Virus record (IMG/VR): IMGVR_UViG_3300008267_010201 | Span: 1 to 35,870 of that record | Source of the DNA: a virus | Reading direction: 5' to 3' (one strand) | DNA: 35,870 nt | Part shown: positions 1 through 35,870 of the stretch, piece after piece | Position numbering within the stretch: position 1 is the first letter of the stretch | Layout: every line of letters begins with the position of its first letter | Translations under genes and position numbers: made by a program | The notes under the pieces: model-generated | The model's database searches: none | The model's input: only the letters and a program-made list of their open reading frames with translations | What the model was told of the DNA's origin: nothing

Positions 1-4
1 TAAT

Positions 5-736
5 ATGGAAAAACAATTATTAACATCGGTTATTGAAAAGTATTACTTAGGTGGAATACATGAAAAGGTAAAATGGACAATTAAAGATAAAAAAATAACA
101 ATTCTATTTACATCCCAAACTAAAGATTTAGCAGGATCAATTGAAGCAGATGGATTTGATTTAGAAGATTGTACTATAGGAGTATATGACACAAATAAAC
201 TACTTAAATTAATTGGTATTACAAATCAATTTATTCAATTAGGTGTTGAAACTAAAAACGGTACTTCAACTAAACTATCAATTGCTGATAATGAGTATGA
301 TTTAGTTTATCATCTTGCTGATTTGAGAATGATGTCTACTGAAACAATGGTATTAGATGAATCACAAATTGATTTTAACTACTCATTTACTATTGATTCT
401 GATTTTATAGAGCGTTATAATAAAGCTAAAAAAGCATTAGGTAGTGATGAAGTAAGAATACAAGCATTATTTAATGAAGAAGGTGATAAAGGTATTTACT
501 TTACATTAGGAGGTAAAACATCACATGATGATAAAATTAGCTTTCAATCTACAGATTCTACATTTGAAATACCATCTACCGAATTTCAGTTCAACGCTAA
601 TTATTTACTTGAGATATTTACAGAAAATAAAGGAGCAGCAGGGACAGGTAAATTTGATGAAAATGGAATATTAAAATTAGAGTTTATAGATGATCTTAAT
701 ATAAAAAGCACATATTATCTTCCACCGAAGAACTAA
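5..736 (+). CDS. 45: DNA polymerase sliding clamp (T4 gp45-like)
   Basis: A 243-residue acidic protein close in size to T4 gp45 (228 aa). The family forms a homotrimeric ring that tethers the replicative polymerase to DNA and, in T4, also activates late transcription. No catalytic motif is expected. Support comes from size, the alternating beta-strand pattern of clamp domains, and context: clamp-loader subunits gp44 and gp62 follow at 3223 and 4609, as in T4-like genomes. The ATG at 5 follows 'taat' with no Shine-Dalgarno. The chaperone genes that separate it from the loader genes are unusual. Family assignment is fairly sure; a structure prediction would settle it. Confidence 0.8.
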   Translation: MEKQLLTSVIEKYYLGGIHEKVKWTIKDKKITILFTSQTKDLAGSIEADGFDLEDCTIGVYDTNKLLKLIGITNQFIQLGVETKNGTSTKLSIADNEYDLVYHLADLRMMSTETMVLDESQIDFNYSFTIDSDFIERYNKAKKALGSDEVRIQALFNEEGDKGIYFTLGGKTSHDDKISFQSTDSTFEIPSTEFQFNANYLLEIFTENKGAAGTGKFDENGILKLEFIDDLNIKSTYYLPPKN

Positions 737-740
737 TCCG

Positions 741-754
741 TATATATTTATTAT
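741..754 (+). promoter_or_regulatory. Late-promoter-like AT motif TATATATTTATTAT
   Basis: One of several intergenic sites sharing ATATTTAT. It lies just after the clamp stop codon and about 65 bases before the Hsp20 start. No TTG -33 element is seen upstream. T4-type late promoters are a single AT-rich box (TATAAATA), so a phage variant is plausible but unproven. Confidence 0.35.
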
Positions 755-755
755 C

Positions 756-775
756 GAAGATACATGACAGGTCTT
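756..775 (+). repeat. Left copy of a 20-bp inverted element flanking hsp20
   Basis: GAAGATACATGACAGGTCTT here matches the reverse complement of 1253-1272 except for one inserted C and the end base. The two copies bracket the Hsp20 gene in opposite orientation. One lies upstream of hsp20 and the other upstream of groES, suggesting a shared operator or transcript-processing site for the chaperone genes. Confidence 0.6.
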
Positions 776-794
776 TACATTTATTAATTAACCC

Positions 795-811
795 GCTCAC
801 CTTCGGGGAGC
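795..811 (+). promoter_or_regulatory. Small UUCG-capped hairpin in the hsp20 leader
   Basis: GCTC-a-CC-TTCG-GG-GAGC folds into a 6-bp stem with one bulged A and a UUCG tetraloop. It ends seven bases before the GTG at 818. No T-run follows, so it is not a terminator. It may stabilise the mRNA 5' end or limit ribosome access. Confidence 0.45.
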
Positions 812-817
812 ACAAAA

Positions 818-1240
818 GTGAACATTATGACACAATTAGCACATTGGGGCATTGATCCCTTCGACATTGTTTGGAAAAACTTTTTAAATTCCAATTCAAC
901 ATTTAACACATTCCAAGAAAAAATCAACTACCCAGTTGATATTTACGAAACAGAAACAGGTTTACGATTTGAACTCGCAGTAGTAGGACTTGACAAATCA
1001 GATATAGAAATTTTAGTAGAGTCCGATATATTAAGAATTACCCACGACAAACAAATAACAGAAGAAGTAGAAAAGTCTTACTTACAAAGAGGTATTGCTC
1101 GTCGCTCTTTTGATTTAGCATGGAAAATTGCTTCTAAATTTAATTTAGCTAAATTAGACGCTAAATTAGATAAAGGTTTGCTTATTATAGATATTCCCTA
1201 TGCAGAGGAAAAAGCACCGAAAAAAGTTACAATTAAATAA
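818..1240 (+). CDS. Small heat-shock protein, Hsp20/alpha-crystallin family
   Basis: A 140-residue ATP-independent holdase that binds unfolding proteins. The alpha-crystallin domain runs from about residue 38 to the end: VDIYETETGLRFELAV, then a core with VVGLDKSDIEILVESDILRI, and FNLAKLDAKLDKGLLIIDIP near the C-terminus, matching the usual A-x-x-x-n-G-v-L signature. The reported start is GTG at 818; an in-frame ATG at 827 is equally plausible and would give MTQLAHWGIDPF. Hsp20 genes are common in T4-like phages of cyanobacteria and other hosts. It sits with groES and groEL, separated from groES by a 57-base gap holding the right copy of the inverted element. Confidence 0.9.
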   Translation: MNIMTQLAHWGIDPFDIVWKNFLNSNSTFNTFQEKINYPVDIYETETGLRFELAVVGLDKSDIEILVESDILRITHDKQITEEVEKSYLQRGIARRSFDLAWKIASKFNLAKLDAKLDKGLLIIDIPYAEEKAPKKVTIK

Positions 1241-1252
1241 GTTTTGAAAATC

Positions 1253-1272
1253 GAAGACCTGTCATTATCTTC
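1253..1272 (-). repeat. Right copy of the inverted element, upstream of groES
   Basis: The reverse complement, GAAGATAATGACAGGTCTTC, matches 756-775 apart from one missing base and the end base. On the + strand it is itself a small hairpin (GAAGA...TCTTC). A weak host-like promoter, TTG at 1244 then N19 and TATCTTCA, overlaps it, so the repeat could act as an operator for groESL. Confidence 0.6.
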
Positions 1273-1297
1273 ATTTTTTAAATTTTAAAATTATATT

Positions 1298-1588
1298 ATG
1301 AAGATAAAACCATTACATAATCACATTGTGATTAAACAACAAGATGAAACTGAGACGATGTATGGAAACATCGTAGTTCCCGATTTAGGAAAGGAAAAAC
1401 CACTTATGGGTGAAGTAATAGCTGTCGGGCCTGGAATTTATACAATTACAGGGACTTGGCTTGAGACTAAAGTACAAGTAGGAGAAACAGTAGTGTTTCC
1501 TGCATTTGGAGGAACTAAAATGACTATTGATGGTGAAGAATTTATCGTTATGAAAGAAAATGATTTGTTGGCAATTTTAGAAAAATAA
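1298..1588 (+). CDS. groES: GroES-type co-chaperonin
   Basis: At 96 residues it is the length of bacterial GroES (about 95-97 aa). It caps the GroEL ring and closes the folding chamber. The N-terminal PLHNHIVIK strand, a mobile-loop region at about residues 16-34 (with YGNIVVPD) and the C-terminal FIVMKENDLLAIL are typical. The E. coli GGIVL loop motif is replaced by YGNIV, as expected for a partner-specific loop. It is followed after three bases by groEL, so the two are surely co-transcribed. This resembles cellular GroES more than the diverged T4 gp31. Confidence 0.9.
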   Translation: MKIKPLHNHIVIKQQDETETMYGNIVVPDLGKEKPLMGEVIAVGPGIYTITGTWLETKVQVGETVVFPAFGGTKMTIDGEEFIVMKENDLLAILEK

Positions 1589-1591
1589 ACT

Positions 1592-3202
1592 ATGAGTAAA
1601 ATAATTAAATTCGATCGCGAAGCAAAAGAAAAGCTACAGGCAGGTATTCAAAAAGTATACGATGCTGTATCTGTAACTATGGGTCCTCATGGACGTAATG
1701 TATTGATTGAAAAAGAACACGGTCAAGTACAATCAACTAAAGACGGTGTTACTGTTGCAAAAACAATTACATTAGAAGATCCTATTGAGAATATGGCTGC
1801 AACTGTAATTAAGCAAGCAGCACAAAAAACAGTTGATCAAGCAGGTGATGGTACAACCACTTCAACTGTATTAGCATATCAAATTGCCAAATTAGCACTT
1901 GAATCAACATCTAAACAATCAATCAATGCTACTCAGGTAAAACGTGGCATTGAAGCTGCTGTTAGAGATATAGTAAGCGAACTCAGATCAGTGTCTGTAG
2001 ATATTACTGATGAAAAGCAAATTAAACAAATTGCTACTCTATCAGCTAATGGAGATGAAGAAATTGGAGAATTAGTAGCTACAGCAATTGATAAAGTAGG
2101 AAGAGATGGAGTAGTAACAGTAGAAGAATCTCGTTCAGGTGAAACATCACTTGAGGTAGTAGAAGGTCTTCAGTTTGATAGAGGTTATAAATCACCCTAT
2201 ATGGTGACTGATAATAATACAATGCAAGCTATTTTAAATGATGCTTTGATTTTACTATATGATGGTAGAATTAGTACTGTAAAGGATTTACTTCCAATAC
2301 TAGAGCGTGTATCACAAGAAAATAAAGCATTGCTTATTATTGCTGAGGATATTGATGGTGAAGCACTATCTACTCTTATTGTAAATAAAATGAGAGGATC
2401 ATTAAAAGTAGTAGCTGTTAAAGCCCCTGATTTTGGTGAACGTAGAACTCTTATTTTAGAAGATATAGCTACAGTAACTGGTGGTACCTTAATTTCACCT
2501 CAAAAGGGCATGAAATTAGATAAGTTTAATATGACTTGGTTTGGTAATGCTAGAACCATTACTGTAGGTAAAGAAACAACTACAATTGTAGATGGTAAAG
2601 GAAATGAAGAAGCAATTGATGCTCGTATTACTGAACTAAAATCTCAAATAGATCAAGCAAATTCACCATATGAAGTTGAGCGTTTACAAGATCGTTTAGC
2701 TAAAATGGTTGGTGGTGTAGCTATTATTAATGTAGGTGGTGGTACTGAAATTGAGATGAAAGAAAAGAAAGATCGCATTGATGATGCTTTACAAGCTACT
2801 AAAGCAGCACTTGAAGAAGGAATTTTACCTGGCGCTGGTGTAGCTTTATTTCACGCTAGAAATTCTATTAATGGTAGAGATAATAGTGATGCTGGTTTAG
2901 GAGGTCAAATTGTATTTAAAGCATGCTCCGGACCACTTAATAAAATACTATCAAATGCTGGAGAGGACTACTATGAATGGCTTCCTGCTCTAAAAGATAA
3001 AAATGCTGTATTTGATATTGTGGGAGAAAGATCAGTAGATGCCTTTAAAGCAGGCATTATAGATCCTACTAAAGTAGTACGTTGTGCACTCGAAAACGCG
3101 GCCGCTGCTGCAGTTACACTTCTAATGACAGAATGTGTCATTCATGATAAACCAACAGAAAAGAAAAAAGAAGATGTTGATTTGTCACAATTTGGAATGT
3201 AA
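1592..3202 (+). CDS. groEL: GroEL chaperonin, phage-encoded
   Basis: A 536-residue chaperonin with ATP-site landmarks in place: TMGPHGRNV at about 29-37, GDGTTTST at 85-92, and the catalytic Asp in EKKDRIDDALQATKAA at about 390-405. The family forms a double heptamer (or a single ring in some phages) that folds proteins with GroES. The C-terminus ends in DLSQFGM instead of the flexible GGM repeats of bacterial GroEL, which suggests an altered chamber floor. It is co-transcribed with groES. Phage GroELs are known but rare; most T4-like phages carry only a co-chaperonin and use host GroEL. Confidence 0.95.
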   Translation: MSKIIKFDREAKEKLQAGIQKVYDAVSVTMGPHGRNVLIEKEHGQVQSTKDGVTVAKTITLEDPIENMAATVIKQAAQKTVDQAGDGTTTSTVLAYQIAKLALESTSKQSINATQVKRGIEAAVRDIVSELRSVSVDITDEKQIKQIATLSANGDEEIGELVATAIDKVGRDGVVTVEESRSGETSLEVVEGLQFDRGYKSPYMVTDNNTMQAILNDALILLYDGRISTVKDLLPILERVSQENKALLIIAEDIDGEALSTLIVNKMRGSLKVVAVKAPDFGERRTLILEDIATVTGGTLISPQKGMKLDKFNMTWFGNARTITVGKETTTIVDGKGNEEAIDARITELKSQIDQANSPYEVERLQDRLAKMVGGVAIINVGGGTEIEMKEKKDRIDDALQATKAALEEGILPGAGVALFHARNSINGRDNSDAGLGGQIVFKACSGPLNKILSNAGEDYYEWLPALKDKNAVFDIVGERSVDAFKAGIIDPTKVVRCALENAAAAAVTLLMTECVIHDKPTEKKKEDVDLSQFGM

Positions 3203-3222
3203 TTTAATACAAAATAATAGTT

Positions 3223-4143
3223 ATGAAACAACATACTCTTTGGATTGAAAAGTATAGGTCACAAACATTAGAAGAATACATCGGAAATGATGCGGTTAAA
3301 AACCGCATCTCCGATTGTATATCTAAAAACGATATACCCCATTTCTTATTCGCTGGCACTGCAGGCACAGGAAAAACCACACTCGCGAAACTAATAGTAA
3401 AGAACATCAAATGCGATTATCTTTATATTAATGCCAGCGATGAGAATGGGATTGATATTATTAGAGATAAAGTAAAAGGATTTGCTTCTACATCAACATT
3501 TCAACCGCTTAAAGTTGTTATACTAGATGAGTCGGATTTCCTAACCCAACCAGCTCAAGCTGCACTCCGTAACTTGATTGAAGAATACTCAGTAACAACT
3601 CGATTTATACTTACTTGTAATTATATTGAGCGTTTAATTGAGCCTATTCAATCACGATGTGAAGTACATATTTTAAAACCACCTACTAAAGGTGCTGTTG
3701 CAAAACATATTTGTACTAATGTTCTTGATGTTGAAGGAATTCAATATGAAATAGCAGATGTAGCTACTATAATTAATGAGTTTTATCCTGATGTTCGTTC
3801 TATTATCAAGGTATTACAACAAAATAGTAAAGATAATAAATTATCTATTGCTGCTTTAAACATTAATTGGATTAAACAACTAATTCAAATACTAAAAAAG
3901 CGCGATAAAGATGCTTGGTATCAAGTTCGCCAACTTGTAGCTGACGCCCAAGTTGATGATTTTCAAGTAGCTTATAAGTATATGTTTGATAATTTACCTG
4001 AATTTAGTTATGGACATGATGCTGAACTATCAGTTATATTGGATGAACATATTTGGAGAGCAGGTGTAGTACCAGATAAAGAAATTAATTTTGCAGCATC
4101 AATAGCAAAAATATTAGAAACAACTAAAAAACAAGTAATATGA
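3223..4143 (+). CDS. 44: Clamp loader large subunit, AAA+ ATPase (T4 gp44-like)
   Basis: A 306-residue AAA+ ATPase that, as a tetramer with gp62, opens and loads the sliding clamp. Visible motifs are WIEKYRSQTLEEYIG (RFC box II-like) at the N-terminus, Walker A GTAGTGKTT at about 45-53, Walker B VVILDESD at about 98-105, and the SRC arginine-finger motif at 144-146. It begins 20 bases after groEL and overlaps the next gene by ATGA. A strong RNA hairpin lies at codons 20-31 (3280-3315). The assignment is secure. Confidence 0.95.
   Translation: MKQHTLWIEKYRSQTLEEYIGNDAVKNRISDCISKNDIPHFLFAGTAGTGKTTLAKLIVKNIKCDYLYINASDENGIDIIRDKVKGFASTSTFQPLKVVILDESDFLTQPAQAALRNLIEEYSVTTRFILTCNYIERLIEPIQSRCEVHILKPPTKGAVAKHICTNVLDVEGIQYEIADVATIINEFYPDVRSIIKVLQQNSKDNKLSIAALNINWIKQLIQILKKRDKDAWYQVRQLVADAQVDDFQVAYKYMFDNLPEFSYGHDAELSVILDEHIWRAGVVPDKEINFAASIAKILETTKKQVI
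3280..3315 (+). promoter_or_regulatory. Strong stem-loop inside the start of gene 44
   Basis: GATGCGGTT-AAA-AACCGCATC is a perfect 9-bp stem with an AAA loop. It is enclosed by ATCGGA/TCCGAT with a three-base aat bulge, giving 15 paired bases in all. It starts 57 bases after the start codon and has no following T-run. Possible roles are translational tuning between groEL and gene 44, or protection of a processed 5' end. Confidence 0.5.
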
Positions 4144-4370
4144 GTCAAGAACAAATTAACATGAATATTACCCTAGATAAAACATCAGGTGTAACTTGTG
4201 ATGAATGTAAAGGAGAAGTATTTACAGATGGAGTTATGCTTAGAAAAGCATCTCGCTTTATTACAGGTACAGCACAAGATGCTCTTATTCCAATTCAAGT
4301 ATTTTCATGTGTTAAATGTGGTCATGTAAATGAAGAATTTCTTCCATCACAATTAAGAAACAAAGAATAA
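4140..4370 (+). CDS. Small zinc-ribbon protein of unknown function
   Basis: A 76-residue protein overlapping gene 44 by four bases (ATGA). Two CxxC pairs, CDECKGEVF at about 19-27 and CVKCGHVNEEF near residue 60, form a likely zinc ribbon. Between them is a short stretch containing KASRFITGTAQDALIPIQ. Its position in the clamp-loader operon hints at a replication-linked role, but I recognise no family beyond the ribbon. It could bind DNA or protein. The function is open. Confidence 0.75.
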   Translation: MSQEQINMNITLDKTSGVTCDECKGEVFTDGVMLRKASRFITGTAQDALIPIQVFSCVKCGHVNEEFLPSQLRNKE

Positions 4371-4609
4371 TGTTCTTTAAAAAATTTAAAATGAAAATAA
4401 AAGAACTACAACAAGAAAATGAGCAACTAAAAGCTCAAATAGCAGGCTTAGCTTTTAATTTAAGAGCAGCAGATGAAAAAATTAAGAGTTACGAAATACA
4501 ATTAGAAAATCTATATAGGAAAAATACAGATTTAATTAATGAAGTAAGACATCTTAATATGCTTGCTATGACATCTAATAGTAATAGAAACGACTCAAGA
4601 AACTACTAA
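4370..4609 (+). CDS. Small coiled-coil protein, unknown function
   Basis: Seventy-nine residues starting on the last A of the previous stop (TAATG). From about residue 8 to 70 it is Leu/Lys/Glu-rich with heptad spacing (MKIKELQQENEQLKAQIAGL onward), so it is probably one long coiled coil. The tail is Asn/Ser-rich. It ends by overlapping the gp62-like gene by one base. No enzymatic motif is visible. Translational coupling to replication genes on both sides suggests a scaffold or partner role, but that is inference. Confidence 0.65.
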   Translation: MFFKKFKMKIKELQQENEQLKAQIAGLAFNLRAADEKIKSYEIQLENLYRKNTDLINEVRHLNMLAMTSNSNRNDSRNY

Positions 4610-4980
4610 TGAATATATTTGACCATATTAAAAATATTACAACTAATAAAGGTGATTACTTAGGTGATGAAGGTTGGAATAATTGGATGATTAATCGTTA
4701 TCTAAGTATGGATCAAGATTACTGTGAAGTTGTTAATTATGTTCAAAAGAATACTTGGCAGATGAAAGGTGAATATCTTTATAATCTATATAAGGATCTT
4801 ATTCCTAAACAATACAAGTATCTTAAATATATTAAGGCTAAAAATAAAAAAGAATATAAAGCCGATCAAGTAGAAGCAGTAGCTGCTTATTATGAAGTTA
4901 GTAAACACGAAGCTAAAGAATATATTGACATGCTTCCTAAGGAAGAAATTGAAAACATAATATCACAAATTAATGGCTAA
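4609..4980 (+). CDS. 62: Clamp loader small subunit (T4 gp62-like)
   Basis: A 123-residue protein resembling the short gp62 of non-enteric T4-like phages. It starts MNIFDHIKNITTNKGDYL, has a WMINRYLSM segment followed by a Tyr-rich helical middle, and ends in a helix with AAYYEVSKHEAKEYIDMLP, like the EYYGYN..KA...L pattern of those homologues. T4 gp62 is 187 aa, so this is the reduced form. One gp62 with four gp44 subunits makes the clamp loader. Gene order 44-x-x-62 and one-base overlap with the upstream gene support the call. Confidence 0.75.
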   Translation: MNIFDHIKNITTNKGDYLGDEGWNNWMINRYLSMDQDYCEVVNYVQKNTWQMKGEYLYNLYKDLIPKQYKYLKYIKAKNKKEYKADQVEAVAAYYEVSKHEAKEYIDMLPKEEIENIISQING

Positions 4981-5254
4981 TTATATTAACAAAGCAAAAT
5001 CATATCAAGATTATCTAGAATATATAGATAATAATACTGAGGAAAAACCTCAATTAGATTCAATTGTTACTTCTATTATAGATCAATTTACAAAACGTGC
5101 TGTTAAAGGCAAAGAAAAATATGGTGTTGATTTAGATCGTACTGATCTATCATTATTAGAGTGGATTGAGCACGCTAAACAAGAACACATGGATGCCATT
5201 TTATATCTTGAAAAAATAAAACAGGAAATTGATGGCCAAGAAAAAATATTCTGA
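4973..5254 (+). CDS. MazG-like small phage protein (putative NTP pyrophosphohydrolase fold)
   Basis: Ninety-three residues with the pattern RAVKGKEKYGVDLDRTDLSLLEWIEH followed by KQEHMDAILYLEKI (given here in two pieces). It recalls phage proteins annotated as MazG-like or dATP/dGTP diphosphohydrolase N-terminal, where helical E..H..D residues bind Mg2+ and nucleotide. It is much shorter than a full MazG domain, so activity is uncertain. It overlaps gene 62 by eight bases and the next nuclease gene by 23, so translation is coupled. A nucleotide-pool role would fit the replication operon. Confidence 0.5.
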   Translation: MANYINKAKSYQDYLEYIDNNTEEKPQLDSIVTSIIDQFTKRAVKGKEKYGVDLDRTDLSLLEWIEHAKQEHMDAILYLEKIKQEIDGQEKIF

Positions 5255-6173
5255 TATTGAGTTAAAAATTAAAAACCACTCATTACCAGAAATAAATCAT
5301 GCTTTTGAAAGGAGCGTTTCTTATTCTCAATATTCGATGTGGGCTTCTTGTCCCCATAAGTGGTATCTTACTTATGTAGAGAATAAACAACCATATCAAG
5401 CTAGTATTCATACTGTATTTGGTACTGCATTTCATGAAACATTACAACAGTATATTACTACAATGTATGAAATAAGTGGAGCAGAAGCAGATAAAATGGA
5501 TTTAGAAGCATTATTTCAAGAGCGATTTAGAGAAGTATATTCTAAAGAATACAAAGCAGCAGGAGCACATTTTAGTACTGCTGAGGAAATGGGTGAATTT
5601 TTTGATGATGGGATAGCAATTTTAAAATGGCTTAAGTCAAGAAGAAATAAAATATTTACTATTCGTAAAGTAAAGTTATTAGGAATAGAATTACCTTTAC
5701 TTTTAAAATTAGCAAATAATCTCTACTATAAAGCCTTTATTGATTTTGCTTTATATGATGAAGATTTAAATAAAGTTTATATATATGATATTAAAACATC
5801 GACACGTGGATGGAGTGACAGCGAAAAAAGAGACGATCAAAAGATTGCTCAAATCCTACTATACAAAGAATATTTCGCAAAACAATACGGATGGGACGTT
5901 GAACAAATCGAAGTCGAATTCTTCATCGTTAAGCGAAAAATCTATGAACAAGCTGAATACCCTATTCCCCGGCTTCAATCCTTTAAACCCGCTAGTGGAA
6001 AATCCAAACGAAAACAAGCAATAGATAATTTTCAAAATTTTATTAATGATTGCTTTGATAATGTTGGTAAGCCAAAAATAAAATCGTATCTTAAAAATGT
6101 AGGTGAAAAATCATGTAAGTGGTGTCCCTACAACGATAAACAAGATCTTTGCAATAAAATGCATTCTTCCTAA
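5232..6173 (+). CDS. PD-(D/E)XK nuclease of the Cas4/RecB type with Fe-S cysteines
   Basis: About 313 residues. The start used is ATG at 5232, within the previous gene; a TTG one codon earlier is also open. Motifs: YSQYSMWASCPHKWYL with Cys40, GTAFHETL with His68, FIDF (Asp171), DIKTS (Asp186, Lys188), and C-terminal CKWCPY...C (Cys295, Cys298, Cys307). Four cysteines around the nuclease core are typical of Cas4/AddB-like Fe-S exonucleases acting on DNA ends. It probably works in phage recombination or host DNA degradation. Around 5800-6000 the third-codon bases are richer in C than nearby. Confidence 0.85.
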   Translation: MAKKKYSDIELKIKNHSLPEINHAFERSVSYSQYSMWASCPHKWYLTYVENKQPYQASIHTVFGTAFHETLQQYITTMYEISGAEADKMDLEALFQERFREVYSKEYKAAGAHFSTAEEMGEFFDDGIAILKWLKSRRNKIFTIRKVKLLGIELPLLLKLANNLYYKAFIDFALYDEDLNKVYIYDIKTSTRGWSDSEKRDDQKIAQILLYKEYFAKQYGWDVEQIEVEFFIVKRKIYEQAEYPIPRLQSFKPASGKSKRKQAIDNFQNFINDCFDNVGKPKIKSYLKNVGEKSCKWCPYNDKQDLCNKMHSS

Positions 6174-6179
6174 TAAGCG

Positions 6180-6191
6180 TATATATTTATA
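6180..6191 (+). promoter_or_regulatory. Promoter-like motif TATATATTTATA upstream of the RHH gene
   Basis: An ATATTTAT-type box sits 16-17 bases before the ATG at 6207, in the short gap after the nuclease gene. The same spacing (14-19 bases) occurs before genes at 26341 and 30758. It lacks a TTG at -33, so it is classed with the putative phage late promoters. Confidence 0.45.
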
Positions 6192-6206
6192 TCAAAATAT
6201 AATATT

Positions 6207-6401
6207 ATGGGAAACAAAATGCAATTAACAAGCGTGAAAGTTCCTGAAGATTTATTTGAGCAATTTAAAATTGCTTGTGTTAAGTATAAATTTAGTGTTC
6301 AAAAATTAACAGAACGTTCTATGTTTTTATATTTAACAAATGAAGAATTCAGAAAACAAATTCACAATCAACTAGACACACAATTTACAGGAAGTATTTA
6401 A
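6207..6401 (+). CDS. Small ribbon-helix-helix-like DNA-binding protein
   Basis: Sixty-four residues. An N-terminal strand (QLTSVKVPEDLFEQFK) leads into two helices, the second being SVQKLTERSMFLYL, as in Arc/MetJ-type ribbon-helix-helix repressors, which bind DNA as dimers. It has its own promoter-like box 16 bases upstream and is the first gene before the long glycan cluster, so it could regulate that cluster or itself. The fold call rests on pattern only. It could also be a small accessory protein without DNA binding. Confidence 0.6.
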   Translation: MGNKMQLTSVKVPEDLFEQFKIACVKYKFSVQKLTERSMFLYLTNEEFRKQIHNQLDTQFTGSI

Positions 6402-6411
6402 AAACAGTTAC

Positions 6412-7872
6412 ATGAAAGAAGGTTATATTCCAAAAGAACAACGTAAAAAGATTCTTTTACTTTGTGATGATATTCGAATGACAAGTGGTATTTCCACCAT
6501 GGCAAGAGAAATCGTTATAGGTACTGCCCATCATTATAATTGGGTAAATGTCGGAGGGGCAATCCAACACCCAGATAAAGGTAAACGATTTGACCTAAGT
6601 GAAGACACAGGAAACACAGCAGGTATAAAAGATGCTAGTGTTTTCCTTTACCCCACTGATGGATATGGATCCCCAGAACTAATTAGACAACTTATCCAAA
6701 TAGAAAATCCGGATGCGATTATGTTCTTTACTGATCCAAGATATTGGGTTTGGTTATTTCAAATGGAACAGGAAATTAGACAAAAAATTCCTATGATTTA
6801 TCTCAATATATGGGATGATCTACCTTATCCAATGTATAATAAATCGTTCTATGAGTCTTGTGACTGCTTAATGGCTATTTCTAAACAAACAGAAAATATC
6901 AACCGAGTAGTATTAGGACCAGAAATATCAGCTGAGAAAGTAATCAAATATGTCCCACATGGAATAAATGAAAAATTTTTCTTCCCAATTAAACCAGAAC
7001 ATCCTGAATATCTTACTTTACAAGAATATAAAAAGAGTTTATATGGAGGTAAGGAATATGATTTTAACCTACTTTATAATGCTAGAAATATTCGTCGCAA
7101 ATCTGTTCCTGATCTATTGTTAGCCTGGAAATTATTCATTGATGAACTGCCAATAGAAAAAGCTAAAAAATGTGTACTTACACTTCATACTCAACCCGTA
7201 GATGAAAATGGTACTGATTTATGGGCTGTAAAAGATATGCTATTTGGAAGAAATCCTCAATATAATATTGTGTTTTCTCAAACAAAGAACCCTTCTAATA
7301 TTATGAATCTACTATATAATTCAGCAGATGCTGTAGCTTTGATTAGTAGTAATGAAGGGTGGGGGTTATCACTTACTGAAGGTATGATTTGTGGAAAACC
7401 AATTATAGCTACAGTAACAGGTGGTATGCAAGATCAAATGCGCTTTGAAGATGAAAATGGTAACTGGATTAAATTTACAGAAAAGTTTGGTTCAAATCAT
7501 AAAGGTAAATATAAAAAACACGGTAAATGGGCTTTTCCCGTGTTCCCTTCAAATCAAAGCATAGTGGGGTCAGTTCCAACACCTTATATATTTGATGATA
7601 GAGCTCAGCCTGAACATATAGCTGAACAAATAAGCAAACTATATGATATTAAGGTAAATCAACCTGAATATTATAGTGAAATATCTAAAGCCGCTCATGA
7701 ATGGGTCCATTCAGATGAATCAATGATGACAGCTGCTAATATGTGTAAAAATGTAGTTGAAGCAATCGATACTACATTTTCTAATTGGCAACCTAGGCAT
7801 ACATTTGAAATGATCAAAGTAGAACCACTTGAACAACCAAAACATTTTGTAAAACACGTTATCGCACAATAA
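6412..7872 (+). CDS. GT4-family glycosyltransferase
   Basis: A 486-residue GT-B type transferase. The N-terminal domain begins KKILLLCDDIRMTSGISTMA, a nucleotide-sugar enzyme start with a glycine-rich turn. A mid-protein linker has VPHGINEKFFFP (the classical HGVD..F motif). The C-terminal donor domain has SSNEGWGLSLTEGMICGKP followed by IIATVTGG, matching the E-x7-E donor site of GT4. It transfers a sugar from an activated donor onto a glycan or phage target. It is one of two consecutive GT4 genes that open the sugar cluster. Confidence 0.88.
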   Translation: MKEGYIPKEQRKKILLLCDDIRMTSGISTMAREIVIGTAHHYNWVNVGGAIQHPDKGKRFDLSEDTGNTAGIKDASVFLYPTDGYGSPELIRQLIQIENPDAIMFFTDPRYWVWLFQMEQEIRQKIPMIYLNIWDDLPYPMYNKSFYESCDCLMAISKQTENINRVVLGPEISAEKVIKYVPHGINEKFFFPIKPEHPEYLTLQEYKKSLYGGKEYDFNLLYNARNIRRKSVPDLLLAWKLFIDELPIEKAKKCVLTLHTQPVDENGTDLWAVKDMLFGRNPQYNIVFSQTKNPSNIMNLLYNSADAVALISSNEGWGLSLTEGMICGKPIIATVTGGMQDQMRFEDENGNWIKFTEKFGSNHKGKYKKHGKWAFPVFPSNQSIVGSVPTPYIFDDRAQPEHIAEQISKLYDIKVNQPEYYSEISKAAHEWVHSDESMMTAANMCKNVVEAIDTTFSNWQPRHTFEMIKVEPLEQPKHFVKHVIAQ

Positions 7873-7873
7873 T

Positions 7874-9175
7874 ATGAAACCATTAGTTTTTGTAAGCTGC
7901 CCAATTGATACTCATTCCGGTTATGGAGCTAGAAGTAGAGACATAGTAAAAGCATTAATTAAATCTGAAAAATATAATGTAAAAATCCTCCCTCAAAGGT
8001 GGGGAAGTACACCTTTTGGATTTTTAAAATCAGATAATCCGGATCATAAATTAATTATGGACTGTATTTGGCCACAACCCCAATTACCTAAACAACCTGA
8101 TGTTTGGATTCAAATTACAGTACCTAATGAATTTCAACCAATAGGCAAATTCAATATTGGTATTACAGCCGGCATTGAAACTACAGTATGTGCTCCTCAA
8201 TGGATTGATGGCATCAACAGAATGAATCTTACCCTTGTATCTTCAGAACATGCTAAAAAAGTATTTGAAACTAGTATATTTGAAGAAAAAGATAATAATA
8301 CACAACAAGTAGTTCGTTCTATTAAATTAGAAAAACCAATTGAAGTATTATTTGAAGGTACTGATATTAACATTTATAAAAAATTAGATGCTTTTAATGG
8401 AGAAATAAATGACACTATAGAAGATTTAGTAAAAGAAGATTTTAATTTTCTATTTGTAGGTCATTGGTTGCAAGGAGAAATGGGGCAAGATAGAAAAGAT
8501 GTTGGAATGCTTATAAGAACTTTCCTTGAAACCTTTAAAGGCAAAAAACAAAAACCAGGTCTTATTCTTAAAGTATCATGTGGTAATTACTCTATAATGG
8601 ATAGAGATGAAATACTAGATAGAATTAGACGAATTGAGGAACATATAGGAGAAGATCTACCTAGTATATATCTACTTCATGGTGAATTAACAGATGATGA
8701 AGTAAATGAGCTATATAATCATCCTAAAGTAAAAGCACACATATCATTTACTAAAGGTGAAGGATATGGCCGCCCCCTACTTGAGGCCTCAATCTCAGGC
8801 AAACCAGTAATTGCTTCTAATTATAGTGGACATCTTGATTTTCTTGATTCTGAAATATCAACTTTATTGCCAGGGCAAATAACTCAAATTCATCCATCAG
8901 CAGTAGTTAAAGATATGCTTATACCTGAATCAGGTTGGTTTACTGTTGATTATAAAAAAGCATCTGAAACACTTGAAGATGTTTATAAAAATTATAAAAA
9001 ATATATTGACGGAGCAAAGAAACAAGCATATCGTTCACGCACTGAGTTTAATTTAGATAAGATGTCTGAAAAATTAATTAATCTATTAGAAGACAAAACC
9101 CCAAAGCAAATACAACTTAAATTACCTCAGTTAAAGAAAATTGAATTACCTAAACTAAAATTAAATAATAAATAA
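7874..9175 (+). CDS. GT4-family glycosyltransferase
   Basis: A 433-residue GT-B type protein starting two bases after the previous gene. It begins with a SCPIDTHSGYGARSRDIVKA donor/acceptor loop and has FEGTDINIYKK in the centre and FTKGEGYGRPLLEASISGKP at about 295-315 as the E-x7-E donor motif. The C-terminus is a Lys/Leu/Pro-rich tail (PKQIQLKLPQLKKIELPKLK) not seen in typical GT4 enzymes, possibly a binding tail. It probably acts with the upstream GT4 in the same pathway; the sugar transferred cannot be read from sequence. Confidence 0.85.
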   Translation: MKPLVFVSCPIDTHSGYGARSRDIVKALIKSEKYNVKILPQRWGSTPFGFLKSDNPDHKLIMDCIWPQPQLPKQPDVWIQITVPNEFQPIGKFNIGITAGIETTVCAPQWIDGINRMNLTLVSSEHAKKVFETSIFEEKDNNTQQVVRSIKLEKPIEVLFEGTDINIYKKLDAFNGEINDTIEDLVKEDFNFLFVGHWLQGEMGQDRKDVGMLIRTFLETFKGKKQKPGLILKVSCGNYSIMDRDEILDRIRRIEEHIGEDLPSIYLLHGELTDDEVNELYNHPKVKAHISFTKGEGYGRPLLEASISGKPVIASNYSGHLDFLDSEISTLLPGQITQIHPSAVVKDMLIPESGWFTVDYKKASETLEDVYKNYKKYIDGAKKQAYRSRTEFNLDKMSEKLINLLEDKTPKQIQLKLPQLKKIELPKLKLNNK

Positions 9176-9570
9176 TGCAAGAATCATTTATAATATGCGT
9201 TAGATGTGGAGGTAATGCTTGCCATGAAGTATCAAATGGTCAACTTACAGTATGGAGTTGTTTTGGATGTGGGTTTACAACAAACTCTACTTTAACAGAT
9301 GATAAAATTGAAGAAGTAGAAGCAGTAATTCCTCAATTATATAAAGATCTTAAATTTAAAGATGAAAAAGGATTATATTGGTATCCAAATAGTGTAATGT
9401 TAGAAGATAGATCAATGGTGTTCGCTGATGGAAGATCAGTTGATGATTGGAAATGGGCTGGTGTACAATCTAAAGATGATAAAGCTGATATGACAACAGT
9501 AAAATATTTCGAGGAAAAAGAATTTATGGAAGCTCTCGATTATATAGGTTTCTTTCAAAAACAAAAATAA
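9175..9570 (+). CDS. Zinc-finger-containing phage protein, unknown function
   Basis: A 131-residue protein starting on the last base of the previous stop (TAATG). The first 30 residues hold CVRCGGNACHE and CFGCGF, two CxxC pairs likely to bind zinc. The rest has many aromatic and acidic residues (KGLYWYPNSVMLEDRSMVFA, then DDWKWAG) and no motif I know. Short proteins of this kind occur in T4-like phages among structural or glycan genes. The function is unknown; the neighbours suggest glycan assembly or a general phage role. Confidence 0.7.
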   Translation: MQESFIICVRCGGNACHEVSNGQLTVWSCFGCGFTTNSTLTDDKIEEVEAVIPQLYKDLKFKDEKGLYWYPNSVMLEDRSMVFADGRSVDDWKWAGVQSKDDKADMTTVKYFEEKEFMEALDYIGFFQKQK

Positions 9571-9574
9571 TGTT

Positions 9575-10183
9575 ATGCCATCAATTAGTTATGCAATCAC
9601 TGCTTGTAATGAGCATGAAGAATTAAATAGACTTTTAAAACAACTCTATTTTAATATCAGGGACATAGATGAAGTTATAATTCAGCTTGATACAACAGCT
9701 ACAGAGGAGGTAAAAGAAGTATGTTGTAGATATCCTGCTTTTACTCTTATTGAATATTCTTTAAATGGTGATTTTGCCTCATTTAAAAATAATCTTAAAA
9801 AACATTGCAACCGAGATTATATATTTCAAATAGATGCTGATGAATACCTTACAGAAGAACTACTACTTTCCCTCCCAGAAATATTAGAACTTAATCCTGA
9901 AGTTGAATTATATGCTGTACCTAGAATCAATACAGTAAAAGGACTAACCTCAGAACATATTAATAAATGGGGATGGTATATCAATGAAAACGGTTGGATT
10001 AATTATCCTGATCATCAAACTCGTATACTTAAAAATGTACCTGAGATAAATTGGATAAATAAAGTTCATGAACGTTTAGTTGGAGCTAAAACAACAGTTC
10101 CATTACCTGAAGGATATGAGTTAATTCATCCTAAAACAATAGAAAGACAAGAAAAACAAAACCAATTTTATAATACATTATGA
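9575..10183 (+). CDS. GT2-type glycosyltransferase
   Basis: A 202-residue GT-A protein. SYAITACNEHEELNRLL at the N-terminus is the nucleotide-binding strand and loop; DFASFKNNLKKHC precedes QIDADEYL (about residues 85-92), the DxD metal-binding motif. YPDHQTRI and VHERLVG near the C-terminus match the WNE/ERL region of bacterial GT2 enzymes of the SunS/WaaE type. It overlaps the next gene by four bases. It likely adds a sugar onto a lipid- or protein-bound acceptor. Confidence 0.85.
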   Translation: MPSISYAITACNEHEELNRLLKQLYFNIRDIDEVIIQLDTTATEEVKEVCCRYPAFTLIEYSLNGDFASFKNNLKKHCNRDYIFQIDADEYLTEELLLSLPEILELNPEVELYAVPRINTVKGLTSEHINKWGWYINENGWINYPDHQTRILKNVPEINWINKVHERLVGAKTTVPLPEGYELIHPKTIERQEKQNQFYNTL

Positions 10184-10584
10184 GTACAAGAAAATATCTC
10201 CCAACATTAAGTGAATTAATTGATCGTTTAAGTATTGTTCAATTAAAAGAAGTGTTTATTGCTGAGCATAAAGATGAATATGCTAAAGAAATAGCTGATA
10301 TAGTTCATGACATTCAGTTATATTTAAAAGAAAGTAAAGAACCTATCACAGCTGAAACAATTAGAGCAATTGTAGTATTATCACAAATGAATCTACATAT
10401 CTGGCACAATGAATCAAATTATCGTAAAGGAATTAAAGATGGTAATAATTTAGAATTAACTCATGGACTAAATGGTATTCGAAATGTCGCTAAAAATAAA
10501 ATCCAGGAAGTGATGGGTGGAAGAAAAGATTATAAAATTGATTGCTTAGCTGCTGAATTTAAAGACTGGGATATATCATGGTAA
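10180..10584 (+). CDS. Conserved-looking helical protein, unknown
   Basis: A 134-residue, mostly helical protein. The N-terminus YLPTLSELIDRLSIVQLKEVF resembles a motif I associate with phage and bacterial proteins near glycosyltransferases, but I cannot name the family with confidence. A Trp/His pair (LHIWHNE) sits mid-protein and DCLAAEFKDWDISW ends it. It overlaps the genes on both sides by four and seven bases, so expression is coupled to a glycosyltransferase and a nucleotidyltransferase. No catalytic site is evident. Confidence 0.6.
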   Translation: MSTRKYLPTLSELIDRLSIVQLKEVFIAEHKDEYAKEIADIVHDIQLYLKESKEPITAETIRAIVVLSQMNLHIWHNESNYRKGIKDGNNLELTHGLNGIRNVAKNKIQEVMGGRKDYKIDCLAAEFKDWDISW

Positions 10585-10973
10585 AAAAGATATGGGTAAA
10601 TGGCACATTTGATATCCTTCATATAGGACACATCAGATTACTTGAATATGCTAATTTATTTGGTAGTGTTCGAGTTGGTATAGACACTGATAAACGAATC
10701 AAAGAAAAAAAAGGAAAAGATAGACCATATAATACTTTGGAAGACAGAATAGAATTTTTATATTCATTAAAATATATTGACTCCGTTGTTACCTTTGATA
10801 GCAATGAAGAATTAATTAACCATATTAGAGAATACCAACCAGATATGATGGTTATAGGGGATGATTATAATTACAATAATATTATAGGAATTGAATATAT
10901 ACCTGAAGTTAGATTTTTTCCTAAGGTAGAAGGTAAGTCAACAACTAAAATTTTAAATTATGGAAAAGCCTAA
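10578..10973 (+). CDS. hldC: HldE C-terminal-type nucleotidyltransferase (heptose-1-P adenylyltransferase-like)
   Basis: A 131-residue cytidylyltransferase-like protein. VNGTFDILHIGH at residues 7-18 holds the HxGH nucleotide-binding motif. DMMVIGDDYNY and EGKSTTKIL near the C-terminus match the VKGGDY and STT motifs of the HldE/RfaE C-terminal domain rather than TagD. The reaction would be sugar-1-phosphate + ATP giving ADP-sugar. The matching kinase half lies 12.4 kb downstream at 23377, so the usual fused HldE appears split. A CDP-glycerol-forming activity is the main alternative. Confidence 0.8.
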   Translation: MVKKIWVNGTFDILHIGHIRLLEYANLFGSVRVGIDTDKRIKEKKGKDRPYNTLEDRIEFLYSLKYIDSVVTFDSNEELINHIREYQPDMMVIGDDYNYNNIIGIEYIPEVRFFPKVEGKSTTKILNYGKA

Positions 10974-11352
10974 TGTTATAAATATACATGAATGTCCTGA
11001 ATGTAAAGTACCAAAAGGATGGGGTGAAGAAGTAATAATATGTAATCATGAATTATATTGTGGAAAGCTTCTACGTTTTAAAATGGGAGCAAAATTCTCA
11101 ATGCATTACCATATGATTAAAGATGAAACCTGGTATGTTAACTATGGTGAATTTATGTATAGATGGCTTGATACTGAAACAGCAGCCCTTAATGAGATTA
11201 TCCTTAAAGAAGGAGATACTGTAAGACAAAGACCAGGACAGCCACATCAACTTGAAGCATTAACTGATGGGGAGGTATTTGAAATATCTACTCAGCATTT
11301 TGATTCTGATTCATATCGTGTTTGGAAAGGCGATTCACAAAATAATAAATAA
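10960..11352 (+). CDS. Cupin-fold protein (phosphomannose isomerase-like)
   Basis: A 130-residue single-domain cupin. The first motif is FSMHYHMIKDETWYV with His49, His51 and Glu56; the second ends in GQPHQL with His96. These are the usual metal ligands. KGWGEE near residue 19 and LKEGDTV at about 82-88 match the C-terminal domain of type II phosphomannose isomerase/GDP-mannose enzymes. It may isomerise mannose-6-phosphate and feed the GDP-mannose-dependent steps below. Binding without catalysis is possible. It overlaps the upstream gene by 14 bases. Confidence 0.75.
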   Translation: MEKPNVINIHECPECKVPKGWGEEVIICNHELYCGKLLRFKMGAKFSMHYHMIKDETWYVNYGEFMYRWLDTETAALNEIILKEGDTVRQRPGQPHQLEALTDGEVFEISTQHFDSDSYRVWKGDSQNNK

Positions 11353-11353
11353 C

Positions 11354-11578
11354 ATGAAAAAAAATGACTACCCAAATATGAAATCTACAGTTAATACTCA
11401 AGGAGAAATAGTAACTCAGATAATTCATTTTGTTGGCGGTATTAAAAGAACATACCATGGTATCATATCATCTTCTATTAAGCAGGGTCAATTTACTAAA
11501 TTTAAATGTGTTGATGGGAGTATGGTTATGATTAATGATTCTAATGTATTATGTATAGAAGTATTTACTGAAAAATAG
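11354..11578 (+). CDS. Small beta-rich protein, unknown
   Basis: A 74-residue product when started at ATG 11354, directly after the cupin gene's stop. An upstream in-frame start would run deep into the cupin gene and is unlikely. The sequence is mostly short beta strands (GEIVTQIIHF, GIKRTYHGI, QFTKFKCVDGSMVMI). It reads like a small SH3/OB-type barrel, but no family is recognised. It is co-directional and spaced by one and six bases from its neighbours. The role is unknown. Confidence 0.6.
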   Translation: MKKNDYPNMKSTVNTQGEIVTQIIHFVGGIKRTYHGIISSSIKQGQFTKFKCVDGSMVMINDSNVLCIEVFTEK

Positions 11579-11584
11579 ATTATT

Positions 11585-12088
11585 ATGATAATAGGTAAAG
11601 GAAGTGTAGCTAGTGTGTTGGAAGATAGAGATGATTTAATATTCTTTGCTTCGGGAGTTAGTAATAGTTCTTGCACAGATGAAAAAGAATATGAAAGAGA
11701 ATTTAATTTACTTAAAACAGTACCTATAGATAAACACATTGTGTATTTTTCTAATTTAGGAATCTACTATAAACAAGATAGATACACTCAACATAAACGT
11801 GATGTTGAAGAGTATATTAGAAACAATTACAAAAGTTATACTATAGTCAGAATAGAAGTATGTGAATGGGTTAAAACACCTAATACTATATTGAATGTAT
11901 TTAAACGTCAATTAGCTGAAGGTATTGAACCTAAAATTCAAGATACAACTAGATATGTTTTAAGTTTAGATGAATTTCTATATTGGGTTAAAATGATACA
12001 ATCGGGGGTTAGAAATGAAATGAACATATTAGGCAGAAAACTAACTATAGCTCAAATTGTAGATGAAATAAAGCAAAATAAAATATGA
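11585..12088 (+). CDS. Shortened SDR/epimerase-like protein
   Basis: A 167-residue protein resembling a pared-down extended SDR. MIIGKGSVASVL at the start stands in for the Rossmann glycine loop, HIVYFSNLGIYY matches the strand with the catalytic Ser, and YTQHKRDVE is a Y-x-x-x-K motif. The C-terminus lacks the usual substrate-binding domain. It may be a sugar-nucleotide reductase or a non-catalytic relative. A similar but longer relative is at 20730. It overlaps the next gene by four bases. Confidence 0.65.
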   Translation: MIIGKGSVASVLEDRDDLIFFASGVSNSSCTDEKEYEREFNLLKTVPIDKHIVYFSNLGIYYKQDRYTQHKRDVEEYIRNNYKSYTIVRIEVCEWVKTPNTILNVFKRQLAEGIEPKIQDTTRYVLSLDEFLYWVKMIQSGVRNEMNILGRKLTIAQIVDEIKQNKI

Positions 12089-13008
12089 CAAAAGTAAAGC
12101 TATTTTACTTAGTAATGCCTTGGCAAATAGACTATGCTTTACTAACTAATATACAACTAAAAAAATCAAAATATTATTTAGGATCGGATATAGAGATAAC
12201 TATTGATACCCACCTTAACTTATCAGAATACTTGATTGACTGGGAAAATAGTCAATTACCAAAAGAGTTCTTTATAAGAAAATATAACGATTTAGCAGCA
12301 TTGCTTAAAGATTATAAACATAATTCTATTATATATGATGGAAAAGAAAATTATGGATTACTAGATATGCAAAAAATAGCATATGGGGAAGATTTTGACT
12401 ATTATATCCCAATATGTCCCGATATATATTTTAGTGAACATTTATTGGTTTCTCTTATTGAGGCTGCTAGATCAGTAAATAACAAATATACTGTTATTAC
12501 TCCTGAAATATATAAAATGTGGGACCACACTTGGGATGAAATTACAAATAAAAAATATCTTAGCATACCTTATGATAATTGGGATAAAGGAGATATATTT
12601 GATGTTAGGTATAATTTAAAAACCTCAGATGATGAGATATATTTAGATCCTACAGCTAGAAGTAAATGGGCAATTTGGTTTGACATTTATAATAAGGCGT
12701 TTTATGAAGATCTTTGCCCTGTTCATAATGATTGGATCGGATATGGTCCTTGGGATTGGTATTCTCTTATGTTAAGTGAGTTTGCTAAAAGTAAAGGAGT
12801 TGATTTCCAACAGTATGTTTTAAGAGGACAAACAATATTTGAATATCAAACAGGTCCTTTAAAAGATAGAGATTTTACAAATTATTATAAAGATTTTATA
12901 AAAGTTAAAATTGGAGCTAAAGAACAAAGACAACACTTCGAAGCAAACATGCAATCATATTTAAAAAAAGGCACACAGTATCTTTATAATAAAAACATTC
13001 TAAAATGA
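12085..13008 (+). CDS. Putative glycosyltransferase (GT-A-like), uncertain family
   Basis: A 307-residue protein starting MTKVKLFYLVMPWQIDYAL. YGEDFDYYIPICPDIYFSEH at about 105-124 resembles the acidic DxD-type region of GT-A enzymes ('...D.D.....D.yf...'). ITPEIYKMWDHTWDEIT and WIGYGPWDWYSLMLSEFAK follow, rich in Trp and acidic residues. It sits between a SDR-like gene and a GT10-like gene with four-base overlaps, so glycan transfer is likely. I recognise no exact family. It could also be a structural or binding protein. Confidence 0.55.
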   Translation: MTKVKLFYLVMPWQIDYALLTNIQLKKSKYYLGSDIEITIDTHLNLSEYLIDWENSQLPKEFFIRKYNDLAALLKDYKHNSIIYDGKENYGLLDMQKIAYGEDFDYYIPICPDIYFSEHLLVSLIEAARSVNNKYTVITPEIYKMWDHTWDEITNKKYLSIPYDNWDKGDIFDVRYNLKTSDDEIYLDPTARSKWAIWFDIYNKAFYEDLCPVHNDWIGYGPWDWYSLMLSEFAKSKGVDFQQYVLRGQTIFEYQTGPLKDRDFTNYYKDFIKVKIGAKEQRQHFEANMQSYLKKGTQYLYNKNILK

Positions 13009-13895
13009 ATATAGTAGCAAATTTTAGAAATCCCGAAAATGATCCTTATTTAGTCTTTCTAAAAGAAAAATACCAGGATTATCCTTTTACTTTTTGGTAT
13101 GATCGATTCCCAGAAAATATCGAACAATTAAATATTAATCCTTATAATTTTTTATTTTTACATGAACCAGATGAATTTTTTGGCTATCACAGTGTTGCAA
13201 AACAATATTCTTCTTTATTTACAGGTATATTAACATGGAGTGAAGATCTAATGAGTAATATAGATAATAGTATTTTATTTACTTATAATGGAGCTACATT
13301 AGATGATACCTTTGTTAAACAAATGAAAAATAAAGAAAAAACATTTGAAATAAGTTTTTTATGTGGTACTAAAAATGTTGTTGATGGACATATATTAAGG
13401 CATAAAGTATATTCTATAAAAGATCAAATTAATATTCTCAATAAATGGTTTTATGTTTTAGAAGATTATGATCATGAAAATGGAGTACGCCCTGGTTATG
13501 GTACTTACAATAAAGATTTATCTCATATCCCTCCTGGAGTGGATATTATAGGGTATGGGCGTAGAGTTCTATTTGAAAATAGTATGTTTAATGTTGTTAT
13601 TGAAAATGTAAATCAAAAAAACTGGTATAATAAAATAGGAGATAATTTTTTGAGCAAAACAGTTCCATTATATTGGGGGTGTTCTAATATTAGTGATTTT
13701 GGATATGATGAAAAAGGAATAATTAGATTTAAAGATGAAAATGAATTAGTACAAATACTAAATTCACTTACTCCCGAAACATATTACCAAATGAAGCCTT
13801 ACATTGATTATAATTATGAGGTTGCATTATTAGATTACTTTGAAATTAAAATAAGCGAATTTTTTGATAATTTTATTAAGTTAAATAATTTATGA
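13005..13895 (+). CDS. GT10-like fucosyltransferase
   Basis: A 296-residue protein with the GT10 (alpha-1,3-fucosyltransferase-like) C-terminal signature: FENSMFNVVIENVNQKNWYN at about 190-209, KIGDNFLSK at 210-218, and VPLYWGC at 220-226. In GT10 enzymes this region binds GDP-fucose (E-N and K positions). A GDP-deoxysugar donor would fit the GMD-like and PLP-dehydratase genes downstream. The N-terminal half is diverged. It overlaps its neighbours by four bases. Confidence 0.7.
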   Translation: MNIVANFRNPENDPYLVFLKEKYQDYPFTFWYDRFPENIEQLNINPYNFLFLHEPDEFFGYHSVAKQYSSLFTGILTWSEDLMSNIDNSILFTYNGATLDDTFVKQMKNKEKTFEISFLCGTKNVVDGHILRHKVYSIKDQINILNKWFYVLEDYDHENGVRPGYGTYNKDLSHIPPGVDIIGYGRRVLFENSMFNVVIENVNQKNWYNKIGDNFLSKTVPLYWGCSNISDFGYDEKGIIRFKDENELVQILNSLTPETYYQMKPYIDYNYEVALLDYFEIKISEFFDNFIKLNNL

Positions 13896-14812
13896 AACAA
13901 ATAACAATTAAAGATATAGAAGATATTGTAGGATTTAGTATTAGTGAGCATTGTAAGTTATTAATTAATAAGTTAGATTTAACTTATGAAGAACTTTCTA
14001 AAGAGGAAAAAGATATTACTATTATAAAAATGCTTGATGTTTTAAATGAAGATTTAGAAGTAGCAGGCAAACATAGATTAGAAAAATGGGAAAATGGATG
14101 GTATGAAAATTTAGAACTTTTAAAAAACAATAAAGATATAGATACTTTAGTTCCAAAATACTTCGGCAAATATAATATTGTTAGATGGAAAGGCAACTTT
14201 ATCAAAAATAACACCCAACCTCTCGACTATTACCAGCTTATTATTTTAATTGATGCTATTTTACATGAATTTGTTGGTAACAAATATAATAATTTAATTG
14301 AATTTGGATGTGGCCCTGCCTATCATTTACTTCGCTTCAGAAAATTCAACCCAGACATTAATCTAATAGGATTGGATTGGACTAAAGCATCACAAAATAT
14401 TATTAAAGAAATCAATAAATTAGATGAAAATAATAAAATAACAGGTTATAATTTTAATTTTTTTGAACCTGATTATCAAATTAATATTCCTGAAAGCAGC
14501 ACTGTTTTTACTTGTAATGCTCTTGAACAAGTAGGGGAAAATTATAAAGAATTTATTAATTTTATTTTAGATAAAAAGCCAGATTTATGTATTAACTTTG
14601 AACCGATGCCTGAGTTTTTAGATAGAAATAATTTAATAGATTATTTATGTATCAAGTATATGGAAAAAAGAAAATATTTAAAAGGATATTTAGCTTATTT
14701 ACAACAACTAGAAAAAGAAAATAAAATCGAAATTATATACACTAAAAGACTTTTAGGTGGCTCCTATTTTATAGAAGGATATCCGGTAGTAATTTGGAAA
14801 CCAAAAAAATAA
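13892..14812 (+). CDS. Class I SAM-dependent methyltransferase
   Basis: A 306-residue protein whose C-terminal half holds SAM motif I, LIEFGCGPAYHLLRF at about 135-149, followed by INLIGLDWTKAS as motif II and STVFTCNALEQVGENY as motif IV-like. The N-terminal 130 residues are helical and have no clear match. It may methylate a sugar or peptide in the cluster. The start overlaps the GT10 gene by four bases. Assignment to the class I methyltransferase fold is firm; the substrate is unknown. Confidence 0.75.
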   Translation: MKQITIKDIEDIVGFSISEHCKLLINKLDLTYEELSKEEKDITIIKMLDVLNEDLEVAGKHRLEKWENGWYENLELLKNNKDIDTLVPKYFGKYNIVRWKGNFIKNNTQPLDYYQLIILIDAILHEFVGNKYNNLIEFGCGPAYHLLRFRKFNPDINLIGLDWTKASQNIIKEINKLDENNKITGYNFNFFEPDYQINIPESSTVFTCNALEQVGENYKEFINFILDKKPDLCINFEPMPEFLDRNNLIDYLCIKYMEKRKYLKGYLAYLQQLEKENKIEIIYTKRLLGGSYFIEGYPVVIWKPKK

Positions 14813-14814
14813 CT

Positions 14815-15702
14815 ATGAATAATTTAATTGAACAAAGAAAAAAAGTTTATAAAAATCTCCCCCATACAGGAGAATCTATGGAAAACATAGTTTTATTTTA
14901 TAATATTTTAGAAGAAGATTATAATGAATTAATTGAATCTGTAAAAATATTCTTATTAAAGTCTTTATCTTTAATATATGAAAAAGAGTTTACATGGACT
15001 GATAGTTTTTTAGAAGATAATAATGAATTAATTATGGGTTTACCTAATAAAACCCCTAACGGTATTTTAAATCCTAAAAAAGAAACAGAAAATGAATTTA
15101 CTCAAGTTCAAGTAAAATTAAATAAAATTTTAAATAATTTAGGAATATCAAAACACATGAAACAAATGGTTATTCCTAATATTAGATATAAAAATCCAAT
15201 AGAATCTGACCAAATTAAAAATCGCCCTTATTATACCAGCAAATATCATTCTGACGCATGGGTAGGGCATGTTGGTGATTGTCAATTTTTAATAGGAGTA
15301 TTAGGAGATATAGATCACAACACTGTAGAATTTAACGAACCAATAAATGTTCATGATAACTACCTTCATAAAGCAGATAGTTTTGATGAAGGAAATAATA
15401 GATATGAAAGTTTTAAATTACTAGGAAGATTAACCAAACAAAAACTAGTAATTATGGATCATGCCTGTTTACATAGAACATTAATTGAAAAAGATAGTAA
15501 ACCTAGAATATCAATAGACATAGCAGTTATGATTGATAGTGAATTTTCTCATGCTAATGGTGAAGGATTTGATAAAAATGCTTATTCTTATTATGATTAT
15601 AATGATGTAATAAAAGAAGTTGGTTTAACAAATAAGCTTGAAGTAGAACAATCAATTTTTAATTCTACTACTACTAAAGTTCAAGTAAAACCAATATTAT
15701 GA
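14815..15702 (+). CDS. Putative 2OG-Fe(II) oxygenase-like protein
   Basis: A 295-residue product starting at ATG 14815 just after the methyltransferase stop; a start 21 bases earlier would overlap it. KYHSDAW places an HxD pair at His145/Asp147, and DHACLHRTLIEKDSKPRISI supplies a distal His (216 or 220) and Arg231, the layout of 2-oxoglutarate/Fe(II) dioxygenases. The first 120 residues are helical. It could hydroxylate a sugar or lipid in the pathway. The HxD...H...R reading is an inference from motif spacing alone. Confidence 0.5.
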   Translation: MNNLIEQRKKVYKNLPHTGESMENIVLFYNILEEDYNELIESVKIFLLKSLSLIYEKEFTWTDSFLEDNNELIMGLPNKTPNGILNPKKETENEFTQVQVKLNKILNNLGISKHMKQMVIPNIRYKNPIESDQIKNRPYYTSKYHSDAWVGHVGDCQFLIGVLGDIDHNTVEFNEPINVHDNYLHKADSFDEGNNRYESFKLLGRLTKQKLVIMDHACLHRTLIEKDSKPRISIDIAVMIDSEFSHANGEGFDKNAYSYYDYNDVIKEVGLTNKLEVEQSIFNSTTTKVQVKPIL

Positions 15703-16175
15703 TATTCCCTGAAGTAAAAATATTTCAACCGGACTCATTTGAAGATTTTAGAGGAGAATTATATACTTTATTTAAACAGGAAGAACATGAATTAGTTTTT
15801 AATCATGATAAAGTATCTGTCTCTAGACAAAATGTTTTGAGAGGATTACATGGTGATTCAAAATCATGGAAGTTGATTACCTGCTTAAGTGGTGAAATTT
15901 ATTTTGTAGTTGTAGATAATAGACCTGAATCTCCAAACTATCTAAAATGGAATAGTATAATCCTAAATGAAAATAATAAAAGACAAGTATTAATACCCCC
16001 TGGATTTGGAAATGGGCACTTAGTATTAAGCTCCCAAGCCGTGTTTTTTTACAAATGGTCATATCCTGGGGAATATCCAGATGTTAAAGATCAATTTACA
16101 CTGAAATGGAATGATCCAAAAATTAATATATACTGGCCTATAGATAACCCTATTTTATCACTAAGAGACAAATAA
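15699..16175 (+). CDS. RmlC-like dTDP-4-dehydrorhamnose 3,5-epimerase family protein
   Basis: A 158-residue cupin-fold epimerase relative. DSFEDFRGELYTLF near residue 12, NVLRGLHGD with His51 (equivalent to the RmlC catalytic His), LSGEIYFVVVD, and VLIPPGFGNGHLVLS are the family landmarks. The canonical product would be a C3/C5-epimerised 4-keto-6-deoxy sugar nucleotide. In this context it could act on the keto-sugar made by the dehydratases downstream. It overlaps the upstream gene by four bases. Confidence 0.85.
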   Translation: MIFPEVKIFQPDSFEDFRGELYTLFKQEEHELVFNHDKVSVSRQNVLRGLHGDSKSWKLITCLSGEIYFVVVDNRPESPNYLKWNSIILNENNKRQVLIPPGFGNGHLVLSSQAVFFYKWSYPGEYPDVKDQFTLKWNDPKINIYWPIDNPILSLRDK

Positions 16176-16182
16176 ATTTAAA

Positions 16183-16824
16183 ATGGTACCCGGATTTAAT
16201 TTATCAGAAATTGATTTTTTACTTAAAAAATTTAAAGTAAAAGTAAAAGGAATATTACATATAGGAGCACATGAATGTGAAGAATTAGATCTATATAATA
16301 ATTATGTAACTATTGACAATATATTATGGATTGAGGCTTTACCTTATTTAGTTGAACAAAATTTAAAGAAAAATCCTAATTTAAGAATTATAAATGCCGT
16401 TATAAGCGATACAGATGGAGTAAATATAAAATTTAACATTACTAATAATGTTAAAAGTTCATCTATGTTAAATTTAAAGTATCATAAAGAAATACACCCT
16501 AATGTTGAAGTTATAGATACTATAGAATTAAAATCCAAAACACTTAAAACCTTATATAAAGAAAATAATGTTAAAGATGATGATAATAATTTTCTTGTTT
16601 TAGATGTTCAAGGAGCTGAATTATTAGTTTTAAAAGGAATGGGAGATATATTAAATAATATTGATGCCCTTTATGTAGAAGTAAATGAAAAAGAATTATA
16701 TGATGGGTGTTGTACTTTAACAGAATTAGATAATTTCTTATTTAATTTAAATTATGATAGAAAATATTTAATGACTTTAAATGGATATGGAAATGCGTTT
16801 TATCTTAAAAATAATTTAATATGA
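16183..16824 (+). CDS. FkbM-family methyltransferase
   Basis: A 213-residue methyltransferase. [17 protein letters not shown] is SAM motif [14 protein letters not shown] is motif II, and [20 protein letters not shown] is the FkbM hallmark (LD-x-QG-E-x-x-x-L-KG). FkbM enzymes methylate hydroxyls on sugars and polyketides. A second FkbM gene lies at 24116, so the final glycan is probably O-methylated at two places. It starts 7 bases after the RmlC-like gene and overlaps the next by four. Confidence 0.85.
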
Positions 16825-17432
16825 GCAACAAAATTACAAATGATCTCTTAGAGGTAGGATATTCAATAATTGATGATTTTTTACCTATTGAACTAGCAAA
16901 TGAAATAAATGAAATTTTCACTAGTAACACAGAATGGGAAATCCTAGATCAGATTAGAGAAAATCACTATAGTCATGTATTTAAGACTGATTCTCCTTAT
17001 TTGCCTAAGGAAGGAGAAAAATATTCTGCTAGATTTAAAAGATCAAAAAGCCTAGAACAGACTGAAAAAATCCAAAATATATTTAATAACAATTTTACTT
17101 TCTTCCTTCAGAAAAATTCTCCCTTTGAAGTAAATGAATTTGATATTAGATGTTATAAATTAGATGAAGGAGATCATTATAGAACACATATTGACGATTA
17201 TGCTGGTAAAATAAATTTAATTTATTATGTAAATAAAGAATGGAGATGGGATTGGGGAGGAATTTTAAATATTGCTTCTAATACAGATTATGATTTTAAT
17301 CAACCTATATTTCCAAAATTTAATAGAGTTGTCCTGTTAAACAATCAAGTATTTAGAGCTCCTCATTATGTTAGTTCTGTAGAGCCTTTTGCTTTAGCAC
17401 CTAGATATTCTATTGTTTCTTTTAATAAATAA
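16821..17432 (+). CDS. 2OG-Fe(II) oxygenase, prolyl-4-hydroxylase-like
   Basis: A 203-residue double-stranded beta-helix oxygenase. [16 protein letters not shown] gives His123 and Asp125; His182 ([11 protein letters not shown]) and Arg195 (APRYSIVSF) complete the HxD...H...R site that binds Fe(II) and 2-oxoglutarate. [11 protein letters not shown] and WGGILNI fit the prolyl-4-hydroxylase-like subfamily common in cyanophages. The substrate could be protein or glycan. A 36-base gap with no coding follows. Confidence 0.8.
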
Positions 17433-17468
17433 TTTTGAAAACCCAAATAAAGTTACTATATTCACAAT

Positions 17469-18065
17469 ATGAAAAGAAACTACACAGTACAAGAGCTTAT
17501 TGATTTTGAAACCAAAGTCAAAGAAGCATACGAAGCAGGACAAATTAAAGGTCCTGTTCATTTATCTAAAAATAATGAAGAACAACTTATAGAATTATTT
17601 AAGAATATAAATGAGGATGATTGGGTATTTTCCGCTTGGAGAAACCATTATCATGCCTTACTTCATGGAGTTGATCCTGAATATCTATTTAAAACAATTA
17701 GTGAGGGTAAAAGTATGGGAACAAATAATGTTAAACCTAATTTTTATGCTTCATCTATTGTAGGGGGTATAATCCCTATTGCTTTAGGAGTCGCTCAGGC
17801 ACTTAAATTAAAAAATTCACCAAATAAAGTATGGTGTTTTATAGGGGATATGACAATGGAAACAGGTGGATTTTGGGAAGCCTATAAATATTCTCAAAAT
17901 TTTGAATTACCACTTCAATTTGTAGTTGAAGATAATAATTTAAGTGTTCATACTCCAACAACAACTGCTTGGAATACAAGAATGGAACCCCCTAAAAATG
18001 TAATTTATTACTCATACCCTATGCATTATCCACATCATGGAACTGGTAAATGGGTTAATTTCTAA
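17469..18065 (+). CDS. Miniature TPP-binding E1-alpha/transketolase PP-domain protein
   Basis: A 198-residue protein holding only the pyrophosphate-binding domain of E1-alpha/transketolase enzymes; usual E1-alpha chains are about 320-360 aa. WRNHYHALLHGV resembles the R..Y....rg motif; ASSIVGGIIPIALGVAQALK precedes GDMTMETGGFWEA and VVEDNNLS, the GD(x)24-27NN TPP/Mg2+ motif. It pairs with the 178-aa partner that begins three bases after its stop. The product is likely a thiamine enzyme that transfers a two-carbon unit or cleaves a keto acid in sugar synthesis. Confidence 0.85.
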   Translation: MKRNYTVQELIDFETKVKEAYEAGQIKGPVHLSKNNEEQLIELFKNINEDDWVFSAWRNHYHALLHGVDPEYLFKTISEGKSMGTNNVKPNFYASSIVGGIIPIALGVAQALKLKNSPNKVWCFIGDMTMETGGFWEAYKYSQNFELPLQFVVEDNNLSVHTPTTTAWNTRMEPPKNVIYYSYPMHYPHHGTGKWVNF

Positions 18066-18068
18066 TAT

Positions 18069-18605
18069 ATGAAATATAAAGACGAATTAGTAAGAGCAAT
18101 GGAATGGTTAGGTGAAAAACCTAATACTGTATTTACTGGTCAAGCTATAGCTTTGAGTGGCCATGCAATTTCAAATACAATGGAAAAAGTACCTAAAGAA
18201 AAACGTATTGAACTTCCTGTATTTGAAGAAACACAACTTGGAATGGCTACAGGATTAGCTTTAGAGGGATTTGTCCCTATTACTTGTTATCCACGCTTTG
18301 ATTTTTTTATTCTTGCAATGAATCAGTTAGTAAATCATTTAGATAAAATGAGAGAAATGACTGAAGATAAAATGCAACCTAAAGTAATCATTAGAGTAGC
18401 AGTAGGATCTAAAAAACCATTTTCAGCTGGCCCTCAGCACACTCAAGATCATACTGAGGCTCTTAAATTAATGTTAACAGATATTGATGTTATTTCACTT
18501 AATGAACCTGAAGATGTATTTCCTGCTTTTGAAAAAGCATATAATCGTACAGATGGAAAATCAACCTTAGTAATTGAATATTCAGAATATTATGGTACAA
18601 AATAA
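18069..18605 (+). CDS. Miniature E1-beta/transketolase Pyr-domain partner
   Basis: A 178-residue partner of the preceding gene, corresponding only to the pyrimidine-binding domain. VFEETQLGMATGLALEGFVP includes the Glu that activates the TPP aminopyrimidine; FDFFILAMNQLVNHLDKMRE follows the E1-beta pattern. SAGPQHTQDHTEAL has the conserved His. The C-terminal transketolase domain of normal E1-beta (about 320 aa) is absent. Together the two chains form a minimal alpha/beta TPP enzyme. The PLP-dehydratase gene starts 14 bases before its stop. Confidence 0.85.
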   Translation: MKYKDELVRAMEWLGEKPNTVFTGQAIALSGHAISNTMEKVPKEKRIELPVFEETQLGMATGLALEGFVPITCYPRFDFFILAMNQLVNHLDKMREMTEDKMQPKVIIRVAVGSKKPFSAGPQHTQDHTEALKLMLTDIDVISLNEPEDVFPAFEKAYNRTDGKSTLVIEYSEYYGTK

Positions 18606-19764
18606 TTTTAGTTGGCCTTTAATTAATGATAACATCACCCAACGTGATAGAGAAGTATTAGCTGATTTCTGTTTAAATGGAAAACGCTTTACTAATGGAG
18701 AAAAAGTAAAAGAATTTGAAAAAGTATGGGCTGAATGGCTTGGAGTTAAACACTCAGTAATGGTTAATTCAGGAGCATCAGCCAATTTCATTTCAATTGC
18801 AATGGTAAAAGAATTAAAAGGTGTCGGTGAAGTAATTGTACCTCCAATTGGGTGGGTTTCAGATATATCTTCAGTAGCACAACTAGGAATGAAACCTGTA
18901 TTTGTTGATATCAGCATGAATGATTTCAATATTACAGCTGAAAATATTAGACGTGCTATTACTAAAGATACTAAAGCAATTGTATTAGTTCATACATTAG
19001 GGTTTAATGGTATGACTGATGAAATTGTTAAAATAGCAAAAGAAAATGACATTATATTAATTGAAGATTGCTGTGAAGCACACGGTGCTAAATTTGGAGA
19101 TAAAAAAGTAGGATCAATTGGTGATATTAGTTTATTTTCATTTTACTTTGGACATCATATTACTACTATTGAAGGTGGTACAGTGTGTATGAATGATGAT
19201 AAATTATATGATTTAGCCAAACTATTTCGTTCACATGGTATGACCAGAGAAGCATCATCTGAACTACAGGAAAAATATAAATTAATGTATCGTGATTTAA
19301 ATCCATTATTTACGTTTGCTGTGGCTGGATTCAATATGAGGTCAACTGAATTAAATGCTGTGTTAGGATTAGAACAAATGAAGCGTTTAGATTATAATAT
19401 TGAATGTCGTAGAAATAATCTTGATACGTGGCTGAAAAATCTTGATTCGTCTAAATTTATTACTTCATTTAAAACACAAGGCAATAGCAACTTTGCCTTA
19501 CCACTAGTAATGCAGGGTGTTACTAGAGATAAATTAAAAGATGTTTGTGATATACTAGTTGAAAATGGAGTTGAATACAGAATAGGAACCGCTGGTGGAG
19601 GAAATCAGGCTCGCCAACCGTATTTAGAAAAAGTTCCACATGAAATAGTTGGGGTATTAGCTAAAGCTAATTATATTCATGATAATGCTCTCTATATAGG
19701 TAATCATCCTGAATTGATTCAAGAGCAAATTATTAATCTTTGTAAAAAATTAAATAATGTTTAA
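18592..19764 (+). CDS. PLP-dependent 3-dehydratase of the RfbH/ColD type (DegT fold)
   Basis: A 390-residue DegT/DnrJ/EryC1/StrS-fold protein starting at ATG 18592, which overlaps the upstream gene; in-frame starts further back are less likely. IEDCCEAHG (Asp159) binds PLP. The active-site motif reads SFYFGHHITTIEGG: position 188 is His where aminotransferases have Lys (SF...K...GEGG). RfbH/DdhC and ColD carry His here and remove the C3 hydroxyl of 4-keto-6-deoxy sugar nucleotides. The product would be a 3,6-dideoxy-4-keto sugar nucleotide. CDP- or GDP-linked substrates are both possible. Confidence 0.85.
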   Translation: MVQNNFSWPLINDNITQRDREVLADFCLNGKRFTNGEKVKEFEKVWAEWLGVKHSVMVNSGASANFISIAMVKELKGVGEVIVPPIGWVSDISSVAQLGMKPVFVDISMNDFNITAENIRRAITKDTKAIVLVHTLGFNGMTDEIVKIAKENDIILIEDCCEAHGAKFGDKKVGSIGDISLFSFYFGHHITTIEGGTVCMNDDKLYDLAKLFRSHGMTREASSELQEKYKLMYRDLNPLFTFAVAGFNMRSTELNAVLGLEQMKRLDYNIECRRNNLDTWLKNLDSSKFITSFKTQGNSNFALPLVMQGVTRDKLKDVCDILVENGVEYRIGTAGGGNQARQPYLEKVPHEIVGVLAKANYIHDNALYIGNHPELIQEQIINLCKKLNNV

Positions 19765-20728
19765 AAACCAAAAAGTATTAATTACTGGTGGAGGAGGAAT
19801 GATTGGGCGTTCATTAGTAAATCTTTTATTAGATAGGGGAGCTAAAATATACATAGCTGATTTAACTAAACCTTCTGATTTACAAGATGGAGTAGAACAT
19901 ATTCAAGTTGATTTAAGATTTTTTGATAATTGCTTAGATATATGTAAAGATAAAGACTATGTATTTCATCTAGCTGGAGTTAAAGGTTCACCTAAAATGT
20001 GTGCTGAACAGCCGGTTGATTTTATGGTTCCAATGCTTCAATTCAACACTAACATGATGGAAGCTGCTCACCAAGCAAAAGTTAAATGGTACCTCTTTAC
20101 TAGCTCAGTTGGAGTTTATGCCCCCGCTGATGTATTTGTTGAGGATACAGTTTGGAACACAATGCCCTCTCCAAATGATAGATTTGCAGGTTGGGCTAAA
20201 CGTATGGGAGAATTACAAGCAGAAGCCTACGGAATCCAATATGGAAAGAAAAACATATCAATTGTAAGACCAGCTAATGTATATGGAGCTTATGATAATT
20301 TTAACCCAGCAAATGCAATGGTTGTTCCTTCATTAATTAGAAAGGCTCAAGAAAATGATGTATTAGAAGTTTGGGGTGATGGTTCACCAATTAGAGATTT
20401 TATTCATGCTGATGATGTTGCTTTGGGAATGATATATGCTGTTGAAAAACAAATAACTGAACCTATCAATCTTGGATCAGGTAAAGGATACAGTATCAAA
20501 GAAGTAGTTGATATGGTTGTTAAACACTCAGGTAAACAACTTGAAGTTAAATGGTTAACAGATAAGCCAGCAGGAGATAAGATTCGTTTATTTGATATGA
20601 CAAGAGCAAAATCTTATGGGTTTGATATTTCAGTGTCATTAGATGAAGGAATTAAACGTACTACTGAATGGTTTCTAAATAATAAAGAAATACTTGATAA
20701 ACGTTATAATGCTTTTGTAAATCATTAA
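19757..20728 (+). CDS. Extended SDR, NAD-dependent epimerase/dehydratase/GDP-fucose synthase-like
   Basis: A 323-residue protein. VLITGGGGMIGRSL is the NAD loop, YVFHLAGVKGSP the substrate loop, and LFTSSVGVY has the Ser. The Y-x-x-x-K site reads FAGWAKRMGE: Lys148 is present but the Tyr position is Ala144 (Phe143 precedes). GSPIRDFIHADDVALG is the C-terminal domain hallmark. It overlaps the PLP dehydratase gene by eight bases. It probably reduces or epimerises the keto-sugar made upstream. The missing Tyr may reflect another acid/base residue or a partner-dependent activity. Confidence 0.8.
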   Translation: MFKNQKVLITGGGGMIGRSLVNLLLDRGAKIYIADLTKPSDLQDGVEHIQVDLRFFDNCLDICKDKDYVFHLAGVKGSPKMCAEQPVDFMVPMLQFNTNMMEAAHQAKVKWYLFTSSVGVYAPADVFVEDTVWNTMPSPNDRFAGWAKRMGELQAEAYGIQYGKKNISIVRPANVYGAYDNFNPANAMVVPSLIRKAQENDVLEVWGDGSPIRDFIHADDVALGMIYAVEKQITEPINLGSGKGYSIKEVVDMVVKHSGKQLEVKWLTDKPAGDKIRLFDMTRAKSYGFDISVSLDEGIKRTTEWFLNNKEILDKRYNAFVNH

Positions 20729-20729
20729 T

Positions 20730-21419
20730 ATGCATGAATACTTAATTACAGGAGTTAAAAGTGGTTTAGGTAAATATCTTTATGAAAATTTATCTAATGC
20801 ACATGGGTTAGATAGAGGTGGATTTAATCTTATTAAAAATGAAGAATATAATACTATAATTCATTGTGCTTTTAATAAAGAAAATATTATAACTAATTAT
20901 AAACAGTATTTAGAAGATAATATATTCTTAACTCAAAAATTAAAATCTCTAAAACACAACCATTTTATCTATATATCAACTATAGACGTATACCAGAAAA
21001 ATCCTAACATGTATGCTCACTTTAAAAAATTCTCAGAAACTTTATTAAATACTGATGATTTAATTTTAAGATGTTCAATGATGTTAGGTAGTACAATGAA
21101 ACCTAATCATACTACTAAGCTGAAAGAAAATGTAGATTTTTTAAGTTTATCTGGAGAATCTAGATTTAATTATATTTTAATGGATGACATAGTTGAATTT
21201 TTTAAAAGTAATGACTATAAACAATATAAAGGAGTAATAGATTTTATACCTAATGACTCAATAAAATTACAAGATGTTAAAAACTACTTTAATTCAGATA
21301 CAAAATTAGGAGAATATACTTATGAAAATAATTTGGAATTTCACAATCCTATATTTACCTTAAATAACAAATATAATAAATCATCACTTAATAATTTACA
21401 ACAATATTATGGAAAGTAA
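20730..21419 (+). CDS. Short NAD-dependent SDR-like protein
   Basis: A 229-residue relative of extended SDRs. YLITGVKSGLGKYLYENL is the Rossmann loop, FIYISTIDVYQ the strand with Ser, and YAHFKKFSE a Y-x-x-x-K motif. RFNYILMDDIVEFF matches the C-terminal RDFI..DD element. At about two thirds of the usual length the substrate domain is reduced, as in the relative at 11585. It likely acts on the same nucleotide sugars. It overlaps the next gene by 11 bases. Confidence 0.7.
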   Translation: MHEYLITGVKSGLGKYLYENLSNAHGLDRGGFNLIKNEEYNTIIHCAFNKENIITNYKQYLEDNIFLTQKLKSLKHNHFIYISTIDVYQKNPNMYAHFKKFSETLLNTDDLILRCSMMLGSTMKPNHTTKLKENVDFLSLSGESRFNYILMDDIVEFFKSNDYKQYKGVIDFIPNDSIKLQDVKNYFNSDTKLGEYTYENNLEFHNPIFTLNNKYNKSSLNNLQQYYGK

Positions 21420-22368
21420 TTTTTATAAAGGAAAAAAAGTAGTTGTAACAGGAGGTTCTGGGTTTATAGGAACTCATTATCTTTTAGAATTACTCAATAG
21501 AGGCGCTATTGTTAAAACACACACTCACAAAAAATCCCTCCAAATTCAAGATGATAGAATAGAAGTATTAGAAAATATTGATTTAACTAAATTAGAGGAT
21601 TGTTTTAAACTAATTGAAGGAGCTGATTATGTTATCCACTCAGGAGGAGCAATTGCTCATCCCTCAACCGTCCCAACTGACATACAAATATCTTTACAAA
21701 ACATATTAGTATTAGGAAACGTTTTAGAAGCATCATATAAATCCAAAGTCAAAAAATTTCTAGATCTAAATAGCTCAACCGGATACCCAGATAGAAGATA
21801 TCCTATTAAAGAAGAAGAATTTTGGGATGATGAACCATACAAATCATATTATGGATATGGATGGATGAGAAGATATAGAGAAAAACTAATGGAACACGTT
21901 TCAAAATTTTCAGATATGGAAATTGCTTTAACTCGTGGTACTGCAATTTATGGTCCAAATGATAATTTTAATCCAAAAACATGTCATGTTGTTCCTGCTC
22001 TGATTAAAAGAGTATTAGATGATGAAAATCCTTTTATTGTTTGGGGAACTCCTGATGTAGTAAGAGACTTTTTATATGTTAAAGATGTAGTTAAAGCTGC
22101 TTTATTAGTATTAGAAAAAGGAGAATCTATGAGACCATATAACATAGGCTCTGGTTATACTGTTACTGTAGGAGATATTGTTAATGCTATTTTAAAAGCA
22201 ACAGGTAAAACTCCTGAAGTAATATATGATGAAACTAAACCAACTACTATTCCTTTTAGAATGGTTAGTACTGAAAGGCTAAATAATGAATTAGGATTTA
22301 TTCCAACATATACATTTGAGGAAGGTATTAAAGAAACTGTTGAATGGTATATTAAAAATAAAATGTAA
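21409..22368 (+). CDS. Extended SDR, NAD-dependent sugar epimerase/reductase
   Basis: A 319-residue protein with VVVTGGSGFIGTHYLLELL, YVIHSGGAIAHPST, FLDLNSSTGYP and a catalytic motif YGYGWMRRYREKL in which Tyr150 is kept but Lys is replaced by Arg154. TPDVVRDFLYVKDVVKAALL is the C-terminal signature. The neighbour at 19757 has the reverse change (Lys kept, Tyr lost). It is probably a reductase or epimerase for the deoxy-sugar nucleotide, or a non-catalytic partner. Confidence 0.8.
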   Translation: MESNFYKGKKVVVTGGSGFIGTHYLLELLNRGAIVKTHTHKKSLQIQDDRIEVLENIDLTKLEDCFKLIEGADYVIHSGGAIAHPSTVPTDIQISLQNILVLGNVLEASYKSKVKKFLDLNSSTGYPDRRYPIKEEEFWDDEPYKSYYGYGWMRRYREKLMEHVSKFSDMEIALTRGTAIYGPNDNFNPKTCHVVPALIKRVLDDENPFIVWGTPDVVRDFLYVKDVVKAALLVLEKGESMRPYNIGSGYTVTVGDIVNAILKATGKTPEVIYDETKPTTIPFRMVSTERLNNELGFIPTYTFEEGIKETVEWYIKNKM

Positions 22369-22369
22369 T

Positions 22370-23380
22370 ATGAATAAAGTATTAATTACAGGAATTACAG
22401 GAATGGTTGGTTCACATTTAGCTGATTATTTGCTAGAAAATACTGATTGGAAAATATATGGTTTGGCTCGTTGGAATGATTCATTAGAAAATATTGAACA
22501 TTTATCTTCTGAAATTAATAGTAAAGAGCGCATTGAATTAGTTTATGGTGATCTGAATGATTTAGCTTCATTACTAGTAGTAGTAGATAAATCAAAACCT
22601 AATTATGTATTTCATTTAGCTGCTCAATCTTATCCTCAAACAAGTTTTGATTCACCTATTGAAACACTTCAAACTAATATTTTAGGAACAACTAATCTAT
22701 TAGAAGCTCTTAGAAGATCAGAGTATAAAAATGCTATTATTCATGTTTGTGCTTCAAGTGAAGTATTTGGTAGAGTACCTAAAGAAAAATTACCAATCAA
22801 TGAAGAATGCAATTTCCACCCAGCTTCACCTTATGCTATATCTAAAGTAGGAACGGATTTAGTTGGTCGTTATTATGCCGAAGCGTATAATATGACAATT
22901 ATGACTACACGTATGTTTACTCATACTGGTCCAAGACGTGGAGATGTGTTTTCGGAATCAACATTTGCTAAACAAATTGCAATGGTTGAAGCAGGATTAC
23001 AAGAACCAAAAATATATGTTGGTAATCTAAAATCATTAAGAACATATGCTGATGTTAGAGATGCTGTTAGAGCATATTATATGCTTGTAACTATTAATCC
23101 TAAAGCAGGTGAATACTATAATATTGGAGGTACTTATACTTGTGAGATTGGAGATATGCTTAATTTTTTAATTAGTCAATCAACAGCACCTAATATTGAA
23201 ATTGTAACTGACCCTGAGCGTTTAAGACCAATTGATGCTGATTTACAGATACCTGATACAACTAAATTCCAAGAACATACAGGATGGAAACCAGAAATTT
23301 CATTTGATAGAACGATGAGAGATCTTTTAGATTATTGGAGAAATAAAATAAAATCAGGACGTAAATTTTTAAGACGATGA
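22370..23380 (+). CDS. GDP-mannose 4,6-dehydratase-like SDR
   Basis: A 336-residue protein starting at ATG 22370 after the previous stop; a longer in-frame start overlaps upstream coding and is unlikely. VLITGITGMVGSHLADYL, FHLAAQSYPQTSFDSPIETL, and YAISKVGTDL (intact Y-x-x-x-K) are seen, followed by FTHTGPRRGDVFSES, which mirrors the F-N-H-x-S-P-R-R-G-E motif of GDP-mannose 4,6-dehydratase. The product would be GDP-4-keto-6-deoxymannose, the substrate of ColD-type dehydratases such as the one at 18592. A CDP- or dTDP-glucose dehydratase is the alternative. Confidence 0.8.
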   Translation: MNKVLITGITGMVGSHLADYLLENTDWKIYGLARWNDSLENIEHLSSEINSKERIELVYGDLNDLASLLVVVDKSKPNYVFHLAAQSYPQTSFDSPIETLQTNILGTTNLLEALRRSEYKNAIIHVCASSEVFGRVPKEKLPINEECNFHPASPYAISKVGTDLVGRYYAEAYNMTIMTTRMFTHTGPRRGDVFSESTFAKQIAMVEAGLQEPKIYVGNLKSLRTYADVRDAVRAYYMLVTINPKAGEYYNIGGTYTCEIGDMLNFLISQSTAPNIEIVTDPERLRPIDADLQIPDTTKFQEHTGWKPEISFDRTMRDLLDYWRNKIKSGRKFLRR

Positions 23381-24114
23381 AAATACTAGTTATAGGAGAT
23401 AGCTGTACTGATGTCTTCAGATACGGCAAAGTAGAAAGACTTGCTCCTGAGGCACCTGTACCTGTTATTGTTCCTGGAAAAGAAGAATCAACACCAGGAA
23501 TGGCAGGTAATGTAGTTAGAAATTTAAAAGCATTAGGTGCCGAAACTGAATTTATTACTAATATAACCGATATTAGAAAAATTAGATATGTTTGTTCTAA
23601 ATATAATCATATATTATTAAGAGTAGATGAAAATGATAAATGTGAAAATATAAATGATAAAGTAATAGGAAACATATATTGGTCTAATTTTGATGCTATT
23701 GTCATTAGTGATTATAATAAGGGATTTCTAAGCGAACTAGACATAAAATTTATCTCAGAACAGCATCCATTAGTATTTTTAGATACTAAAAAAACACTAG
23801 GTAGTTGGGCACACAACATTAATTGTATTAAAATTAACTATCAAGAATATCTAAATAATCGACTAGTACTAACCAGCGATCCTAATTTAAGTGATAAAGT
23901 AATAGTTACAAGAGGTAAATACGGTTGTGATTTTAGAGGAGTAAATTATCCAACTCAAGAAGTACCTGTAAAAGACGTTTCTGGAGCTGGAGATACATTC
24001 TTAGCTGGATTAGTAGTAGAATATCTTAAGACAAATGATATAGAAAAAGCAATCGCCTTTGCTCAAGAATGTACAACAATAGTAGTTCAAAAATCAGGAG
24101 TATCAACTATATAA
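23377..24114 (+). CDS. hldA: HldE N-terminal-type heptose-7-phosphate kinase (PfkB family)
   Basis: A 245-residue PfkB-family kinase. VIGDSCTDVFRYGKVERLAP, then EAPVPVIVP, is the HldE/RfaE N-terminal signature; GMAGNVVRNLKALGA is the glycine-rich sugar site, and DVSGAGDTFLAGL with Asp206 is the catalytic base and ATP motif. It is shorter than the 318-aa HldE kinase domain, with reduced middle segments. With the nucleotidyltransferase at 10578 it could make ADP-heptose, apart from the phosphatase step. It overlaps the upstream gene by four bases. Confidence 0.85.
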   Translation: MKILVIGDSCTDVFRYGKVERLAPEAPVPVIVPGKEESTPGMAGNVVRNLKALGAETEFITNITDIRKIRYVCSKYNHILLRVDENDKCENINDKVIGNIYWSNFDAIVISDYNKGFLSELDIKFISEQHPLVFLDTKKTLGSWAHNINCIKINYQEYLNNRLVLTSDPNLSDKVIVTRGKYGCDFRGVNYPTQEVPVKDVSGAGDTFLAGLVVEYLKTNDIEKAIAFAQECTTIVVQKSGVSTI

Positions 24115-24115
24115 C

Positions 24116-24880
24116 ATGGATGTATCAATTTATTTTAAACAGACTGATTTTGGTCATTTTTGTCTTATTGAAAAAGATTTAATAAGCAATTATATTAATA
24201 ATCATGGTTTCTGGGAAGACCATTTATATTATTTCTATTCTCAGATAATAAAAGAAGATGACATAATAATAGATGGAGGAGCCAATATTGGGTTTCATAC
24301 AGTTCAGTTTGCTTCATTAGCTAAAAAAGGAAAAGTATATTCTTTTGAACCTCAACCCCTAATATTTAATGTATTATCAACTAATATCCTATTAAATGGG
24401 GCTAGTAATATTGTTAACCAATATAGATTAGGCATATCAGATAAGGAAGCAACAGAAACCCTAACAAGTATAGATAATCAAGGAGTTAGTATGAATGAAT
24501 TCTGTATTAATTGGGGTGGTAGAGGGTTTACTGAAAAAGATGGTAATGAGGAAGCTACTACTGTTGCTTTAGATAGTTTTAACTTACCTAGGTTAAATTT
24601 AATTAAACTAGATGTTCAAGGATTTGAGTATAAAGCACTAATGGGGGGTATTAATACTATTAAAAATAACATGCCTACTATTTTTATAGAAAATTATGAT
24701 GGAAGATGTGCTGATTATCAAATAGAACAAGAACGAGCTCCTATCAATTTATTACTTGAATTAAAATACAAAGGATATAGATTACTTATAGGAAATAAAG
24801 AAGATTGTATTTTTACAGTAAGTAAAGAGGTAATGTCTTTAATAGAAAATAGTAAAATAAATTTTGAAATAATATCATAA
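24116..24880 (+). CDS. FkbM-family methyltransferase
   Basis: A 254-residue methyltransferase. DDIIIDGGANIGFHTVQFA is SAM motif I, KVYSFEPQPLIFNVL motif II, and LNLIKLDVQGFEYKALMGGI is the FkbM signature; IFIENYDGR follows. It is the second FkbM protein of the cluster and more canonical than the one at 16183. Probable role: O-methylation of a sugar hydroxyl. It lies one base after the kinase gene and one before the next glycosyltransferase. Confidence 0.88.
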   Translation: MDVSIYFKQTDFGHFCLIEKDLISNYINNHGFWEDHLYYFYSQIIKEDDIIIDGGANIGFHTVQFASLAKKGKVYSFEPQPLIFNVLSTNILLNGASNIVNQYRLGISDKEATETLTSIDNQGVSMNEFCINWGGRGFTEKDGNEEATTVALDSFNLPRLNLIKLDVQGFEYKALMGGINTIKNNMPTIFIENYDGRCADYQIEQERAPINLLLELKYKGYRLLIGNKEDCIFTVSKEVMSLIENSKINFEIIS

Positions 24881-24881
24881 T

Positions 24882-25736
24882 ATGAGAACAGCAGCATTAT
24901 TAAATTGTAGAAATGATGGGTATAAAGAAGACGAACGTTTTGTAATATGTATAAATTCTATGTTAGAAACTTTTGATGAAGTATGGTATTGTGATTGGAA
25001 TTCACCTTCTGATAAAGGTTCATTATTATGGAAATTACAAGATTATATTCCTAAAACAGGAAAAATTAGGCATTTTGTAATAGATGAAGCATCTGCTAAA
25101 ATACTAACAGGTAATGACCCTAAAATAGGAAATTTTTCTTATATTCTTCCTCAAAATATTTTACTACGTCGATGCACAGCTGATTGGATAGTAAGTACTG
25201 CTATGGATATAATAGCTCCTAAAAAAGAAAATCTAGATAAATTTTTATCTAACGCTGACAAGGATACATTTTATACAGTGTCTAGGAGAGATATAGAGTA
25301 CTCTTCCCTAGAAGAATTTGGATTTGATAAATGGAGAGAATTCAGAGATAAACTAGATATTGAAAGTGAACCTAGACACATGCCAGCCAAAGTAACACCA
25401 AACGATGAATATAGTCTTATAAATTGTTGTGGTGATTTTCAACTAGCTCATAGAGATACATGGCATAAAATTAAAGGATTTGAAGAGCAAATGGTATATG
25501 CCTGTTTTCAAGACACAAATGTCCAGAAAAAAGCAGTATTAAATAAGTATAAATTAGAAGCATATTTTGATCTTCCTTTATATCATTTATCTCATAAAGG
25601 AATGGGAAATGATGGATCCTCACCTTCTAAACAGCATTATAATGATGCTTGGGATTGGGTAGAATGGTTTGAACAATCCCAAAATGAAGAAAATTGGGGG
25701 TTTGCTGATATTGATATAGAATATGAGATTTGGTAA
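24882..25736 (+). CDS. GT2/GT-A-like glycosyltransferase
   Basis: A 284-residue protein beginning RTAALLNCRNDGYKEDERFV, a start typical of phage GT-A proteins. WIVSTAMDIIAPKKEN resembles the metal-binding strand and loop. CCGDFQLAHRDTWHKIKGFE and YFDLPLYHLSHKG match the acceptor region of galactosyltransferase-like GT2/GT7 enzymes (G-x-x-x-x-x-R...GF.E and the final His). It is the last gene of the sugar cluster. The next gene starts after a 42-base gap with a promoter. Confidence 0.75.
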   Translation: MRTAALLNCRNDGYKEDERFVICINSMLETFDEVWYCDWNSPSDKGSLLWKLQDYIPKTGKIRHFVIDEASAKILTGNDPKIGNFSYILPQNILLRRCTADWIVSTAMDIIAPKKENLDKFLSNADKDTFYTVSRRDIEYSSLEEFGFDKWREFRDKLDIESEPRHMPAKVTPNDEYSLINCCGDFQLAHRDTWHKIKGFEEQMVYACFQDTNVQKKAVLNKYKLEAYFDLPLYHLSHKGMGNDGSSPSKQHYNDAWDWVEWFEQSQNEENWGFADIDIEYEIW

Positions 25737-25760
25737 GTTAAAATAAAATTTTATATTTAT
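25730..25760 (+). promoter_or_regulatory. Bacteroidetes-type promoter before clpP-like gene
   Basis: TTG at 25730-25732, 19 bases, then TATATTTAT starting at 25752 match the Bacteroidetes sigma-A pattern (TTG ... TAnnTTTG). The TATATT box lies six bases after GTTAAAATA, the same layout as two other sites (27966, 33948). It ends 18 bases before the ATG at 25779 and marks the start of a new transcription unit. Confidence 0.55.
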
Positions 25761-25778
25761 GAAAGAAAATATAAATAC

Positions 25779-26318
25779 ATGGCTTCTAATAAACAACGCA
25801 ACGCAGCAAAACTTAGCAGAGTTATTACATTGGGATACATTGATAGTGAATCAATTAATGAAGTTATAGAGCTTATATATGATATAAATGAAGAGGATAT
25901 TAAAAAAACGCAAGTAGAGCCAATTAAACTAATAATTAATTCACCTGGAGGAGAAGTATATAGTGGGTTAGCCTTAATTGATGTAATTGATAGCTCGCAG
26001 ACTCCAGTTTATACAATATGTCACGGTGCAGCAATGTCCATGGCTCTAATAGTATATGCTGCCGGTCACCATAGATTAGCAAGTAAATATGCTACATTTA
26101 TGTATCATGAAGCAAATTATGGGTTGGAAGGTAAAGTAACAATTCATAAGCAAGAAATAAAAGAAGCAGACCGTACTGAAAAAATATGTGATGATTATTT
26201 GTTATCTAAAACAAAATTCACTAAAAAACAGTTTGATAGTATTAAAAAAGCACAAGGAGAATGGTATTTTGATGTGAATGTAGCTAAGAAATACGGATTA
26301 GTAGATGAAATTTTATAA
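25779..26318 (+). CDS. clpP: ClpP-like serine protease
   Basis: A 179-residue ClpP-fold protein. LIINSPGGEVYSGLALIDVI is the conserved strand-loop. The catalytic Ser87 lies in HGAAMSMALIVYAAG (GxxxSM) and His110 in MYHEAN. The third triad position, Asp171 of E. coli ClpP, aligns to Glu in AQGEWYFDVNV. The ending AKKYGLVDEIL matches YGLID..L. No ClpX or ClpA ATPase is in the window, so it would use host ATPases or act alone. It lies 3.5 kb upstream of the phage tmRNA. A role in phage protein maturation is the main alternative. Confidence 0.85.
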   Translation: MASNKQRNAAKLSRVITLGYIDSESINEVIELIYDINEEDIKKTQVEPIKLIINSPGGEVYSGLALIDVIDSSQTPVYTICHGAAMSMALIVYAAGHHRLASKYATFMYHEANYGLEGKVTIHKQEIKEADRTEKICDDYLLSKTKFTKKQFDSIKKAQGEWYFDVNVAKKYGLVDEIL

Positions 26319-26326
26319 TATTTATA
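26318..26326 (+). promoter_or_regulatory. Promoter-like ATATTTATA motif
   Basis: This box overlaps the clpP stop codon and lies 14 bases before the ATG at 26341. It has no TTG at -33 and the same short spacing to the start codon as the sites at 6180 and 30736. Confidence 0.35.
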
Positions 26327-26340
26327 CATAAACGAATATA

Positions 26341-26637
26341 ATGGCTGAAGTAAAACCTAAATTAAGAGTAGATGTAAACCATAACCCAACTAAAAAGGGT
26401 ATTAAGGTACAATTTGTATTACCACAAGCTATTGAAGGTGATGCCAAAGCAGAAGCTACTCAGAAATTACAAACTAAATTAAATCAAGGTTTGTCTCAAT
26501 ATAATTTAACAGTGAGTCAAGATACAGATGTTCCTTACTCAAATGTTATTGGGTTTTTGATTCCTATAGCCGATTTTAAGCTGTTCATTAAGAATGCTAT
26601 CGGCGGAGGAGGATCAGACGTACCCCCACAAGTTTAA
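26341..26637 (+). CDS. Small conserved-looking phage protein, unknown
   Basis: A 98-residue protein with two beta-rich halves: PKLRVDVNHNPTKKGIKVQF and TVSQDTDVPYSNVIGFLIPI. The tail is Gly/Pro-rich. No enzymatic motif or membrane segment is visible. It follows the ClpP-like gene with its own promoter-like box, so it may be expressed strongly late in infection. It could be a structural or DNA-binding protein. The function is unknown. Confidence 0.6.
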   Translation: MAEVKPKLRVDVNHNPTKKGIKVQFVLPQAIEGDAKAEATQKLQTKLNQGLSQYNLTVSQDTDVPYSNVIGFLIPIADFKLFIKNAIGGGGSDVPPQV

Positions 26638-26647
26638 ACTTATTACA

Positions 26648-26947
26648 ATGAAGCGAAAAGTACCTGTATTTAGAGTAAATATAAAACCTGGTGCTTCATT
26701 CCGTCCGCTTACGGAAGTGCCTGAGATAAGAGAGATAGTAATAGAAGAAACAATTGTTGCGATTAAAGAAGGGATTAATAAAAAAAAGAAATCAATCTCA
26801 TTATTTGAAATAGCTGGTGGTGACTGTTATATTGAATTAGAAAAAGATAATTGGAAATTATCTCTTGAAAATGCTATTGAGTATTATTTAGAGAAAGAAG
26901 ATTATAATAAATGTATTGAGTGTAGAGATTTAATAGGTAAGTTATGA
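26648..26947 (+). CDS. Small protein with UVR-motif-like C-terminus, paralogue of 29502
   Basis: A 99-residue product started at ATG 26648, after the previous stop. It has a Pro-rich N-terminus, a basic patch (KEGINKKKKSISLFEI) and a C-terminal helix pair LENAIEYYLEKEDYNKCIE-CRDLIGKL that recalls the UVR motif (L..M..A....dFE.A..LRD.I..L). The protein at 29502 shares this layout, so the two are probably paralogues. It overlaps the next gene by four bases. The function is unknown. Confidence 0.6.
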   Translation: MKRKVPVFRVNIKPGASFRPLTEVPEIREIVIEETIVAIKEGINKKKKSISLFEIAGGDCYIELEKDNWKLSLENAIEYYLEKEDYNKCIECRDLIGKL

Positions 26948-27366
26948 ATGGAGAACACACACAAGGAATAAAACAATCAATTGAAGATATTATTGGAACT
27001 GATACTGTTTTAAGACGCAAACGCAAAACAGAAGAAGATCTAAATAGAGAATCATTTGAAAAAATAATGCTACTAATGGAAGAAATCCAAGTTAGATCAG
27101 CATTATTACATTCTGAATTAGGGTTAGATTATTCTAATTATGATGAGAAGTTTTATGAAATAATAGATAGAATGTTTACTCTTAGTTTTGGAAAAGAAGC
27201 AGCTGAAATTATTTTCTTTTATGTGTATGAAAGAATAAATCCTGATGGTTCTATAAATAATTTAGTAGATCAGAATAATGAAGTAGTTCCAATTAATAGT
27301 CCATCTGATTTGTGGTATTTAGTTAACCACATTAAAAATAAAACTAAGAAAGTAACTAAAAAATAA
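26944..27366 (+). CDS. Helical protein, unknown
   Basis: A 140-residue helical protein. A basic segment (LRRKRKTEEDLNRESFEKIM) is followed by helices with hydrophobic faces (EIIDRMFTLSFGKEAAEIIF, FYVYERIN) and a Lys-rich tail. The sequence resembles small T4-type replication or head-associated proteins only in general character; I recognise no family. It overlaps its upstream neighbour by four bases and ends three bases before the HNH-like gene, so all are likely one transcript. Confidence 0.55.
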   Translation: MNGEHTQGIKQSIEDIIGTDTVLRRKRKTEEDLNRESFEKIMLLMEEIQVRSALLHSELGLDYSNYDEKFYEIIDRMFTLSFGKEAAEIIFFYVYERINPDGSINNLVDQNNEVVPINSPSDLWYLVNHIKNKTKKVTKK

Positions 27367-27369
27367 GTT

Positions 27370-27969
27370 ATGCCTGCTTCTAAAGTATATAGTAAGGAAG
27401 ATATCCTGCGTGCGATGCGCTTTACAAAATCAAATCGTGCTGCTGCTCGTTATTTAGGATGTTCATATCAACATTATAAACCATATGCTAAACTATTTAG
27501 ACTAGATGAATCAGACCCAACTTCTCCTACTCTATTTGATGCTCACAAAAACCAGAGCGGAAAAGGAATCCCAAAATTCCTTCCCAATAAACGAAAAGAA
27601 CCAAACGTCAAAAACATTGTTGAAAACGGAACAGGATGGGAATCCTTCTCCCCAGAAAAAATTAAAGCAAGATTAATAGCTGAGGGTTATTTAAAGGATG
27701 AATGTTATCATTGTGGGTTTGCTGAACGTAGAGTAACTGATTATAAAATACCATTATTATTAAATTTTAAAGATGGAAATAAGTTTAATTATCTTATTGA
27801 TAACCTTGAGTTACTTTGTTACAACGACTACTTCCTACTGGTTGCTGACCCGCTTACCCCAGACCAAGTACGACATATTGAAGATAATACTACTGTTAAG
27901 GCAGTTTCCCACGATTGGGATTTAGACGAAGCACACCTTGAAAATATGAAAGCACTAGGACTCCTTTGA
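27370..27969 (+). CDS. HTH plus degenerate HNH-like protein
   Basis: A 199-residue protein. The N-terminus (SKEDILRAMRFTKSNRAAAR-YLGCSYQHYKPYAKLF) reads as a Fis-like helix-turn-helix. The C-terminal half has CYHCG, then LNFKDGNKFNYLIDNLELLC and YNDYF, which follows the HNH layout (H-x-DG...N...NL-LLC-N) but lacks the catalytic histidines. It is therefore more likely a DNA-binding regulator than an active nuclease. A promoter follows its stop codon. Around 27540-27660 the codons are richer in C than nearby. Confidence 0.6.
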   Translation: MPASKVYSKEDILRAMRFTKSNRAAARYLGCSYQHYKPYAKLFRLDESDPTSPTLFDAHKNQSGKGIPKFLPNKRKEPNVKNIVENGTGWESFSPEKIKARLIAEGYLKDECYHCGFAERRVTDYKIPLLLNFKDGNKFNYLIDNLELLCYNDYFLLVADPLTPDQVRHIEDNTTVKAVSHDWDLDEAHLENMKALGLL

Positions 27970-27996
27970 TTCGGTCAAAATAAGGTTGTATATTCA
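27966..27996 (+). promoter_or_regulatory. Bipartite promoter with TTCGGTCAAAATA element
   Basis: TTG at 27966, 20 bases, then TATATT at 27989. Inside lies TTCGGTCAAAATA (27970-27982), six bases before TATATT. The same 13-mer with identical spacing occurs at 33952-33964. It drives the gene at 28015. A TATAAATA sequence (T4 late consensus) also lies at 28000-28007, but it is too close to the start codon to be judged. Confidence 0.6.
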
Positions 27997-28014
27997 ATCT
28001 ATAAATAAAAAAAT

Positions 28015-28302
28015 ATGCGTTACGAACTTGCAGAACAATTCACAAATTATCAATTATCTAATGAGATTAAAACTGCGTTTAAAGCAGGAGTGCAATTAAT
28101 TGGTTCACTTGGTTTTACTAAAATGATGATGTTTGCTAATGAAGTTAACTTAACCAATGATGATATTGATTATTTTATGAGCTTTAGATCAACACGTACT
28201 GAAGACGAAACACCAGAACAATTCAGACAAAGATCTAAATTTGCCAAGGCACTTTTAAAATACAGACCACATTTATACGATTATTCAGTTTATAATAAAT
28301 AA
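28015..28302 (+). CDS. Small helical protein, unknown
   Basis: A 95-residue protein with MRYELAEQFTNYQLSNEIKT at the start and a helix-rich core; a run FRSTRTEDETPEQFRQRSKF lies near residue 70 and it ends with LYDYSVYNK. It begins after a strong promoter and is followed by the DUF4494-type gene after five bases. No known domain is seen. Its position and size suggest an early or accessory protein acting on host functions, but this is inference. Confidence 0.6.
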   Translation: MRYELAEQFTNYQLSNEIKTAFKAGVQLIGSLGFTKMMMFANEVNLTNDDIDYFMSFRSTRTEDETPEQFRQRSKFAKALLKYRPHLYDYSVYNK

Positions 28303-28307
28303 AATAT

Positions 28308-28514
28308 ATGGCACAATTTTTTCAAGTTAAAGTACAGTTTACTGTTGAAGACAGTAAAGGTAAATTAAAAAAACAAAACGTATTGTATCTAGTAGATGCT
28401 CAATCAGTAACAGAAGCAGAAGCAAGAACAGTAAAATACCTTACAGATGCAGGTGAACAAGCATTTGAAGTAAAAGCGGCTTCGGAGTCTCTTATAGCAG
28501 AGGTTATTAAATAA
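28308..28514 (+). CDS. DUF4494 family protein
   Basis: A 68-residue protein matching DUF4494: FFQVKVQFTVEDSKGKLKKQ followed by NVLYLVDAQSVTEAEARTV. The family is known from Bacteroidetes and their phages, where the domain has beta strands followed by a helix with the S-x-TEAEAR signature. Its molecular role is not established. It supports a Bacteroidetes host. It lies between two small genes with 5- and 15-base gaps. Confidence 0.75.
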   Translation: MAQFFQVKVQFTVEDSKGKLKKQNVLYLVDAQSVTEAEARTVKYLTDAGEQAFEVKAASESLIAEVIK

Positions 28515-28529
28515 AAAAAACAACAAGTT

Positions 28530-28751
28530 ATGATTTGGTACATTTATATTATTAGTATTGCATATTGTATTTGGAGAATGTCTAAAGGCTATAAAAGAAC
28601 CTTTGGAGAAAATAATCCAATAGGTCCAACTCCTGGATTAGAAACAATATTCATTTTATGTTTTGCTCCTGTTTTAGCAGTAGTAGATATTACTTTGACT
28701 TGGATTAGAAAAGTTAAAGAAGCTAATAATAACAATGAACCAATCATCTGA
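28530..28751 (+). CDS. Small inner-membrane protein
   Basis: A 73-residue protein with two predicted membrane segments: IWYIYIISIAYCIW near the start and LETIFILCFAPVLAVVDITL near residue 40. A basic loop with Gly/Pro (SKGYKRTFGENNPIGPTPG) lies between them. The C-terminus is hydrophilic. It ends directly against the first tRNA-like gene at 28752. It may be a phage membrane modulator. No family is recognised. Confidence 0.65.
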   Translation: MIWYIYIISIAYCIWRMSKGYKRTFGENNPIGPTPGLETIFILCFAPVLAVVDITLTWIRKVKEANNNNEPII

Positions 28752-28909
28752 TGTCAGGTGGTGAAATGGCTCTAGAGCTTGGCAGACACCCCCACTCGTC
28801 TCGTGGGCGCAGAGTATGAAATAGGTAGATGAATATGGGTTGACCACAAAGCCGGCTATTTTGTTCATTACTGAATCACTGCGTGGAGGTTCGATTCCTT
28901 CCCTGACAG
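28752..28909 (+). tRNA. Giant tRNA-like RNA, no assignable anticodon
   Basis: The full cloverleaf can be drawn: acceptor TGTCAGG (28752-28758)/CCTGACA (28902-28908), perfect; D stem GTG/CAC; anticodon stem CCCAC (28791-28795)/GTGGG (28803-28807); T arm GGAGG-TTCGATT-CCTTC (28885-28901). Two parts are enlarged: the D loop contains the palindrome GCTCTAGAGC, and the variable arm is 76 nt, closed by CGCAG/CTGCG with an inner GTAgATGAA/TTCATTAC helix. The anticodon loop TCGTCTC has C at position 33 where tRNAs need U. It probably does not decode. It could be a tRNA mimic or a processing scaffold. Confidence 0.6.
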
Positions 28910-29028
28910 CATCAGCCCTGAGGCTAGGGGATCGAAAACTCAGGAACGCCTCTTAACAATGCGCACCCCTCCTCTGGATCGTTAGCCAGCGGTGTAAAGC
29001 AACTCCACTGGAGAATAGAGTTGCAAAT
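28910..29028 (+). ncRNA. Structured spacer RNA between tRNA-like RNA and tRNA-Gln
   Basis: No reading frame is convincing here. CCTGAG (28917-28922)/CTCAGG (28939-28944), GCAACTC (28999-29005)/GAGTTGC (29018-29024) and a possible GGCTA/TAGCC pairing show a folded RNA. GC content is higher than in flanking genes. It could be part of a precursor transcript or a separate small RNA. Confidence 0.4.
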
Positions 29029-29099
29029 AGTCAGATGGTGTAACGGTAGCACAACAGATTTTGGTTCTGTTTGTTTTGGTTCGAATCCAAGTCTGACGA
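29029..29099 (+). tRNA. tRNA-Gln (anticodon TTG)
   Basis: Acceptor AGTCAGA (29029-29035)/TCTGACG (29092-29098) has six Watson-Crick pairs; the terminal A1-G72 pair is mismatched, and in tRNA-Gln this pair is normally weak. Anticodon stem ACAGA/TCTGT closes the loop TTTTGGT, giving anticodon TTG. The T arm is TTTGG-TTCGAAT-CCAAG. CCA is not encoded (ACAA follows). It is the best-formed tRNA of the island. Confidence 0.85.
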
Positions 29100-29160
29100 C
29101 AACCCGTCGGAAGCTCATCATGACCCGAGTGAGATGAAAACGCGGATATCGGGTCTTTAT
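29100..29160 (+). ncRNA. Hairpin spacer between tRNA-Gln and the next tRNA-like RNA
   Basis: GACCCGA (29122-29128) pairs with TCGGGTC (29149-29155), a 7-bp stem enclosing 20 bases, followed by TTTATAG. An alternative TCATC/GATGA pairing overlaps it. It may be a processing hairpin or weak terminator. No gene is present. Confidence 0.4.
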
Positions 29161-29243
29161 AGTCAGGTGGCGGAATTGGATAGACGCTAGGGTAACCTAC
29201 CCGAGAATGAAAGTTTATACAGGTTCGAGTCCTGTTCTGACTA
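29161..29243 (+). tRNA. tRNA-like RNA, class II, without U33
   Basis: Acceptor AGTCAGG (29161-29167)/TCTGACT (29236-29242) pairs fully with one G-U. D stem GCG/CGC and T arm ACAGG-TTCGAGT-CCTGT (29219-29235) are regular, and a variable arm of about 15 nt suggests a Leu/Ser-type RNA. The anticodon stem TAGGG/CCCGA has an A-G mismatch and the loop TAACCTA has A at position 33. The same bases can form GGGTA-ACC-TACCC instead. The anticodon read as ACC would not suit a Leu-like body. It is probably not a decoding tRNA. Confidence 0.6.
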
Positions 29244-29399
29244 CGCAAAAACAAACGGCCTAGTTCCTTACCTCGTAAGAGATGGGTTTGAAAGCTTTGA
29301 CACGCACGACAACTAGGAATGGATGCATACTGAACTAGCTCTGTGAACAATCGAGAAGAATACCTCACTGGTGCGTAGGTTAGTTTCAAGTTCTTCTGA
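29244..29399 (+). ncRNA. Structured spacer RNA upstream of tRNA-Leu
   Basis: Two 7-bp closing stems are visible: CCTAGTT (29259-29265)/AACTAGG (29311-29317) and AGAAGAA (29354-29360)/TTCTTCT (29391-29397). Each encloses 30-45 bases, the size of small domains. No T-loop motif (TTCGA) occurs, so these are not tRNAs, and no frame is convincing. It may be a separate ncRNA or the leader of the Leu tRNA. Confidence 0.4.
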
Positions 29400-29489
29400 C
29401 TGTTTGTGGTGAAATAGGTAGACACGCAGGACTTAAAATCCTGTTCGCCGAAAAAGCGAGTGCGGGTTCGATTCCCGCTGGGGGCACCA
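29400..29489 (+). tRNA. tRNA-Leu (anticodon TAA) with an unpaired acceptor stem
   Basis: D arm GTGAAATAGGTAGACAC, anticodon stem CAGGA/TCCTG with loop CTTAAAA (anticodon TAA), variable arm TCGC/GCGA and T arm GCGGG-TTCGATT-CCCGC are standard tRNA-Leu, and CCA is encoded (29487-29489). The 5' strand CTGTTTG (29400-29406) cannot pair with TGGGGGC (29479-29485): five G-U pairs and two mismatches, with no Watson-Crick pair. Function would require editing or tolerance, or the 5' strand derives from another RNA. Confidence 0.75.
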
Positions 29490-29501
29490 ATAGTTATTAT
29501 T

Positions 29502-29822
29502 ATGGCATGTCATTATTTAAGTTTAAAAAGCGCTGATGAATTCTATCTCAGATTAAGAGATAGGGATCCAGATCTTATTTTAAAAATGGCTAAGTGTGTT
29601 TTGAGTGCATTTAAAAGAAGTAAAGATAGTATTGATATATTTGATATTACCTTTAAAAATTTAGATGGAATGACATTTACAGTTGAAAAAGTACAATATA
29701 AAGAATTACTTAGCAACTGTATGAAAGATTTAATTGAAATGGAGGAATATGAGTTGTGTGCTGAAATAAAGAAAATTTTGGAGGGTAAGAAAAGAGGTCG
29801 TAAATTAAAAGAAGTTCTTTAA
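29502..29822 (+). CDS. Small protein, paralogue of the 26648 product
   Basis: A 106-residue product started at ATG 29502, after tRNA-Leu; an in-frame start at 29460 would lie inside the tRNA. The middle FKRSKDSIDIFDIT and the C-terminal helix pair (YKELLSNCMKDLIEMEEYEL then CAEIKKIL) repeat the layout of the protein at 26648, including a UVR-like D/E-Y-x-x-C pattern. The tail GKKRGRKLKEVL is basic and could bind nucleic acid. It is the only substantial gene inside the RNA island. The function is unknown. Confidence 0.6.
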   Translation: MACHYLSLKSADEFYLRLRDRDPDLILKMAKCVLSAFKRSKDSIDIFDITFKNLDGMTFTVEKVQYKELLSNCMKDLIEMEEYELCAEIKKILEGKKRGRKLKEVL

Positions 29823-29827
29823 CATAT

Positions 29828-30210
29828 GGGGATAACCGGTATCGATCCGAATGATGAGATAATACCACATGCAGGCATTTGAGTATACTGCCTTAGAAGA
29901 TACTAAACAATAACTGACGAAATGTCAACTATGACCTTCGACGACCTTATGGCGTTCGTAGGCGCCGACTACGAATAAGGACAGTGGGATGGAAGCAATT
30001 CCTAGGGTTCTTGATTCCCCGACGATATAAAATCAAGTGGTGGAAACGACCATAAAGGTCAGCCCTTACGGTGCAAAGAGTTGTCTAGGCTTCATGCCTA
30101 TAGTAATGTATGCTGGGAAACCTATTATATATTCTTAGTACTAAGCATGTGAGACGTTGGTGTTATTGTCACTTTCGGAGACGTGGGTTCGAATCCCACT
30201 ATCTCCACCA
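29828..30210 (+). ncRNA. ssrA: Phage tmRNA with an atypical tag
   Basis: A 383-nt tmRNA. The tRNA-like ends pair: GGGGATA (29828-29834) with TATCTCC, including the G3-U70 pair that specifies alanine; GTGGG-TTCGAAT-CCCAC is the T arm and CCA is encoded at the end. CTAAGCATG upstream of the T arm is standard tmRNA. After AATAACT the tag frame starts at GAC 29916 and reads DEMSTMTFDDLMAFVGADYE, then TAA at 29976. TTCGTAG/CTACGAA and CCTTA/TAAGG form helix 5 around the stop codon. It rescues stalled ribosomes. Host tags of this phylum resemble GE..YALAA; this one is longer and acidic and does not end in LAA. Confidence 0.93.
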
Positions 30211-30235
30211 TATTTATGTTGGTAAATCAAATTAA

Positions 30236-30328
30236 ATGACTCCAACCGACATAACTGCAGTTATAACTGTATCAGTTTTAGCTATACTTTTCATAGGTAT
30301 TTTTATTTATGGAAAAACAAAAAAATAA
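30236..30328 (+). CDS. Thirty-residue single-span membrane peptide
   Basis: A short frame, MTPTDITAVITVSVLAILFI then GIFIYGKTKK. It is one transmembrane helix with a short polar N-terminus and a basic C-terminus (positive-inside). It lies between the tmRNA and the large structured RNA, preceded by ATATTTATG at 30211-30219. Its hydrophobic character and clean ends argue for a real peptide, possibly a toxin- or holin-like one. It could also be a chance frame. Confidence 0.45.
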   Translation: MTPTDITAVITVSVLAILFIGIFIYGKTKK

Positions 30329-30346
30329 TAGTTTTCTAATTTCTTG

Positions 30347-30359
30347 ATATATTTATATA
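30347..30359 (+). promoter_or_regulatory. Promoter-like ATATATTTATATA before the structured RNA
   Basis: An ATATTTAT-type box immediately upstream of the first hairpin of the 30361-30736 RNA, with no coding gene between. It would place the RNA 5' end near 30365. No TTG -33 element is seen. Confidence 0.45.
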
Positions 30360-30360
30360 C

Positions 30361-30736
30361 ACAAAGTACTTAGCACAGTTCTCAACGTTTACTGTCCCAG
30401 GCTAAGTCATTTAACAAACTGTGGCCGAACAAACTGTTAAGAGCGGTTAAGGCACTGGCGAAGTGGTTGAAAAACCAATTAGCTGGGTATTACAGGCGAG
30501 TGAGTTAAAACCACCATCGTTCTACGTTGGCCAACGTAATGGACGCTCTGGATACGCTTAAGATTATATCAACTGATCTTTGCAGGCGTTGCTGGTAGTC
30601 AATCCAGCCAGTTATTAACACTGAAACTGATCATTTTAGTGGACTGTGGGTGAAAAGGGGCTCGTCCGAGGATTGTGGGTAGTCAGGATTCCCATCGATG
30701 TTTTAGAGGTAACCGAAAGGTTACCTCTTTTTTTTT
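30361..30736 (+). ncRNA. Large structured RNA of unknown class with intrinsic terminator
   Basis: No coding frame fits, while many helices do: ACTTAGC (30368-30374)/GCTAAGT (30401-30407) around ACAGT/ACTGT; TTAACA (30411-30416)/TGTTAA (30435-30440); a multibranch helix AGAGCG (30440-30445)/CGCTCT (30544-30549) enclosing TGGTT-GAAA-AACCA and a 16-nt palindrome TACGTTGGCCAACGTA (30523-30538); then AAGAT/ATCTT and GCTGG/CCAGC. CCCAGgCTA can also pair with TAGCTGGG as an alternative. It ends in the terminator at 30705-30736. Candidates are ornate phage RNAs near tRNAs (GOLLD, ROOL), but I recognise none of them. Confidence 0.65.
30705..30736 (+). terminator. Intrinsic terminator of the structured RNA
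   Basis: AGAGGTAACC-GAAA-GGTTACCTCT is a perfect 10-bp stem with a GAAA tetraloop followed by nine T. It closes the RNA island and insulates the next gene, whose promoter box begins in the same T-run. Confidence 0.92.
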
Positions 30737-30745
30737 ATATTTATA
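30736..30745 (+). promoter_or_regulatory. Promoter-like TATATTTATA before the Cys-rich gene
   Basis: An AT-rich box directly after the terminator and 12 bases before the ATG at 30758. It has the same spacing pattern as the sites at 6180 and 26318. A strong, late, independent promoter would fit the isolated gene that follows. Confidence 0.45.
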
Positions 30746-30757
30746 TTAAAATATAAA

Positions 30758-31639
30758 ATGGCAGACATTAACCAATCAATTCTAGAAGTAGTAAATAATA
30801 TTATTGCTTCTCCAGCAGTACAAGATCTTACATTTAAAGTATCAAGTGACTGTAGTAAAGACTCAGTATTAAACGATATTGAATTTTGTGATGAAATACA
30901 TTACAAATATTCATATGAAGAAAAATCCCTCAACAATGCATGTATAGATGCTTGTAAAGATGCTAAGTCTCTAGCTTATAGCACCTGTGATGCTGCTAGA
31001 AAAACTTGTAAAAGTGTTTGTTTTGGAATAAAGAGCTGCGAAAATGGATGTGATGATATCTCTAGTGATTGCAAACATGCAGCTGATTCAGCTTATAATG
31101 CTTGTGTTGATGTTTGTGGATATACAATAATCACAGGTGGTGTAGAATTTAAATTAAATTCAGTTAAAGGATGTGGCGCTATAAGAGTAATATCTATTGA
31201 TGCTGTTATACCTAAAGATGACACTAACTCAATATTCTCTGTTAATATGAGTCTATTCCTATCATCAGCAACCGCTTATGCTCATTATAAAATGTGGCAA
31301 GACCCATTACCAGCACTTTCAGGTGATGAAAATGTATATGCTAAAGATATCCCAGGAACTGCTACAGGTACTCTAGTTAAAGTATGTGACGGTGATAAAC
31401 CAGGATATTACTTAACTATTGATTCACTACATATTGATCTTCCAGAAGATACAGATGATACAATTGGTTTAATTCAAATGGCTGAATCAATTGGATTAGA
31501 AGTATCAATTATTACAAACGGTTTAGTTGATATTAATGCTCAATTATTCAGTTTTGTTAATGGATTCTTATCTGCTGAAGTTAAGAGTGTATTGAATGAT
31601 GTTTTAGATGGTATGAAGATAGCTGACGCTGACTGTTAA
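30758..31639 (+). CDS. Cysteine-rich protein of unknown function
   Basis: A 293-residue protein without signal peptide or membrane span. Residues about 32-122 hold twelve cysteines in short spacings (ACIDACKDAKSLAYSTC, KTCKSVCFGIKSCENGCDD, ACVDVC), looking like three tandem Cys repeats; three more occur later. The rest is beta-rich, with FSVNMSLFLSSATAY and a C-terminal EVSIITNGLVDINAQLF. It stands alone between a terminator/promoter and a second terminator, so it may be an abundant protein. A virion or cell-surface decoration role is guessed; no family is recognised. Confidence 0.7.
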   Translation: MADINQSILEVVNNIIASPAVQDLTFKVSSDCSKDSVLNDIEFCDEIHYKYSYEEKSLNNACIDACKDAKSLAYSTCDAARKTCKSVCFGIKSCENGCDDISSDCKHAADSAYNACVDVCGYTIITGGVEFKLNSVKGCGAIRVISIDAVIPKDDTNSIFSVNMSLFLSSATAYAHYKMWQDPLPALSGDENVYAKDIPGTATGTLVKVCDGDKPGYYLTIDSLHIDLPEDTDDTIGLIQMAESIGLEVSIITNGLVDINAQLFSFVNGFLSAEVKSVLNDVLDGMKIADADC

Positions 31640-31647
31640 TTTTAGTA

Positions 31648-31655
31648 ATATTTAT
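31648..31655 (+). promoter_or_regulatory. Promoter-like ATATTTAT after the Cys-rich gene
   Basis: The box lies 8 bases after the gene's stop codon and upstream of the terminator at 31670. A start here would give a leader with a terminator hairpin, an attenuation arrangement. Without a -33 element this stays speculative. Confidence 0.25.
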
Positions 31656-31669
31656 TGCTGTAAAAATTC

Positions 31670-31704
31670 AAGGTTGTATATAGAAATATATACGACCTTT
31701 TTTT
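31670..31704 (+). terminator. Intrinsic terminator
   Basis: AAGGTTGTATATA-GAAA-TATATACGACCTT is a 13-bp stem with one G-U pair and a GAAA loop, followed by a T-run. It ends the Cys-rich gene's transcript and precedes the lysis-type block, which begins 20 bases later. Confidence 0.88.
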
Positions 31705-31723
31705 ATTAATTAAAAATTAAAAC

Positions 31724-31975
31724 ATGAAAAAATTCTTCTCTCAGTTGTTTAACGACAACAACACAATCAATGAAAAATCATTCATTGGTTTCTTAGCATT
31801 TGCTATGATGGTAATATTTGCTATTTCTGATATAGTAACTGGTACCTTAGGCAAAGAACTAGTAATTCAAGACTTTATATTTAATGCGTTCCTTTGGTTA
31901 ACCTTAGGATCATTTGGTATAGGGTCTATAGACAAGTTCATCAATAAAGGTAAAGATGAACCACAAGGAGAATAA
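31724..31975 (+). CDS. Two-span membrane protein, holin-like
   Basis: An 83-residue protein with a hydrophilic N-terminus and two membrane helices: FIGFLAFAMMVIFAISDIV and FIFNAFLWLTLGSFGIGSI, separated by a short polar loop, with a charged tail. Size and topology match phage holins. It opens a block that ends with an endolysin at 33353. It overlaps the next gene by 20 bases. The holin call depends on context and topology only. Confidence 0.6.
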   Translation: MKKFFSQLFNDNNTINEKSFIGFLAFAMMVIFAISDIVTGTLGKELVIQDFIFNAFLWLTLGSFGIGSIDKFINKGKDEPQGE

Positions 31976-32240
31976 TAGTAATTTTGTAGATACATTCCTT
32001 AGTAAACTAAAGGAACAATCATTCACAATAATCATTCTGGTAGGCATAATGTACTACCAGAATGTTTTATTCACTAATCAGATGAATGAGTATAAGAAAA
32101 TGATTCAAGATAAAGAACAACTTATACTTAAATTAACTGATGAAGAAAGAGAAAGATTAATAAATAGAGAAAAATATCTTTTAGATCAAAGAGACGGTTT
32201 TATAGATGAATTAAAAGAATTAGTTAAAAACCAAAAATAA
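31956..32240 (+). CDS. Membrane-anchored coiled-coil protein
   Basis: A 94-residue protein with one span (FTIIILVGIMYYQNVLFT at about 23-40) and a charged coiled coil for the remaining 50 residues (KMIQDKEQLILKLTDEERER onward). This is the topology of an inner-membrane spanin or a holin regulator. It starts inside the preceding gene and ends on the start codon of the next (TAATG). The exact role is unknown. Confidence 0.65.
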   Translation: MNHKENNSNFVDTFLSKLKEQSFTIIILVGIMYYQNVLFTNQMNEYKKMIQDKEQLILKLTDEERERLINREKYLLDQRDGFIDELKELVKNQK

Positions 32241-32380
32241 TGGCACGTAACAAACCTGAAAACAAACCAGTACCAATGAAGTCTCGTAAAAACGGACTTA
32301 AGCATGCTGATCGTATTAAAAAAAACTTAGAAATAATTAAAAAATTATGGCAAGAGCTAAAAAAACATCTTCCGCTGTAG
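32240..32380 (+). CDS. Short basic protein, unknown
   Basis: A 46-residue frame starting on the last A of the previous stop (TAATG) and ending 34 bases into the next gene. It is strongly basic and helical: MARNKPENKPVPMKSRKNGL, then KHADRIKKNLEIIKKLWQEL. Coupled translation and a clean composition support it, but at this length chance is possible. It could be a small nucleic-acid-binding or membrane-active peptide. Confidence 0.45.
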   Translation: MARNKPENKPVPMKSRKNGLKHADRIKKNLEIIKKLWQELKKHLPL

Positions 32381-32661
32381 ATGCAGTAGCGGGTGCTATT
32401 AAACCCCCTATCTCATTTAAAGAATTTAGTAAGGACCCAGTTAAGGGTTTAATGTTTATTTGTATTGTAGCTGTAGGATATCTTTATGTTGACATTAAAA
32501 TGTCAAATGAAAAAAATGTAGGTAAACAAGATGTTATGATCCAAAAACTAGAATCAAAAGTAGATACTTTACAATTACAAGTAGTTAAGCTTGTTAGCGA
32601 ATCATCTGCTCTTAACTCTAAAATTGAAGTATTAGAATCATTAAAACAAATACCTAAATAA
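32347..32661 (+). CDS. Single-span membrane protein with coiled coil
   Basis: A 104-residue protein. A Lys/Pro-rich N-terminus precedes a membrane helix (GLMFICIVAVGYLYVDI at about 34-50) and a C-terminal coiled coil (VMIQKLESKVDTLQLQVVKL then VSESSALNSKIEVLESL). This is the architecture of an i-spanin or of the anchored component of a lysis complex. It precedes the lipoprotein gene by one base. A spanin reading is plausible. Confidence 0.6.
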   Translation: MARAKKTSSAVDAVAGAIKPPISFKEFSKDPVKGLMFICIVAVGYLYVDIKMSNEKNVGKQDVMIQKLESKVDTLQLQVVKLVSESSALNSKIEVLESLKQIPK

Positions 32662-32662
32662 T

Positions 32663-32986
32663 ATGAGACTAATTACTATTATTCTAATGTTGTTTATCAC
32701 TGCTTGTACTGAAGGTGTTAGTCAAAAGACAAGTGAGGAAATGAAAAAAGAAGCTGAGTTTCAAGAGGTGATGCGTAAGGCAAATGAGCAAAGAGCTAAA
32801 AATCATGCTACAATAAAGGCAGCTGATGAACAAACAAAACAAACAATTCAGAAAACAGCTGAAAAAATAGTTACATTGAAACAAGAAGTAACTGAACTAA
32901 AACAAGAAATCAATGAAACTAATATTAAGTCTGGTAATGCTCCTAAGTTTAAATTTCTGCCAATCTCAGACAGTGCAGACAATTAA
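32663..32986 (+). CDS. Lipoprotein with coiled coil, spanin-like
   Basis: A 107-residue protein with a signal sequence and lipobox, LITIILMLFITAC (Cys15), then a long Glu/Lys-rich helix (EEMKKEAEFQEVMRKANEQR onward). Its last 74 bases are shared with the next gene in another frame. A lipoprotein partner beside a membrane/coiled-coil protein suits the outer-membrane subunit of a spanin. Alternatively it is an ordinary phage lipoprotein. Confidence 0.65.
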   Translation: MRLITIILMLFITACTEGVSQKTSEEMKKEAEFQEVMRKANEQRAKNHATIKAADEQTKQTIQKTAEKIVTLKQEVTELKQEINETNIKSGNAPKFKFLPISDSADN

Positions 32987-33335
32987 TGGTAAAGAAGTAA
33001 TTGTAATGTCTGTTGAGGATGGTAAGAAAATAAATGAAGTATTTACTCTTAAACAAAAACAAATAGATAGTTTGAAACTTACCCTAGACTCAACTAAGTT
33101 TAAACATAATGAATACATGATTGCAAACGGTAAGCGTTTACAAAGTATGTATGAAAGTTATTTGAAAGAACACTACGAGAAACAAATTGAAATAGACACT
33201 TTAAAAACTAGAATGGAAGCTAATAAGCGTATTTATGAACAAACTGATAGACTTCGTTTATATACAATACGACATGCAACTATATTTAATTTAGCTATTA
33301 TGTTTCTTCTAGGATTTATAGCTACTGCTCATTAA
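32913..33335 (+). CDS. Signal-peptide protein with C-terminal membrane segment, overlapping frame
   Basis: A 140-residue protein that begins 74 bases inside the lipoprotein gene in another frame. LILSLVMLLSLNFCQS is a signal peptide without a proper lipobox (Phe before Cys). A helical middle (KQKQIDSLKLTLDSTKFKHN, IEIDTLKTRMEANKRIYEQ) leads to a C-terminal span, ATIFNLAIMFLLGFIATA. Overlapping frames are a known trait of spanin pairs. It lies just before the endolysin. The start rests on the ATG at 32913. Confidence 0.65.
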   Translation: MKLILSLVMLLSLNFCQSQTVQTINGKEVIVMSVEDGKKINEVFTLKQKQIDSLKLTLDSTKFKHNEYMIANGKRLQSMYESYLKEHYEKQIEIDTLKTRMEANKRIYEQTDRLRLYTIRHATIFNLAIMFLLGFIATAH

Positions 33336-33352
33336 TTAAAAAACAATAAAAC

Positions 33353-33946
33353 ATGGACTTAAACAAATTAAAAGGACACATCCCAGACACTGTAATTGCT
33401 CAAATTCCTGAGGTAATGGAGAAATTCAAAATTGATACTCCAGTTGAGTTAGCACATTTTTTAGCCCAATGTGGTCATGAATCAGCAGGTTTTAAAGCTG
33501 TAAATGAAAACTTAAATTATGGAGCTAAAGGTTTATTAGGAATATTTAAAAAATATTTTCCAACTGAAGCTAAAGCACTCCAATACGAACGCAAACCAGA
33601 AAAAATTGCCAACCTAGTATACGGTGGTAGAATGGGTAATGGACCTGAAGCATCAGGTGAAGGTTACAAATATCGTGGTCGTGGTTATATTCAATTAACT
33701 GGTAAAGATAATTACAAAGCATTTGATGCTGTTGTACCTGAGAATTTACTTGAATCACCAGATTTAGTAGCAACTAAATATCCATTATTATCTGCTGCTT
33801 GGTTCTTCCATAAAAATTGTTTAGGTAAATGTACTGACGCTTCAGATGCGGCTGTAACTGCTGTTACTAAATGTGTTAATGGTGGTACAATTGGTTTACC
33901 TGATCGTCTTAAGCATTTTAAAGAATATTACAATCTATTAAAGTAA
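33353..33946 (+). CDS. GH19-type endolysin (chitinase-fold muramidase)
   Basis: A 197-residue GH19-family protein. HFLAQCGHESAGFKAVNENL holds the catalytic Glu43 and second Glu52; NLVYGGRMGNGPEASG and YKYRGRGYIQLTGKDNYK are hallmark GH19 segments that line the glycan groove. Phage members cleave peptidoglycan and end infection. No signal peptide is present, so release depends on a holin. It follows the holin- and spanin-like genes, completing a lysis module. Confidence 0.93.
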   Translation: MDLNKLKGHIPDTVIAQIPEVMEKFKIDTPVELAHFLAQCGHESAGFKAVNENLNYGAKGLLGIFKKYFPTEAKALQYERKPEKIANLVYGGRMGNGPEASGEGYKYRGRGYIQLTGKDNYKAFDAVVPENLLESPDLVATKYPLLSAAWFFHKNCLGKCTDASDAAVTAVTKCVNGGTIGLPDRLKHFKEYYNLLK

Positions 33947-33947
33947 T

Positions 33948-33979
33948 TTGGTTCGGTCAAAATATTATTTTATATTTAA
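33948..33979 (+). promoter_or_regulatory. Second copy of the TTCGGTCAAAATA promoter
   Basis: TTG at 33948, 20 bases, then TATATTTA at 33971. TTCGGTCAAAATA (33952-33964) is identical to 27970-27982 and has the same six-base spacing to TATATT. It lies just after the endolysin stop and before the lipoprotein gene at 34000. Confidence 0.6.
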
Positions 33980-33999
33980 TGAAATAATAAATTATGACT

Positions 34000-34221
34000 A
34001 TGAAGAAAATTACATTTATGATTGCAACTGCTATTATGTTTGCTGCTTGCAATGGAGGATCAAACCAATCTACAACTACAGACAGTACTATTATTGATAG
34101 TGTTTCTGTTGATAGCGTAGCCGTAGCTGACTCAGCAGTATCAGTAACTGATACTACAACTGCTCAGATACCGGTTAATGGTGGTGGTGAATTAGGACCT
34201 CGTCCTACTCCAATTAAGTAA
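34000..34221 (+). CDS. Small lipoprotein
   Basis: A 73-residue protein when started at ATG 34000 (an ATG two codons earlier, at 33994, is also open). KKITFMIATAIMFAACNGGS is a lipoprotein signal with lipobox AAC. The mature part is rich in Ser, Thr, Asp and Val with no membrane span. It has its own promoter and terminator, so it is a single-gene unit. It could be a superinfection-exclusion or cell-surface protein, but no family is recognised. Confidence 0.7.
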   Translation: MKKITFMIATAIMFAACNGGSNQSTTTDSTIIDSVSVDSVAVADSAVSVTDTTTAQIPVNGGGELGPRPTPIK

Positions 34222-34228
34222 TTTAAGG

Positions 34229-34255
34229 GGGGCTCGTTTAGAGCCCCACTTTTTT
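34229..34255 (+). terminator. Intrinsic terminator
   Basis: GGGGCTC (34229-34235)-GTTTA-GAGCCCC (34241-34247) is a perfect 7-bp GC-rich stem followed by ACTTTTTT. It ends the lipoprotein unit seven bases before the next start codon. Confidence 0.9.
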
Positions 34256-34261
34256 AAATTT

Positions 34262-34630
34262 ATGGTTATGTGGAGAATAAGACAATTCAAAAGAAGATTA
34301 ATTAATTTATTTCGCTGGCTTCCAATTATATGGAAGGATGAGCAGTGGGATCATTATTATATTTATGAAGTGTTAAAACATAAATTAATAATAATGTCAA
34401 ACTCTATTCGTACAAAGGGTAATCATACTTTAGCCGAATATGATGCTAATAGAATGATGTTGGCTGTTAGATTGATAAATAAAATTCAAAATGAAGAATA
34501 TATATTAGAGTTTATAGATGATGATAATATAACTAGAGAAAAAATTGAATTAGCAGAATTAAAACATAATAAAGCAAAACGTATCTTATTTAAATTACTT
34601 GAAAATTATATAGAAAGATGGTGGGATTAA
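34262..34630 (+). CDS. Helical protein, unknown
   Basis: A 122-residue protein beginning MVMWRIRQFKRRLINLF (an alternative ATG two codons later). It is rich in Trp, Tyr and Arg, with RWLPIIWKDEQWDHYYIYEV and long helices to the end. Similar proteins occur in T4-like phages, though I cannot give a function. It overlaps the next small gene by 13 bases. It may be membrane-associated through its basic amphipathic start. Confidence 0.6.
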   Translation: MVMWRIRQFKRRLINLFRWLPIIWKDEQWDHYYIYEVLKHKLIIMSNSIRTKGNHTLAEYDANRMMLAVRLINKIQNEEYILEFIDDDNITREKIELAELKHNKAKRILFKLLENYIERWWD

Positions 34631-34776
34631 TTTTATTTATAATAGCAATAGCAGCTTCACTCGCTTGGTTATGGGCAGGTGGAATTGAATACATGATCAA
34701 AAATCACCCTGATTATAAAGGTAAAGACTTTTTAGATTGGGAAACTGATAAAGAAGATGAAGAACAAATACTATGA
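34618..34776 (+). CDS. Short single-span membrane protein
   Basis: A 52-residue protein: GLILFIIAIAASLAWLWAGG is one membrane helix, followed by an acidic cytoplasmic tail (HPDYKGKDFLDWETDKEDEE). Tails with WAGGIEYM and HPDYKG-x-DFL recall small proteins of T4-like phages. Its start lies inside the preceding gene and its end overlaps the following gene by 20 bases. The function is unknown. Confidence 0.6.
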   Translation: MVGLILFIIAIAASLAWLWAGGIEYMIKNHPDYKGKDFLDWETDKEDEEQIL

Positions 34777-34930
34777 TTCTAAAATAAGTAGAATAATTCA
34801 ACTAGAATTAATCATTACAGAAGCATTATCTAAAGGCCACAAAGCTAAAGACGATGATGAATTTAGTGAGTATAGAAAGGAATTAAAGCAATTAAGAGAA
34901 GAGTTAGATATAAAACGCCAAGCACAATGA
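34757..34930 (+). CDS. Short helical protein, unknown
   Basis: A 57-residue protein, KNKYYDSKISRIIQLELIIT then EALSKGHKAKDDDEFSEYR, ending in a Lys/Glu-rich helix that looks like a coiled coil. It overlaps the gene before it by 20 bases and thyA by four (ATGA), so it is translationally coupled to thyA. A role in nucleotide metabolism is a guess from position only. Confidence 0.6.
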   Translation: MKNKYYDSKISRIIQLELIITEALSKGHKAKDDDEFSEYRKELKQLREELDIKRQAQ

Positions 34931-35870
34931 ATAATATAGATCGCCAATATAAAGAATTATTGCTTCAGATAATACATTTTGGAGTAGATAAGAAAGACAG
35001 AACAGGAACAGGTACTAAATCAATCTTCGGTTGGCAGATCAGACACAACATGAAGGAAGGATTTCCACTATTAACTACAAAGAAAATGGCTTGGAAATCA
35101 ATTGTAACTGAATTGTTATGGTTTTTGAGAGGTGATACTAATATAAAATTCTTAGTTGATAATGATTGTCACATTTGGGATGGGGATGCTTATAAAAACT
35201 ATCTAAATGAAACACGACATGAAGCATCTTATACCCAAGAGCAATTTATCAACTTAATTAAAACAAATGATGATTGGGCTTGGAATTGGGGTGAATTAGG
35301 ACCAATTTATGGTAGGCAATGGAGAAGTTGGAAACAATGGCACGTTAAAAATTACGTTGGTGGAAACATTCAAATAGACCAAATTGCAAACCTAATCTCA
35401 GAATTAAAAACAAATCCAGACAGTAGAAGATTAATGGTTAATGCTTGGAATGTAGGTGAGTTAGATCAAATGGTATTGCCACCTTGTCATTATGGATTTC
35501 AAGTTTATACACAGGAAAGAGAAGGTAAAAGATATATTTCATTAATGTGGAATCAAAGAAGTGTAGATACATTTTTAGGATTACCATTCAATATAGCATC
35601 ATATGCTTTGTTATTAGAAATAATTGCTAAACAAGTCAATATGATACCTGATGAATTGATTGGTAACTTAGGAGATGTTCATTTATATAATAATCATTTA
35701 GAACAAGCAGCAGAACAATGTTCAAGACATCCATTTGAATTACCAACATTACAATTTACAACTTGGGCTAATGATATGATTATGAGAGATAATAGAAGTT
35801 TAGATTGGATTATAAAAGAAATAACTGCAACAAATAATGAATATTGGTTTAAATTAGAAAACTACCAATC
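34927..35870 (+). CDS. thyA: Thymidylate synthase ThyA, truncated by window end
   Basis: A 314-residue N-terminal portion of ThyA, which makes dTMP from dUMP using methylene-tetrahydrofolate. RTGTGTKSIFG (25-35) binds the phosphate, PIYGRQWRSW (127-136) and SRRLMVNAWN (166-175) are conserved, and the nucleophile is Cys187 in PPCHYGFQ. SVDTFLGLPFNIASYALLL and GDVHLYNNH follow. No intron is seen, unlike T4 td. The gene continues past 35870. It overlaps the upstream gene by four bases. Confidence 0.95.
   Translation, partial: MNNIDRQYKELLLQIIHFGVDKKDRTGTGTKSIFGWQIRHNMKEGFPLLTTKKMAWKSIVTELLWFLRGDTNIKFLVDNDCHIWDGDAYKNYLNETRHEASYTQEQFINLIKTNDDWAWNWGELGPIYGRQWRSWKQWHVKNYVGGNIQIDQIANLISELKTNPDSRRLMVNAWNVGELDQMVLPPCHYGFQVYTQEREGKRYISLMWNQRSVDTFLGLPFNIASYALLLEIIAKQVNMIPDELIGNLGDVHLYNNHLEQAAEQCSRHPFELPTLQFTTWANDMIMRDNRSLDWIIKEITATNNEYWFKLENYQ

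Follow-up and report, generated by a model that had tools for sequence, protein, structure and literature searches.

What kind of RNA, if any, is encoded by an unrecognised stretch of some 370 nucleotides that stands beside tRNA and tmRNA genes in a viral genome? A preliminary description of the window, by which we mean the whole stretch of DNA analysed (35,870 nt, IMG/VR record IMGVR_UViG_3300008267_010201), placed a structured RNA with its own promoter box and terminator at 30361-30736 and suggested that it could represent a new class of large non-coding RNA. The absence of a coding frame is borne out by stop codons in all six frames across the RNA stretch, and the G+C content of the core is 46%, as against 30% window-wide. 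Minimum free energy is by itself weak evidence for an RNA fold, and that of the window RNA gave a z of -1.76, with 6 of 100 shuffled sequences folding equally well. Because folding alone was only mildly unusual, we sought relatives of this RNA. The features to which the following argument refers are:

29029-29478, plus strand: three tRNA genes (29029-29100, 29161-29244 and 29407-29478).
29828-30210, plus strand: tmRNA (63.8 bits); the RNA core begins 206 nt further downstream.
30348-30365, plus strand: promoter-like box TATATTTATATACACAAA; the same 18-mer lies 5' of the RNA in L015.
30366-30412, plus strand: window-specific leader, absent from L014, L015 and the tRNA-embedded homologues.
30401-30618, plus strand: sub-threshold match to the Rfam manA model RF01745 (33.4 bits, cut-off 55.2).
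30413-30704, plus strand: the structured RNA (conserved core 30417-30698 and end-closing helix), based on 33 homologues, covariation and the R1 score.
30424-30453, plus strand: helices 2 and 3, with the 5' signature GUGRCNGAAYAA ... UAAGG (starting at 30421); covariation, element also present in manA.
30464-30477, plus strand: hairpin 4, GAAA loop; covariation.
30496-30665, plus strand: central multibranch domain, closed by helix 5 (30496-30500 with 30661-30665).
30523-30538, plus strand: apical hairpin (h9) with the self-complementary loop UUGGCCAA; UGCGCA or UGUACA in relatives.
30554-30589, plus strand: helix 10, ACGCU / GGCGU; CCCG/CGGG and CCUGC/GCAGG in relatives.
30591-30608, plus strand: hairpin 11, GCUGG-UAGUCAAU-CCAGC; covariation.
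30609-30646, plus strand: helices 12 and 13, with the apical palindrome UGAUCA at 30628-30633; palindrome kept in 28 of 33.
30675-30695, plus strand: terminal hairpin GUGGG-UAGUCAGGAUU-CCCAU (CCCAY in the common layout), corresponding to the terminal hairpin of manA.
30705-30736, plus strand: intrinsic terminator, a GAAA-loop stem with a U-tract; terminators also lie 3' of the RNA in L014 and L015.

Relatives were gathered by pattern scans of IMG/VR and of genome contigs, and scored with a profile HMM and with a covariance model, R1, built from alignment A1 (15 rows, 13 distinct, including two truncated rows, L140 and L145, and two identical pairs). The family comprises 47 full-length loci with 33 distinct core sequences, of 278-330 nt and 81-322 bits. 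The window RNA scores 282.6 bits with R1, being itself among the training sequences of the model. The count of 47 leaves out the truncated L140, L145, L157, L217 and L221 as well as weak or bridging matches below 40 bits, and a few near-identical loci take their coordinates and score from the HMM match or from a sister of the same sequence. A second alignment, A2, has 25 rows, 13 of them found later, and omits truncated rows and divergent members, the latter being held in A3. BLAST against the phage collection returned LR756501/LR756503, aligned over 15% of the query, a weak match to LR756502, and nothing else. The distant relative found in this way corresponds to the 3' part of the RNA in a 735-kb phage, the locus of which holds the whole RNA with the same order of motifs; queries L141, L144 and L241 found no homologues in the same collection. 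Over genome contigs, the 3' pattern gave 0 matches and the 5' pattern 15, among them a single member, L261 (107.6 bits), while L257 (17.8 bits) and L251 (12.7 bits) scored weakly with R1. The L261 RNA (505-822) comes from a contig of 4.1 kb that was assigned to a Bacteroidales MAG and probably belongs to a phage. The RNA is present as one copy per record, with a match in 13 of 16 records (including a 15-bit noise match in L005) and in 11 of 12 records of a second set. Of note, further non-coding, structured-looking sequence flanks the RNA of the 735-kb phage (L008, 960-1240 and 1586-1843), and one of these flanks has a weak sub-threshold match to the Bacteroides sRNA BTnc231.

The comparison of these sequences revealed a common fold. 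RNAalifold on the 15 sequences of A1 yielded 14 helices with a total of 65 pairs, of which 44 vary on both sides. Paired cells amount to 97.4% in A1 and to 78.6% after shuffling (0 of 500 shuffles were as high), and the covariation score is 0.575, against 0.236 in shuffled and 0.075-0.149 in slid alignments. When imposed on the 25 rows of A2, the A1-derived structure pairs 95.1% of the cells, and 47 pairs show both-side changes; A2 folded independently gives 62 pairs, 43 of them with such changes. Helix 5 is exemplary, with both-side changes in 5 of 5 pairs and 100% of cells paired, and the window forms 62 of the 65 consensus pairs. The layout consists of an end-closing stem, a 5' hairpin, the GAAA hairpin, a multibranch domain closed at long range, and a terminal hairpin, with GUGRCNGAAYAA and UAAGG near-invariant across relatives. 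A column-pair search for pseudoknots found no covarying helix of at least 4 pairs beyond this structure. Hence, the window encodes a real structured non-coding RNA, and the covarying phage homologues called for at the outset exist, in 33 distinct versions. The conserved extent is narrower than first proposed, about 30413-30704, and the 5' 50 nt of the original interval are not conserved. Two pairings pointed out by eye did not survive. The AGAGCG/CGCTCT helix (30440/30544) clashes with covarying helices and is absent from relatives, L137 and L141 among them. The possible alternative CCCAGGCTA/TAGCTGGG involves 30396-30404, within the non-conserved leader.

No Rfam family matched the RNA at its gathering score. 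The GOLLD and ROOL models gave no match on the region at E values up to 5, and the view that neither signature is present thus held even in permissive mode. Group I and group II introns and RNase P were likewise discarded, with no match on the region in permissive mode. A tmRNA identity was rejected as RF00023 does not match the RNA, while it does match the separate neighbouring tmRNA. The T4 RNAs rnaC and rnaD were considered for their position and a superficially similar hairpin, and no homology in sequence or structure was found: neither R1 (filters off) nor the Rfam manA model showed any similarity to them. A kinship was found with manA, below threshold. The manA model matched 8 of 11 homologue loci at 23.5-31.1 bits (two of the three missed are truncated), and these matches run end to end, model positions 1-192 spanning whole RNAs. 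In 12 further RNA-bearing records it matched 8 at E<=0.1 and 0 over the cut-off, so that neither the window nor any homologue locus scored reaches the 55.2 bits of the manA gathering cut-off. In the opposite direction, R1 gave 51 matches at E<=1 over 725 kb containing 100 manA loci; two lay off the manA site and 49 on it, that is, in 49 of the 100 loci. The two RNAs thus align end to end in a homologous frame in both directions, and manA-like RNAs of intermediate score (L228, L241, L213, L215 and L195) bridge them. Hairpin P1, which in manA stands 5' of the closing stem, was not recovered, as 2 of its 6 pairs are broken in the alignments of the window and L141. Because the reciprocal end-to-end matches fall below the cut-off and bridging RNAs exist, we file the RNA as manA-related rather than as manA. 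Judged from its sequence, the phage RNA is a remote, enlarged and free-standing relative of manA and not a member of that family. The description as an unrecognised RNA beside tRNAs is thus right at the curated Rfam threshold, whereas the RNA is not an entirely new class, given this distant kinship.

Kinship with manA brings forward a cis-acting role. In the available text of PMC2864571, manA is a riboswitch candidate of 5' UTRs, marine and found in cyanophages, and the available text of PMC9964418 describes it likewise. The phage RNA could accordingly be a riboswitch or leader for the next gene, as proposed for manA, which commonly stands upstream of genes both in the available text of PMC2864571 and in our survey of 97 loci; moreover, a gene (ORF 30758-31636, 293 aa) starts only 22 nt past the window terminator. 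Against this reading, the window, L014 and L015 each have a strong terminator between RNA and gene, a tRNA or tmRNA comes next in most members within tRNA arrays, and no alternative pairing involving the terminator proved to be conserved. A leader of the window's downstream gene was rejected, given that L002 and L004-L007 carry a relative of the gene and lack the RNA. More generally, the members examined (not all 33 were inspected by eye) share no conserved downstream gene, and the RNA is followed by a terminator, a tRNA or a tmRNA instead of occupying the 5'-UTR position of manA. We consider the cis reading very unlikely. As for the ORF itself, the product is cysteine-rich, with six relatives in viral contigs and no PHROG match.

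What accompanies the RNA instead is the tRNA/tmRNA system. According to ARAGORN, 17 of the 33 distinct RNAs have a same-strand tRNA or tmRNA within 50 nt, whereas random placement gives 1.28 such RNAs, with a maximum of 5 in 1000 rounds. The remaining 16 include L015, where Infernal places a tmRNA at 42 nt. Several arrays place the RNA 5-8 nt past one tRNA and 8-13 nt ahead of the next; in the L154 group, for instance, tRNA-Thr ends 5 nt before the RNA and tRNA-Gly starts 8 nt after it. The tmRNA ends 5-9 nt before the RNA start in L246, L233, L222 and L237, and lies 20 nt past the RNA in L146 and L210. Within 700 nt, a tmRNA accompanies 15 of the 33 distinct RNAs, ten detected by ARAGORN and five by Infernal (window, L015, L231, L220 and L218, the last below the cut-off). 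In general, tmRNA genes have been placed in 402 of 18,146 phages (available text of PMC9004378). By locus, ARAGORN finds tmRNAs in 13 of 48 RNA loci, 4 of 50 other pattern loci and 0 of 120 manA loci; the association is non-exclusive because of the 4 comparison loci. A 62-nt element in the L242 record (about 35879-35940, minus strand, G028; RF00023, 40.2 bits) has both tmRNA ends without the messenger part. It follows a manA-like RNA by about 30 nt in a phage with a 19-tRNA array and may be one part of a tmRNA made in two pieces.

The RNA of the window, L014 and L015 is preceded by a TATATTTATA box and followed by a terminator. The terminator was correctly recognised from the outset, as were the tRNAs and the tmRNA, which lie upstream of the RNA. 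The claim of an own promoter box fared less evenly. The box at 30348-30357 does recur just 5' of the RNA in L014 and L015, where the exact 10-mer occurs once each (the window has three copies on the given strand), and the 18-mer counterpart in L014 is TATATTTATAG. Across the whole window, matches with one mismatch are not enriched (25 against 29.8 expected), and we call the box promoter-like only. Some peculiarities of the neighbouring genes deserve mention. ARAGORN calls the tRNA at 29161-29244 as Gly(acc) despite its long gene, as with extra-arm tRNAs, and the one at 29407-29478 was detected by Infernal only. The tag frame of the window tmRNA (29916-29978) reads DEMSTMTFDDLMAFVGADYE* and lacks an ALAA-like end, which is present in the otherwise identical tag of L015, DEMSTMTFDDLMAFVGADYALAA*; the tag may have changed, the gene may be degenerate, or the sequence may contain an error.

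The location in mobile tRNA arrays could also mean that the RNA is a stable passenger, kept merely through carriage and processing with the tRNA cluster. This explanation seems hardly tenable to us: compensatory changes throughout the fold and invariant loops require selection on the RNA itself, which is retained in divergent members, one of them in the 735-kb phage. At least three types of neighbourhood harbour the RNA (L138, L140, L144-L147 and L157; L009, L137, L141, L148 and L149; the window, L014 and L015). They have almost no proteins in common within 7 kb, and no protein family is shared by all types over that distance. This pattern suggests either horizontal spread or great age of the RNA. 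Very probably, the RNA is free-standing and acts in trans.

By contrast, manA proper is mostly found ahead of genes. Its ends could be located in 105 of 120 loci; of these, we kept 97 that were distinct and had 250 nt of downstream sequence. A terminator precedes the next ORF in 25 of these 97; within 250 nt, one occurs in 30 of 97 compared with 25 of 419 random stretches, and a tRNA lies within 18 nt in 7 of 97. In cyanophage contigs, manA is single-copy (9 of 9). A recurring hairpin, GACCTAAGATGCAACT...GGGCAGATGGTC, sometimes a terminator, was noticed 3' of manA in the cyanophage loci L025, L026, L027, L028, L031 and L035. The link between manA and tRNAs is already partly in print: as far as the available text of PMC10832533 goes, transcriptome analysis of the Bifidobacterium megaplasmid pMP7017, which also bears a 20-tRNA array, found a tmRNA and a 178-bp manA, and manA is reported beside tRNAs in some cases. 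A cis role for manA itself, which mostly lies upstream of genes, is possible; even so, its 'cis-regulatory' label now seems worth re-examining.

How a free-standing RNA of this kind might work is hinted at by two of its hairpin tips. The h13 loop (30628-30633 in the window) reads UGAUCA, UAGCUA or UAAUUA, all perfect six-letter palindromes, in 28 of the 33 distinct RNAs. Three further loops are UAAUUG, self-complementary through G-U pairs; with these counted as imperfect, the exceptions are L207, L008, L226, L239 and L223. Overall, 96 of 99 h13 self-pairs are formed, whereas shuffled loops form 83.0 on average and 89 at most in 2000 rounds. The loop differs between L209 and its relatives L144/L146 (UAGCUA versus UGAUCA) and, therefore, at least one palindrome switch is recent, independent switches being few. 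In h9, the 16-nt palindrome first noticed by eye does form an apical hairpin, and many relatives have a different sequence at this place: 20 of 25 A2 sequences have a palindrome of at least 6 nt (UGCGCA in 16, UGUACA in 2 and UUGGCCAA in 2). It is absent in L138, L144 and L146, 4 nt long in L209 and at most shorter in L207. Among distinct h9 loops, 4 of 7 have a palindrome as against 0.82 after shuffling, the shuffle maximum being also 4. Palindromes in the remaining loops are at chance level. Because a palindrome at a hairpin tip cannot pair within one molecule, contact between two copies of the RNA is the simplest reading. Self-association through kissing loops, as predicted from these loops, is a proposal that we rate just short of even.

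Alternatively, the RNA may be a monomeric scaffold or decoy for a host or phage protein, such as a translation factor or an RNase, with the loops serving as protein or loop-receptor contacts. GUGRCNGAAYAA, UAAAACCAC and UGGGUGAAAAGGGG are long conserved stretches in A1/A2 that pairing does not fully account for, which suggests a partner. Large phages encode many host-takeover factors. Nevertheless, the lack of a protein family within 7 kb common to all neighbourhood types speaks against this reading, and the palindromes vary yet stay self-complementary, a property that a sequence-reading protein would not need. We regard this alternative as rather unlikely.

Altogether, we favour, with a probability of roughly 0.65, a stable, free-standing phage RNA of tRNA/tmRNA clusters that acts in trans and self-associates by kissing loops. 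The RNA would be transcribed together with the tRNAs and tmRNA; in the window, the promoter-like box on its 5' side could serve instead. It might then be freed by the processing enzymes of tRNA and tmRNA ends, through RNase P cleavage at the next tRNA and 3'-end trimming of the previous one, and the released RNA would act in trans. The two homotypic kissing loops could join monomers into a dimer or a closed oligomer. The company that the RNA keeps hints at a role in translation or in the tRNA/tmRNA system during infection, and such a target is put forward tentatively. A bolder version, which we find doubtful, takes the RNA for a third kind of phage RNA-only homo-oligomer after GOLLD and ROOL. 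Here, two distinct two-fold interfaces per monomer (30523-30538 and 30628-30633) would build a ring or cage of dihedral symmetry, produced and matured alongside phage tRNAs and tmRNA and serving the translation machinery of infected cells, and manA would be a compact trans-acting cousin rather than a metabolite sensor. In any case, a well-supported structured RNA family is added to the phage tRNA/tmRNA clusters, home to few known non-coding RNAs, and its two short palindromes offer a directly testable prediction of self-assembly. We recognised no published description of the larger family in the literature searched, in which subscription journals were little covered.

Among known systems, GOLLD and ROOL are also large phage non-coding RNAs near tRNA islands, and they form homo-oligomers (available text of PMC12286853). 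GOLLD often exceeds 800 nt according to the same text, whereas the RNA described here is much smaller and bears other signatures; GOLLD and ROOL oligomerise by other contacts, and oligomerisation of the present RNA is a prediction from its palindromic loops. The rnaC and rnaD of T4 (species 1 and 2) are comparable as small stable RNAs beside phage tRNAs (PMC3014915, available text). In the pMP7017 megaplasmid, a manA RNA and a tmRNA likewise share a replicon with a tRNA array; there, the replicon is a bacterial plasmid and the 178-bp RNA is manA proper, read as cis-regulatory (PMC10832533). Compared with manA itself, the phage RNA is longer (about 285 against about 190 nt), has a larger and different central multibranch domain, and neighbours terminators or tRNAs/tmRNAs, usually with no downstream gene, whereas manA mostly precedes genes. 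Both, however, share the closing stem, GUGRCNGAAYAA followed by a hairpin and UAAGG on the 5' side, the terminal hairpin GGUANNCAGGAWUCC, an occurrence in T4-like phages and a single copy per record.
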